DNA of 64,000 bases from Siphonodentalium dalli. Its lineage: Eukaryota; Mollusca; Scaphopoda; Gadilida; Siphonodentaliidae. The position numbers were made by a program, and so were the translations under genes. The notes beneath the pieces are model-generated. The model saw only the letters and a list, made by a program, of their open reading frames with translations, ran no database searches and had not been told where the DNA came from. Positions 1 to 64,000 of the stretch are shown one piece after another. Position 1 is the stretch's first letter, and each line of letters starts with the position of its first letter. The stretch is taken from NCBI GenBank assembly GCA_032622095.1, contig CP136063.1:215715982-215779981 (forward strand). The letters are read 5' to 3'.

Positions 1-88
1 AAAATAAGTGCAATTTGGGACTACTTCACCGTATTGTCCCCCACAGACAGAAAAGCTAATTATGCCCCTCCTCACGTTTGTCGTTATT
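1..88. other. Unassigned sequence before the first satellite element
   Basis: No coding or repeat signal beyond ordinary AT-rich sequence was recognised; the window starts inside it. Confidence 0.4.
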
Positions 89-1115
89 AGCTCAACTTTA
101 CTTTGTAAAGTTTGAGCTATTGCCATGGCTTTGTCGTCCGTGTGTGCGTGTGTACGTAAGGCGTCAACAATGCAGTCTACAGGTCGTACCTTTGGTCGGA
201 TCATTATGAAATTTGTCATAGCTGTTGACATCAACATTTAGACCAGAATGATTAATTTTGGGGTCATTCGGTAAAAAAACATGGCCGCCAGTGGCCATCT
301 TGCATTTCAAAATTCAATCCATTAGCACGGGCTACAGGTCGTACCTTTAGTCTGATCATCATAAAATTTGTCATGGATGTTAAGATTGACATGTAGATGG
401 GAACGAGTAATTTTGGGGTCATTTGGCCCAAAAACATGGCCGCCAGCAGCCATCTTGGATTTTACTCTTTGTATGACTAAATTCTTTAGCACGGGCTACA
501 GGTCGTACTTTTAGTCTGATCATCAAAAAATTTGTCAAGAATGTTAATAATGACATGTAGATGGGAACGAGTCATTTTGGGGTCATTCGGCCAAAAAACA
601 TGGCCGCCAGCAGGCATCTTTGATTTTACTCTTTGTATGACTAAATCCTTTAGCACGGGCTACAGGTCGTACCTTTAGTCTGATCATCATAAAATTTGTG
701 ACGGCTGTTGAAATTGGAATGTAGATGGGAACCGGTCATTTTGGGGTCATTCGGACAAAAAATAATGGCCGCCAGTGGCCATCTTGGATTTCAAAATTCA
801 ATCCATTAGCACGGGCCACAGGTCGTACTGTTCGGCTGATCATCATGAAATTTGTCATGGATGTTAATATTGACATGTAGATGGGAACGAGTAATTTTGG
901 GGTCATTCGGCCAAAAAACATGGCGGCCAGCAGCCATCTTGGATTTTACTCTTTGTATGACTAAATCCTTTAGCACGGGCTACAGGTCGTACCTTTAGTC
1001 TGATCATCATAAAATTTGTCATGAATGTTAATAATGACATGTAGATGGGAACGAGTCATTTTGGGGTCATTCGGTCAAAAAAACATGGCCGCCAGCAGGC
1101 ATCTTTGATTGTGAT
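89..1115. mobile_element. Satellite-carrying foldback element, copy 1 (3' end degraded)
   Basis: It starts AGCTCAACTTTACTTTG, itself half of a hairpin (89-118), followed by the lead-in GCCATGGCTTTGTCGTCC shared with the copies at 7568 and 42288. It then runs through about six monomers of 150-165 bp, each with GGCTACAGGTCGTAC, TGATCATCATGAAATTTG and ATGGCCGCCAG. The closing AAGTTGAGCTA seen in the other copies is absent, so this copy is 3' truncated. The short ORFs here are monomer artefacts. Confidence 0.75.
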
Positions 1116-1191
1116 GCTCACTGACATGGTAAGTTTGAGAACGGCTCCTGCCCATTATACAAAGAAGTTGTCACCCATGACACACATAATC

Positions 1192-2122
1192 CAGTGTTTC
1201 CGCTAGGGGGTAGGGGAATGGGGCCGGTTTGTAGATAGGGGAAAACACGAACACCTGCTTCGAAAATTTAGAAAAGTGCAACACTAGAAATGCATTGTCC
1301 AGCAGAACGCGAATTACGATTATAATTCTGGTATGTATACATTCTCAAAATTAAAACAAGAAATGTAACAATTTATGTGATACAACAGTCAGTCAATTAA
1401 GTTGATTATCCACATTATTGTGGTTGAACTGAGTGAAATAAAAACAAACTTTTAACTGAGACTAAATTTAGATTTATTTTTTATTTCCGGTGGGTAGAAT
1501 AATTAAATGTACTATGATATTTTGTACCAGTTAAAAGTCAACTATACTCTTGAGGAGGTGCCTCGCCAAGTCATCAAGGGAAGTTCATGACCAACAGTAA
1601 CATTCACTCGTCTTTTAAAAATTCATTCGATCTACGAACACTGGTTTAAAAAGCTCGGAACTATTTTGTTGTTGCATTCAATCATTTGGGGTCACACAAT
1701 TGAAATTACCTCGAGAGAATTGCTGCTATCGGCGGGAAAGTGTTGGCTATGATGCTTCATTGGGCGGGAGAGGGGGGTCACACAATTGATATTGACTCGA
1801 GATAATTGCTATATAAAGATTTGTACTTGCTAACCAACGAAGCTATGACGCTTCATTGGTAGAGTTACGTCACAAATATCGCATTCGCATCGTACACAAA
1901 ATATATCGTTTCTGGCTATATATTACGAATCGATATACTGAAGGTTTTACGGTTACACGAAATTCCAGGGTTTTCAAGGAGTTTGCATTAAAACAAAGGG
2001 TTCAAGGGCCCTGGGAGGGGAATGCGTCAGGGGAAAATCAGAGAAAAACTTTGCTAGGGGAAAACTTGGCTAGGGGAACGGGGCCGTCAAAGGGACCCCC
2101 TGCCGGTATAGCGGAATCCCTG
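1192..2122. mobile_element. Non-autonomous hAT-like transposon (931 bp)
   Basis: The left end CAGTGTTTCCGCTA and right end TAGCGGAATCCCTG form a 12/14 terminal inverted repeat, typical of hAT ends. The flanks share an exact 7-bp CATAATC (1185-1191 and 2123-2129), close to the 8-bp hAT target duplication. Interior G-rich tracts (AGGGGAA) recur at both subtermini. There is no transposase-length ORF, so any mobility would have needed a partner in trans. Confidence 0.75.
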
Positions 2123-2129
2123 CATAATC

Positions 2130-2881
2130 ACATATCTAATTAAGTACACATCTTCAATTTATTACTGAATAAAATAAATATACAATGTCATTCCCCTGTG
2201 AGGCTGTGTTGTGTTCATTTATTGTCCTTGTAAAATTACTCCATCGCCATCGGGATATGTGATCGGGCGGGAAGCTGAACACACCGACACGGAAGTGACG
2301 ACTAGAAAGGTTTAATATACATTCCGGAATATTTTATTGATTATTCCGCAATTTCCGGTAGCTGGGTGGGCGAACAATTATTATTCAAGAAATAACTAGT
2401 CGTTGATAACAAAAACTATTATCTTCCTGATAATAATACTGAATACGAGTCATGCGATGTGACAATGTTGTAAGATCACACGTGAGCTGACCCTTTGATG
2501 TTTCGTTTTGACGTTTTGACGTAGCCTTCAATCTCGGATTCATTTTAATTGACGGAGACAGATTAACCCTCTTGTAGCCAGTTATAGCTGACCATCACAG
2601 TGATCATACACTATAATAGTGATGTTACGGTTAACCGACCACGGCAAATCCGTGACCGGTCACGGCCATAGTTGGTGGTTAACCGGTTAACCGCATAACC
2701 GTCCCAGCTCTAGTTCTGATCGCGACTGTACTAATTCATTCAAATTATTGACATAGCATGTGACGTCACATGCTCAACAGGAAACTAAAATGTAATGAGG
2801 TCAGCTGTTTAAAGCTTTCTTTGAATCTATTTCATGTCCACGCGATTGAACCAATAACTTCCTACTACACGTGATATGTCA
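2130..2881. other. AT-rich intergenic sequence with a short symmetric repeat fragment
   Basis: No gene seen. At about 2615-2715 several GGTTAACC / CCGTGACCGGTCACGG palindromic words lie close together, probably the remains of a small foldback repeat. Confidence 0.35.
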
Positions 2882-3361
2882 ATTTAAAAAGGTGGCTACG
2901 AATGTGATCGATGCCTTGTGACAATGACTCCATCAGCGGTGTATTGCTGATGGGGTCATTGTCACAAGGCTCCGTTCACAATCGTAGCCAGCTTTTTAAA
3001 TGGATCACAAATGTAGCCAGCTTTTTTCACCGGCGATCACATTCGTAGCCAGCTTTTCTAATTCCATGCTCCCAAACTGACTTCGTTTATCAACTTATAT
3101 TGAAATATAATTTGAGCATTCCAACAACATTGATCGGAAACCTCAGGTTATTAGATGAACTAATATAAAAAAAAAATTCAAGTTGTTGTTCATCCATCAA
3201 CTCAGAACAATGAGATTAACCTGATCGTGTTAATTGAGGCTCGCCTGAATATGAAAAGCTGGCTACAAATGTGATCGCCATAGAAAAGCTGGCAACATTT
3301 GTGATCAATTTAAAAAGTTGGCTACGAATGTGATCGATGCCTTGTGACAATGACCCCATCA
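2882..3361. mobile_element. Foldback repeat with GGCTACGAATGTGATCG ends
   Basis: 2882-3000 is a ~119-bp imperfect hairpin: the arm containing GATGCCTTGTGACAATGAC is inverted after a short loop near 2939-2946. The first arm recurs in direct orientation at 3305-3361. In between, AAAAGCTGGCTACAAATGTG-type words occur in both orientations. No ORF. Confidence 0.6.
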
Positions 3362-3489
3362 ACACTAAGTATAGTTGTAGACACGGGTCTGGGAACTTTT
3401 CTTTTTATTTCATCAGATTTCATTATATATTTTGAGAAGGGTCACGTCACCCATTTTGAGAAAATCACACCAAGTCTAGGAAAACGGCT

Positions 3490-3890
3490 TCCTCACATCT
3501 TTTTTTATGTGTACCAATACCATAGTATGGTACACATAGTGTCGACGTCCGGATTGACCACTTATCGTTCGTTCGTCGTCTGTCTGTCCGTAGACACTTA
3601 CGCATAATGCGATAACTCAAACATTTTCTATCCGATCGTAACCAAATTTTGTATATGGGTTTCTCAGCCCAGATCGAGTTCGAATATGGGTTTGATCCGA
3701 TATTTTTTAATGGAGTTATGGCCCTTTGACACACATAGAATTCATGCATGCTTCGATAAATGAACCATTTTTCATCTGATAGAAACCAAATTTGGTATGT
3801 GAGTTTCTCAACTCAAAATACAGATCGAGTTTGAATATGGGTTAGATCTGATATTTTATACCACAGTTTTCAACTAAGAATTGAACAGAT
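3490..3890. repeat. Dispersed repeat (GTCTGTCTGTCCG / TTTCTCAGCCCA family)
   Basis: It contains a small hairpin, ACCATAGTATGGT, then two tandem diverged units with AACCAAATTT(T)G...GGGTTTCTCA...GATCGAGTT(C/T)GAATATGGG. Related sequence lies at about 5020-5140 and weakly at 34700-34850. Overlapping ORFs on both strands look like chance. Confidence 0.5.
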
Positions 3891-4356
3891 TTGGGATTTT
3901 AGGCTCACAAGATAACCATAGCAGTCTACAATTAATTACCAGTGATATCAGTTTACAATGTAGCTCTGAGAGAGAGAGACAAGAGTTAAATCTGTATTAT
4001 GGAATTAGAGTTATTATTGGCCATCAGTGTAAGGTCTAACCCATTCATGAATCAATAGACTCTCCCATATAGTTCTAAAAGTATAAATTGGAATAGTCTA
4101 TTTTTTATTTTTAGGGATGTTCTTTAGAATTTAAGCAAACTTTGATAGCTGTCTGTTGTTTATTGCATTTCCATAGTGTGTGGGCAGTGTTGGCCCAGTG
4201 TTTATCAACTCTGGCATAGCTCTCTGGTTTAGCATATCAATGCAATATTCAAGTGACATACCTGGTACAGTCCCCTAATTTTATAGAGTTAAAATTGTTA
4301 ACCCTGGTCATCAATTTTATGCTGTTGTATATTTTTCATGTAATCATTCTAATATT
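3891..4356. other. AT-rich stretch without recognised gene
   Basis: A (GA)n run near 3968 and a degraded TTAA-MITE fragment near 4064-4125 (TAAAAGTATAAATTGGAATAG) are visible; nothing else. Confidence 0.4.
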
Positions 4357-4361
4357 ATATT

Positions 4362-4923
4362 CACGGGGTAGGAACTGCTCCATGAGAAAAGATCCTCTTG
4401 TGATTTTCGGTCCAGTTCACTATCGATCCGTGTTCAGTTCACTTGCGAGTTTTTTTGTACTTGGTCCAAAACAGAATTGCTTTACACCATGTACCGAACT
4501 ACCGTATCGTATTAACCATTAGCGATTAAATTCAAACAAAAGTGAGTCTAGTGTGAAGTTTTAGTTCAAACATATGTGAACACTTATTTTACAAAAAATC
4601 TGTTGCATAGAATTTAGATGTTCGGCTAGTGAACAGATCTTATCAATGGTGAACTGGGACCCATCACTAGTGAACTGGAACATTTCTTAAAATGGATAAA
4701 TTCTACTATTCCATATGTACTTAACAATTTCCAACTAGTATGTCTTGATAGTTGAGGTAGCTGGCTAGGTATATACAACAAATGAACTGCATATATATCT
4801 CTGTTGCGTAAAACTTGCGTTATTTACCATGGGAAAATCCCCAATGACCTTGACCAGATCGGATAAGAACTGGACCGAAGATCGGAAGAGGTATCAGCCT
4901 CGCGGAGCAGTTCCTACCCCGTG
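4362..4923. mobile_element. 562-bp terminal-inverted-repeat element (CACGGGGTAGGAAC ends)
   Basis: The left end CACGGGGTAGGAACTGCTCC is matched by inverted GGAGCAGTTCCTACCCCGTG at the right end, and the similarity continues inward (ACTGGACCGAA...). A 5-bp ATATT flanks both sides (4357-4361, 4924-4928). No transposase ORF. Superfamily unassigned. Confidence 0.8.
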
Positions 4924-4928
4924 ATATT

Positions 4929-5999
4929 GCCAGGTTTCTCCTTCACTTGTATGGATTTTTGTAGTTAAAAATGAACCCTTCTCAACATTCCTGATACTTT
5001 AACAGAAATTTATACCTTTCATCTGATATATCTCATTTTATTGAGATGTATGTAAATTTGGTATGTGAGTTTCTCAGCCCAAAATACAGTTCGAATTTGG
5101 GTTTGATTCGTTTTTTAAAAACAAGTTATGGCTTATGGATTTTATCATCGAAGCTGAAAATAGCTGATCACTATCGCCAAGGTATGGGTTAAACATCTGC
5201 CGGCCTCTCGATTTTCAAAATACCTACCCAGTTGACAGTTTTATCCCCTCAGAGTCAAACATGTACATTATTCTTCTGACAGCAACTGTTATTTTCCAGT
5301 CCTACCCACGAGGAAAACACAGCAAGAGCACTTATTTGCTCTCGCAATTCAGAAGATGGGTGTAATTGCGCCTCTAATATAATTATAAGTTGGGTCATGC
5401 CCTTTATTGAACTGAGATTCTTCTTCATGATACAGTGCAAGTCCTAGCAGAGGTGTAATTTGGTGGGGACATTTTCACGCTATAAATGGGATGGGAAAGT
5501 TTCTAAATATACATGTACCTACAATATTGAATCAACAATTACAGTGACCATAAATATTTTGTCAAGAGGGATGAGGGCTAATTTTAGCACCCGTGAATTA
5601 AAAATTGTGAGTGCATATGGGTGCAAGAGCAATCACTCCTTTCTCCTGAAAAGGACACTGACAATCTGAATATGAATAAATTATGATTGTGTGGAAACAA
5701 CCCAAAAAATTCCCAACTCAAACTTTCGACCATAATATAATAAAATATTCTAGCAATTTCAGTTCATAATCTGCACATTCGTCCAGTCAATATATACAAT
5801 GTAGTATTGGCTGACATCATCTTTAAAATAGGCGGCATAATAATCTCCAGCTCCCAATTGTTATTCGTTTCCTCTATTTTGACATCATTGTAGTTAAGCC
5901 ATGGAGATCTCTGAGCGTCGGGGCATACTGTGATCAGAACGAGACTTGGGTCATCTTAATGACAATCATGAGGGCTTTCCGATAGTGTTTGGTGACATT
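4929..5999. other. Intergenic sequence with one dispersed repeat segment
   Basis: About 5020-5140 resembles the repeat at 3490-3890. The remainder, including short ORFs at 5255-5440 and 5460-5669, shows no recognisable domain. Confidence 0.4.
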
Positions 6000-6458
6000 G
6001 TTCACAAAATAAATCCTTTAAAAAATTCAATCGCTAGTGGCCAACTTGGATTTTACTTTTTGCATGACTAAATCCTTCTGCACACCATACAGGCCACATC
6101 CCACATATGATCGTCTCCAAACTTCGTATGATATTAATCAGGGTAGCATGTAGATGAGAGCTACCGGTATATATTTTTTCCCATATTTGTTAAAAAACAT
6201 GGCCTCCAGCAGTCATCTTATTTTTCACATTTGAATTCATTGCACATCCTGCCACTCACAATTATTGGAGAAATGTTTTGAACATTTACAGACATGTTTA
6301 GGATCACCTCTAGATGGGAACTATTTAATTTGAACGATTTCCTATGAGAAATATTGCCACTGGCAGCCATCCTGGATTTTACTCTTTGCATGACAAACTC
6401 TTTCGAGGCCCACTGCCCTCCTCAAGTTGAGATACAGTCATTGGCACTTTCATTTTCC
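6000..6458. mobile_element. Degraded fragment of the satellite-carrying element family
   Basis: Diverged monomers (TTTGCATGACTAAATCCTT, ATGGCC(T/G)CCAGCAG, GTAGATG(A/G)GA) end in CAAGTTGAGATACAGTCATTGGCACTTTCATTTTC, split here as CAAGTTGAGATACAG plus ATTGGCACTTTCATTTTC, which matches the 3' ends of the copies at 8544 and 45281. Confidence 0.6.
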
Positions 6459-6799
6459 GATGCTACATGTACATGTATAGTCCTTAGAGTGTAAAATACA
6501 CTCATTCGTGTACATGTATCTCTGTTATCTTAGATGCAGGTAGGATGTGAATGATCTTTTATATATTAACAATGCGATGAAGGGTATCTACATGCTACAG
6601 GTTTTGTTCAGTCATCACAGGCCAGATTAAGACATCTTTTGAATTAAGCCACATATGAAAATTAATAAATCTCAGCGGAAATGCCGGTAAGCAACCTACA
6701 TGTATGTGGGGGATACTTTGTGTGGTGCATTTGTCCACATGTATATTACTAACACATTCATGATGGGGAGCTGCATAGGCAAACCATTAAATATCATAT

Positions 6800-6932
6800 G
6801 CCAGTGCATTCTCTTATATATGCGAGTCTCCCATAGGTAGCCTCACATATATAAGAGAATGCACTGGCTTACAAGTTCAATGTAAATATTGTGACGCCAA
6901 TGTATTTTCTTATATATGCGAGTCTCTCTGTG
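6800..6932. repeat. Orphan hairpin cassette (GCATTCTCTTATATATGCGAG type)
   Basis: One complete hairpin (CCAGTGCATTCTCTTATATA and its inverse, centre near 6836), then a spacer with TCAATGTAAATATTG and the left arm of a second hairpin. It is the same cassette as in the TTAA elements, but no flanking CCCTTT ends are visible. It lies just upstream of the first coding exon. Confidence 0.65.
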
Positions 6933-7080
6933 ATCCCTGGTTTTGAGTGCACATTTTAGTAATATGAACATGAAATTGAAAAATTTCTGATGTGATGGGG
7001 ATGGACTGAAAAGTATGTATTTACTGAAATTATGATATTATATAACTGTATGTCTAAGGTATTTTGACTCTGTTTTCTAG

Positions 7081-7155
7081 ACCGAAAGAATACAATGCAG
7101 CAAGCTCCTCCACCATACCCCGGTGATCAGAAGGGTGGTCCCCCACCACCTCAAG
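7081..7155 (+). CDS. LITAF: LITAF-like gene, first coding exon (ATG at 7095)
   Basis: A splice acceptor (TTTTCTAG, ending 7080) precedes 14 nt of 5' UTR, then ATG at 7095-7097. The exon encodes residues 1-20 and the first base of Gly21, including the PPPY WW-ligand motif (residues 5-8) and a Pro-rich end. Donor GTTAGT begins at 7156. Because an acceptor precedes the ATG, at least one non-coding exon and the promoter lie further upstream and were not identified; they may be outside the window. The start is chosen because it is the first ATG after the acceptor and is in frame with all later exons. Confidence 0.82.
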
Positions 7156-10100
7156 GTTAGTGAAACCGTAATTACACTGGTTCCTGCCTCTTGAATCAAT
7201 TAAGTGGCTATAACTGTATAACATGTTACTTAAATTTTAACTATGGAAATTAGAATAAGATTCTCAAGAAAAGTTATCATTTGCATTTGTAATACAGTCA
7301 ATTTCAGTTATGAGTAATTTCATATCGCTTAAGTCATTATTTCAGATATTTCCTTTTAAAAAACTGTTTTATCCATTTCTTTACATATATTGTATTATTT
7401 ATTAGATAATAATGCTGTACAGTCGTGTAGACACACATTTTCTATCTTTCCCAACTTTAATCCTTTCTACACTAACCACTCATTCAATAGTAGTTATCCC
7501 TTAGGAAAAGTTTCAGAGGTTGTTTGTTTGTTGAACTTATTAAATGAACATTTCCTTCTGCATTTTTAGCTCAACTTTACTTTGTAAAGTTTGAGCTATT
7601 GCCATGGCTTTGTCGTCCGTCGTGTGTGCATGATGCGTCAACAATTTCCTTTAGCACGGGCTACAGGTCGTACCTTTGGTCGGATCATTATGAAATTTGT
7701 CATAGCTGTTGACATTGACATGTAGATGGGAAAGAGTCATTTTGGGTTCATTCGGGAAAAAAACATGGCCGCCAGTGGCCATCTTGGATTTCAATATTCA
7801 ATCCATTAGCACGGGCTACAGGTCGTACTGTTCGTCTGATCATCATGAAATTTGTCATGGATGTTAATATTGACATGTAGATGGGAACGAGTAATTTTGG
7901 GGTTGTTCGGCCAAAAAACATGGCCACCGGAAGCCATCTTAGATTTTACTCTTTGCATGACTAAATTCTTTGGCACGGCCTACAGGTCGTACCTTTGGTC
8001 AGATCATCATAAATTTGTTCATGGATGTTAACAATGACATTTAGATGGGAACGAGTCATTTTGGGGTCATTCGGCAAAAAAATATGACTGCCAGCAGCCA
8101 TCTTGAATTTTACTCTTTGTATGACTAAATCCTTTAGCACGGGCTACAGGTCGTACCTTTAGGCTGATCATCATAAAATTTGTCATGGATGTTAACAATG
8201 ACATGTAGATGGGAACGAGTCATTTTGGGGTCATTCAGCCAAAAACATGGCCGCCAGCAGCCACCTTGGATTTTACTCTTTGTATGACTAAATCCTTTAG
8301 CACGGGCTACAGGTCGTACCTTTAGTCTGATCATCATGAAATTTGTCATGGATGTTAACAATAACATGTAGATGGGAACGAGTCATTTTGGGGTCATTCG
8401 GCCAAAAAACATGGCCGCCAGCAGCCATCTTTGATTTTACTCTGTGTGTGACTAAATTCTTTACTGCTCATTTTTACACTCCTTTTTAATCTCTCTATTC
8501 ATTGCTCATCACAAAAAAATTACCTTCTTTACAAAGTTGAGCTACAGTGTCATTGACACTTACTTTCATTATTATATGTCATTTGCAAGCCTGGAAATAA
8601 CTCAAATGTTCGTACCTGTGACATGTAATTAATTACAGGTTATTACAATTACAAATTACAATTACCCCATCCCTGTATGTGTACCTGTCAAAAAGACAGG
8701 GCCAATTGGTTTGTGCTGGCAGGCCTGAAATTAGTGTGCCTGTCATTTGCAGAATGAGGTCCCCAGAGGGTGAATTTAGTGATCACGCATAGTGGGCTGG
8801 CATCACTAAATTTACCCTCTGGGGGACCTCATCCTGCATAGGCCTCATCTTCTCTGGAAAGTTTCTTTATTATCTAATTTCTACAGAAATTTCTTCACAT
8901 AGATTCTATTTCTTTTTTAGTTTAGTTTCTCTATATCCCCAAATTGGCAGATGACACATTGCATAATCAATGTTCCTAAATGGATGTACTTCTCAATATT
9001 CACCATTTGGGAACTTCAATCTGAGACTATGTCTCCCATAGCAGATGAGACCATGCAGAATGAGGTTCCCAGAGGGTGAATTTAGTAATGCTAGCCCGCT
9101 ATGCGGTATAGCGTCACTAAATTCACCCTCTGGGGACCTCATTCTGCAAATGGCAGGCACACTAACTCAGGCTTGTGTGCCAGTCATTAATAATATTGTG
9201 CCAGTAAATAGAAATTTTCAAAGTATATGCTATCTGTTATGTTTATTGGGCATTTTGTCGAGAGAGCCCATGGGATGTTTGTTTTCATGTTTGAATACAC
9301 TAGTGACACATATAAGTAAATACATGTCTTAACCCTTTTAGTGCCAGGGGCCGATCTCATCGGCCCTAATTTATGGTCTGTAGAGTGCAATTTTTTTTTT
9401 TTTTTTGGTTAGGCCAATGCATTCTCTTATATATGCGAGGCGACCTATGGTCGACTCGCATATATAAGAGAATGCTTTGGCACAGGGTAAATGTGTTGAT
9501 ACAAAAAATCGGACCTGGCACTCAAAGGGTTAACTCTTATCAAGTCATATTGAGAGTAAGTAGTTTTAAAAACATTCAGTTACAATGTACAAGTAACAAG
9601 TTTATTATCTTACACACATTGAATCAACAAAAAAATGCAGCACATTTATCAGTGCATAATACCTGTACACAAATGAACATTTCCAGACTGTCGTTTGCTC
9701 ATATTTTCTGAACATCCCTCCAGATGAATAATAGATCTTTCCAATGTATACTTTTATAACTGAATGGGAGAATCAATTTAGTATAGAAAGGGTTAAAGTC
9801 ATAGACTTAAATGTAATTCGAAGACTAACCCTTTACCCAACAGACGGCCCTGTGCCAATGCATTCTCTTATATATGCGAGTCGACCATAGGTCGCCTCGC
9901 ATATATAAGAGAATGCATTGGCTTAACACATATTAAAAATGATAAAAATTTGTCAAAGAATGTAGAAAAATATTATAAAAAATGTAAGAAAAAATTATAA
10001 AATTGTTAAAGAATGTAAGAATTAATGGTAAAAAGTGTTAAAAAAGAATTTGTTTAGGCCAATGCATTCTCTTATATATGCGAGGCGACCTATGGTCGAC

Positions 10101-13100
10101 TCGCATATATAAGAGAATGCATTGGCACAGGGCATAACTATAACCATCACAATGTGGTCAATGAACCGGTTCCAATGATATCCATATTTGTATGGTGTTA
10201 TTGAGACATACCGAAGATATTTTAGGCTGTTGAAGCTTTATTTGGGCGTTTCTGGCCGCTTTGTTGGGTAAAGGGTTAAATGTAATTCGAAGACTAATCA
10301 AGATATTGTAAAACCTGAACGTTTACGCATCAGTCCAGTTTCTTTATCCCTTTCTATACTAAATGGATTCTCCTACTCATTTATAAAATTATACATTGTA
10401 ATGGTCAATTATTCATTTGGAGGAATGTTAAGGATTTATGAGCAGACAAGAGTCAACACTGCAGATGAATTTATATCTGTTAGTGGGAAATGTTTAGATA
10501 ATAACCTATGGTCATTTGTTGAACTTACAGGTATTATCTTAACATTTCCTGATGGAACTACTTGTCAATGAGTATTTAGTTTAGAAATGGTTAAAAAGCC
10601 GATGATAATCTTCTCTGGAGCTCCGTGTGATCCAACTCAGATTTGATATACAGTAATGCCCTAAAATAATCGACACAGTATCTGGGTTGTCCAGATCTTA
10701 ACTTTGACAATATTAATCAGAATTCCATAGGATTTGGTACCGGTATGTACAATAATGCCCTAAATAATCAACTCCTTAAGCGCAGCAGAATTATGGGTAA
10801 CATTTCAGGATTTAGTCGGAAATATGGCTTGTTGCCATTCATCTGAAAGCTCTCACTGCTTTCCGATGAATGGCAACAAGCCATATTTCCGACTAAATCC
10901 TGAAAAGTTACCCATAATTCTGCTGTGGTTAAGGAGTCTATTATTTAGGGCATTACTGTACAATAGTTGATATCTGAGAATGCCCAAGTCAAGTTCGAAT
11001 TTGGTTACGGTCTGGTCTGATGATTTTAACCCTTTACCCAACAGAACGCCCAGAAACGCCCTAACAGCCTAAATTATCTTCGGTCTGTCTCAATAAAACC
11101 ATGGAAATATGGGTATCATTGGAACCGGCTCATTGAGCACATTGTGATAGTTACAGTTATGCCCTGTGCCAATGCATTCTCTTATATATGCGAGTCGACC
11201 ATAGGTCGCCTCGCATATATAAGAGAATGCATTGGCCTAAAAAAAACTTTTTTTTAACACTTTTTACCATTTTTTCTTTAATATGTGTTAAGCCAATGCA
11301 TTCTCTTATATATGCGAGGCGACCTATGGTCGACTCGCATATATAAGAGAATGCATTGGCACAGGGCCGTTCTGTTGGGTAAATGGTTAATATTATGTCC
11401 ACATTACTCTGGTTTCTATCCACAGGTTACTATCCTCCTCCAGCACAACCAGGTATGTTAATATATTAATATTTGCTGACAGTTATACTGATTTCCCTTA
11501 ACCCTTCGTGATGGGAGCTGCGCTGGTGCAGCATTAAAGATCCTGTGCCAGTGCATTCTCTTATATATGTGAGTCTCCCAGAGGGAGCCTCGCAATATTT
11601 AAAAGAATGCACTGGCTTACAAGGTCAAGGTAAATATTGTTAGGCCAATGTATTCTCTTATATATGTGAGGCTCCCTATGGGAGACTTGCAGGCTTCCTA
11701 TGGGAGACTTGCCGATATAAGAGAATGTATTGGCAGAGTTTTTGCAAAATTTCAGGAGGTGCCAGTCATGGAAGTGTTAATAAATGCTGGCGTAGTATCA
11801 CATACTTCAGCTCAGTAAAGTGGCCTCTTACTCTCAAAATATCCTTTGTAGAACTGCATGAGTATGGCTAGGCTTAATAAATGTACAGAACCACTCACAA
11901 CAAATCGGGAAACATGGAAGAATTGATTGAACTGTGGATTTATAAAGTATTCATTGTATTAAGGAAAAAGCAAGATACATGTACGCAGCAAACCATGATT
12001 AAATTAATAAACGAATCATTGAACAGAATTAGAAAAGATGGTCACCCACAGCGGCAATCCTCAATAGGTGCCAACGACTGTTCTGTGGTGCTTGATACAA
12101 AACACCCTTTTTTTGGGAGATTTTAACACTATCTATATTTTGCAGCTTCCTCCCTCCAATAGTATATAAAATAGAAATATGAATATGTGACCCGCCATAT
12201 CAAATCCAGTCGGAAGTTGGGATTTTTTTACCCTGTGCCAATGCATTGGCCTAACAATTTTTTACAATTTTAATAATTTGTTCTTGTATTCTTTAACAAT
12301 TTTATAATTTCACCCGTACAGAGCCCCAGACAAACATGAGCAGACAACACTCTTCTATATGCTTCTATATATGTGTGGGGGGTCCCTGCAGGGTAATGGA
12401 TGTTTTTTATTTTATGTCCTAAAAATTGTCAGAAACATTTATTTAAAAAAAAAAAATTATAAAAAATTGTTAGGCCAATGCATTCTCTTATACATGTATA
12501 TGCGAGGCGACCTATGGTCGACTCGCATATATAAGAGAATGCATTGGCACAGGGTAAAAAAATACCGACTTACGACTGGATTTGATATGGCGGGTCACAT
12601 ATGTTAAATAAAATAATTTACTAAGTACTTATTGAGGAGAACTGTACTGCCTTAAGTAAAGGACTCATCAAACCGGGGTGGCACCCCAGTTAGACTACAT
12701 TTCGGTAAGAATTTAAACATGGTTATAAACGACAAGATAACCGGAGGATTGTGAGGTTAAAACACATGTAATCATCAACTGGGATGAAATGGTAACTTAA
12801 AGTACAATTGTGCCTCCAGCCAATTTAGATACACATACACCCATATCGGCCATATGGCCATAGAGGCTGTTTATTATGGCCGTTTGTTGAACTATCATCT
12901 GAAAATTTCCTAAGGGAACTCCTCAATGAGTAAAAAAAGGGTTAATTCTTTACCAATGCCTTGGTCCTTTTTATCTTGCTTCAAGTAAGTCAACACCCAA
13001 TATACCACGCTAGATACACATACATTGTAAGGTAGACACTACGTGTATTCCTGTGTGATCGCTAGACAGGCAGCTTTTTCATAAGGCCGATGAAAATTAA

Positions 13101-16100
13101 ATGTGTGGTTGTGGTAATAAGTCAGAACAAAGTAGGATCCGTACAGTAATGCTCTAAATAATCGACTCCTTAACCACAGCAGAATTATGGGTAACTTTTC
13201 AAGGATTTAGTCGGAAATATGGCTTGTTGAAATTCATCGGAAAGCTCTCGGCGAGAGCTTTCCAATTAATGACATTTTAAAATATAACAACGCAGTTTTG
13301 TCCGAGCTTTTATTCCTACGTTATTTGGTAAATATTTTTAAAAAACTTTGCACAGATATTTAGTACCATAGGAACCTGTACACCTGCAATTATGAGGTAT
13401 ATTTGACTGTCTTTTAGTGGAGATATCTCTCTTTTTTTACTTAGAAAATTTTCAATACAGGGGTATACCTTTGTCAAAGTTTTTGTTCCTACATTTTTTG
13501 GTCAATTGTTTTTAAACTTTGCATAGATATTTAGAACCATGGGAACCTGTGCACCTGGGATTATGAGGTCTGTCTGACTTTTTTTTGGTGGCGTTATCCC
13601 CCCTTTTTCGACTTAAGAACATTTTCAATACAGGGGGTATACATGTACCTTAGTCCCACCTGGGACAGGCCCATCTCTAGTTGTCATATATTTTGACACA
13701 TTTTATAGCTTTTCTTGACTCAAATTTTTATGCAAGATTGAGCTAAGATTTATATTGATTGTCTTTATATAAGCTAAAATGAATACAATGCTTTTTATCA
13801 AGAGAGCCCGCTTTAGGATGTTATGTTGACTAGACTTGTAATGTGATATGGTCAGCTTTCCTACCCACTAATCATTATATAGAAACATGCATTGTGGGCA
13901 TGATTGCGCCTCACAAATAGAATAATACAGCTAACAATTGGACATAATACAAAGGCAAAATATTACAGCCAGGAACTGGTGAAATATAAATGCTAAGGGG
14001 GTGGGTAGGAAAAAAGCTGAGCAAACAAAAAAGATAGCAGATGACCAGAACGAAAAAGAAAAACGTGGATATAGCTTAGCATGTATTAAAAGGCAGAGAT
14101 GGGGAGGAGGAGAGCCAGAATTCTGCTATCAATAAAAAGATGTCACCTTGAATTTCTATACAATGGCAGATATTGTTGATGCTAAATATTGCACTGACCT
14201 ACATTCGCATCAAACAGGAAGTAAAATATGATCAATTCATTTATGCCGGTCTCTGTTTGTTTACATTTAAAGTGAAGAGTTCTCTCTTGATAAAACCAAC
14301 TAAAGTGTGGTTTAATTGGTAATATCTTAGAAATCAACCCATTCTGAGATTTTGAGATTTTTATAAAAAAAAAATTTTTGGACAAAAATAAAATTCAAAC
14401 AGATTTTCTTGACAGGGTAGGGGGTTATAAGTAGGGTTGATAGGGATAGGAAACCGCATGCACTTTTATCTTTTCGTTGGCCGAATCTTTATCAGGACTC
14501 AGTTACCAACACTGTGGACACACAATCATTGTGACAGGGTCATTATCATCCTGTGTTGGCCTCTCAATGCACAGATTTACCTTGTGTTTATCTTTGTTTA
14601 ATGGCAATTCGCTGTTGGGGATAGACAAATATAGCCTCACAAAATTCACCCTCTGGGGACCTCATTCTGCAAATGTCAGACACACTATTTCCAGAAATGT
14701 GTACATCCACAAAGGAAGCATAACCACCTGACCCACGACAATCTATCTGAAAACAAAGTAAAGCATATTCCATTCCATTTTATACATAGTACAGTAATGC
14801 CCTAAGTAATCGAATCTTTAACTACAGCAGAATTATGGGTAACTTTTCAGGATTTAGTCGGAAATATGGCTTGTTGCCATTCATCGGAAAGCTCTCGGGG
14901 AGAGCTTTCTGATGAATGGCAACAAGCCATATTTCCGACTAAATCCTGAAAAGTTACCCATAATTCTGCTGTAGTTAAAGAGTCAATTACTTAAGGAATT
15001 ACTGTACCTACATATCACAAATACAGCTATATCTTATCCCGTGTTTCAAATATTTTTACATTGATTGAAGAAATCAAATAAAGAACTTATTCGTTATTGG
15101 GTGGTCCTGTTCCCATCTACACAATGTGAACATGTGTCAAACTGGTGCCACTCCAACAAGTATCCATTAGGGAACAAGGTGATTCTAAGAAGTAGCACTA
15201 GTGCTCCAATCCCTTTGTCAATCGGGGTGTACAGGAAGACAGCCTACCTATGATAATATGTAATCCCGAGCAAAATGTGCTGTCATTGCAGGAACTGTAC
15301 CTTTTATAGAGTGTGATATCTAATTAACACAACTGACTACTAATTAGAACAAAATTCTCTTTAGTCCATTCATTTCATATACATGCGTACCCAGGTCATA
15401 ATAATCATGATCTAGAATGCCTCGAAGGAATATCAAGTGCCACGTTTTGGAATCCATCCAAGGCACAGAAGCAGTCGGAAAGTTATTTTGAAGTTTCGAG
15501 TAGCTTAGCCGAACCAATGCAACACCCCCTAACTTCAATTTCAAGGCATTAGCGGCATGCTACTCCAGTTACTGACAGCCAGGGAAATAAGAGAGTCAGA
15601 ATTTCATTTGAGTAGAACTTGACTAAATGTTGACTTTGACGAGATTCGTCTCATATCATCCATTAACTGTGTGTCAATTGATGGACTTATTATATATTCA
15701 CTAAATTTGTCCATTTTTCTTTAACCCTTTACCCAACAGAAGGGCCCTGTGCCAATGCATTCTCTTATATATGCGAGTCGACCATAGGTCGCCTCGCATA
15801 TATAAGAGAATGCATTGGCTTAACACATTAAAAATTATAAAATTGTTAAAGAATGTAAGAAAAAATGGTAAAAAGTGTTAAAAAAAGATTTTTTTTAGGC
15901 CAATGCATTCTCTTATATATGCGAGGCGACCTATGGTCGACTCGCATATATAAGAGAATGCATTGGCACAGGGCATAACTGTAACTATCACAATGTGGTC
16001 AAGGAGCCGGTTCCAATGATATCCATATGTGTATGGTTCTATTGAGACAGACCGAAGATATTTTAGGCTGTTGAAGCTTTACTTGGCCGGTTTGTTGGGT

Positions 16101-19100
16101 AAAGGGTTAAATGCAGAAGGTTATTATTCCAATATCTATCCGACGTTATGTTTTGTACCCCACTTATAATGTGGTTCGGCTATTGAAATGTGTTTGCCCC
16201 TCCAACCTTTGTGCCCCTGCATGTTTTAGAATGTTTCCTTTCCCAAAATGTACGCTGTCTTTTTGTTCCATATCACACGTTTCTGGTGAGCGAGCTTATA
16301 TTCGCACATTGGTATATAATATGAATACTCCGTTAGTTGATAGGTCAATCATTGGACGCACATTGGTGTATAATATGAATACACAGTTAGTTGATAAGTT
16401 AATCATTGGACGCACATAGGTATATAATATGAATACGCCGTTAGTTGATAGGTCAATCATTGGACGCACATTGGTATATAATATGAATACGCAGTTTGTT
16501 GATAGGTCAGTCAATGGACGAATGGCAGTTTTTTCACCCTCATGCATATCATCCAAAGTGCGTCCGATCAATTAACTACATAATCATATTATAACAATGT
16601 GCGAATATAAGCTCAATCACCAAAAACATGCGATATGGTGTTAAGTTGACCAATATCCATTTATATACATATATATAAGACTCCAGCTAACCTGAAGATA
16701 TATAACAAAAGAGTATAAGTATGAGACATGACACACTCCCATGTCTTTCTAAATGAATGAAACAATCATAAAGTGATTTTAAAGACCAAGAACTTAGGGT
16801 CCATCACAACACCATCCTGTCCAATCTTTAAGAAAAGTTTTAGAAAGTCTCTTCTTTCCCGTTGTGTATCATCTCGATAAGTGGATGGAAGTCTGCTCCT
16901 CCTTTCGTTAAGCAATCAGCTATTTGTTGTCCAGTTTTTATCCATTTCACTGAAACATCTTCCTTGTTTACACTTTCTTTGATACTAGCCAAATCCAGTC
17001 GAAGACGTTTTTCAGATATGAGTTTTGTGGAATGCACATTCTGACACAGAGATTTATTGTCAACCAGACACGTTATTGGAACATGTGTGTCTGAAGCTCC
17101 TTTCTTATTAATCATTTCTTGCAGAATGCTTCTCACAAAATAACAAGCATCAAGTCCATCCACGAGAGAAAGTGCTTCCGCCGCTAGCGTACTCTTGACC
17201 ACCCTTCTTATCTTTTTTGCTGCCCAAGAGATAGGACAACATCTCCCATTACCGCCTTTTAGAAATATGATATATCCTCCTGCACTGGAAATCCTGTCAG
17301 ACAAGTTTGCATACGAAGCATCTGTGTAAAGAACCAACTCCAGTTTGTCCAAATTACCAAGTTGTGGAAATACAAACTTGTACACATTGTTTCTGGCTTT
17401 CCTTACGACTTTGTTGAGTTTCTGCCGAAATTTTGAGTCGCTAATTTCACTTGAAGTAGTAAGATCCAGCACATCAAAAGACAAATCTGGTCGACTTTGT
17501 GATGCTAACCAGTGCATCTGTCCAACAATCTCCATATACACACCTCTCTCATTCCCTTTAGTATTCACTGCATGTTGCACTTGTTTCAATTCCTCTGTAT
17601 ACATGTGCTGCTGAAGATACACTGCCTCACTATCTTGCTCAATGTCTAAACCAATGTACCGAAAACAACTGTCCATTTCCTTCCCACATCTGAATCTTTT
17701 GGTAATGCAATCAATCACTTTCGTTTTGAATAAATCACTGCCAGTCCAAAGAATGTCATCAACATGCATTAAAAACATACCTTCTCCCTGCCAGAGAAAC
17801 AACGCTGGATCGAGTTTGGACTGCACACATGAGAGTCTATCCAATTCTTTTTTCATGCTTAAGAACCATTTCCTGGAAGCATCCACAAGGCCATATACAC
17901 ACTTTTGTAATTTCCATATGACAGGTTCCTTTGAAATACATTCCTTTGGAGGTTGAACATAAATATCTCTATCAATTTCGTCTCCCTGCAGAAACGCTGC
18001 CTTCACGTCTATAGAATGAACAGTAAACTGATATGTAGAGGCTAATGCCAGAAACAATCGAATGCTTTCTTTGTGTGCTGTGGGAGAATCACTCTGGACA
18101 TCGGTTTCCTCCTCGAAGCCTCTGGCCACTAACCGTGCTTTGACTACCCGCTTACCACCATTTTCTTTCTCTGTGATCACCCATCTTGTTGACATTACCT
18201 TCTGATCTTTGTAAGGAACTTCTTCATACACATGGAATGATTTCCAGTTATCAAGCTCTAACTGTTTGGCATTTCTTACATTTTCTTCATCGTGCCTTGA
18301 CACCGGAATAAAAACAGCATTCACTTCATCTATCACATCCACCTTTTTCCACTCATCGACATCTTTCATGAAATCTATTCCAGCCATTACATCTTTATCT
18401 TCTTCCTGTATATTCATGTAAGCCCAATTTTTTCCAGTTGCTTTTCCTCCTTTACTTAATAATTTGGCCTTCATCCATTCATTACTTCCTCTTAATCTGT
18501 ATGCTATAATTTCTCCGACTCTTGGAATATCTTTTACACTGGGATCCTTTGTCCTGGTATCTCCTACATGCATTTCTGGTTGACTGCCACTTAGTTCTCC
18601 AACATTATCTAGCTGCACATTTGCTGCATTCCGCCTATCTCCATGCTGAATGTCATCATCTGATCTTCTATTAACTTTGTTTCCACTAATCTCCTGATCT
18701 TCGTCTGTACACTCTCCATCATCAATTTGTACAGCACTAGAATCTTTAATTTCATCAAACTGTCTTTTTTGTTCATCAGAAGACACTTCCTTTTCTGGGC
18801 CACACCTGATCAGTCTACATGGGTGAACTCTCACATATATACTCCCGTGTCGCACAAACACCACTTTTCCGTCTTGCCCGATCACAGCTCCAGGTCCTTT
18901 CCATCTCTTGTCGTCATCTCTCTTATAATACACTTTGTCACCTTGTTGAAAACACTCGCCTGATGATCTAATCTTATGACGTAATGCTCTTCTGATTCTG
19001 TCAGACGATTCAGCTTGTATAAATCCACGCCGACCCGCCTGTAGTGCATTTAGATGTTTGGCAAATGTTTCACTGATAGTCGTATTCTCTAGTGCTGGAG

Positions 19101-22100
19101 GCATATCTGTCAACACACTAGGCAAGTTAGGATTAGCGCCAAACACTAATTGGTAAGGGCTCCAACCATACACCATGGACAAACTGTTCTTCGCATTCAC
19201 CGCCCATACCAATGCAACTTCTAAGTCCAAGTTCGGTAGTGGTAGCGTGCTGGGCCCATAACCCAGAGGTCCGAGGATCGCAACCTCGCTCTGCTACCAT
19301 GTTAAGTTGACCAATATCCATTTATATACATATATATAAGACTCCAGCTAACCTGAAGATATATAACAAAAGAGTATAAGTATGAGACATGACATATGGA
19401 AAATATATGCACTGTCTTTAACAACAGAGGTGTTCTATAATAGGTTATATATGTGGGAGATTTTGCAGCATATATTATTATGTGAAAACATCTGTATATG
19501 ATTAATATGACATCATAATGATTTATTATGCATGAATTTGCTGCTTTTCCCTGAATTGATTCCCATTATATTGTGCTTCATTTAATCTGCTTTTTGAATC
19601 ACCTAGGTTACGGACCTCCACCTCCAGCTGGATATGCGCCTGCGCCTGGTAAGTGTATTCTTCATTAGTTCTCAGAGCCCTTGTCTATTCCACAAAACTG
19701 GTAAAGCATTCATTGGAATATGGAATCAATAATGGGGTAACAGTTTAATCTCCCCCTTCCCTGCACATCTTCTCCCTTTCCCCCTGAACATTTCCTGATG
19801 TTATAGCTAGGTCCTCATACCTGGTGTTATGGACCAATCATACCCGGTAGCTTTCTGGGTTTCAGTTTCTACAGCATTTCTTTCCATAGCCACTATGGTA
19901 CAGTAAGGCCCTAAATAATTGATAATCCTGAAAAGTTACCCATAATTCTGCTGTGGTTAATGAATCGATTATTTTTGGCATTACTGTAATTATGGAAAAT
20001 TACTTTTCTGCAAACTCAGCATTTGAAAATGCGAAAAATAATAATACTATGTTCTCGGGTACCTCTCTCATCACCAGTATAGGACATCATAAGATGTTGA
20101 CACAACTTGCAACGATAATAATAGTTAAAAAAGGGGACCTAATCTGCCATTTGAATCGTTTGAGTGTAAATATAATGGATGTTGATTTTGTTGCGTTCCA
20201 TAGAGTATGGTTGCAAATCGGTCTGACATTTTGTTTGGAACTTGAAATTTATTCAGTGGAAACTCAATATGCCATTCATTAGTCCAGGAGATATTGGTCG
20301 ACCTCTGCACCCCCCCCCCCCAGGACTTAACTTCACCCCACTAATTTTCTTCCTTAAGGTCTCCTCTAATTTTTTTCACTTGTTAACAAGAAAAAAAAGT
20401 GGCCGCAGAGACTCCAGACAAGATGGCGTCCATCATGGCGGCCATTGTTTTTAAATGCACCAGGTCTCTTTGATCGCCATTATAGTAAAGATGATAGCAA
20501 ATGCGGTCTTGTTTTCCGCTCGATTCGTTATGCTAATATACAACCCTTACAAATTAGCCAAAAATCCGACACCAGAATCCAATATGGCGGCCAAGATGGC
20601 CGCCGAAATGTGAAAATATGCTATTTTTCTGACATGTTACCACCTTTCGATTGTCTCTGTGGGAAAATGTTAGAATTTTTGCTTCATGTTATACATTTAT
20701 CATATAGAGGAGTCATTGGCGAATACATGGGGACCATAATATGCATTCATTGCGGGATATTTTTGTCCGATATCACGTTTTCCCAAATGCCGGTATCATA
20801 GGTCAAAGCCGAATCTCCGTTAATAACGGGATGTTATGTTTCGAATCAATGAATCTTATTGCTATTATAACAACACCCATGCATATATATTTGCAGGAGA
20901 TACTCGAGCTAGGATTCCTCTTATACCTGTGTTGAGGAATATTTACCCAAATCCAAGATGGCGGCCAAAATGGCCACCAGAAATAAAAAATCGCCGAAAA
21001 TCGCTGATTTTAACATCAGTGAGCATTATTGTCATGACAACTCCACACCTGCTTACTATTGTAAGTTGGGAACACTTAGGCGAAGAACTTTCCTTGTACC
21101 ATATCCAAATAAAAGTCCCCCAAACCCAAAATGGCGCCCACAATGGCGGACAGATTTTGTAAAATTACCGAAATTCCCTCATATTCACATCATTGGGCAT
21201 TATTGTCGAGACAACTCCATCCATGCGTACAGTTGAGTTGGAAATACCGAGGTGAAGTAATTACATTACATCTCATGCAAGAAATTGTTTTCCAAATCGA
21301 AGATGGCGGTCAAAATGGTGACCGAAATTTGAAAACACGCCTACATTCCTTTACTTTCTTAGGATGGGCGTTATTGTTTCGCGATTTCTACCACCATTAC
21401 ATGTTGATATGTATGAATTATTCATTAGGGTTTGGCAATTGATACTCACAGTCAATATGGCGGCCAAACTGGCGGGCAGAAATTGAAAAGAATCTGATAT
21501 TATCACATACTAATTTCAACTTTTTGTCATAATATTGATTTGTATAAACAAAACGGTACATAATATAAGCCATATATTAGTTCCAATGTAAGTCGTAGCC
21601 TTTTGGAAGGATGAAAACCCACAATCGCAATGTGGCATTTCAAAATCCATTCTCCACTAAGGGCTCATACTGGCCGTAACCGTATATAGGTGCGCCGAAT
21701 AGTCATATTATGACTTCCAAGAATCAAAACAACAGTACCTGAGCTTATTCTGAATTGCCACATTCAGCATTATCTAGACTCGTTTCCGTCTCTTCGTCAT
21801 ATTAATCTATCTCACTCACAACAACAGTTCACTACTCTTCTTTGTAGGAGTGTGCCACTAATCGCAATGTTTCAAAGAATACATATGCCGGTGTCCAGCT
21901 CACGTGTTGGTTTCGAAAGCTTGGAATTCTTAGCGAGCTTCATTTGTGGTATAGCTTATGGTATAATTCACATGCTACATATGGGGTATATGCGTCATCT
22001 TGTGCGATACACTATAAAGGTATTCGGTCGATGCGTATACTAGCTTTCATAAGGACCTATCTATCTGCATATTGTCAGCTTTGGTGACCTAATGGGGATA

Positions 22101-25100
22101 ACAACGTGTACGCCTGGTGATCTTCCCAAACAGCCACTTCTCAATATATGGTTCATCAATTCACATACTCATCTAATGCACTGACGTACCCGGACAACTT
22201 CTGTATATGGCTTCGAATGTTGAAAGCCCGACATTTGCCGGATGCAATTCTGCTAAGGCGTAGAAGACCATAATGCATAATATACCCAAACTCCTTGAAC
22301 ATGATCATAAGAACAAGCTTGTTGGCGTCCAGCAATCGTCTCACCGAACAGATCCAAGCAGATGATAACAATACACACGGTGCTAGTTTGTGGGTATGTA
22401 TCATGATAGTGGAAATGAAATTGGACCATGACTGTACCGCCCCTTATTTTGTTATGTTTTAGATTCAGACAGGATCTCATGTGTGGCTTTGCTTTCCTTG
22501 TATGCTAAGATTGTATGTTCCCATCCGTTTGGAAGCCGTTCTTAAACAACTGGACCAGGGGTATGCCATTGGCTACTGCTGTATAAGCCCCACAAAGACT
22601 GTGGTGTAGTCTTAAAGGCGACACATTTGATAGTTGGTTGATATGTCATACTCACGCTGGGTGGTATGGTTCAAGAAAGTACAAATGCCATCAACAAAAG
22701 GGTGAAATGTTCAACGCAAAGAACATCCAGAGGATTGTTACGTTGATGAGCTTTTGCATTCAGTTCAACACACGTTGGTACACCAAGTGATTTCTTGATA
22801 ACATCACCAATGCGACCATTTTCCTGCATGAGACATTAACTACTATATTCTAAAGTTATATATATAAAGCTATATGATCATAAAGGTCGCGTTCCCCAAC
22901 GGCCACAGCCATCGCCATCGAGACTGTAAATTGTTCTTTAAACACATAGTGAAATAAATGCACCACAGTTCCTGACATTCTCTTGAATAATACCGCCCAC
23001 ATACTGACACTAACCCCGAGAGAGGATAACAAAACACGCATACATCCATGCTATAAAGACATTATCCTTTAGTCCATCCGACTGTTTTGAGGGAGGCTAG
23101 CATATTATTATCCCGACAAAAGTGTACGTAGTTGAATCAGAAAGGCTAAACAAAACCGACACGCATGACATTCGATATCTTAAACATGCACCAGGTGTAG
23201 GGGTGGTGTATACAGTGGCCCATTTCATTCCCTCTATCATGGCGCATGTCCACAAACTAGCACCGCGAGCATTGTTCTTCTCTGCTGGGAGATATTCGAC
23301 GAGACAACTGCGGGGCGTCACACAGTTTGCTCGGATAATGGTCAAGAAGTGTGGGTAGTTTGTACACTAGGGTCTTCTCCTTAGTTGATAGACATATGTC
23401 CAAGGGAATGAGACAACTAGCCACCTTCGAAACACTGTCGAAGTTGTCCACATATGCCAATGCGTTCGCTGAGTGTGAGTTGACGAACTATCTATTGAGA
23501 AGTGACTAGCTAACTGGTTCGCCAGGTGTGCATGTCGTTATCACATGGGGTATGAGACCCCAACATAGAGATGACCAACGGTAAGCTATACACCGGAAAA
23601 TGATTGTTTGAAACGTTATGATTAGAGGGACCCTACTCCCAGGAAGTGGTGAATACTTTGTCGGTGTGAGCGACCTAGATTTATCAGACAAAGAAATGGA
23701 AGCTGGTCGAGATAATTATGGACGTGACGTGGCAAATCAGAATCTGTTATCAGGTAATTGTTCTGATATAACTATTCGGCGCACCTACGCTTACGGCCAT
23801 TATCGGCGCTAAGTGGAGACTGGATTTCGAAATGCCACATCGCGATATTAATTGTGGTGTTTCATCTTTCCAGAAGGATACGAGCTATGTTATGCGTTTT
23901 GATACCTTTAAGTTGAACTAGTAGATGGTTTATGTACAATTTCGTCCATACATACCGATATTATGACAAAAGGTTGAAATTAATATGTGAAAATATCGAT
24001 TTCTTTTCAATTTCTAGCCGCCAATTTACCAGCGATCTTGGCTGTGAGTATCAATTGCCAAACTCTAATGAATACTTCATGTCACTATTCCATATCAACA
24101 TGTAATGGTGGATAGAAATCGCGAAACAATAACGCCCATCCTAAGAAAGTAAAGGAATGTAGATTTGTTTTCAAATTTCGGTCGCCATTTTGGCCGCCAT
24201 CTTCGATTTGGAAAACAATTTCTTGCATGAGATGTAATGTAATTACTTCACCTCAGTATTTCCAACTCAATTGTAAGCATGGGTGGAGTTGTCTCGACAA
24301 TAATGCCCAATGATGTGAATATGAGGGAATTTCGGTGATTATTCAAAATCTGTCCGCCATTGTGGGCGCCATTTTGGATTTGGGGGACTTTTATTTGGAT
24401 ATGGTACAAGGAAAGTTCTTCGCCTAAGTGTTCCCAACTTACAGTAGTAAGCAGGTGTGGAGTTATCATGACAATAATGCTCACTGATGTTAAAATCAGC
24501 GATTTTCGGCTATTTTTTATTTCTGGTGGCCATTTTGGCCGCCATCTTGGATTTGGGTAAATATTCCTCAACACAGGTATAAGAGGAATCCTAGCTCGAG
24601 TATCTCCTGCAAATATATATGCATGGGTGTTGTTATAATAGCAATAACATTCATTGATTCGAAACATAACATCCCGTTATTAACGGAGATTCGGCTTCGA
24701 CCTATGATGCCGGCATTTGGGAAAACGTGATATCGGACAACAATATCCCGCAATGAATGCATATTATGGTCCCCATGTGTTCGCCAATGACTCCTCTATA
24801 TGATAAATGTATAACATGAAGCAAAAATTCTAACATTTTCCCACAGAGACAAACGAAAGGTGGTAACATGTCAGAAAAATAGCATATTTTCACATTTCGG
24901 CGGCCATCTTGGCCGCCATATTGGATTCTGGTGTCGGATTTTTGGCTAATTTGTAAGGGTTGTATATTAGCATAACGCATCGAGCGGAAAACAAGACCGC
25001 ATGTGCTATCATCTTTACTATAATGGCGATCAAAGAGACCTGGTGCATTTAAAAAAATGGCCGCCATGATGGACGCCATCTTGTCTGGAGTCTCTGCGGC

Positions 25101-28100
25101 CACTTTTTTTTCTTGTTAACAAGTGAAAAAAATTAGAGGAGACCTTAAGAAAGAAAATTAGTGGGGTGAAGTTAAGTCCTGGGGGGGGTGCAGAGGTCGA
25201 CCAATATCTCCTGGACTACATTCATTGCTTATAGTTATTAGAAATTTAAGCATATTTATTTTCATGATGTAATGCCTAAAAGGCAATAGAAAAGAGATTT
25301 TATAGATTTTTTGGAAAATTGTTCCATAAAGTTATCTACGCATTATAGAATTCTTCTATAAATAAATAAAAACTCTCCCTTCCTCATCCAAATTTGCATA
25401 TATACAGTAATGCTCTAAATAATTGACTCCTTAACCACAGCAGAAAGCTGAGAGCTTTCCTATGAATGGCAACAAGCCATATTTCCGAATAAATCCTGAA
25501 AAGTTACCCATAATTCTGCTGTGGTTAATTAGGGCATTACTGTAATTGCCTGAGAACACAGGAATCTCTGCCCAATGGCCTTAGGTCCGATTCAGATTAT
25601 ACCCGAGTTTCTTTTTAGGACACATATTATAACGAACCATAGCTGGACGCTTTGGGTCGTATATAGACTAGATCTGATTTTGTGACGTCACCAATTATTA
25701 TCTAATAAGATGCTGCTGTTTTGAATTTTGCGACCACTTTTGTCGCACAGTATATCGGTGGGCTTAAAGCATTAATGTCGTAATCGGAAAATCTTGTTAC
25801 TGTGTCTTTCGATTACTGGTATTACAAATGAGAATTATGAATATTGAATTACAATGTAAGTTCATTCATAGAGCGACAGTTTACCCTTTATTGAGAAAAT
25901 AAGACACAATAAATAACGACACAAAAGTAAATACAGTCTATCCTCTCCATATAGTATCTCAGCCCCAGCGTCAAGAAATATGTAGGTTGAATTCATTAAA
26001 AAAAATTCCCATTCCCCTATAACTATTTTCACTTTGGTGTTGGTAGTTTATACCATGTATAGTCTAGCTGTCAATCAAGACTACCCGGAAGTCTGATTGG
26101 CCTAATTTTACTCCAATTACTTTTACTGATAATCAACCCAGGAAATATAGGCTTATGTGAATTTTATTTGGAGGGAATTAATACCAGGGAATCTATAAAC
26201 TGATTTTGCTAAAAAAAAAAAGCCACATATACCCTCGTGTGTGAGTGGTTTTGCTTTGGTTTGTTAACCCTTTACCCAACAGAACGGCCCTGTGCCAATG
26301 CATTCTCTTATATATGCGAGTCGACCATAGGTCGCCTCGCATATATAAGAGAATGCATTGGCTTAACACATATTAAAAATTCTAAAATTGTCAAAGAATG
26401 TAGAAAAATATTATAAAAATTGTTAAAAAATGTAATAAAAAATTCTAAAATTGTTAAAGAATGTAAGAAAAAATGGTAAAAAGTGTTAAAAAAAGAATTG
26501 TTTTAGGCCAATGCATTCTCTTATATATGCGAGGCGACCTATGGTCGACTCGCATATATAAGAGAATGCATTGGCACAGGGCATAACTGTAACTATCACA
26601 ATGTGGTCAAGGAGCCGGTTCCAATGATATCCATATTTGTATGGTTCTATTGAGACAGACCGAAGATATTTTAGGCTGTTGAAGCTTTATTTGGCCGGTT
26701 TTGGCCGGTTTGTTGGGTAAAGGGTTAAATACAGCTAACTAGTTGTTGTATATTAAATACATGTATGTACTCTTACATGTACAGTGGTTGACTGGTATAT
26801 TTACCAGTATAACAGAATCAATATATCAAAATAATATCATCAAATCAAATCATATCTAAATAATTAAAATTTGTTCAACTATCTGGTTTCTGCAGCTTAA
26901 GGTATGTGATTTTGATTTGTTGAGCAACCATGATAAGTCTCCTTTAACCCTTTACCCAACAGAAGGGCCTTGTGCCAATGCATTCTCTTATATATGCGAG
27001 TCGACCATAGGTCGCCTCGCATATATAAGAGAATGCATTGGCTTAACACATTAAAAATTATAAAATTGTTTAAGAATGTAAGAAAAAATGGTAAAAAGTG
27101 TTAAAAAAGATTTTGTTTAGACCAATGCATTCTCTTATATATGCGAGGCGACCTATGGTCGACTCGCATATATAAGAGAATGCATTGGCACAGGGCATAA
27201 CTGTAACTATCACAATGTGGTCAAGGAGCCGGTTCCAATGATATCCATATTTGTATGGTTCTATTGAGACAGACCGAAGATATTTTAGGCTGTTGAAGCT
27301 TTATTTGGCCGGTTTTGGCCGGTTTGTTGGGTAAAGGGTTATAGCTCCAGCCTCCATCTGATTTGGTACCATAACATCCGTAAGTCTTATGCCCAAAGAT
27401 TATGGGATTGAACCAAGGAACCCAGGCGTGGCAGTTCAACACATATATTGACTTTAAAATATATAATTTTGACCAGGTTTGCCTTTTTATGATCCTTTCA
27501 AGCCTTGAAATAGGGTGTCTGTCATTTGCAGAATGAGGTCCTCAGAGGGTGAATTTAGTGATGCTACCCCGCATAGTGGGCTAGCATCACCAAATTCACC
27601 CTCTGGGAACCTCATTCTGCTGAGATGTAAGCAGAATGAGGTCCCCAGAGGGTGAATTTGGTGATGCTAGCCCGCTATGCGGGGTAGCATCACTAAATTC
27701 ACCCTCTGGGGACCTCATTCTGCAAATGACAGACACACTATTTCAAGGCTTGGATCCTTTACTTATATGCATGCAGGCTTATTTCTGCTACATTAATTTT
27801 AGATAGTCATTGGGAATTCATGGCGCCTGTGAGCTACATGTATGAATGATGCTTTCTTGAAAGCAGGTTTTAGTTTTTGGTTTCATGTTTTAGCTTAAAG
27901 GTACTAAATCCGAACAGAGGGTCCCCATCTCAACAGATTCCAACAACAACAATCCGATCAGAGGGTCCTATATTACTATTTCTTTGGCTTTGGGGGTAAA
28001 AAATATTTGATTCGAGTCGAGGAACCCATCAAACAAAGCTCAGAGTTATTAGATATTGATTTTTGAAATTTGTTAGTTTCTCGAGATGACTACTAATAAT

Positions 28101-31100
28101 TGCCGTCAGTTTCGTAACCTGCGCGAGATGTGTACACCAAAACACTATTCAAACAGACAAGGATGGATAACTCTAAAATCAAGTGGTAATAATAACCCAA
28201 TTTTGACTGAGTTCTGGGCCAGAAAGTATTCCCGATAATGAAAAATAATAAATTTCTAAAATCGATATCTACCAAATTTGAGCTTTGATGGGTGACTTCC
28301 TCGACTCGAATCAAATATTTTTGACCCCCGAAGCCATTGAAATAGTAATTGAGAGGAGTTTTATCGGATTGAGTACCTTTAAAGTCGGTTTTGATTGAAA
28401 TTTTGACTGTCTTTGTTTCAAATCAGATGGAGGACCTACTTCGGTATACCAGTAGTATATGTAGTTATTATGTGACCAAATTATACATGTATATATCTAA
28501 TATCTAGAGTTTATTATCTTGATAAGAGTAGTTACATGTACCAGTATAAGGCCTGAATAAAATATTTGCTAGATTTTCATTACAGCCTGCTCCTCAAAAT
28601 TTTTTATTTGCCATAAATCTTACGTCCTGATGAGACAAGGGATCTGGTACATAACACTGATCCTAATTCATGGAGTTCCTACTGGAGTTCAAGTCTAAAA
28701 TAACATTTGAAAGCATCGTTATAATTATCTTTAGTCATTGAATAATTACAAGTTATTTTTTACAACCTTCTTGATTCATCCCCAGTGAATCATAAAGAGT
28801 GGTAAGGATGCAAAGTTGATGATTCAGATACATACATTAATGCCCTAAATAATCAACTCCTTAACCACTGCAGAATTATGGGTAATTCTGCTGTGGTTAA
28901 GGAGTCGATTACTTAGGGCATTACTGTAGTGGACATGTACCATACATCTGTGGGAGACAATCTATAACATTCCTCCAATATTTTGTCAAACAAATTATCA
29001 GTTAACTTGTGGACTCAGGTATTGTATTTAACAGTCATGACATATCCACCTGTCTCTTTTGAAAATATAGCAAGTGTTTTATGCGCACAGATTATAAGGT
29101 AGAAGGCACTGTTTCATACATTTTCAAAATAGTGTGTGAAAACTGACTTATTTGAATGTTTTAGCTAACTGGTCTCATTTTTTAGCCAGATCCCAATTAA
29201 TGTGCTAATTTAATTTTGTCAATTAACCTGTTCACTGATAAATGACATGTATGCTGGGCTGTTGATGTTCTGACAATTTTGCCATGGAAAAATCTAACAG
29301 GAATGTTACGAAAACTCTACAACTGATTCCATTGAAAGACTATTATCATACCCAATCCTGAAACATAATAAATTGTTCAAAACCACGAGATACATTAGTT
29401 CCGCTACACCAATCTGAGTTCCGGCTATGAATGATGGCCGGCTGGCCGCCTGCTAGTCCATTAAAGTAGGTCCATACTCAGTACAGACATATAGTAGCCA
29501 AGAGGTTTATTCACGAAATACCAAGTTTGGGAGTTGAAGTGTATCAATATTATCATAATTGTCATAAAGTTGTGATCCTTATATACTATCAGTCACAAAA
29601 TAATGCCATTATTTTGTACAATTCTAATGCATGGCTCTATTGCATACTTATAAATAATTATCCTACCGCTTGAGCATGGCTTCTCAATATAACTTGAGAA
29701 CATGTATTGATAATTCTATGTTCTTAACCAGGTTTACATGTATGTAAAAAATTTTTACTGACATCCACATTTTCTGTCATTGTGTCATTTATATCAACAT
29801 AAACACTGACATGTTTTTTTTTTTAACTGTTTAGCTATACATGTATTTTGCTCAGCAAAACGATGCTGTACATACTAAACTCTATACTGTCTATGATACA
29901 TAAAATATTACTGGTATATATGTTATGAATGACTGGTTTATTGCAGTATATTAACAATTTTGCTTAATGTTATTAGTTTTCTTTTGATCTTTTGAGCTAA
30001 ATATACATATAGTTTTAAGCTTGTTCATTTTCAGGATTTTACTAATACATGTTTAACCCTTTACCCAACAGAACGGCCAAAACCGGCCAAATAAAGCTTC
30101 AACAGCCTAAAATATCTTCGGTCTGTCTCAATAGAACCATACAAATATGGATATCATTGGAACCGGCTCCTTGACCACATTGTGATAGTTAGTTATGCCC
30201 TGTGCCAATGCATTCTCTTATATATGCGAGTCGACCATAGGTCGCCTCGCATATATAAGAGAATGCATTGGCCTAAAAAAAAATCTGTTTTTAACACTTT
30301 TTACCATTTTTACTTACATTCTTTAACAATTTTATAATTTTTAATGTGTTAAGCCAATGCATTCTCTTATATATGCGAGGCGACCTATGGTCGACTCGCA
30401 TATATAAGAGAATGCATTGGCACAGGGCCGTTCTGTTGGGTAAAGGGTTAAGCTTGTTCATTTTCAGGATTTTACTAATACATGTTTAATATATATCCTG
30501 CTTTGAAATATATTTACAAATTTTAGTTGCTTCAACTTCGCAATGTCTTTACATTGATAGTACCACCAAATTCATTTATTAAACATTTAATTGAATTCTA
30601 TAAAGATGAGAAGAGACAATTAAATGCTCAAATAACCAACTGAATTCGTGTGCATAAGAAAAGCGTTCAAAATATTAATTTGTTTGAGTTACATGTTTAA
30701 GTATTTGTTAATTTGCAGTCAACGGAGTGATTTAATTTGGAGAAATTCAATGTTTCACTTCAGATGTCATATCGACAGACCATAACATTCCATATCTGTC
30801 GCGGAGAAAATATAATCAATGGTATCTGAATTATAATCTCTCAATAAAGTCATCAACACCCACACAACTGCTTGTAATACAGACTATAAGATGGTATGCT
30901 TCGGGTCTCATTGTCGATGGACCTTTCCTCAGCTGTCAATCAAATAATTGTTGGCAGATATATTCTACCAATCAGCGACTGAGCCGGTCATAGCTGCATT
31001 GAAAATTATTTGTCCATTCTATCCGTGCACACTTTCGGCAAGCCTTGAAATAGGGTGTCTGTCATTTGCAGAATGAGGTCCCCAGAGGGTGAATTTAGTG

Positions 31101-34100
31101 ATGGGATCCTCATCTGCTGAGGTGTAAGCAGAATGAGGTCCCCAGAGGGTGAATTTTGTGATGCTAGCCCGCTATGCGGGGTAGCATCACTAAATTCATC
31201 CTCTGGGGACCTCATTCTGCAAATGACAGACACCCTATTTCAAGGCTTGACTTTCAGTGTTAAATTGCCTATTTTCAAACAACTTTGTTGTTGTCAAATC
31301 ATAACGGACTGAAATTTAGATTTGAACAATGATGTTGGAAGTTCATCCATGATTATAACACTGTTTTTAATTCTGTGTGAATTTCGTTATTATTTCCACA
31401 ATGGTCGTTTGTTGAACTTATTATCTGATCATTTCCTATGGGAACTACCCAGTACATGTACTCATCAATGAGTATTTAATATAGATAAGGTTAATGCAGA
31501 GATATCCAATAACATTAAAGACAAAAATAATGTACAGTAATGCCATAAATAATCAACTCCTTAACCACAGCAGAATTATGGGTAACTTTTCAGGGTTTAG
31601 TCGGAAATATGGCTTGTTGCCATTCATCGGAATCTCTCACAGAGCTTTCCGATGAATGGCAACAAGCCATATTTCCGACTAAACCCGGAAAAGTTATCCA
31701 TGATTCTGCTGTTGTTAAGGTCTCAAGGAGTCGATTATTTAGGGCATTACTGTATATTCTCAGGTGTATTATAGCACATAGGCAGGCACTGTAAAACTAA
31801 TTAAACTATTTCGGCAAACATCTTGTCGCCTAGCAACCATGAGCTCATCCCACTAATGAATATGTGTGGAAACCTTCATTGTTGAAAACTCTTGCATGGT
31901 CTTTGTTTCGAAATGGCTCACATAGCTGATCACTATCGGATGATACGTCCCACCATGGATATAGATAAGCTAACATACAGTAATGCCCTCGGGAAGAGCT
32001 TTCCGATGAATGACAACAAGCCATATTTCCGACTAAATCCTGAAAAGTTACCCATAATTCTGCTGTGGTTAAGCAGTCGATTAATTAGGGCATTACTGTA
32101 GCTGATAACTATCGGATGATATGTCCCACCATGGATATAGATACTTATTGTCTGTCGATAATCGAAGTGTGAAGTTGAAATTGGGAGAAGAACAATTTAT
32201 ATGGATTAAGATGCTACGGGAATATAACAAATGACTAGTAGTTTTTGACAACATAAACTATATAGCCTCTCACACCAGCTTAATGTAGGTGTTATTTCCA
32301 ATTAAAGCACCACATTAACACAAACCTTTTACTTTTCACCCCAAAGTAGGTGGATATTATCCAGCGCCAGGTAATATTTGAAATAATACATTTTGTTATG
32401 ATTTTCGTCTTGTATTGTTTTAATATACACTAGTACATATACTTCTATACAGAAATCAGCATGTTTAATTTAGCCCATAGGAATCGGATATGTCTTATCA
32501 CATCTGATTTATATGGTTTAGCACATTTTGTTTCTTTTATAAATATTTTTGCAAAAGTTAAATATTGTTTTGTTTTTTTTATCTGAGAAGATATACAGGA
32601 TCTTCAACAAATTATGTTCCATTATTAGATTTTTCTAAATTATTTTGAAGTTTTTGATTCACAACAATATTCTGTAAGATTTGGAAATGAAGTAATTGAT
32701 CGACACAAAAATATTTTTATTGGGGAAAGATATCCTGCCATGATTATTAATACTGACATACATGCGTGTTTGTGAAATTATAATGGTGACCAGCCTAGAG
32801 GATATATATTGTTACTCTTATTTGGCCAGGAAAACGTGAATGCTCTTTGCTTTTTCAGCATGCCCTACATGTATGCCCTACATGTATGCCCAAACAGGAG
32901 AAAAAAATGAGTGGGTATCAGTGTAATACTCTAATTGCAATTGTAATGCATTATGTCATTCATCAGATAATATTATGAACAGCTATTCAGTATTAAACCC
33001 CTCTGTTATCTGGTATTCACCCCATCTGCTAACTGAATTGATATTCAGTATTCACCCCCTATGTTAACTGACATTCAGTATTCACCCTATGTTAATTGGT
33101 ACATGTATTCAGTATTCACCCCTATGTTAACTGGTATTCAGTATTCACCCCATCTGCTAACTGATATTTAGTATTCACCGTGTGTTAACTGGTATTCAGT
33201 ATTCAACCCCTATGTTAACTGATATGCAATATTCACCCTCTCTGTAACTGGTATTCAGTATTCACCCCTCTGTTAACTGGTATTCAGTATTCACCCCCTA
33301 TGTTAACAGGTATTCAGTATCCATCCCCTTCTGTTAACTGGTATTCAGGATAAGGGGATGACATCTTCATGTATGGACATGTCCATAGTGTGCTGGAATT
33401 ACAAATTACGCAACACCATGTTGATATACAGTATACGTAGTCAGTGTGTGATCACTTGATGATTTCTTTCCCCTTTAAAATTACATTTGAAATGTATGAA
33501 TTAGATTATATTACGACTGTGCTGATTGATGTACAGACATAAAGCCAGTCCAGGTGAACAAACACCTTGAATTGAATATGGCCAAACATTGAAGTATCTT
33601 TAGTAAAAAAAATAAAATATTTGTGTCTGTTATTCAAGGACCGGGTTCATCTGCACTGGCTCTAAGATCTAACAATGATTGAAGTATTGGGTGTTGCTTG
33701 CTGAAGTAAACATATTATGTGCTCATAATTCCGGCTGCTGCTGGCTTAAGCCCCATATACAACCTGCCTGTGACAATTGTAGAGTCTTCCAGAGTAAACA
33801 ATGGAAATAAATATTTATTACAAACTTCATGTAGTTCAATTATTACATGGAACATATTAGATTTATTATTAATATTTGCTAAATTTGTGATAATTACTTT
33901 TTATGAACTCAATTTTTTTCTTCAAAAAATGTTTTCTCAAATCAGGGTCAGAAGTGGCAACTCTCTTAATTCATAGAGAAAAAAATTCCAGCCAAATTTT
34001 TTTATTTTCTGGTGGTGCTTTAAGTCAGAAACTGATATTACCTTCCCAATGGGTATGCAATGTCTGGATCACACTTCAATTTTTCCTTTTGTAAACAACA

Positions 34101-35204
34101 ATTTGACTAATTTTTAAGGAACAGATGACATCCATTATAGTCATGATAAAATGAGTGGTAATAATAGTAATATCATGAGTTTCTGGGCATTACAGTTCTA
34201 TTAGTGGCCCTTCAGAAATGATTAACAGCCCTCCATCCAATTAGTGTCCCCAGATGAATCTAATAGAATGTTGGACAGTTCATCATTTCTATCAGGCTGC
34301 TGATTAACCCTTTCATGATGGCAGTTGCACTGGTGCGGCATTAAAGATCCTGTGCCAGTGCATTCTCTTATATATGTGAGTCTCCCATAGGGAGCCTCGC
34401 AAATATAAGAGAATGCACTGGCTTACAAAGTCAAGGTAAATGTTTTATTCTCTTATATATGCGAGGGTCCCTATGGGAGACTCGCATATATAATAGAATG
34501 CATTGCCACCGGGTTTTCAACAAATTTCATGGAACTCCAGACATGGAAGGGTTTACTCATTAATCCCAAATCATGTTATTGTTATATTAGTTCAGTTGTT
34601 AGTTATCAGTATTAGTTCAGTGAAATGTTTTCAGTTTTTAGGACTCCACCTCTCCCATATTTTTACTTCTACACTTTTAACTTTTTTTTAAACATGACAT
34701 ATTATGTCCATCTGTCTGTCTGGCCATTCGCTTTATTCATTTCCTGAATCCGGATGACAACTTTAATAAGTTTACTAGCACAAAATACAGGTTAAGTTTG
34801 AATTCAGGTTCCACCTGCCAATTTTCACTGGAGTTACGACCCTTTCTGTTGGAATTTGCACTTAATTTTCATTTACGGATGATAATTTTAGTAGTTCTGA
34901 AATTTAATGTGTCTTTTTTTTATTTGAAACCCGAGAATTGCGAGCACATGATATAGTGCAGGCAAGAAGTGTGTTAAAGCAGCCTATCATGTTCAAACAT
35001 AACTTACATTATATATCGCTTTAAATAAATGATATTTCAGTTTACAAGTTACAGTATTTTTCACAATTCTGCCCGAATTATACATATTATAGGTTAATTT
35101 GAATCTATTTTGTTATAATTCTGTTTATATACAAGGTATATTCTTCAAGAACTTTGTTACAACATGAATATATCATCATGTACAACAATATGGGGAAAAG
35201 GCTC

Positions 35205-35239
<35 letters not shown>

Positions 35240-38200
35240 ACCCCAAAATGTTAAAATTTGGGTGCTTGTACGGCTATGAATATAAGCTTATTTTTATCCT
35301 GTAATGTGGAAAAGGCTAACAAATACTAGGTTCGATGTTAAGTTTGAACATGATTGAGGTCTCTTTATATTGAAATTTCCTGTCAAATGTATTAACAACC
35401 ACAGGTTTGGATTTGGAAAATGTCATGTGTATTTTCAGAAAGCACCTGGCTTAACCCTTTGGCAGGTGAGTACATCATATATGACGACGTCAGATCAGTG
35501 GCTGAATTTATTTTACAAATAAACTGAGTATTATAACAAATTAAACATACAAAGAGCATTATTATTATGGATGAATATTTATCACTACAGAGTAGTTATA
35601 TTCCCTCTGACGATAGCTACAGCAATACTCCCCCTACTGATAAACCTAAAGTGGACACACACTCCCTATTCCCATAAACCCAGAACAGACAATACTCCCC
35701 CTACTGATAAACCTAAAGTGGACACACACTCCCTATTCACATAAACCCAGAACAGATCGCTTCCAATGTCTTGGCTATTTAATTTGAATAGCCTATATTA
35801 TTATACTCAATGCTGAACACTCTGTGCACAGATCGCTTCCAATGTCTTGGCAATTTAATTTGAATAATCTATATTATTATATTCAACAATGAACACTATG
35901 TGCAAAGAACATATCACTTCCATTGTCTTGGCAATTTAGTTTGAATAATCTATATTATTATACTCAGCAATGAACACTATGTGCACAGAAGAGATCGCTT
36001 CCATTGTCTTGGCTAGTATATAGTTATTCTAAGAAACTCCCCTGTTATTGCGCGTGTATTGTGGTATTATTTCTGTAGTATAAGGGTGGCCATTTTGAAT
36101 TTTTTTTACATGGCAATCATGCTATTTTCTTTTAATTTCTGCGAGTTGTCTCTTTAAATTGCGAACAAAAGCATCCTTTTGTATAATTATAACAGTACTA
36201 GCCTTTATTGAGCATCGTAGGTGCCTGCTGCCACACACATTTTAGACCGAGCCTTCATTTATGTGCCCATTTTGATCGTTTAAACATTTTGATTTAAAAA
36301 AAAGAAAGGTTGTAATCGGTCCAGGAGTCTGGGAGAAAAACGCGAACAGGCAGACAAACATAGTTAACATACCTTCTCCTTAGCTTTTCCTAAGCTTATC
36401 CTAAATTACACTTTTATATAATATCAATCTGCTTATGAAAAATAATTTTTTGAGACTCTTTTTCCATGTTATATACTCGCTAAAATGATATTACCATAAA
36501 GCTACAGTAAACGACATAAATGATGTTCCACCTGCCAACTGTAAATCGACATAAATGTCATTCTACCTGCCAAGGGGTTAAGTTGTGTATTCTACTTGAT
36601 GTATGTTGGTATACCTACTAAAAAATTTAATGTGTTCACCCTTTGTACCAGTAGCATGTGTTTGAAAATCAGTGAAGCATAGTATTTGTATGCTGTTATT
36701 CATGTGTGTTTGTTTTTCTTTTGAATTAACCCTTCCATGACTGGAGCTTCCTGAGATTTTATGAAAACCCTGTGCCAATGCATTCACTTTTATATGCGAG
36801 TCTCCCATAGGCAGCCTCGCATATATAAGAGAATACATTAGCCTAACAATATTTACCATGACCTTGTAAGCCAGTGCATTCTCTTTTATATGCGAGTCTC
36901 CCTATGGGAGACTTGCATATAGAAGAGAATGCACTGGCACATGGTCTTTAATGCTGCACCAGCGCGTCTCCCATCACGAAAGGGTTAACATTGTTTAACT
37001 TTTGCACTTTGTTACAGAGGTCATTACTAAAAGACGATGGCACTAATTTTACTAATGTGGTTTTCTATCATTCTGACATCGGATGCAGACATACATGTTA
37101 TAAATATGCATGGAAAAAATTGTTACAGCTCATGTACTCCTAGTGAGCGGTGTCATATTTACAGCCATAGGTATTTGTATATATTATATATTCACTGGGC
37201 TACAAACATAATGGTACTATAATTATGTTATTACGCATTCATTTGTGAGCGTGTGTTATATTTGGCATATAAAAGCCTTGAAATAGCGTGTTGACATTTG
37301 CAGAATGAGGTCCCCAAAGGGTGAATTTAGTGATACTACCCCGCACATCAGGCTATCATCCCCAAATTCATCCACTGGGGACCTCATTCTGCTATGGGAG
37401 ACCTAGACATCGGTTTAAGTTCCCAGATGATAAAGATGGTGATGTGCACCCATTGGGAACCTCGATTATGCATTATGTCATCTGCTAATCTGGGGATATA
37501 AGAAACTAAACTAAAAACAAAAAATATATTTTCTAAAAAAAAAAATTAAAAAACTTTTTAATTTGATAATGAAGATACTTTCTGGAGAAGATGAGGCCTA
37601 AGAATAATATAATGAGGTCTCCAGTTGATGAAATTAGTTATGCTAGCCCCCTGTTTGGGCTAGCATCACCAAATTCTCTGGCGACTTAATTCTGCAAATG
37701 TCCAGCACCTTATTTTGAGGCCTGCTATGATACTTTCATGGCAGTGACTACAAAATCAATATATCTTGCAGTATCGTTCATGGCTGTTTACACCATTGAG
37801 GCTTTAACTTTACTGACATTCAGCCATCAAAGTATATAAATCCACCATAAATAATACATGTTGCTGTGGGATATGCCCGCTATATGATGCTATTATAACA
37901 AAATTGTCTGAATAAAATATCCACTGGGTGCTGCCAAGCCTTGAAATTGTGTGCCTGTCATTTGCAGAATGAGGTCCCCAGAGGGTGAATTTAGTGATGC
38001 TATTCCGCATAGTGGGCTAGCATCACCAAATTCACCCTCTGGGGACCTCATTCTGCTGAGTTGTAAGCAGAATGGGGTCCCCAGAGGGTGAATTTGATGA
38101 TGCTAGCCCGCAATGCGGGGTAGAATCACTAAATTCACCCTCTCGGGACCTCATTCTGCAAATGACAGGCACACTATTTCAAGGCTTGGGTGCTGCTGGG

Positions 38201-41200
38201 TGATAAATACAAACAATTGATGTTGCAAACCATTCAGAACAAGCCTGAATTTAGTGTGTCTGACATTTGCAGAATGAGGTCCCCAGAGGTTGAATTTAGT
38301 GATGCTATCTCGCACGGTGGGTTAGCATCACCAAATTCACCTTCTGGGGACCTATTCTGCTTAGCCCTCATCTTCTGGGAAGTATCTATTGTCTCAAATT
38401 AACATTGTTTTTAGTTATTATTTCCCTTCTGTTGAGTTTCTCTATCCCCCAATTTGCAGAAGATAAAATGTGTAAGGCCCGTTCCAAACGACGGAATTTT
38501 GTCGACTCGATTCTAATACCAGACCCACAATTGTATTAAATGCGTCAAAAATGCGACGTTTGAAACAATTAGATCCGTGTCAGACGCATCACAGACGAAT
38601 CTCCGTCCAATTCAGACGAATCTTCGTCGGTGATGCGTCTGAAATCCGTCTTGGTTTCAAACGACGGATTTTTGACGACTCGAATCTAATACATGTGACG
38701 AGAAGAGCTGAAAGTTGCCGAAGAACGAATGCAAATGATATGATAATGATATGATAATGGTATAATAATGAGGGGGCTCCCCTTATCTGAGGAAATACCC
38801 ACACGACGTCATTTGTCGCACCCTCTCTTTGTCATAAAGAAAGATATATCTATAAGCATTGCTTATGTAACAATGTGCAAATTGTAATTATTTTGGTAGT
38901 TTGATTCCTCAACGAACATGGCATGTCACTGACTCACATCTTATAATGGATATGGGTATCAATGTTTTATAATAATCCATATATACCGGTATAAGGGGTA
39001 GGGGTTGTAGCAACCGATTTATAATAATTCATATAGACCGATATTCCTTATTGTAAGGAATAGGGGTGGTAGTCTCTGATGTATAATAAATAATATTTAC
39101 CGGTATTACTTATTATAAGGGGCAGAGGTGGTACTACTGATTTATAATCATTCATATATACCGATATTACTTATTATGAGGGGTAAAGGGGTGGTAACCT
39201 CTTATTTATAATAATTCATATATTCAGGTATTACTTGTTATCAGGGGCAGAGTGGTAGCCTATGATTTATAATAATTTACATATACCGGTATTCCTTATT
39301 ATAAGGGGTATAGGGTGGTAGCCTCAGATTTATAATAATTCATATAAACCGGTATTACTTATTATGAGGGGTAGGGATGGTAGCCTATGATTTATAATAA
39401 TTCATAGATAACCGGTATTCATTATTATAAAGGATATATAGGTGGTAGCCTATGATTTATAATATATAATTAATATATTCCGGTATTCCTCATTATAAGG
39501 GGTAGGGTGGTACCACTGATCTTATTTATAATAATTCATATATACCGGCATTACTTATTATGAGGGGTATAGGGGTGGTAACCTCTTATTTATAATAATT
39601 CGTATATTCCGGGTTTCCTTATTATAAGGGTAGGGGTGGTAGTCTCTGATTTATAATAATTCTTGTATACCTGTATTTACATGCATGGTATACACATATA
39701 TGGCAATTGTTTGCATGATCTAACATTTATTTGTAGCGCCTATTATATTATATTATATAACTATATGTACTATATACATCCTCATATACATATGCACATA
39801 TATTCGCGCTGCAATCGCGCATATATTTATACATAATTTATACTGTATTTTAGTATATATATATGTATAATATACCGGTATATATAGGCCTCTATATCTA
39901 CGCGTGACCTTTTTGTGAAGGTAACATGGAGTGCACCTTTAAATAAATCGACTGATGTATTAGATTCGACGCGACAAAGATGCGTCCGTCTGAAACAAAA
40001 TTGACCGCAGACGCACCACCAACGGATTTAATACAATTAGATTCGAGTCGACAAAAATCCGTCGTTTGGAACGGGTCTAATCGAGGTGACTAATGGGTGA
40101 ACATCACCAACTACTACTGGGAAACTTCAAACTTATCCTAGGTCTCCCATAGCAGTTGAGGCCTAAGCAGAATGAGGTCCCCAGTGGGTGAATTTGTTGA
40201 ATCTAGCCCACTGTGTGGGATAGCATCACTAAATTCACCTACTCGGGACCTCATTCTGCACATGACAGACACTAAATTCAGGCTTGATTCAGACCTCCGC
40301 TCTCCAGTGTAATAATAATCACTGCCTTGATCTGATCTCCATGACATTTGGGACATGAATTTAATCCCTTTGATAATGGACTGGCTTCTGCTATTCAGTT
40401 CTATTATCAGACTTGGATCAGTCCATTATTCATTTGTAGGATGTTCAGATGCTAATGACATGCATATAATCACTAATGATTCATTTGTAGGCAGTGTTCG
40501 CGCTGTCGGTAGCCAAATTAGCCAATGGCTAATCTTTTTCGAATTTGGCTAATAAAAATTTCATTTGGCTAAACTTTTGGCTAAACAAATTTTTTGAACC
40601 CAAATGGAGACTGAAAGCATGGACCCAGAAAGCTAATTAATAAAAGCGCTCAATAGATCGACATTCAAGACGAAGTTAGGCGACGAAAGTATTTCATTAT
40701 TTTCGTACTTATGAAATATCGTACAAAGGGAAACCCGATCGACAACCAAGCGATCACAAATTGATATGCAATCATCTTTAGTTTTCACAAGACGGACAAT
40801 CAAAGACGCGTGGACATTAAACCGACCGTGGTTGAATTATGACAATGTGAAGAAAGCAATGTTTTGTAAAGTGCATTGACGCCGGTATATAAGCAATTTG
40901 TTCGTAACACGGTAACAGGCTGTTTTAATCTGGAGAAAAATTACGTCACTCTGCACGAAGCAGCAAAAGGTCATTATTATTTTTTACATTTAATCCCCTA
41001 ATCCCACATTCAGCCAATTGTCTGTCTGGTCACTCACGGCGCGCCTGCACAATGCATGTTTATGATGACATTGTATTTATGACGGTCGAGGTTTATGAGC
41101 ACCAAGTGTAAGACAATAGCTTAATCAGCCAAATGTGAATCACGACAGATTTTGTGGCTATTTGTCGTCAATACCGATACAGTCAAATTAATATGCATGC

Positions 41201-44200
41201 TTTTATGACAGATTGTAATTTGATAATGGCGTAACAATATTAAGTTATTAGTTTCCAGATGTCACTTAGATATTTTCGCAAGGATAAATATTTAATGATT
41301 TAAAAAATGATGTTGATATAAAACAAAAAAATAATGACATTAAGAAGGACAATCCCGGGTTACCCCCTCCCCCCAAAATCGCTCTCACATAAATATTAAT
41401 AAATTTTTAATAAATGATATATATAAAAATATTTCTAGTTCATCAAAATTATTTAAATTATTGTGTATTTTACCTGTGTCAGTTAGATTTTACGTTTTAG
41501 TCATTAATTGTGAACCGACCAGAAAACGATGATTTAATTTGGCCAAAGTTTTTTTCATTTGGCTAATAAAATTTTCATTTGGCTAAACTTTTGGCTCAAG
41601 TTTTTTTCGGTCCAGCGCGAACACTGTTTGTAGGAACATTAATTATAGGCTGAGTTTTAAACTTTTTAGCCAAACATCCCTACAAATGAATCAATTGTAA
41701 TCAATTAACTGTCATCAGTTGGTTGTCAATTTAATATCCGAGGTGTTGAGCTGCCTATAATATTCATAGTTTAATAACTACATATAAATGACATGTTTGT
41801 ACTTTATATTTCACATCACAAACTGAGTGAACAAATTATATTGTTATTCTTTAGAAACAAACGTTTAATAAATTAATTTATGGACTTGACAAGACAAAAC
41901 CTAGATAAAAGCAAATTATTACTATAATATAAAAACCTGATTATTATATGGACAGTTGCAGTTGCCCACCCATAGTAAATTGGTGTATTTATAAATCATA
42001 CAGGATTCAGTATTTTTCTGGACACGCATAGATGCACTCTATATTCAAATTCAAATTTCTGTTGAATATTTCCAGATATTTGACATCACTGTTAACAGAA
42101 AATTTGCTAGATTCCTTTATTGGACGGAAATGTATCATCTTCACATTTCAAATCCAAAATTTTAGTTCTAATATAATTTGCCTTGGCACGAAAAGAGTTA
42201 AATTATCAAGTGTGATAAATGCATTCAGTTCAATTTGCACTTTTAAAGTTTTATTCAGAATTTTGGAACATTTATTATGATCTTTTTAGCTCAACTTTAC
42301 TTTGTAAAGTTTGAGCTATTGCCATGGCTTTGTCGTCCGTCGTGAGTGCGTGTGTGCGTGATGCGTCAACAATTTCCTTTAGCATGGGCTACAGGTCGTA
42401 CCTTTGGTCGGATCATTATGAAATTTGTCATAGCTGTTGACATTGACATGTAGATGGGAACGAGTCATTTTGGGTTCATTCGGGAAAAAAACAATGCCGC
42501 CAGTGGCCATCTTGGATTTCAATATTCAATCCATTAGCACGGGCTACAGGTCGTACTGTTCGTCTGATCATCATGAAATTTGTCATGGATGTTAATATTG
42601 ACATGTAGATGGGAACGAGTGATTTTGGGGTTGTTCGGACAAAAAACATGGCCACCGGCAGCCATCTTAGATTTTACTCTTTGCATGACTAAATTCTTTG
42701 GCACGGTCTACAAGTCGTACCTTTGGTCGGATTATCATAAATATTTTCATGGATGTTAACAATGACATGTAGATGGGAACGAGTCATTTTGGGGTCATTT
42801 GGCAAAAAAACATGGCCGCCAGCAGCCATTGATGGATTTTACTCTTTGTATGACTAAATCCTTTAGCACGGGCTACAGGTCGTACCTTTAGTCTGATCAT
42901 TATGAAATTTGTCATGGCTGTTGAAATTGGAATGTAGATGGGAACGAGTCATTTTGGGGTCATTCGGACAAACAACATGGCCGCCAGCGGCCATCTTGGA
43001 TTTAAAAATTCAATCTATTAGCATGGGCTACAGGTCGTACCTTTAGTCTGATCATCATGAAATTTGTCATGAATGTTAACATTGACATGTAGATGGGAAC
43101 GAGTAATTTTGGGGTCATTCGGCCCAAAAACATGGCCGCCAGCAGCCATCTTAGATTTACTCTTTGCATGACTAAATTCTTTGGCACGGCCTACAGGTCG
43201 TACCTTTGGTCAGATCATCATAAAATGTGTCATGGATGTTAACAATGACATGTAGATGGGAACGAGTCATTTTGGGGTCATTCGGCAAAAAAACATGGCC
43301 GCCAGCAGCCGTTTTTGATTTTACTCATGACTAAATCCTTTAGCACGGGCTACAGGTCATACCTTTAGTCTTATCATCATGAAATTTGTCATGGCTGTTG
43401 AAATTGGAATGTAGATGGTAACGAGTCGTTTTGGGGTCATTCGGACAAACAACATGGCCGCCAGCGGCCATCTTGGATTTCAAAATTCAATCCATTAGCA
43501 CGGGCTACAGGTCGTACCTTTGGTCTGATCATCATGAAATTTGTCATGAATGTTAACATTGACATGTAGATGGGAACGAGTAATTTTGGGGTAATTCGGC
43601 CCAAAAACATGGCCGCCGGCAGCCATCTTAGATTTACTCTTTGCATGACTAAATTCTTTGGCACGGCCTACAGGTCGTACCTTTGGTCCGATCATCATAA
43701 AATGTGTCATGGATGTTAACAATGACATGTAGATGGGAACGAGTCATTTTGGGGTCATTCGGCAAAAAACATGGCCGCCAGCAGCCATTTTGGATTTTAC
43801 TCTTTGTATGACTAAATCCTTTAGCATGGGCTACAGGTCGTACCTTTAGTCTTATCATCATGAAATTTGTCATGGCTGTTGAAATTGGAATGTAGATGGG
43901 AACGAGTCGTTTTGGGGTCATTCGGACAAACAACATGGCCGCCAGCGGCCATCTTGGATTTCAAAATTCAATCCATTAGCACGGGCTACAGGTCGTACCT
44001 TTGGTCTGATCATCATGAAATTTGTCATGAATGTTAACATTGACATGTAGATGGGAACGAGTAATTTTGGGGTCAATCGGGCCAAAAACATGGCCGCCGG
44101 CAGCCATCTTAGATTTACTCTTTGCATGACTAAATTCTTTGGCACGGCCTACAGGTCGTACCTTTGGTCGGATCATCATAAAATGTGTCATGGATGTTAA

Positions 44201-47200
44201 CAATGACATGTAGATGGGAACGAGTCATTTTGGGGTCATTCAGCAAAAAAACATGGCCGCCAGCAGCCATTTTGGATTTTACTCTTTGTATGACTAAATC
44301 CTTTAGCACGGGCTACAGGTCGTACCTTTAGTCTGATCATCATGAAATTTGTCATGGCTGTTGAAATTGGAATGTAGATGGGAACGAGTCATTTTCGGGT
44401 CATTCGGACAAACAACATGGCAGCCAGCGGCCATCTTGGATTTCAAAATTCAATCCATTAGCACGGGCTACAGGTCGTACCTTTGGTCTGATCATCATGA
44501 AATTTGTCATGGATGTTAACATTGACATGTAGATGGGAACGACTAATTTTGGGGTCATTCGGCCAAAAAACATGGCTGCCGGCAGCCATCTTAGATTTAC
44601 TCTTTGCATGACTAAATTCTTTGGTACGGCCTACAGGTCGTACCCTTGGTCGGATCATCATAAAATCATAATCATAATCATCATAAAATCATAAAAAACA
44701 TGGCCACCAGTCGCAATTTTGGATTTCAAAATTCAATCCATTGGCGTGGGCTACAGGTCATACTGCTCGTCTGATCATCATGTAATTTGTCATGGATGTT
44801 AATATTGACATGTAGATGGGAACGAGTCATTTTGGGGTCATTCGGCCAAAAACAATGGCCACCAGAAGCCATCTTGGATTTAACTCTTTGCATGACTAAA
44901 TCCTTCGGCGCGGCCTACATGTCGTAGCTTTGGTCAGATCTTCATGAAATTTGTTACGGATATTAACAATGACATGTAGATGGGAATTATTCATTTTGGA
45001 GTCATTTGGCCAAAAAACATGGCTGCCAGCAGCCATCTGGGATTTTACTCTTTGCATGACTAAATCCTTTGACACAGGCTACAGGTCGTATCATTTGTCA
45101 GATCATCATGAAATTTGTACTGGATGTTAATAATGACATGTAAAGTTTTTTTGGGGTCATTTGGCAAAAAAACATGGCTGCCAGTGGCCATCTTAGATTT
45201 TACTCTTTGCATAACTTTCCACATTCCTAATCACTCCATTGACTTTAACACATGAAATAATTCCCTTTCCAAGTTGAGCTACAGTGTCATTGACACTTTC
45301 ATTTTCGATATTATAATAATAAATATTGAGTTAAGAACTGATATTGAGAACATAGATATTGTTAGATTTGAAACAGATTCATTCAATTCATATCACCATA
45401 ACTTTTTCTGAACCATATCATTTGTTTCTAGCAACACCAGAGCTTATTGAGAATGACCATTGAATCTATATATATAAAACCCGTCGTCTGTGTGTGTGTG
45501 TATCTGTGTATAACTCGGTCACGCTTTTGGCGCGCTTATAACTTTTCAACCATGCGTGCAATGGAGCTCAAATTTGGATCACGGTCTATATTTTGTCGTA
45601 AAAGGTGACTCACAAAATTTCACGCCGATTGGTCAAAGCAAACCTGAGATCTAACATGGTCCCCAAATGCAGTATTTGCACCCAAGTAGACACTATTTCT
45701 TATGACGTTTGTCGAAATGACGTCATATGACGTCGTACACAAACCCACACTTGCGTTGCTATTGTATTGACGAAATTTCGATGCGCTCTGCCAAAGAGTT
45801 GTTGAAAATGGGCGCTATAAATTAATTGTCAGATCAGGTTGAGTGAGAATATTATAAGTATATAGGCCTAATGCATGTTGCTTTTGTCGTGAAAGTGCAT
45901 GGGGTGTAGATTCGATACTAGAACGTTCTATACCGTCGTTGGAAATTGGTGCTAAACGGTCTTATAATATGCCACTTCAGTGTTAATATAAGTAATGGAT
46001 TGTGTCTTTGTTATGAAAGTTGTGCATTGTGTGTGGAATCGAAGGAGTACATATACGGAAGACGTCATTTTGACGGGCAATCCCCTAGTATTTAAATATT
46101 TATGATCATGCCCTGGTTTTGCAGCAGGCATTATCGTTAAAACACACAAACTAAGATTGTGTAAATAGGTGGATTCAAACTGTGAAGTCCTTTCGTGACA
46201 TAAACTGTTAAGGTGTATTGTCATATATTTAATACATCCTCCTTTCAACGAATAAGACCTACACTTGCTTTTGACAACCCACCAGACCAGATATCAATGT
46301 TTGGTTTGATTCATCCATGCATATAATGATCACGAGGCAACCATGTTACACAGTTAACACAAGGATCAACAAAAGGATTGGGCTATTGAGTTCACGAAAA
46401 TGACTCCAACAACCTGTTTATGTACATGTATATTTATTGTACCATCGTATCACATCTCTATATCACATGCTTATTTGTCTATCACAATTACGATACGTCA
46501 CCATTATTAATATTAGCCTCAATGAATTTTTCATTATGTAGGTTATCAGCACCCAGGTATATGAATCTATGTTATGTTAACAGCACACTGATATATAATT
46601 TAACCCTTCCTTATTTGAGTGTTGGCTCAATCAAACTCAAAGTACACGTAGAGGACTGCTGATGGTGTTTTTTGCCAAGTCATGCAACAACAACAGCCCT
46701 CTCGAATGAGTTCACTGAGTTAACTACAGTAATGCTCTAAATAATCAACTCCTTAAACACAGCAGAATTATGGGTAACTTTTCAGGATTTAGTCGGAAAT
46801 ATGGCTTGTTGCCATTCATAGGAAAGCTCTCCCCGAGGGCTTTCCGATGAATGGCAACAAGCCATATTTCTGACTAAATCATGAAAAGTTACCCATAATT
46901 CTGCTGTGTTTAGGAGTCGATTAATTAGAGCATTACTGTACGCCACTTGTGCCTCTCCATTGGAATTGCTTGGGTAGAGGACATCAAGCCTGAATTTACA
47001 TGTAGGATGTTTGACATTTGCAGAATGAGTGGGCTAGTGTCACTAAATTCACCCTCTGGGGACCTCATTCTGCTTAGGCCTCAACTGCTATGAGAGACCA
47101 AGGAACACATTCAAGTTGCTCAGTTGAAGTTGGTGATGTTCACCCATTAGTCACCTCGATTATGCAATTTATCTTCTGCAAATTAGGGATATAGAAACTA

Positions 47201-50200
47201 AACAGAAGGGGAAAAAGTAGCTAAAAAACAATGTTATTACTGCCTCACATTTGTCACCATATTCAAATGGATTGAAAATTGATTATCAAACCAGATTGTG
47301 TTTTTCGGATGGCATTTCTCATTATGAACATGTTATGTTATACACCAGAATCTAAACTAAAAGCAAGACAGTTACAACAAATAAGATTAATACGGGAAAG
47401 TGGCTAACTGCATTTCACCATGACAGCGCCTCACATGCAATAAAATGTGTGTGTAAGTTGTTGGAGATGTTCTGATTCGGTCATGTGGTTTTTCATTGGG
47501 GGAAATCCCTTGAAATTGTGTTTTGTATCATTAGTTTGTGAATAGGTGACATGCTAACTTTATCAAAAAATCCAAACAGGTGTGGTGAAAATAAGTCTTT
47601 ATGGAGACTGCCGAAGATTCAAGAAATGGACTGTCTGATTCATTAGATAATCATGAACCCTCTGAACCCTGGAATACATTTGTAAAATTCCTCTTCCCTG
47701 GGTTGTTGGACAAAATTGGGATATTTCAAATGATACCTAAACCACTTTACAATAGAATGAAACACATGTAATTCATTATGGATATTGATTAGTATGCTAT
47801 GAATTTTAAAACACTTAATATATATGGTATAAGCGAGTTGTTGAGCTTGCTATGTTATGCCCACCAACAGTTATCACCAGGCAAATGAACAATATATTTA
47901 TTGATTTAATTTGTTTGTGGCCACAACATCAGATGTTTCATATGACATCAGCTGATCAGTTTTCCATGTTTTATTTAAAAAAAAATTACTTATCATATAA
48001 AAACGACTCCAAAATAACTCCAAGATGTATTAAGTAGTTGAACCTTACTATGCCATAGTCACCAACAGTTATTGCCAGGTTTCCCTATGTAACCCTGAAA
48101 TCTATAATTAACACACCACATTCTCTTTTTCATGATGTACATTGGTTGGCTGGTTTTCTGGTCAACCGGGTTATAGCCGTTTGTGAATTGGTAATTTTTT
48201 TTCTGGCCAATTAGGTTCAAAGGGTTAAGGTCCAATCAAATTTACTTTAGTTTAGATTGAAAAAATTGGGTATCACTTTACACCATACAATAAGTTTGAC
48301 ACTGTAGAGGTTTCCAACCTGCAACTGTCACAGAGATGTGACACAAACAACAACACATGCTATTTGGAAGGTCTTTTATAAGCACATTGACTTGTGTGGA
48401 TAAGTTACGTCTAGATATACATCTGGTCATCAATGAATGTCAGCAAAGGAGGTGTGTAAATTATCCAAGCACCTTCCCAATGCACATTCAAATACTCTAG
48501 AATAAAATATATAACAGTTAGAAATCATATATGTCTTGGAATTTTAAAGTATCCAACTAAATTTTCATTTCCGGCTAATATTCATTGTCAAAGTAGAAAA
48601 ATTATAAGACCAATAGTTGACCATTTAACCCTTTTAGTGCCAGGGGCTGATCTCATCGGCCCTAAGTCTGTAGAGTGCCCTAAAAAAAAAAAAAAAAAAA
48701 ATTTTGTTTAATTTAAAAAAAAATAAATAATTTGGGTTAGGCCAATGCATTCTATTATATATGCGAGGCGACCTATGGTCGACTCGCATATATAAGAGAA
48801 TGCATTGGCACAGGGTATATGGGTCGATACAAAAATCGGACCTGGCACTCAAAGGGTTAATAAATTATAATCAAAATGAAAGGATGACAGGTTATGTTTC
48901 ATGTACAATTTACCCACATAAGCCGACATGCTTCACTATTCACTGATTTTGTTGGTTTGTTGGAATTTATTTGATTGACACCATCTATTGACACCATCTT
49001 AATATATGTTTGTATGCCTTTTTACATGAGAATTTTATGATTTTCATCACACATTTACATATCTATTATCCCTTGTTTGTTTATGTATGCCTAATTATAA
49101 CATCATTATTTTGTCAAGAAGTTTTACACGTTATGCACAGTGCAAGGCTCAAAATGAGTGACCATTGTCAAGTCAAGATCATTGTCCGATGAAAAATAGC
49201 TTATGTGCAGTGCACTTCTGTATTTGTTGGACATTATGTCCAATGCAAATTTTTAAACAATCTGTATCTGTTTGGGTACGTACAAGGAGCCACTACTGGT
49301 CCAATCGGACATTGAGAGTAAAGAATAGATCTTTTTTAATTTCAGATCAATTCAGAGTTAATATAGTTATGTCGCTTGAGAATTGCATGTGTATTTATTA
49401 ATCAACGTAAGGTTTTTGAACTTTTGAAAACAAAAATAACATGGGTTTTTCCTGGGTGTCGATTGGACGCTCACTGAAATATGCACATCATTGACGAATA
49501 ATGAGTCAATTGGAAATTTAAATACTGTCTCATACAGTACATCTGAAAATTTGACAGGCACCATTTTGAAATGACCAACACCATCCATTTGATGCCTGTC
49601 ATTTTGACAGTCAGTAAAACAAAAATTATTTTGAGCCTTTGTACAGCGATCAGAATCCTTGTTTATATCACAGTAATTTCGTCATATATTTTCAATATAA
49701 TTGCATGGGTTTTGTCTTTACTAACTGCATTTAGGCTTATTACATATGTAACACATTCGTTATTATACCCTCCCATAACCCAAGTTATGGGGGTATATAG
49801 GAATTGGCTCATCTGTCTGTCTGTGGATGCAATTTTGTCTGAGCTTCAATTCCTACATTTTTCAGTCAATTTACATGTATTTGAAACTTGGCACATATAT
49901 TTACTGCCATGGGAATCTGTGTACCTGCAACCATGAGGTCCACTCAACATTTTTTTAGTGTAGTTATCCCCCTTTTTTGACTTAGTAATTTTTCACAACC
50001 TTCTATACTCTGGTTATCTGTCTGATTCCAGGAAGTGATCCCACTTCTCACAAGGACGTCAGTTTAAACTTTGGACCGGGTAACTTGTGTTTTCCTGTGT
50101 ATCCATACAATAGTATTGGTACACAATGCCGACATTTGGATCAGCCATCTGTCAGTCTGTAGATAATATTGATGTGATACCATATCTTAAATGATTTTAA

Positions 50201-53200
50201 TCTCAGCCATGCAATTATATTTCCACCTATTGGGCTAGATTGTTAAAAAGTTTTGTAAACAAAATAATTGTTAACAAATTATCAACCGACTTATTAAAAG
50301 TTTATCTCCAAAAAAAGGAAACATTTAGTCAGTAGTGTTGATTTAAAGATTATCAATTATTTATCTATACATCTTTTGATTGGATTTGCTCAATTGCGTG
50401 CTAAAATTATCGGTACGAAAACACCGATTCTCAAAATTTGGTACCGAAAGCATTAAAATTTGGTAACAATCACCCCTTCAGTCTTGGTTTAAGTGTCATG
50501 ATGGCCAACAACATCCAGACTATTTAGCTGGTAAGTCATCAAAATGATCAATATCACCATAGGTATGGGTATCACATTAGTTATCATATATATTGTAGGC
50601 CTTTTGATTAGATTTTAATACTTCTCTCTCTCCCTTAGCTTTGAAGTTTGTCTTTTTCCATGTCAAATTTTAAAATCACAGGCCTCAAAATTCATTCTGA
50701 TGTAATGAGTATCCATCCTATAGCCAGGTTTCTGTGACATGACATTGATTTGAAATTGCCCTTGTTCTACAGTAATTCCCTAATTAATTGACTCTTTAAC
50801 CACAGCAGAATTATGGGTAACTGTTCAGGATTTAGTCGGAAATATGTATTGTTGCCATTCTTCGGAAAGCTCTCGTTGCATTCATATGAAAGCTCTCAGG
50901 GAGAGCTTTCCAATGAATGGCAACAAGCCATATTTCCGACTAAATCCTGAAATGTTACCCATAATTCTGTGGTGGTTAAAGAGTCGATTAATTAGGGCAT
51001 TACTGCAATTATCTTCTGTTACCGCTTCCGTGACTGGAGCTTCCTGAAATTTTGTGAAAACTCTGGCAATGCATTTTCTTATATATGCGAGTCTCCCATA
51101 GGGACCCTCGTATATATAAGAAAATACATTGGTTACAATATTTACCTTGACCTTGTAAGCCAGTGCATTCTTTTATATATGTGAGGCTCCATATGGGAGA
51201 CTCGCACATATAAGAGAATGTATTGCCGCTGGCACAGGTTCCTTAATGCTGCAGCAGTGCAGCTCCTGTCATGAAAGGATTAAAGACGTATTGTGGACTT
51301 ATTTCATTGAATAACACAAATCAGTTTATATCCAAACACTTGTATTGCATCAAGTCTGAGTTTAGTGTACCTGTCATTTGCAGAATGAGGTCCCCAGAGG
51401 GTGAATTTAGTGACGCTATCCCACATAGCGGGCTAGCATCATCAAATTCACCCTCTTGGGACCTCATTATGCATGGCCTCATCTGCTATGGGCAACAAAG
51501 ACTAAGATTGAAGTTCCCAAATGGTGAATATTGTGATGTACACCCATTGGGAACCTTGATTATGCAATGTGTCGTCTGCCAATTTGGGGATATAGAGAAA
51601 CTAAACTAAAAAAGAATTAGAATCTATGTGAAAGAGTTTCTGTTGAAATTTGATAATAAAGAAACTTTCCAGAGAAGATGAGACCTAAGCAGAATGAGGT
51701 CCCCAGAGGGTTAATTTAGTGATGCTAGCCCGCTATGCAGATAGCGTCACTAAATTCACCCTCTGGGGACCTCATTCTGCAAATGACAGGTACACTAAAC
51801 TCAGACTTGTATTGCATAATACTTATTGGATCATAGAATGGTGATGTCCGGGTATAAATTGATCTTGAGCCATTATGACTTCTCCCTGATAACTCCACGT
51901 CTCACTAATAGTCAAGTACAGTAATGCTCTAATTAATCGACTCCTTGACCACAGCAGAATTATGGGTAATTTTTCAGGATTTAGTCGGAAATATGGCTTG
52001 TTGCCATTCATTGGAAAGCTCTCGCCGAGAGCTTTCCGATGAATGGCAACAAGCCATATTTCCGACTAAATCCTGAAAAATTACCCATAATTCTGCTGTG
52101 GTTAAGTGGTCAATTAATTTGGGCATTACTGTTGGCTTGTCCCTGCACTATTTTAGCACTAAAATTAACCAATTGTTTAAAGATTTCTGTCTTATAATTA
52201 TTAGATGTTAAAGGGATGGGGCTTGTGTCACTATCGGCAGATTTTGACAAGAATTTTCAACGTCTGTTATAAATAAGAATAAGCCACCCTGTTTTAATCA
52301 CACTAATTAATCTGTCTTTTAACCCTTTCATGGCTGGAGCTTCCTGAAATTTTTTGAAAACCCTGTGCCAATGCAATCTCTTATATATGCAAGTCTCCCA
52401 TAGGGAGTCTGGCATATGTATAAGAGGATACATTGGCCCTAACACTATTTACATTGACCTTGTAAACCAGTGCATTCTCTTATATTCATGTAAGCCTATG
52501 GGAGACTCACATATATAAGAGAATGCACTGGCACAGGGTCTGTAATGCTACACCAGCGCAGTTCCTGTCATAATAGGGTTAATATACAAGTTTTAGACAT
52601 GTGTATCCAGATTTAGGTTTTCTATATCCTCGCTTCAAACACATGTCATACAATTGAAACATCACGCTCTCATATGCATAGGTCAAGTCTGCAAATAGTG
52701 TGTTTGTCATTTGCAGAATGATGTCCCAAGAGGGTAAATTTAGTGATGCTACACTGCACAGCGACCTAGCATCGCCAAAATCACCCTCTGGGGACCTCAT
52801 TCTGTTTAGGCTTCAACTTCTTTGGGAGACCTAGCATCAGATTAAAGTTCTCCAGTTGAAGTTGGTGATTCACCCATCAGTCACTTCGATTATGCATTTT
52901 AACTTCTGCAAATTATGGGGATATGGAAATTTCCCAGAAGCAACTAAAACAATGTTAATTTGAGACTATAATACATCCCAGAAGATGAGGCCTTAGAAGA
53001 ATGAGGTCCCCATAGGGTGAATTTGGTTATGCTAGCCCACTGTGGGATAGCATCATTAAAAGCACCCTCTGGGGACCTCATTATACAAATGAAAGACACA
53101 CTATTTGCAGGCTTTGCATTTATTAGCATAGTACCATTATTTTTCTCAGCAGGTTCCATAATTTTTGTGTATTGTCATTTAGCTTTTCTTTTTTCGCATC

Positions 53201-56200
53201 CTGGACCTCAGATATGAATCTTCTGGTTTGCTTTCTCAAAGTTAAACGGACATGGCTCATTCGAGCTTCCAAATTCTGTCTATGTAATTTGGAAGGAGGT
53301 ACATGTATATGATAGGTTAACAAATATGCAACATATTGATATAACGGCTTCATGTGCTCTGAAAAATACGTTCCATTGTCATAGCCATTTTCCAGTTGTT
53401 TTAAATTTTTTGCACAGAAGTGAAACAAACGCTCTTTATTTCTACCATATCAGGAATAGACTAACATGGAACGCTCTTTTCTGTTCCATGCCATGCAAAT
53501 GGATGTTTTTGTTGGGGACCCAAACATCAAGTTCAAAGTTGTATGTTGTATGACTTCAATGCGTCATTCTGGGACATAATGTTCATAGCAAGGGTAGTTC
53601 AGGTATTTATTGACCTATTTCGATACCGGGACAAATTAAAAAGTGCATATCATTAGGTTTATTTTAGAGCGCAAATTGCCATGTGGCTTTAATGATGTTG
53701 AGTGAAGAAAATTGAGAAGGGAACAGATTCTTGCTTTTTTTTCTATTTTGCTTGAGAACAACTCTTTAATAAATATTTTGGCAATCCATGAGAAAGGGTT
53801 TCTCATCTTGCTTTCTCCTATTCGGACAATGGAAACAAATCCGGTCTTCGTCAACTTTTCGTGGTTTGTAGTAACGTCACACAAGGATACCGGTAAACTC
53901 TTGTTTCCATTGTCGAATACAACTGTTTAGATCAAACTATTTCATGTTGACATTGTTGAAAGCACCAAATAATTATTCATGAATTTAGCATTTTTGTTTA
54001 CTGAGTTATAATTACACTACACATGTGTCAATTGTTTGGAAAATTATACTACAATATATGTAAAATCATAATCAAATAATGAATGCTGCTGAGTAAATAC
54101 AGAACCTGAAATGTATATATTGAGTATAGTTTTGTTATTCTCATTGCAAATGGCATTCATGTCTTATGAATGTTTCCATATTATGTTGCAGGCAAAACTT
54201 CTGAAATATGATAGGAATCACTGAAGTCTGGAAATAGTTTGTCTGAAATTTACAGAATGAGGTTCCCAGAGGGTGAATTTGGTGGCGCTAGCATGCCATT
54301 TCTGCTTAGGCCTGAACTGCTATGGGAGACATATGATCAGAATGAAGTTCCCCAGTTGAAGTTGGTGATGTTCTCCCATTAGTCACCTCGATTATGCATT
54401 TTATCTTCAGCAATAGAAACTGAAAAGAAGGGAAAAAGTAATTAAAAACAATGTTAATTTGAGATGATGGATTCTTCCCAAAAAATGAGGCCAAAGTAAA
54501 ATGAAGTCCGCAGAGGGTGAATTTGGTGATGCTATCCTTTTTTGCAGTGTATCATCACTAAATTTACCCTCCAAGGACCTCATTCTGTAGATGTCAGACA
54601 CCAGGCTTAGAATCACTTTATGAATTGTTTTAATTGATATATTTGTTCTTTCAGCTTGATAAATTAATCATAAATTATAATGTTAGTTGTATATAAAGCA
54701 TGTTTTCTTGCTCAAATTCAACTGCATGGATGCTGCTTTTTCAATGATGATTTAACACATGTTCCAGCCTATTCTGTTTTAAAATTCATTTGAGACCTAG
54801 ATTCTTCCATTTCTCTACAGACTTGTGAAATTCACTCTTTAAAGTTGGTCTATCTCTTCCTAAGAAGTTTTATATCCTGAGTTTCCACAGTATAAAATAA
54901 TAAACATTAATCAAAGACACCTGTCCAGAAATGCTTCTATCATTTTATATTGAGCTTATTTCAATTTTGTTTTGGTATATACAAACTTTTGGGACAATTT
55001 TACGGGCTATTTTTAGAACAGAAATTTCGGGCACATTCAGAGCATATCAAGGGGGAGAACTCTATCTTGTTAGATTATGCCTTCATAGACAAATAATATA
55101 CCTAATGTTTTTTGTCTGTGTTCTATTCACAGAAAAATGTAATCGTATTCTTGAAATCAGGTTCTGTAAAAATTATATTGTTGTAATTGTGGCCGGAAGA
55201 GATCAACCAATGTCACCGTCTTTGATACGTCTTAACCCTTCCATGATTGAAGCTTCCAGAAAATTTGCGAAAACCCTGTGCCAATGCATTCTCTTATATA
55301 TGCAAGTCTCCCACAGGGAGTCTCTCATATATAAGAGAAATCATTGGCCTAACAATATTTACCTTGTCCTCTGTATTAAAGCCAGTGCAGTCTCTTATAT
55401 ATACCAGGCTCCATATGGGAAAGGGTTAACATTTTATAACTTTTGCACTTTGTTATTGAGGTCAATACTAAAAGAATGTGGTTTTCTATCATTTTGACAC
55501 CAGATGGTAGACTCACATTTATAAGAGAATGCACTGGCACTGGATCTTGAATGCTGCACCAGAGCAGCTCCCATCATGAAAGGGTTAACAAAGTGTTTAA
55601 GAGCCAACATACTGAAACAATCTCCATACAGCGGTAGTTACAGTAAAATGTGAACATTGCAAGTTTTTGGAGACTGCAGAAACTAGGTCTAAATTCAGCA
55701 ATACAGTAATGCCCTAAATAATCGACTCCTTAACCACAGCAGAATTATGGGTAAATTTTTAGGATTTAGTCGAGAATATTGCTTGTTGCCATTCATCGGA
55801 AAGTTCTCAGTGAGAGCTTTCCGATGAATGGCAACAAGCCATATTTCCGACTAAATCCTGAAAAGTTACCCATAATTCTGCTGTGGTTAAGGAGTCGATT
55901 ATATAGGGCATTACAATACATGTTCTTATACTGCTTTACATTTTGAATATATTATTCATGCTTGATGAACATAACAAACTTGTGTGAATGGAAATCGGCC
56001 ATTGTTTTATAATATATTCAATATGAAGTATCATGTTTTAACCCTTACTTTCAGGTCAGCCTGGTTATGGCGCTCCGCAGCAACCAACCACTGTGGTTGT
56101 TACCCAGCCAGCCATGACTGTCGTACAGACGTTCCGAGAGACCCCAGTGCACACTCGATGCCCGCACTGTCAGGCAGAGGTTGTCACGGCAACCATGTAT

Positions 56201-57225
56201 GAGACTGGTACATTTGTATATGTAGTCTGTCTAATCCTGTTCTTCATTGGGTAGGTGTTTAGTTTAAATCTCTGAATCAGTGACTTTATCTTTGATAATT
56301 TGCAGCCATAATCACCCCTCGTCAAGTGGTCCTGCCAAAGTGCTATGATGCTGGTGGTCTTGCTGAATTGCAATGATGCTGGTAGGGCAAACTGATGCTG
56401 TTACGAATATGTACCATTATTATTTCTAAAGACGTCATTTTTGCGGTGTTTGGCTTATCAGAGCGTTTTGAGAAAAAGCCAGCGTCTGTATGAAACATTC
56501 AAGAACATACATTTTAGAAAAATTTTATAATGGCTGCGCTGGGGTTTGCAAAACGATGTGAATAGTTATATAAAAATATGTTTAATTTAAAGGTACTCAT
56601 TCCGATTAGACGGTCCCCATATCATCAAGATACAACAACAACAACATTTCTTCAAAATATGCTTTAGTTATCAGAATCGATTAAATGCAAGAAAATAATG
56701 ATTACCACTGTTAACTATGGTATCAAATTTTCCAAAACGTGTTATTTATCAACATTTTGTTCAACGAAATTTGGCCGTGTTACCACTTGATTTTAATGTT
56801 CTCCATCTTCATCCACAATTTTGTCCGAGACCATCCATTTGACGATGTTTTTCTGGGCCACAAATAACTGCACATCTCGAGAAATAACAAACTTCAAAAA
56901 TCGATATCTGATCACTCTGAGCTTTGATGGGTGGGTTCCTCAACTCAAATTAACTATTTTTTACCCTGAAGCCAAAGAAATAGTAATTTAGGAGCGTTAA
57001 TTCGGATAATCCATCTTTAAACACAATTGAGGTATGTAAATCATGTTCTTCATCAATTATATTTGCCTGAAAATGGCTGTTATACTGACTTTAATGCAAG
57101 GATATTTTGTTTGCAGATGTTGGGCTGGATGTTGCCTGTTCCCATTCTGCATTGATGGCTGTAAGGACGTGGTCCACACCTGCCCGAGCTGTCGCCAGCA
57201 GATTGCACGCTGGAATCGGATGTAG
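7095..57225 (+). CDS. LITAF: LITAF-domain protein gene (six coding exons, 151 aa), whole span
   Basis: Joining 7095-7155, 11426-11452, 19607-19648, 32350-32370, 56055-56250 and 57117-57225 gives an uninterrupted 456-nt CDS (151 aa plus stop). Every intron begins GT and ends AG; the first four are phase 1, the last phase 2. The protein has a Pro/Gly/Tyr-rich N-terminus (residues 1-61), then a LITAF domain: CPHC at 86-89, a hydrophobic stretch about 103-128 rich in Cys/Phe/Trp, and HTCPSC at 136-141. In this family (LITAF/SIMPLE, CDIP1) the two Cys pairs bind one zinc and the hydrophobic segment inserts into the cytosolic face of late endosomal/lysosomal membranes; members act in endosomal sorting. 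The PPPY at residues 5-8 fits the family's binding of NEDD4-type WW domains. No P(S/T)AP motif is visible. The symbol is given at family level, since invertebrates carry several paralogues. Further 5' non-coding exons and alternative microexons may be missed. Confidence 0.88.
7568..8562. mobile_element. Satellite-carrying foldback element, copy 2 (intact ends)
   Basis: It begins TAGCTCAACTTTACTTTG at 7567 and ends CAAAGTTGAGCTA (to 8544) followed by the short palindrome AGTGTCATTGACACT. Inside are about five monomers of ~150-165 bp. It sits in intron 1 of the LITAF-like gene. The outer TAGCTCAACTT / AAGTTGAGCTA pair is a short terminal inverted repeat. Layout resembles the non-autonomous satellite-bearing elements described from bivalves (pearl / Helitron-like), but the assignment is inference. 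Confidence 0.75.
8720..9175. mobile_element. P3 hAT-like foldback MITE, long form
   Basis: Ends CAGGCCTG / CAGGCTTG, with near-matching 8-bp flanks TGTGCTGG and TGTGCCAG. Each end holds a hairpin with GAATGAGGT(C/T)CCCAGAGGGTG and its inverse; the two hairpins flank a ~200-bp conserved middle. Confidence 0.8.
9333..9529. mobile_element. TTAA-flanked MITE (CCCTTTTAGTGCCAGG ends) with hairpin cassette
   Basis: TTAA at 9329-9332 and 9530-9533; ends CCCTTTTAGTGCCAGG and CCTGGCACTCAAAGGG. Inside is one ~68-bp hairpin (GCCAATGCATTCTCTTATAT and inverse). CCC...GGG ends on TTAA are the piggyBac signature. A second copy is at 48629. Confidence 0.8.
9670..9792. mobile_element. TTAA-type MITE fragment (TTTAGTATAGAAAGGG end)
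   Basis: The right end ATTTAGTATAGAAAGGG with TTAA (9793-9796) matches the elements at 10348 and 57426; the left end is not clear. Confidence 0.55.
9829..10275. mobile_element. TTAA-type MITE (CCCTTTACCCAACAG family), flanked by 22-bp direct repeats
   Basis: Ends CCCTTTACCCAACAG and TTGTTGGGTAAAGGG. Inside are two opposed 68-bp hairpins separated by an A/T-rich spacer, then a unique tail with CCGGTTCCAATGATATCC. Flanking 9807-9828 and 10276-10297 are the same 22 bp, starting TTAAATGTAATTCGAAG, instead of TTAA alone. Confidence 0.82.
10348..10590. mobile_element. TTAA-type MITE (CCCTTTCTATACTAAATGG family)
   Basis: Ends CCCTTTCTATACTAAATGG and ATTTAGTTTAGAAATGG, with TTAA at 10591-10594 and a TTAT variant at the left. 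The interior shares AATGGTC...TTCATTTGGAGGAATGTT with the copy at 57426. Confidence 0.65.
10651..10749. repeat. Solo P1 end and flank
   Basis: CAGTAATGCCCTAAAATAATCGACAC preceded by TA at 10649-10650 is a lone P1 terminus (split here as CAGTAATGCC and TAATCGAC); the rest of the element is missing. Confidence 0.5.
10750..10958. mobile_element. P1 palindromic MITE (TA-flanked, 209 bp)
   Basis: Near-perfect palindrome: the left arm includes GAATTATGGGTAAC, GGATTTAGTCGGAAATATGG and CTTGTTGCCATTC; the right arm is its inverse. TA flanks both sides. CAGT-type ends on TA suggest Tc1/mariner or pogo mobilisation. Intron 1. Confidence 0.85.
11030..11386. mobile_element. TTAA-type MITE (CCCTTTACCCAACAG family), inverted orientation
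   Basis: TTAA at 11026-11029 and 11387-11390. It holds the tail CCGGTTCC-type sequence at its left and two opposed hairpins (about 11167-11236 and 11293-11361). It ends 39 bp before coding exon 2. Confidence 0.82.
11426..11452 (+). CDS. LITAF: LITAF-like gene, coding exon 2 (27-nt microexon)
   Basis: A 27-nt exon between TATCCACAG and GTATGT. It completes Gly21 and encodes YYPPPAQP (22-29) and the first base of Gly30. It is symmetric (phase 1-1), so it can be skipped or included without changing frame. A piggyBac-like MITE ends only 39 bp upstream (11386). Confidence 0.85.
11502..11776. mobile_element. TTAA-type MITE (CCCTTTCATGAC family)
   Basis: TTAA at both sides (11498-11501, 11777-11780). 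Two diverged hairpins of the GTGCATTCTCTTATATATG type flank a spacer with CAAGGTCAAGGTAAATATTG. Diverged relative to the copy at 36730. Confidence 0.7.
12184..12602. mobile_element. TA-flanked TIR element (TGTGACCCGCCATATC ends) carrying the hairpin cassette
   Basis: TGTGACCCGCCATATCAAAT at the left is inverted at the right (ATTTGATATGGCGGGTCACA). Immediately inside, TACCCTGTGCCAATGC and GCATTGGCACAGGGTA are the same cassette edges seen in TTAA elements. The left hairpin is collapsed to GTGCCAATGCATTGGCC; the right (about 12475-12548) is complete. Confidence 0.78.
12603..13143. other. Intron 2 sequence with a TTAA-MITE fragment
   Basis: 12883-12943 carries a degraded right end (CATCTGAAAATTTCCTAAGG...AAAGGGTTAA, interrupted). 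The rest is not recognised. Confidence 0.4.
13144..13273. mobile_element. P1 palindromic MITE, left arm only
   Basis: CAGTAATGCTCTAAATAATC after TA, a complete left arm through CGGAAAGCTCTC, and only the first bases of the right arm (GAGAGCTTTCC) before the match ends. Confidence 0.75.
13280..13680. repeat. Dispersed repeat, two tandem units (TTCCTAC...CCATGGGAACCTG family)
   Basis: Two ~170-bp units share TTTTTATTCCTAC / TTTTGTTCCTAC, TTTAGTACCATAGGAACCTG, TATGAGGT and ATCCCCCC-type words. A related copy is at 49763-50010. Confidence 0.55.
13681..14632. other. Intron 2 sequence, nothing recognised
   Basis: No exon, RNA gene or repeat boundary could be supported. Short ORFs at 14182-14385 and 14477-14731 look like chance. 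Confidence 0.4.
14633..14695. mobile_element. P3 MITE end fragment
   Basis: AAATTCACCCTCTGGGGACC...CATTCTGCAAATGTCAGACAC, a solo right arm of the P3 family. Confidence 0.65.
14792..15004. mobile_element. P1 palindromic MITE (213 bp)
   Basis: Nearly perfect palindrome with TA on both sides (14790-14791, 15005-15006); centre near 14898 (CTCTCGGGGAGAG). Confidence 0.85.
15005..15720. other. Intron 2 sequence, nothing recognised
   Basis: No gene or repeat edge supported; short ORFs at 15065-15253 (+) and 15344-15544 (-) lack recognisable motifs. Confidence 0.4.
15725..16106. mobile_element. TTAA-type MITE (CCCTTTACCCAACAG family)
   Basis: TTAA at 15721-15724 and 16107-16110. Two opposed hairpins (about 15752-15820 and 15897-15966) with spacer and CCGGTTCC tail. 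Confidence 0.85.
16268..16638. mobile_element. TIR element with internal 54-bp minisatellite
   Basis: Left CCATATCACACGTTTCTGG...GAGCTTATATTCGCACATTG-type end is inverted at the right (CAATGTGCGAATATAAGCTC...GATATGG). Between them are four units of 53-55 bp (starting near 16304, 16359, 16412, 16466) with GGTATATAATATGAATAC and GTTGATAGGTCA. The copia element is inserted exactly at its right edge. Confidence 0.75.
16639..16733 (-). repeat. Copia element 3' LTR (95 bp)
   Basis: On the + strand it starts TGTTAAGTTGACC and ends GAGACATGACA; read on the minus strand it is TG...CA. By eye identical to 19300-19394. Flanked outside by TATGG (16634-16638), the 5-bp target duplication. The minus-strand sequence just inside (GACATGGGAGTG) is a plausible polypurine tract. 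Confidence 0.88.
16840..19230 (-). CDS. Ty1/copia retrotransposon pol fragment (integrase C-terminus, RT, RNase H)
   Basis: An uninterrupted frame of about 796 codons. Residues about 1-145 are the C-terminal part of integrase (GWSPYQLVFGANPNLP, then a QGDKVYYKRDD linker-type fold). The reverse transcriptase follows at about 340-590 with KARLVARGF, SIDVKAAFLQG, CVYGLVDASRKWF and HVDD in place of the usual YVDD. RNase H lies at about 635-780 (YTDASYAN, KSTLAAEAL, DNKSLCQNV, IADCLTKGG). Gag, protease and the integrase catalytic core are absent. The frame has no real start: it begins at the junction with tRNA-derived sequence near 19237, and the listed end is only a TTG codon. With identical LTRs and a target duplication, this is a recent insertion of an already deleted copy, mobilised in trans. 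It lies antisense in intron 2 of the LITAF-like gene. Confidence 0.9.
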   Translation of the reverse strand: MDLEVALVWAVNAKNSLSMVYGWSPYQLVFGANPNLPSVLTDMPPALENTTISETFAKHLNALQAGRRGFIQAESSDRIRRALRHKIRSSGECFQQGDKVYYKRDDDKRWKGPGAVIGQDGKVVFVRHGSIYVRVHPCRLIRCGPEKEVSSDEQKRQFDEIKDSSAVQIDDGECTDEDQEISGNKVNRRSDDDIQHGDRRNAANVQLDNVGELSGSQPEMHVGDTRTKDPSVKDIPRVGEIIAYRLRGSNEWMKAKLLSKGGKATGKNWAYMNIQEEDKDVMAGIDFMKDVDEWKKVDVIDEVNAVFIPVSRHDEENVRNAKQLELDNWKSFHVYEEVPYKDQKVMSTRWVITEKENGGKRVVKARLVARGFEEETDVQSDSPTAHKESIRLFLALASTYQFTVHSIDVKAAFLQGDEIDRDIYVQPPKECISKEPVIWKLQKCVYGLVDASRKWFLSMKKELDRLSCVQSKLDPALFLWQGEGMFLMHVDDILWTGSDLFKTKVIDCITKRFRCGKEMDSCFRYIGLDIEQDSEAVYLQQHMYTEELKQVQHAVNTKGNERGVYMEIVGQMHWLASQSRPDLSFDVLDLTTSSEISDSKFRQKLNKVVRKARNNVYKFVFPQLGNLDKLELVLYTDASYANLSDRISSAGGYIIFLKGGNGRCCPISWAAKKIRRVVKSTLAAEALSLVDGLDACYFVRSILQEMINKKGASDTHVPITCLVDNKSLCQNVHSTKLISEKRLRLDLASIKESVNKEDVSVKWIKTGQQIADCLTKGGADFHPLIEMIHNGKEETF
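19238..19299 (+). other. Captured initiator tRNA-Met segment (tRNA positions ~14-76) next to the 5' LTR
   Basis: The + strand reads as the 3' four-fifths of initiator tRNA-Met: D-loop AGTGGTA, D-stem GCGT, anticodon stem CTGGG/CCCAG with loop CCCATAA (anticodon CAT at 19257-19259), variable AGGTC, T-stem CGAGG/CCTCG with the initiator-type loop ATCG-CAA, acceptor CTCTGCT, A73 and CCA (19297-19299). It abuts the LTR at 19300, so its 3' end is the element's primer-binding site. The T-loop base at 19281, which is position 58, is C where A is canonical. The 5' part (acceptor 5' strand, D-stem 5' strand) is missing, so it is not a functional tRNA gene. Confidence 0.88.
19300..19394 (-). repeat. 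Copia element 5' LTR (95 bp)
   Basis: Identical by eye to the 16639-16733 LTR. The outside flank TATGG (19395-19399) completes the 5-bp target duplication. Unusually short for an LTR. Confidence 0.88.
19607..19648 (+). CDS. LITAF: LITAF-like gene, coding exon 3 (42-nt microexon)
   Basis: A 42-nt symmetric phase-1 exon bounded by ATCACCTAG and GTAAGT. It encodes residues 31-43 (Y-G-P-P-P-P-A-G-Y-A-P-A-P) with split Gly codons at both ends, the same Gly-Tyr-Pro theme as exons 2 and 4. A copia insertion ends about 210 bp upstream. Confidence 0.87.
19649..20272. other. Start of intron 3 with a P1 remnant
   Basis: 19901-19986 is a P1 palindrome reduced to its left tip and right arm, TA-flanked. 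The remainder shows no recognised feature. Confidence 0.5.
20281..25218. mobile_element. Giant 4.9-kb palindromic (foldback) element with 8-bp TSD
   Basis: The left end AGTCCAGGAGATATTGGTCG is inverted at the right end (CGACCAATATCTCCTGGACT). CATTCATT flanks both sides exactly (20273-20280, 25219-25226). The outer ~1.2 kb arms are nearly identical inverted copies. Further in, pairs such as 22379-22393 and 23250-23264 (GGTGCTAGTTTGTGG and inverse) show the palindrome continues almost to its centre near 22.75 kb, with more divergence inward. Blocks of AAGATGGCGGCCAAAATGG-type sequence recur in each arm. Mirror-image short ORFs at 20445-21442 and 24248-25103 are a consequence of the palindrome. 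No transposase recognised; the long TIRs and 8-bp TSD would fit Mutator-like/foldback or hAT mobilisation. Confidence 0.85.
25227..25404. other. Intron 3 spacer
   Basis: AT-rich, nothing recognised. Confidence 0.4.
25405..25542. mobile_element. P1 palindromic MITE, internally deleted (138 bp)
   Basis: TA-flanked CAGTAATGCTC...GCATTACTG; the left arm is largely missing (AACCACAGCAGAAAGCTGAG), the right arm complete. Confidence 0.78.
25543..26263. other. Intron 3 sequence, nothing recognised
   Basis: No exon or repeat edges supported. Confidence 0.4.
26268..26724. mobile_element. TTAA-type MITE (CCCTTTACCCAACAG family)
   Basis: TTAA at 26264-26267 and 26725-26728. Two opposed hairpins with a long A/T-rich spacer that contains an internal tandem duplication (AAAATTGT(T/C)AAAGAATGTA twice). 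Confidence 0.85.
26948..27338. mobile_element. TTAA-type MITE (CCCTTTACCCAACAG family)
   Basis: TTAA at 26944-26947; right flank TTAT. Two opposed hairpins (about 26973-27042 and 27121-27190). Only ~220 bp from the previous copy and in the same orientation. Confidence 0.83.
27499..27752. mobile_element. P3 hAT-like foldback MITE, short form (254 bp)
   Basis: Perfect ends CAAGCCTTGAAATAG / CTATTTCAAGGCTTG; exact 8-bp TSD GATCCTTT (27491-27498, 27753-27760). Two hairpins back to back joined by TGCTGAGATGTAAGCA. Confidence 0.9.
27895..28383. mobile_element. TIR element (TTAAAGGTACT-AATCCGA family), copy 1
   Basis: Left TTAAAGGTACTAAATCCGA and right TCGGATTGAGTACCTTTAA-type ends. Inside, GATTCGAGTCGAGGAACCCA and its inverse form a subterminal repeat. 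Shared with copies at 56587 and 61896. Confidence 0.75.
28384..30052. other. Intron 3 sequence with one small P1 copy
   Basis: 28835-28926 is a TA-flanked P1 element reduced to its two tips (CATTAATGCCC...GCATTACTG). No other feature supported; no exon-like Gly/Tyr/Pro microexon noticed. Confidence 0.45.
30057..30447. mobile_element. TTAA-type MITE flanked by identical 42-bp direct repeats
   Basis: Ends CCCTTTACCCAACAGAACGG and CCGTTCTGTTGGGTAAAGGG; two opposed hairpins inside. The flanks 30015-30056 and 30448-30489 are the same 42 bp, starting TTAAGCTTGTTCATTTTCAG and ending ATACATGTTTAA. Both repeats begin and end in TTAA. Confidence 0.87.
30490..31030. other. Intron 3 sequence, nothing recognised
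   Basis: No supported feature. Confidence 0.4.
31039..31249. mobile_element. P3 hAT-like foldback MITE, short form (211 bp)
   Basis: CAAGCCTTG / CAAGGCTTG ends; 8-bp flanks ACTTTCGG / ACTTTCAG differ at one base. The left hairpin has lost its second arm. Confidence 0.87.
31402..31493. repeat. TTAA-type MITE fragment (AAGGTTAA end)
   Basis: CGTTTGTTGAACTTATTATCTGA...AGTATTTAATATAGATAAGG followed by TTAA matches the right portion of the element at 57426. Confidence 0.6.
31535..31752. mobile_element. P1 palindromic MITE (218 bp)
   Basis: TA-flanked, both arms present; AAGGTCTCAAGG in the right arm is a short insertion. Centre near 31636. Confidence 0.85.
31978..32098. mobile_element. P1 MITE (right arm) flanked by 45-bp direct repeats
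   Basis: CAGTAATGCCC is joined directly to the right arm. The flanks 31923-31967 and 32099-32143 are a 45-bp direct repeat (TAGCTGATCACTATCGG start; two mismatches seen), far longer than the 2-bp TA expected. Confidence 0.78.
32350..32370 (+). CDS. LITAF: LITAF-like gene, coding exon 4 (21-nt microexon)
   Basis: A 21-nt symmetric phase-1 exon with acceptor CCAAAGTAG after a pyrimidine-rich tract and donor GTAATA. It encodes GYYPAP (residues 45-50) flanked by split Gly codons. The short length lowers confidence, but frame, phase and the repeated Gly-Tyr-Tyr-Pro theme all match exon 2. Confidence 0.75.
32371..32984. other. Start of intron 4, nothing recognised
   Basis: AT-rich; a short tandem CCCTACATGTATG duplication near 32865-32890. 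Confidence 0.4.
32985..33348. repeat. Minisatellite, unit ~28-30 bp
   Basis: About a dozen units of the form TGTTAACTGGTATTCAGTAT followed by TCACCCC; imperfect. Confidence 0.85.
33349..34303. other. Intron 4 sequence, nothing recognised
   Basis: No supported feature; ORFs at 33719-33976 and 33903-34094 lack motifs. Confidence 0.4.
34308..34551. mobile_element. TTAA-type MITE (CCCTTTCATGAT family)
   Basis: TTAA at 34304-34307; the right end GACATGGAAGGG meets TTTA. Two diverged hairpins of the GCATTCTCTTATATATG type. Confidence 0.75.
34552..35206. other. Intron 4 sequence with a dispersed-repeat fragment
   Basis: 34700-34860 resembles the GTCTGTCTGTC / TTACGACCCTTT repeat family of 3490-3890; otherwise nothing. 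Confidence 0.4.
35207..35236. repeat. Homopolymer C tract (30 nt)
   Basis: Uninterrupted C run. A second run of 17 C is at 63968-63984. Length may be an assembly estimate. Confidence 0.9.
35605..35757. repeat. Tandem duplication, unit ~70 bp
   Basis: Two units sharing CAATACTCCCCCTACTGATA and GTGGACACACACTCCCTATT. Confidence 0.75.
35755..36015. repeat. Tandem repeat, unit ~75-85 bp (about 3.5 units)
   Basis: Units share GATCGCTTCCA(A/T)TGTCTTGGC and TATATTATTATACTCA; directly adjoins the preceding array. Confidence 0.8.
36730..36984. mobile_element. TTAA-type MITE (CCCTTCCATGACTGGAGC family)
   Basis: TTAA at 36726-36729 and 36985-36988. Two opposed hairpins separated by AACAATATTTACCATGACCTTG.. 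spacer (first 20: AACAATATTTACCATGACCT). Best-preserved copy of this subfamily. Confidence 0.83.
37272..37724. mobile_element. P3 foldback MITE, long form (diverged)
   Basis: AAAGCCTTGAAATAG start, two degraded hairpins (GAATGAGGTCCCCAAAGG; TAATGAGGTCTCCAGTTG), conserved middle with CCTCGATTATGCATTATGTC. No clear TSD. Confidence 0.72.
37935..38188. mobile_element. P3 hAT-like foldback MITE, short form (254 bp)
   Basis: CAAGCCTTGAAAT / ATTTCAAGGCTTG; exact TSD GGTGCTGC (37927-37934, 38189-38196). Confidence 0.9.
38476..40077. mobile_element. Harbinger-like non-autonomous transposon (1602 bp), TSD TAA
   Basis: Left GGCCCGTTCCAAACGACGG and right CCGTCGTTTGGAACGGGTC are inverted; TAA at 38473-38475 and 40078-40080. 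Subterminal GTCGACTCGA(A/T)TCTAAT is also inverted. The 3-bp TAA duplication and GGCC-type ends fit PIF/Harbinger. The centre is a minisatellite; no transposase ORF. Confidence 0.85.
38945..39690. repeat. Minisatellite inside the Harbinger-like element, unit ~75-80 bp
   Basis: About nine units share GATTTATAATAATTCATATA, CCGGTATTACTTATTATAAG and GGGGTGGTAG. Confidence 0.85.
40362..41680. repeat. TTAA-MITE relic split by the hAT-like element
   Basis: 40362-40491 (AATCCCTTTGATAATGGACT, GTTCTATTATCAGAC) and 41635-41680 resemble the CCCTTTCTATACTAAATGG family in degraded form. Confidence 0.4.
40492..41626. mobile_element. hAT-like non-autonomous transposon (1135 bp)
   Basis: Ends CAGTGTTCGCGCTG / CAGCGCGAACACTG; exact 8-bp TSD TTTGTAGG (40484-40491, 41627-41634). 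Subterminal TTGGCTAA repeats lie at both ends. No transposase ORF. Confidence 0.9.
41681..42286. other. Intron 4 sequence, nothing recognised
   Basis: AT-rich, no supported feature. Confidence 0.4.
42287..45297. mobile_element. Satellite-carrying foldback element, copy 3, with higher-order repeat
   Basis: It begins TAGCTCAACTTTACTTTG and ends CCAAGTTGAGCTA then AGTGTCATTGACACT. About 18 monomers of 155-165 bp. From about 43.0 to 44.6 kb three-monomer blocks repeat with a ~481-bp period (GGCTACAGGTCGTACCTTTG at ~43503, 43984 and 44466). The final monomers (44700-45230) are more diverged. The many minus-strand ORFs are translated monomers. Intron 4. Confidence 0.82.
45465..46088. mobile_element. 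Non-autonomous Helitron-like element (624 bp)
   Basis: It starts TCTATATATATAAAAC after A and ends ATCCCCTAG before T, i.e. A|TC...CTAG|T as Helitrons do. About 10 nt before the end is a small hairpin CGTCA-TTT-TGACG. No terminal inverted repeats or TSD. Internal words TTTCACGCCGATTGGTCA recur at about 59580. A (GT)n run lies near 45490. Confidence 0.75.
46089..46726. other. Intron 4 sequence, nothing recognised
   Basis: No supported feature. Confidence 0.4.
46727..46938. mobile_element. P1 palindromic MITE (212 bp)
   Basis: TA-flanked; full arms; centre near 46833 (CTCTCCCCGAGGG). Confidence 0.85.
46985..47240. mobile_element. P3 MITE, 5' part only
   Basis: CAAGCCTGAATTTA start; the first hairpin is mostly deleted, then the conserved middle (CACCCATTAGTCACCTCGAT, AGAAACTAAACAGAAG). 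The right end is missing. Confidence 0.65.
47241..48624. other. Intron 4 sequence, nothing recognised
   Basis: No supported feature. Confidence 0.4.
48629..48856. mobile_element. TTAA-type MITE (CCCTTTTAGTGCCAGG family)
   Basis: TTAA at 48625-48628 and 48857-48860. One hairpin (about 48741-48808), poly-A stretch. Sister of 9333-9529. Confidence 0.82.
48861..49762. other. Intron 4 sequence, nothing recognised
   Basis: Short ORFs on both strands without motifs. Confidence 0.4.
49763..50010. repeat. Dispersed repeat (CCTCCCATAACCCAAGTTAT hairpin start)
   Basis: It starts with a hairpin CCTCCCATAAC / GTTATGGGGG and continues with TTCCTACATTTTTCAGTCAA and CCATGGGAATCTGTGTACCT, matching the units at 13280-13680. 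Confidence 0.55.
50011..50769. other. Intron 4 sequence, nothing recognised
   Basis: About 50095-50170 weakly resembles the repeat at 3490 (ATAGTATTGGTACACAATGC). Confidence 0.35.
50770..51005. mobile_element. P1 palindromic MITE (236 bp, with central insertion)
   Basis: TA at left, CA at right (one-base decay). CATTCATATGAAAGCTCTCA is an extra partial arm at the centre. Confidence 0.82.
51023..51279. mobile_element. TTAA-type MITE (CATGACTGGAGC family)
   Basis: Left TTAC, right TTAA (51280-51283). Two diverged hairpins; starts 18 bp after the P1 copy. Confidence 0.72.
51351..51809. mobile_element. P3 hAT-like foldback MITE, long form (459 bp)
   Basis: CAAGTCTGAGTTTAG / CTAAACTCAGACTTG; exact TSD TATTGCAT (51343-51350, 51810-51817). 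Two hairpins and intact ~200-bp middle: the reference copy for the long form. Confidence 0.9.
51919..52131. mobile_element. P1 palindromic MITE (213 bp)
   Basis: Near-perfect arms, centre CTCTCGCCGAGAG near 52025; TA at left, TT at right. Confidence 0.85.
52323..52578. mobile_element. TTAA-type MITE (CATGGCTGGAGC family)
   Basis: TTAA at 52319-52322 and 52579-52582; two decayed hairpins. Confidence 0.78.
52684..53116. mobile_element. P3 foldback MITE, long form
   Basis: CAAGTCTGCAAATAG start and CTATTTGCAGGCTTTG end; two hairpins and middle. TSD not clear. Confidence 0.78.
53117..54214. other. Intron 4 sequence with a weak antisense ORF
   Basis: An open frame of 101 codons lies on the minus strand at 53123-53428, with a lysine/arginine-rich stretch (LTLRKQTRRFISEVQDAKKE). 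No family recognised; it may be chance or a decayed insertion. Confidence 0.3.
54223..54609. mobile_element. P3 hAT-like foldback MITE, long form, decayed (387 bp)
   Basis: Exact 8-bp TSD GAATCACT (54215-54222, 54610-54617). The first hairpin is truncated, the second imperfect. Confidence 0.82.
54618..55231. other. Intron 4 sequence, nothing recognised
   Basis: The left part of an ORF at 54931-55497 lies here, but its 3' half is MITE sequence and no domain is seen. Confidence 0.4.
55236..55584. mobile_element. TTAA-type MITE, chimeric copy
   Basis: TTAA at 55232-55235 and 55585-55588. Left hairpin as in 36730. The second hairpin is interrupted at about 55424-55506 by AAAGGGTTAACATTTTATAA...GTGGTTTTCTATCATTTTGA, which matches the downstream flank of the 36730 element (36980-37083). 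Confidence 0.75.
55704..55916. mobile_element. P1 palindromic MITE (213 bp)
   Basis: TA-flanked, near-perfect; right tip decayed to CATTACAA. Ends 139 bp before exon 5. Confidence 0.84.
56055..56250 (+). CDS. LITAF: LITAF-like gene, coding exon 5 (first half of LITAF domain)
   Basis: Bounded by CCCTTACTTTCAG and donor GTAGGT at 56251. It encodes residues 52-115: a Gln/Pro/Thr/Val linker (about 52-75), then the N-terminal LITAF Cys knuckle CPHC (86-89) and the start of the hydrophobic membrane-inserting stretch (TFVYVVCLILFFI, 103-115). It ends in phase 2 within Gly116, so the intron splits the membrane segment. A P1 palindrome ends 139 bp upstream. Confidence 0.93.
56587..57021. mobile_element. 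TIR element (TTAAAGGTACT family), copy 2, inside the last intron
   Basis: TTAAAGGTACTCATTCCGATT start and TTCGGATAATCCATCTTTAA end (imperfect), with AACAACAACA near the left and TCGATATCTGATCACT inside. It fills half of the 866-bp intron 5. Confidence 0.72.
57117..57225 (+). CDS. LITAF: LITAF-like gene, last coding exon (C-terminal LITAF motif and stop)
   Basis: Acceptor TTTGTTTGCAG precedes the exon. It completes Gly116 and encodes residues 117-151: the rest of the Cys-rich hydrophobic segment (CWAGCCLFPFCID), then the family signature HTCPSC followed by RQQI (136-145) and a short basic tail ending in TAG at 57223-57225. The 3' UTR follows; an AATAAA at 57514-57519 is a possible poly(A) signal but lies inside a TTAA-type MITE, so the true end is uncertain. 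Confidence 0.93.
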
Positions 57226-57425
57226 GACAGCCGACGAGGACAAAAAAAAAAATAGGACACAAATAGACACAAAGAAAGCACCAAACTATGTCAAAATTTG
57301 ACAAGATGATATATATAAAATGTGTCAAAATTATATCCATATATATATCGCTGTTGTACACAGAAGTTATCATTGTGATTTTAACAGTGGCAAATCATAA
57401 CCAATGCATAAACCAACTGCATCAA

Positions 57426-57885
57426 CCCTTTCTTTACTAAATGGATTCTCCCATTCAGTTATAAAAGTATACATTGGAATGGTCTTTTTATTCATTTTGA
57501 GGGGTGTTCTGGTAATAAAAGCAGGCAAAAACAGATCATACAAGATCAGAATGATTCTTATTCATCGGTGGGAAATGTTCAGATAATAAGTTCAACAACG
57601 TTTGTTGAACTTATTTTCTGAACATTGCCTAAGGGAACTACAGTAATGCCCTAAATAATCAACTCCTTAACCACAGGAGAATTATGGCTAACTTTTCAGG
57701 ATTTAGTTGGAAATATGGCTTGTTGCCATTCATCGGAAAGCTCTCACTGAGAGCTTTCCGATGAATGGCAACAAGCCATATTTCCGATTAAACCCCGAAA
57801 AGTTACCCATAATTCTCCTGTGGTTAATGAGTCGATTATTTAGGGCATTACTGTACTCATCAATGAGTATTTAGTATAGAAAGGG
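57426..57885. mobile_element. TTAA-type MITE (CCCTTTCTTTACTAAATGG) split by a P1 palindrome
   Basis: Left flank TCAA, right TTAA (57886-57889). An internal hairpin has AATAAGTTCAACAA and its inverse. The P1 copy 57641-57853 sits inside with a duplicated TA. Confidence 0.8.
57641..57853. mobile_element. P1 palindromic MITE (213 bp) nested in a TTAA MITE
   Basis: TA at 57639-57640 and 57854-57855. The uninterrupted site in sister copies (GGGAACTACTAGTCAATGAG at 59313) shows an insertion into a TA. Confidence 0.88.
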
Positions 57886-58047
57886 TTAACTGACAATATT
57901 TATCACTGGTGTTGAACACCACTGCTTTCACCCATGCATTCTTCACTTTTGTTTTGTTAGGACTCTATTTTGCTCAAGCAATTCCATTAAAATTCACTTG
58001 TATGTGGCTCAGATGGTAAGATGCTTCTCACATTAGACCAACATATA

Positions 58048-58211
58048 CAGTAATGCCCTAAATAATCAACTCCTTTACCACAGAAGAATTATGGTCACTT
58101 CAGGATTTAGTCGGAAATATGGCTTGTTGCCATTCATCGGAAAGCTCTCATCCTGGAAAGTTACCCATAATTCTGCTGTGGTTAAGGAGTCGATTATTTA
58201 GAGCATTAGTG
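58048..58211. mobile_element. P1 palindromic MITE, internally deleted (164 bp)
   Basis: TA-flanked; left arm full, right arm lacks its inner half (AGCTCTCATCCTGGAAAGTT). Confidence 0.8.
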
Positions 58212-58317
58212 TATAAGCCGTACAGCAATGGCGAAGCTGGTAGAATCGCGATATGTAAAGCACAGATTTGCGATCATTGCAATGGGAAGATAACCTGATG
58301 CTTATACATGTATCTAG

Positions 58318-58747
58318 GCATGCCTGTCATTTGCAGAGTGAGGTCCCCAGAGGGTGAATTTAGTGATGCTATCCATTATAGCAGCTGGCATCACTAAATT
58401 CTCCCTCTGGGGACCTCATTCTGCATGGTCTCATCTGCTATGGGAGACATAGACTCAGATTGAGGCTCCAAAATGGTGAATATTGTGAGGTACACAACCT
58501 CGATTATGCAATGTGTCGTCTGCCAATTTAGGCATATAGAGAAACTAACTAAAAAAGAAATAGAATGAACCTATGTGAAGAAATTTGATAATAAAGAAAC
58601 TTTCCCGAGAAGACGAGGCCTAAGCAGAATGAGGTCCACAGAGGGTGAATTTAGTGATGCTAGTGTGCTATGCAGGATAGCGTCACTAAATTCACCCTCT
58701 GGGGACCTCATTCTGGAAATGACAGGCACACTAAACTCAGACTTGTG
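58318..58747. mobile_element. P3 foldback MITE, long form
   Basis: Two hairpins (58339-58425; 58626-58716) and the conserved middle; the left tip is truncated, the right tip reads AACTCAGACTTGTG. Confidence 0.78.
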
Positions 58748-59275
58748 TTTGTCACAAGGGCTGGTGCCTTGTACGCCAAATGGGGCTGTCATGCCTATAT
58801 TAAAAATAGTATTGCAATATTTTCTTATGCATTTTATGTTATATGATAGCAATAGTTTGTATAAGGGGACAATTAACAACTGTTTCCTTATCGGTCATGA
58901 TAAAAGATGGGAGATAGTTATCAAGACATGATTTCGTTGACTCATCTGAGAAGTTTTATTTTTATCTCTACACTTGTTTCTCACCAGTGATGATCGTTGT
59001 GTTAGGTATCATAGCTTCATACATCCTACAGCTTCTATACTAACTTACCTTATTCACCTGTCCATTGTGTGTACTCATCCTGTACATTTGTTTGATTATT
59101 AATTGCCTTTGTCAGACATGTACATACATGTAAGTTAACTGTGATTCATACCATACCACAATCAGAATGCACAAAACAGGTCTCTAAATCGTCACTGTTT
59201 ATACAGCTAATGAGGTCATTTTCATAAAAGTCCTTCATTGCATTATTTTAAAGACCTGCACCGATCACATTCGTA
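58748..59275. other. Downstream intergenic sequence, nothing recognised
   Basis: A short AAAGACCTGCACCGATCACA near 59250 resembles an end of the foldback family at 2882. Confidence 0.35.
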
Positions 59276-59354
59276 GGTCATTTGTTGAAATTGTTATCTG
59301 AACATTTCCTAAGGGAACTACTAGTCAATGAGTACTTGTATAGAAAGGGTTAAC
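59276..59354. repeat. TTAA-type MITE right-end fragment
   Basis: TCATTTGTTGAAATTGTTAT...AGTACTTGTATAGAAAGGG then TTAA. Confidence 0.6.
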
Positions 59355-59369
59355 TTTCCCAACCACAGG

Positions 59370-59640
59370 TTTTTACCCAACTTTTTCTTCCCTCACTTAG
59401 GCATTTTTGTATACCAACAACTTTTGCATTTCACTAAAAGCTTCCGAATTGTATTTCATAAAAAAAGGCTTCAGAAAAATATATATTTGCGCGTTAAAAA
59501 CTTTTCACCCATATATATTTGATTTAGCCCAAATTTGGACCACATCTTGCGGTGTATCTTAGAAGACGATTCACCAATTTTCACGCCGATTGGTCAGAGA
59601 AACCCTGAGATCGAATGTGTTTCCTAAAGGCCGTAAACAT
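59370..59640. repeat. Helitron-family fragment
   Basis: AACTTTTCACCCATATATAT...TTTCACGCCGATTGGTCAGA...CCCTGAGATC matches the interior of 45465-46088; ends missing. Confidence 0.45.
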
Positions 59641-59905
59641 GATCTTTTGTCCTTACGATCTGAGCAGGTGCCGGCAGTGACACCTGTGGAAACACCAAAG
59701 ATGCTTATCAGCTGATTACATACTAAAATGCTGAGCAGCAGATTCAACTGAACCTGTTTAACTCAATTAAAATGAAGTAATTCGGTGCAACCTCCAAAGT
59801 GTTCCATTTCTCTCATGACATATGGCATAATATGCTAAGATTTATAATAAATTTCCTTGTGTATATATTACTGTCTTGTGAGGCTTGTGATTATTGTACC
59901 AAATA

Positions 59906-60282
59906 TAAGTTTCAATTGCATTTACATACATACATTATTACACGTTACAGGGAAAAATTAACTGAAAACAATGTTAATTTGAGACTATAGATACAGTAAT
60001 GTCATATTTCCGACTAAATCCTGAAAAATTACCCATAATTCTGCTGTGGTTAAGGAGTCGATTATTTAGGGCATTACTGTAAGTTTCAATTGCATTTACA
60101 TACATACATTGTTACATGTTAAAAATTAACTGAACTGTTAATTTGAGACTATAGATACTTCCCAGAAAATGAGGCCTAACCAGAATAAGGTACCCAGAGG
60201 GTGAATTTAGGGTGGGGTTGTGTCACTAAATTCACCCTCTGGGGACCTGTCACATGACAGACACACTATTTTCAGGATTGCT
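59906..60282. mobile_element. P3 MITE remnant containing a P1 copy and a local duplication
   Basis: 59906-59993 and 60080-60157 are direct copies (AAGTTTCAATTGCATTTACA start) either side of a truncated P1 (59994-60079). After them come a P3 hairpin (60182-60246) and a P3 right end ACAGACACACTATTTTCAGG. Confidence 0.68.
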
Positions 60283-61895
60283 GCAAACGGATATATATGA
60301 ATTCTGAATTGTGTTAGTTTCTATGTTGGTGTTTGTAGAAACATGTGTAATAATGTATGTGTGTAATTGTACCTTTTTCTTCCAACCTTTTAGTGTTTTA
60401 ATATCCAATCATACACATGCTATATAATGAGTATATTTTTTACTAATTGTGATGATTTCGGACCCAACATCCATGACAAAAAGGTATTCACATCATTTTG
60501 TGTCAAAATTTATTATCAAATTTGGATCATCAGAATAATATTATTCGTAGTCTGAGATTTATGTTCTCTTGTTTATACTTTTTCGTTTTCACTGCACTTT
60601 TAACAATTACAGTGATATTTTCTTTCGTGAGATTTCAAATCTCAGATCGGAAAACGGCATGAATATTTCATTATTTGTTATTCCAGTTGCGACAGTGACT
60701 GTGTGACTGAATATATAAAGGTTTTGATTGGAGTCTTGTCAAACGCCACTCTGCATAACAGCACTCTGAAATGTTTTGCACAAGTATCAGTTGCATTTAA
60801 TATGGACTATAAGATGGTATGATTTAGAACTCTCTGTTGACTAAGAAACCAATTCAGACTGTCATATCAGGACCTTGTTTTATATACAGCCATCTCATTA
60901 AAGAATAATATGTTCTCATCACACATATAAAGTGTTACAATTTGTTGATGTGCGACATGTGAAGTTTGACATTATTCAACATAACCTTGAAATTATCTGT
61001 GATGAATAGGATACATGTACTTCAATATGTTTTTCACATAGATGTATATGACTCAAAGATGATAACTAAATTCACAGTATATTTGATGCATCGTGTGGTT
61101 GTTTTATGTCCAAATATGTATTTATTCTAATTATTCTGGTGATCGTTTCAATCTTTTCCATAAATATTGTCTGTCTTGCTATGGTGGAGGGGGTTGTTTA
61201 TGATCATGCCAGCCTTTGAGATTGACCAATTGGAACAGTTCTTGGAGATCAAGCAACATGAATTGAAGAGTTATTAGTTTCTCTTTGATTGACACAGACA
61301 CAATATCGAAATTCCCATTGGGATATGAAATCAATATGGTATTCATACTGCATCCATCTTGTGTTCTCACAAACTCTCTTGCCTCAGTCACATTTACAAA
61401 ACATTTTGGCCCCAAGAAAAGGAAATTCCATTGGAAATCACTTTTCTACAAATTGAAATATGGGGTGTCATATACCAAAGTCTGCATTTAGGACACAGTT
61501 CTAGGGGTCAGTCATTGACGTCTGAAGAATGGCAATCACCACTGTGACATTACACAGATAACCACCAAGAGTACCATTGAATAGGTAATTTCTCACCTGG
61601 TAGGCATGATAAATTATTAGACTTGGCAAAATTGATATTATATTAATTTTGTATTTTATAATATTGTAGTCCTATTTTAATGTGTTTGCTTATTCCTGTT
61701 ATAAATGTATATCATATATTACCAACAGTTTTAAAGCAGTCAGAAGTGTTATGATATCAGATTTATTTTATTTTTTAATGTTTAAATTGGGCACCTGTCC
61801 CACATCTGTGCACTTACTAAATTTAGATGTGGTTGTCACAATCAAACACTCATTTCACCATCAGTGTTTAAAACAAGATTTACTCTTATACAGAA
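60283..61895. other. Downstream intergenic sequence, nothing recognised
   Basis: A minus-strand ORF of 78 codons (61179-61415) has no recognised domain. Confidence 0.4.
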
Positions 61896-62338
61896 TTAAA
61901 GGTATTCAATCCGATTCGATGGTCCCCATATAATCAGATACCAACAACAACAACATTTTTAGAAATGCCACTTCAGTTATCAGAATCGATTAATTACCCA
62001 AAAATAATAACGACAGTCAACCAGTACAAAATTGCCAAAAACGTGTTATTTATCAACATGTTGTTCGACGAAATTTTGCCTTATTATCAACACAAAGCCT
62101 TTTGTTTTTAGAGTTATCCATCTTCATCCACAATTTAGTCCAAGACCATCGGCTCATTTTACTTTTTACTGGTCCACTAATATGTCTCAATGGTGAAAAA
62201 TAATAGATTTCAAAAATCGATATCTAATAAATCTGAGATTTGATAGGTGGGTTCCTCGACTCGAATCAAATATTGTTTACCCCCGAGACCAAATAAATAG
62301 TAATTGAGGGGTGCTTAATCAGATTATGCATCTTTAAT
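61896..62338. mobile_element. TIR element (TTAAAGGTACT family), copy 3
   Basis: TTAAAGGTATTCAATCCGAT start and ATCAGATTATGCATCTTTAA end; ACAACAACAACA near the left, GGGTTCCTCGACTCGAATCA near the right. Confidence 0.73.
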
Positions 62339-62783
62339 TGCTCAGTAATTTTCCCCTCCAACCTTACATTTTCTATACAAGTTTGTTAAGTTTGCCATAT
62401 ATTTTCAGCCAAAAACTTTGCATCGGACAACCTGCACCCGATTCAACCAAACATGTTGTTCCTAAGTGAAGCAGTGTTCAGAAGGGCGTGTTGCCTCCTA
62501 ATTTGCATTGATCCATTGCGATGGCATCATTCATTGTCTGAATTTAACTGTTTAAATGGATGTGTTTATATTATAACGCTCCTTGAAGCCGAACCTTCGT
62601 TTCAACCAAGGCTTAATACCTCTCACATCATCCATTAATTTTGTATATAATACCAAAATCAATCCAGTAGCTGCTATATTTTATAAATTGCTTATAATGA
62701 ACGTGTTGGACTTTTAAATGTGAGCCTGGCGTAAATCATATGAGAGGATAAGTTACCATATTAAATTTGTTAGGTCATAAACA
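62339..62783. other. Downstream intergenic sequence, nothing recognised
   Basis: No supported feature. Confidence 0.4.
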
Positions 62784-63038
62784 CAAGCCTTGAAATAGTG
62801 TGTCTTGTCATTTGCAGAATGAGGTCCCCAGAGGGTTAATTTAGTGATGCTACCCCGCATAGCGGGCTAGCATCACCAAATTCACCTTCTGGGGGCCTCA
62901 TTCTGCTTAAAACTCAGCAGAATGAGGTTCCCAGAGGGTGAATTTGGTGATGCTAGCCCATTATGCGAGGTAGCATCACTAAATTCATCCTCTGGGGACC
63001 TCATTCTGCAAATGACAGACACACTATTTCAAGGCTTG
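62784..63038. mobile_element. P3 hAT-like foldback MITE, short form (255 bp)
   Basis: CAAGCCTTGAAATAG / CTATTTCAAGGCTTG; TSD CATAAACA / CATGAACA (7 of 8). Two hairpins joined by TGCTTAAAACTCAGCA. Confidence 0.88.
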
Positions 63039-63408
63039 CATGAACACTCTTTGTTAATGAACCAAATGATACATGATATAGGCTTGTTTGTATTCTTGAT
63101 AAAAAGCACAATTGCCTTTTGAACGCCTAATTTCTTGAAATTGAAAAAAAAAAATTGCAGTGATTCTAGAAATTTTCAGAATGCGTTTTCTATGTTGTGT
63201 TCCGTACATTTGAATGCAATACATTCAGAATCTAGCAACTACATGTAAATACAACCTTCAACATTTTGGTATAACAAGAAATGGTGAATAACTCGGCTTC
63301 TGTTCACAAATGTTTTTAATTTGGAATCGCTACGTAACACTGCTTTATACTGGCTCAGTCTGAAATTCCCACACCATCAAAATCTGATTCACTTCACAAT
63401 TGTTTTAT
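63039..63408. other. Downstream intergenic sequence, nothing recognised
   Basis: No supported feature. Confidence 0.4.
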
Positions 63409-63412
63409 TTAA

Positions 63413-63669
63413 CCCTTTCATGACGGGAGCTTTGCTGGTGCAGCATTAAAGACCCTGTGCCAGTGCATTCTCTTATATATGCTAGTCTCCCATATGGAGC
63501 CTCACATAGCTAAGAGAATGCACTGGCTTGCACTGTCAATGTAAATATTGTAAGGCCAATGTGTTCTCTTATATATGCAAGGCTCCCTATAGGAGACTCG
63601 CATATATAAGAGAATGCATTGACAGTGTTTTCGCAAAATTTCAGGAATTAAGCTCCAGTCATTGAAGGG
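63413..63669. mobile_element. TTAA-type MITE (CCCTTTCATGACGGGAGC family)
   Basis: TTAA at 63409-63412 and 63670-63673; two opposed hairpins of the GCATTCTCTTATATATG type. Confidence 0.82.
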
Positions 63670-63673
63670 TTAA

Positions 63674-64000
63674 TTGATTTTAATATCTATATGCTTAATG
63701 TTTTATCTTAGTGTCCTGCAATTGAGTGATATAAATTGTTTTAACTCGCTTGTTCTTGGAGAAATTTCTGAGTAAAGTGTCCAATGACAAAAGTTTATTT
63801 TATGTGTCACTTTACTCTTTTAGCCCCAGAGATCATTGTGGTGGAACGTAGGAAAAATTATATTTATGAGAAATCTAGAATAATTCATATCTTATTATTT
63901 GGCAATTACCATATTTTGGAGGAGAGCCAGTGCCATCCACACAAATGTGTTACCACCACCTACCCCACCCCCCCCCCCCCCCCCAACTCACGAAAAGTCC
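63674..64000. other. Window end, AT-rich with a C homopolymer
   Basis: 17 C at 63968-63984; nothing else supported. Confidence 0.45.

Follow-up and report, generated by a model that had tools for sequence, protein, structure and literature searches.

The window analysed here, a stretch of 64,000 nucleotides, holds a deleted Ty1/copia-type retrotransposon in which the 5′ long terminal repeat (LTR) runs directly into a 62-nt copy of the host initiator tRNA (tRNA-iMet), complete with its CCA end and altered at a single base, position 58. The best explanation for this arrangement, to which we give a probability of about 0.86, is that reverse transcriptase bypassed the 1-methyladenosine at position 58 (m1A58) of the attached primer and misread it, and that the over-long strong-stop DNA was then rescued by a join in the integrase gene.

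A primer tRNA copy beside the LTR

The 62 nt abut the 5′ LTR (Table 1) and correspond, in the standard numbering used throughout, to positions 14-73 of host tRNA-iMet followed by CCA; the tRNA sequence is contiguous with the LTR end, includes the post-transcriptional CCA and extends beyond position 58, where a change recurs in other copies. The initial annotation of this DNA had recognised a tRNA-iMet cDNA beside the 5′ LTR, with a single T-loop change to C at position 58, and both readings hold good: identity to the host gene plus CCA is 61/62, the change is the only mismatch, and the base is A in all three host genes read. Its proposal that synthesis stopped at about position 14, near modified bases 9-10, can be refined: the end lies at A14, to our knowledge no modified base. 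Likewise, the suggested join to a pol cDNA lacking gag, protease and most of integrase is borne out in that 2,262 nt found between the 5′ LTR and the junction in a sister copy (C8:128661499-128666426, 4,928 bp) are absent here, although neither gag nor protease was identified as such in that sister. With 4,928-bp copies in its family, the window copy is a derivative shortened by deletion. A tRNA gene at this place was considered and rejected, as ARAGORN finds none in the window and the CCA and the LTR context also speak against one.

The element is assigned to Ty1/copia on its RVT_2-type reverse transcriptase, its paired LTRs and its 5-bp target duplication, gag and protease being absent from the window copy. 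The open frame at 16840-19293, which happens to run on through the tRNA segment up to 19293 (ORF list), matches the Pfam family PF07727 (RVT_2) with an E-value of 1.7e-34 and 119.9 bits against a cut-off of 31.6, indicating a copia-type reverse transcriptase. Pfam gives no integrase match for this truncated frame; in the sister L016 the frame just upstream of the junction is, by eye, integrase core. The 95-bp LTR has at least 40 matches in the genome (best 40 of 47 candidates scored).

Table 1. Features of the window element, with the two other clean two-LTR copies
Feature	Position	Strand	Evidence
Whole insertion, two-LTR deleted Ty1/copia-type element, 2,756 bp	16639..19394	-	Identical terminal repeats, CCATA on both sides, RVT_2 match
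5′ LTR, 95 bp	19300..19394	-	100% identity to 16639-16733
3′ LTR, 95 bp	16639..16733	-	100% identity to 19300-19394
Target-site duplication, 3′ side, sense CCATA	16634..16638	.	
Target-site duplication, 5′ side, sense CCATA	19395..19399	.	
pol remnant: C-terminal part of integrase, reverse transcriptase, RNase H	16840..19237	-	ORF list, Pfam; integrase and RNase H parts by eye
tRNA-iMet copy, positions 14-76 including CCA, 62 nt	19238..19299	+	61/62 identity to host gene plus CCA
tRNA position 58, C replacing A	19281..19281	+	Sole mismatch of the copy; 18 nt from the final A
tRNA 59-76, the 18 nt preceding position 58	19282..19299	+	Direct reading
Junction of tRNA A14 and integrase gene	19237..19238	.	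No shared base on either side; sisters L015-L020 unbroken
L026, about 2,783 bp (by hand)	C7:207294649-207297431		LTRs identical over 190 bp, duplication CCCGA
L027, about 2,736 bp (by hand)	C8:56066675-56069410		LTRs 95.5% identical over 243 aligned positions, duplication CCATC

The window also carries repeats of other kinds: a 54-bp tandem array at 16249-16518, immediately beyond the 3′ LTR; an 87-nt near-palindromic repeat with long inverted arms (GCCAATGCATTCTCTTATATATGCGAG...), present seven times at 10047-15974; and five to six spaced repeats around AAGATGGCGGCCAAAATGGCC at 20419-21489.

Host tRNA genes and ordinary sister copies

The initial annotation had named two findings that would speak against its reading, a C at position 58 encoded by the host and a normal leader already containing the 62 nt. 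Three tRNA-iMet genes read on C2 (L021-L023) all have A58 and no encoded CCA, and an exact pattern search for the gene 3′ end with a base other than A at 58, CGAGGATCG-B-AACCTCGCTCTGCTAA, had no match in the genome. With window 19180-19299 as the query, only the window itself is 100% identical over the tRNA part and only the window matches the whole 120 nt, among the best 40 of 787 candidates scored; in the same set, 27 further matches on C2 are 98% identical to the tRNA part over 59 nt, with a single, slightly longer match at 94%. A second array, on C4, carries the iMet 3′ end and has A58 in its pattern matches, among the matches listed. No host gene with C58 was found, then, by the exact pattern search, in the three genes read or among the matches listed. 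Sequences of tRNA-iMet occur in tandem arrays at C2:217.64-217.68 Mb (unit about 1,028 bp) and C4:252.31-252.48 Mb (unit about 1,330 bp), and the one C4 array member read, L059, is degenerate.

The 62 nt are equally absent from the ordinary leader: in all five sister 5′ ends read (L001, L004, L005, L009, L011) the LTR is followed by TGGAAGCGGA(G/A)CGAACTGCAATTACATTGCG... instead. Integrase is unbroken at the junction in 6/6 sisters read (L015-L020), where GAAGATCA runs straight on into ACCGAAC across the point of the window's join; these six belong to the 10 pol-side matches among the best 40 of the 787 candidates.

A pattern search across the LTR and primer-binding site (PBS) of the family returned 24 LTR-PBS places, from which C5:210454269 and C6:145433189, with three mismatches each, were judged unrelated and dropped; in 20 of the remaining 22 the PBS mismatches tRNA-iMet, and iMet sequence is present only in the window and in L025. 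Ordinary copies of the family therefore do not show the primer sequence, and Ty1 copies are said to behave in a similar way. Going by the title of Lauermann and Boeke (1994), the likeness to Ty1 lies in the 20/22 copies that retain a mismatched PBS and the difference in the window copy and L025, which did inherit the primer sequence.

The leader of the window family also contains a T-arm-like stretch, TTGCGATGATCATCGGACCTC, with G at the equivalent of position 58, the base that the window copy has there; its score of 24 against the T-arm complement was reached by none of 2,000 shuffles for the T-arm part and by 3 of 2,000 for the whole tRNA cDNA. Downstream of the mismatched PBS (in L004 and L009, for example) lies GATCATCGGACCTC, 13/14 of which is like the T-arm complement of iMet. 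Ty1 has boxes that serve as accessory tRNA contacts, and this stretch may be a contact of that sort. The 19th leader base differs from that of the copy in the window family (C against G) and in the L026 family (A against T), and in the L027 family it is A in both ordinary leaders read, the same base as in L027. Ordinary copies match the tRNA over only 10 nt in the L026 family and 16-18 nt in the L027 family. In a further family with an iMet PBS (L032-L042) the base opposite tRNA position 58 corresponds to A in 7 copies and to T in 4, a split that seems to follow LTR subfamily, and the next two bases match tRNA 57-56 in 10/11; perhaps a misread has been inherited here, in a leader tolerant of slight over-extension.

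Recurrent change at position 58

The change at position 58 is not peculiar to the window. The genome was searched for the iMet 3′ end with CCA, position 58 being left free, and the background rate of change was taken from positions outside the searched 25-mer. With at most one mismatch outside 58 there are 8 sites at LTR-like ends (6 forward, 2 reverse), reading C, G, A, T, T, G, G and G at 58; two of the G sites belong to a single region that has been duplicated, leaving 7 events, of which 6 are non-A, against a background of 8/217 (3.7%; binomial P 1.7e-8). A wider set of 14 sites at 13 loci, L046 contributing two sites at one locus (Table 2), has a non-A base at 58 in 11/14 against 27/409 (6.6%) elsewhere (P 3e-11), a proportion that may be too high since A58 copies with exactly two other mismatches were counted among the matches listed. 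Mismatches at other positions of the wider set number 43/744 overall, including the 27/409 outside the searched 25-mer, and the next most changed position is 45 (4/13). The spectrum at 58 is T 6, G 4 and C 1, with A retained at 3/14 sites (L026, L056 and L057), and T, G and C all occur beside different LTR ends. The misreading of m1A58 on read-through proposed in the initial annotation thus gains support from both sets.

Table 2. tRNA-iMet copies of the wider set
Locus	Copy starts at tRNA position	Base at 58
L024 (window)	14	C
L025	1	G
L026	30	A
L027	9	T
L028	39	T
L029	15	G
L030	33	G
L046	11 and 53	T and T
L052	27	T
L055	40	T
L056	27	A
L057	10	A
L058	1	G

Not every CCA-bearing iMet place qualifies as read-through: of 33, 21 were set aside since their match to the tRNA goes no further than positions 55-59, and L031, which duplicates L030 in inverted orientation (92.8% over 2,739 bp), was not kept as a separate event. 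For L029, L030, L052 and L057 a second LTR copy was not found, the sequence beside CCA looking like an LTR end. L029 and L058 share, besides G58, a change of C61 to A (AGTTTCC for AGGTTTC), though their LTR ends differ.

A second modified base may also have left its mark. Both copies that run beyond position 9, which we take to be m1G in eukaryotic initiator tRNA, are changed there (T in L025, A in L058), and L027 ends at that base; seven sites pass position 26, and five of these end at 9-15. In so small a sample, errors and ends at position 9 are suggestive of a modified base.

Three clean insertions

The clean cases are the window copy, L026 and L027, which are two-LTR insertions with unlike LTRs, perfect 5-bp duplications and pol directly after the tRNA copy. 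Across them there is no mismatch in 173 tRNA positions other than 58, at which they read C, A and T, respectively. The join to pol is blunt in the window copy and in L027, where it follows G9, and takes place at a shared TGGGCC in integrase in L026. All three lack whatever their families have between the PBS and the integrase junction, as fits an over-long tail unable to carry out ordinary second-strand transfer, and in all three integration afterwards was normal. The insertions are alike in length (2,756, about 2,783 and about 2,736 bp) and all are joined in integrase, which may be coincidence or a size preference.

Other possible fates of over-extended strong-stop DNA

Elsewhere the read-through product may have turned back on itself. 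In L055, L056 and L058 the LTR and tRNA cDNA are followed by inverted tRNA or acceptor sequence and an inverted LTR, and L028 is similar at its LTR end, with 15/17 nt inverted behind the tRNA. This arrangement is as expected if the anticodon or acceptor hairpin had folded strong-stop DNA back so that it served as its own primer, and in the anticodon cases L028, L055 and L056 the base at 58 is identical in the two arms (T/T, T/T and A/A). No target duplications were found around these four inverted-LTR loci in loose alignments (48-53% identity) that make a weak test, and L056 sits in repetitive sequence. In L025 the full tRNA is followed by a short A-tract and then by inverted sequence matching the 3′ internal end of its family (81% over 90 nt).

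Two further loci were noted. L045 (C2:113.37 Mb) has an LTR end and the exact 18-nt PBS running straight into reverse-transcriptase coding sequence in inverted orientation, and is another aberrant strong-stop join, made at the normal stop. At L046 (C3:54.56 Mb, sense 601-1120) two units of LTR end plus iMet cDNA, both T58, flank a short open frame (MADEYVTDKLNEWGFSSLIDIFKEHEID...) whose predicted product resembles a SAM domain by eye and is possibly a captured piece of host mRNA.

Weighing the explanations

Were read-through to have occurred on a tRNA without its methyl group, as in methylase-mutant cells, C58 would have to be an unrelated later point mutation, which we consider very unlikely: faithful copying of unmethylated tRNA would give the A58 seen at 3/14 read-through sites, yet 58 is changed in 6/7 events and 11/14 wider-set sites (the latter perhaps too high) against a background of 3.7-6.6%, while the three clean copies hold no other change in 173 positions and the LTR pairs of the window and L026 are identical. 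With position 58 altered in the majority of copies, it is likely that the primers carried the methyl group and were bypassed, not that they lacked it; copies that keep A58 may come from primers of either kind. An inserted tRNA pseudogene, SINE or artefact that chanced to adjoin an LTR has hardly any credibility left, even though tRNA-derived repeats such as tRNA-Lys 3′ halves are present in the genome, because the copy begins exactly at the LTR end with CCA and is oriented as a primer would be. It sits within a two-LTR unit that has one 5-bp duplication, with no second duplication noticed around the tRNA segment by itself, and copies of this kind are found again at different LTR ends. A search for the tRNA-Lys 3′ end gave 52 places, 51/52 with CCA and 52/52 with A at 58; the nine that were read (L066-L074, on C1, C2, C3, C4, C5, C6 and C9) start near positions 26-30, have flanks that differ at the start and a few recurring sequences downstream, and look like a dispersed SINE-like or LTR-edge family with a tRNA-Lys 3′ half, on which ground the tRNA-Lys places were excluded from the count of read-through events. 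Their uniform A58 suggests that repeats derived from tRNA do not simply have a mutation-prone base there; if taken as read-through, it would run contrary to a general rule.

A templated origin deserves somewhat more attention, though we still rate it as unlikely. The changed base could come from the RNA of the element itself, either by a pause at 58, brief pairing with minus-strand leader, addition of a leader-templated base and return to the tRNA, or by recombination with a T-arm-like stretch of the leader. The window-family leader does contain TTGCGATGATCATCGGACCTC, which is similar to the T-arm complement and has G at the base equivalent to 58, and 2/2 ordinary copies of the L027 family share with L027 an A as 19th leader base, so that a leader-templated base could account for single copies, the window's included. 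Against this, two switches would be needed within a few bases, the 19th leader base differs from that of the copy in the window and L026 families, L025, whose LTR is related to that of the window's family, reads G58 and not C, and T, G and C are found beside different LTR ends.

A proposed route by bypass of m1A58

The proposed course of events is as follows. Plus-strand strong-stop synthesis normally halts at m1A58. Here tRNA-iMet would prime reverse transcription of the element, and in plus-strand strong-stop synthesis the enzyme would copy the LTR and then the attached tRNA, pass m1A58 with insertion of a wrong nucleotide (read as C) and continue to position 14. The resulting 3′ tail, being over-long, would be unusable for ordinary second-strand transfer, and could instead be attached to minus-strand DNA in the integrase gene, at the end of that DNA or somewhere inside it, either by a template jump where the join is blunt (the window, without homology, and L027) or through microhomology (L026). 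The linear product, with two intact LTR ends, would then integrate normally. The identity of the tRNA, its CCA, A58 in the genes read, the repeated change at 58, the LTRs, the target duplication and the lack of the segment in sisters are all read from the sequence; the methylation of A58 in this host, its bypass by the element's enzyme, and the order and chemistry of the join are what we infer.

Relation to known systems

The nearest parallel is HIV. PMC13191261 reports that m1A58 is conserved in tRNAs and present in primer tRNAs, that HIV synthesis stops at m1A58 and extends past 58 when the methylase is mutated, and that only plus-strand products ending at 58, 55 or 54 are usable for transfer. 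As in the HIV-1 tRNA-Lys3 read-through described there, plus-strand DNA has been copied into the primer tRNA beyond 58, and fully over-extended HIV products are likewise unusable for transfer; the HIV observations come from in vitro work and methylase-mutant cells, whereas the present copies are integrated, germline and copia-type, with changes at 58. For m1A in RNA-seq, PMC4787781 describes arrest together with misreading, and a low-C cluster when m1A is followed by A, which the spectrum of T 6, G 4 and C 1 fits; that signature belongs to laboratory reverse transcription, and here a natural enzyme would be recorded in a genome.

Copies of tRNA beside viral LTRs have precedents. Those summarised in PMC12220202 include tRNA-Gly between MMLV LTRs (Colicelli and Goff 1986), 63-65 nt of tRNA-Asp or -Glu in HIV (HITME, Konstantinova 2006), and a retrotranscribed tRNA-Gly beside an HIV provirus that matches the gene perfectly over 67/72 nt and hence shows no misreading, a case that counts against our preferred explanation. 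These resemble the present copies in having mature tRNA with CCA in DNA beside an LTR, cut at the tRNA 5′ side and sometimes with proviral deletions; they differ in being single viral events with non-cognate tRNAs, where ours are recurrent, involve an inferred cognate primer and carry an excess of changes at 58. Primer tRNA sequence is also retained at LTR ends in HIV 2-LTR junctions after faulty processing, according to PMC5618025, in that case in circular DNA as opposed to inherited insertions. Retrotranscribed tRNA beside viral LTRs is known, and the titles and abstract openings listed from open-licence PubMed Central yielded no description of genomic LTR copies with a misread primer tRNA, nor any report of a recurrent error at 58 in inherited copies.

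What the genome may record

Taking these observations together, we lean, somewhat beyond even odds, towards the broader view that this genome is a readable record of tRNA modification and reverse-transcriptase bypass, with errors at m1A58 and perhaps at m1G9, in which bypass and not missing methylation is the usual route and over-extended products survive only via illegitimate joins or snap-back on tRNA hairpins. The copies would provide germline evidence on failure of the m1A58 stop, a step described mainly from HIV biochemistry in the literature covered, and they point to the primer tRNA of a family in which the mismatched PBS of ordinary copies conceals it. Finally, scoring position 58 in CCA-bearing, LTR-abutting tRNA copies is an assay that needs only a genome and is applicable to any assembled one; such an assay could reveal the bypass errors made in nature and allow comparison between primers, between enzymes and between hosts.
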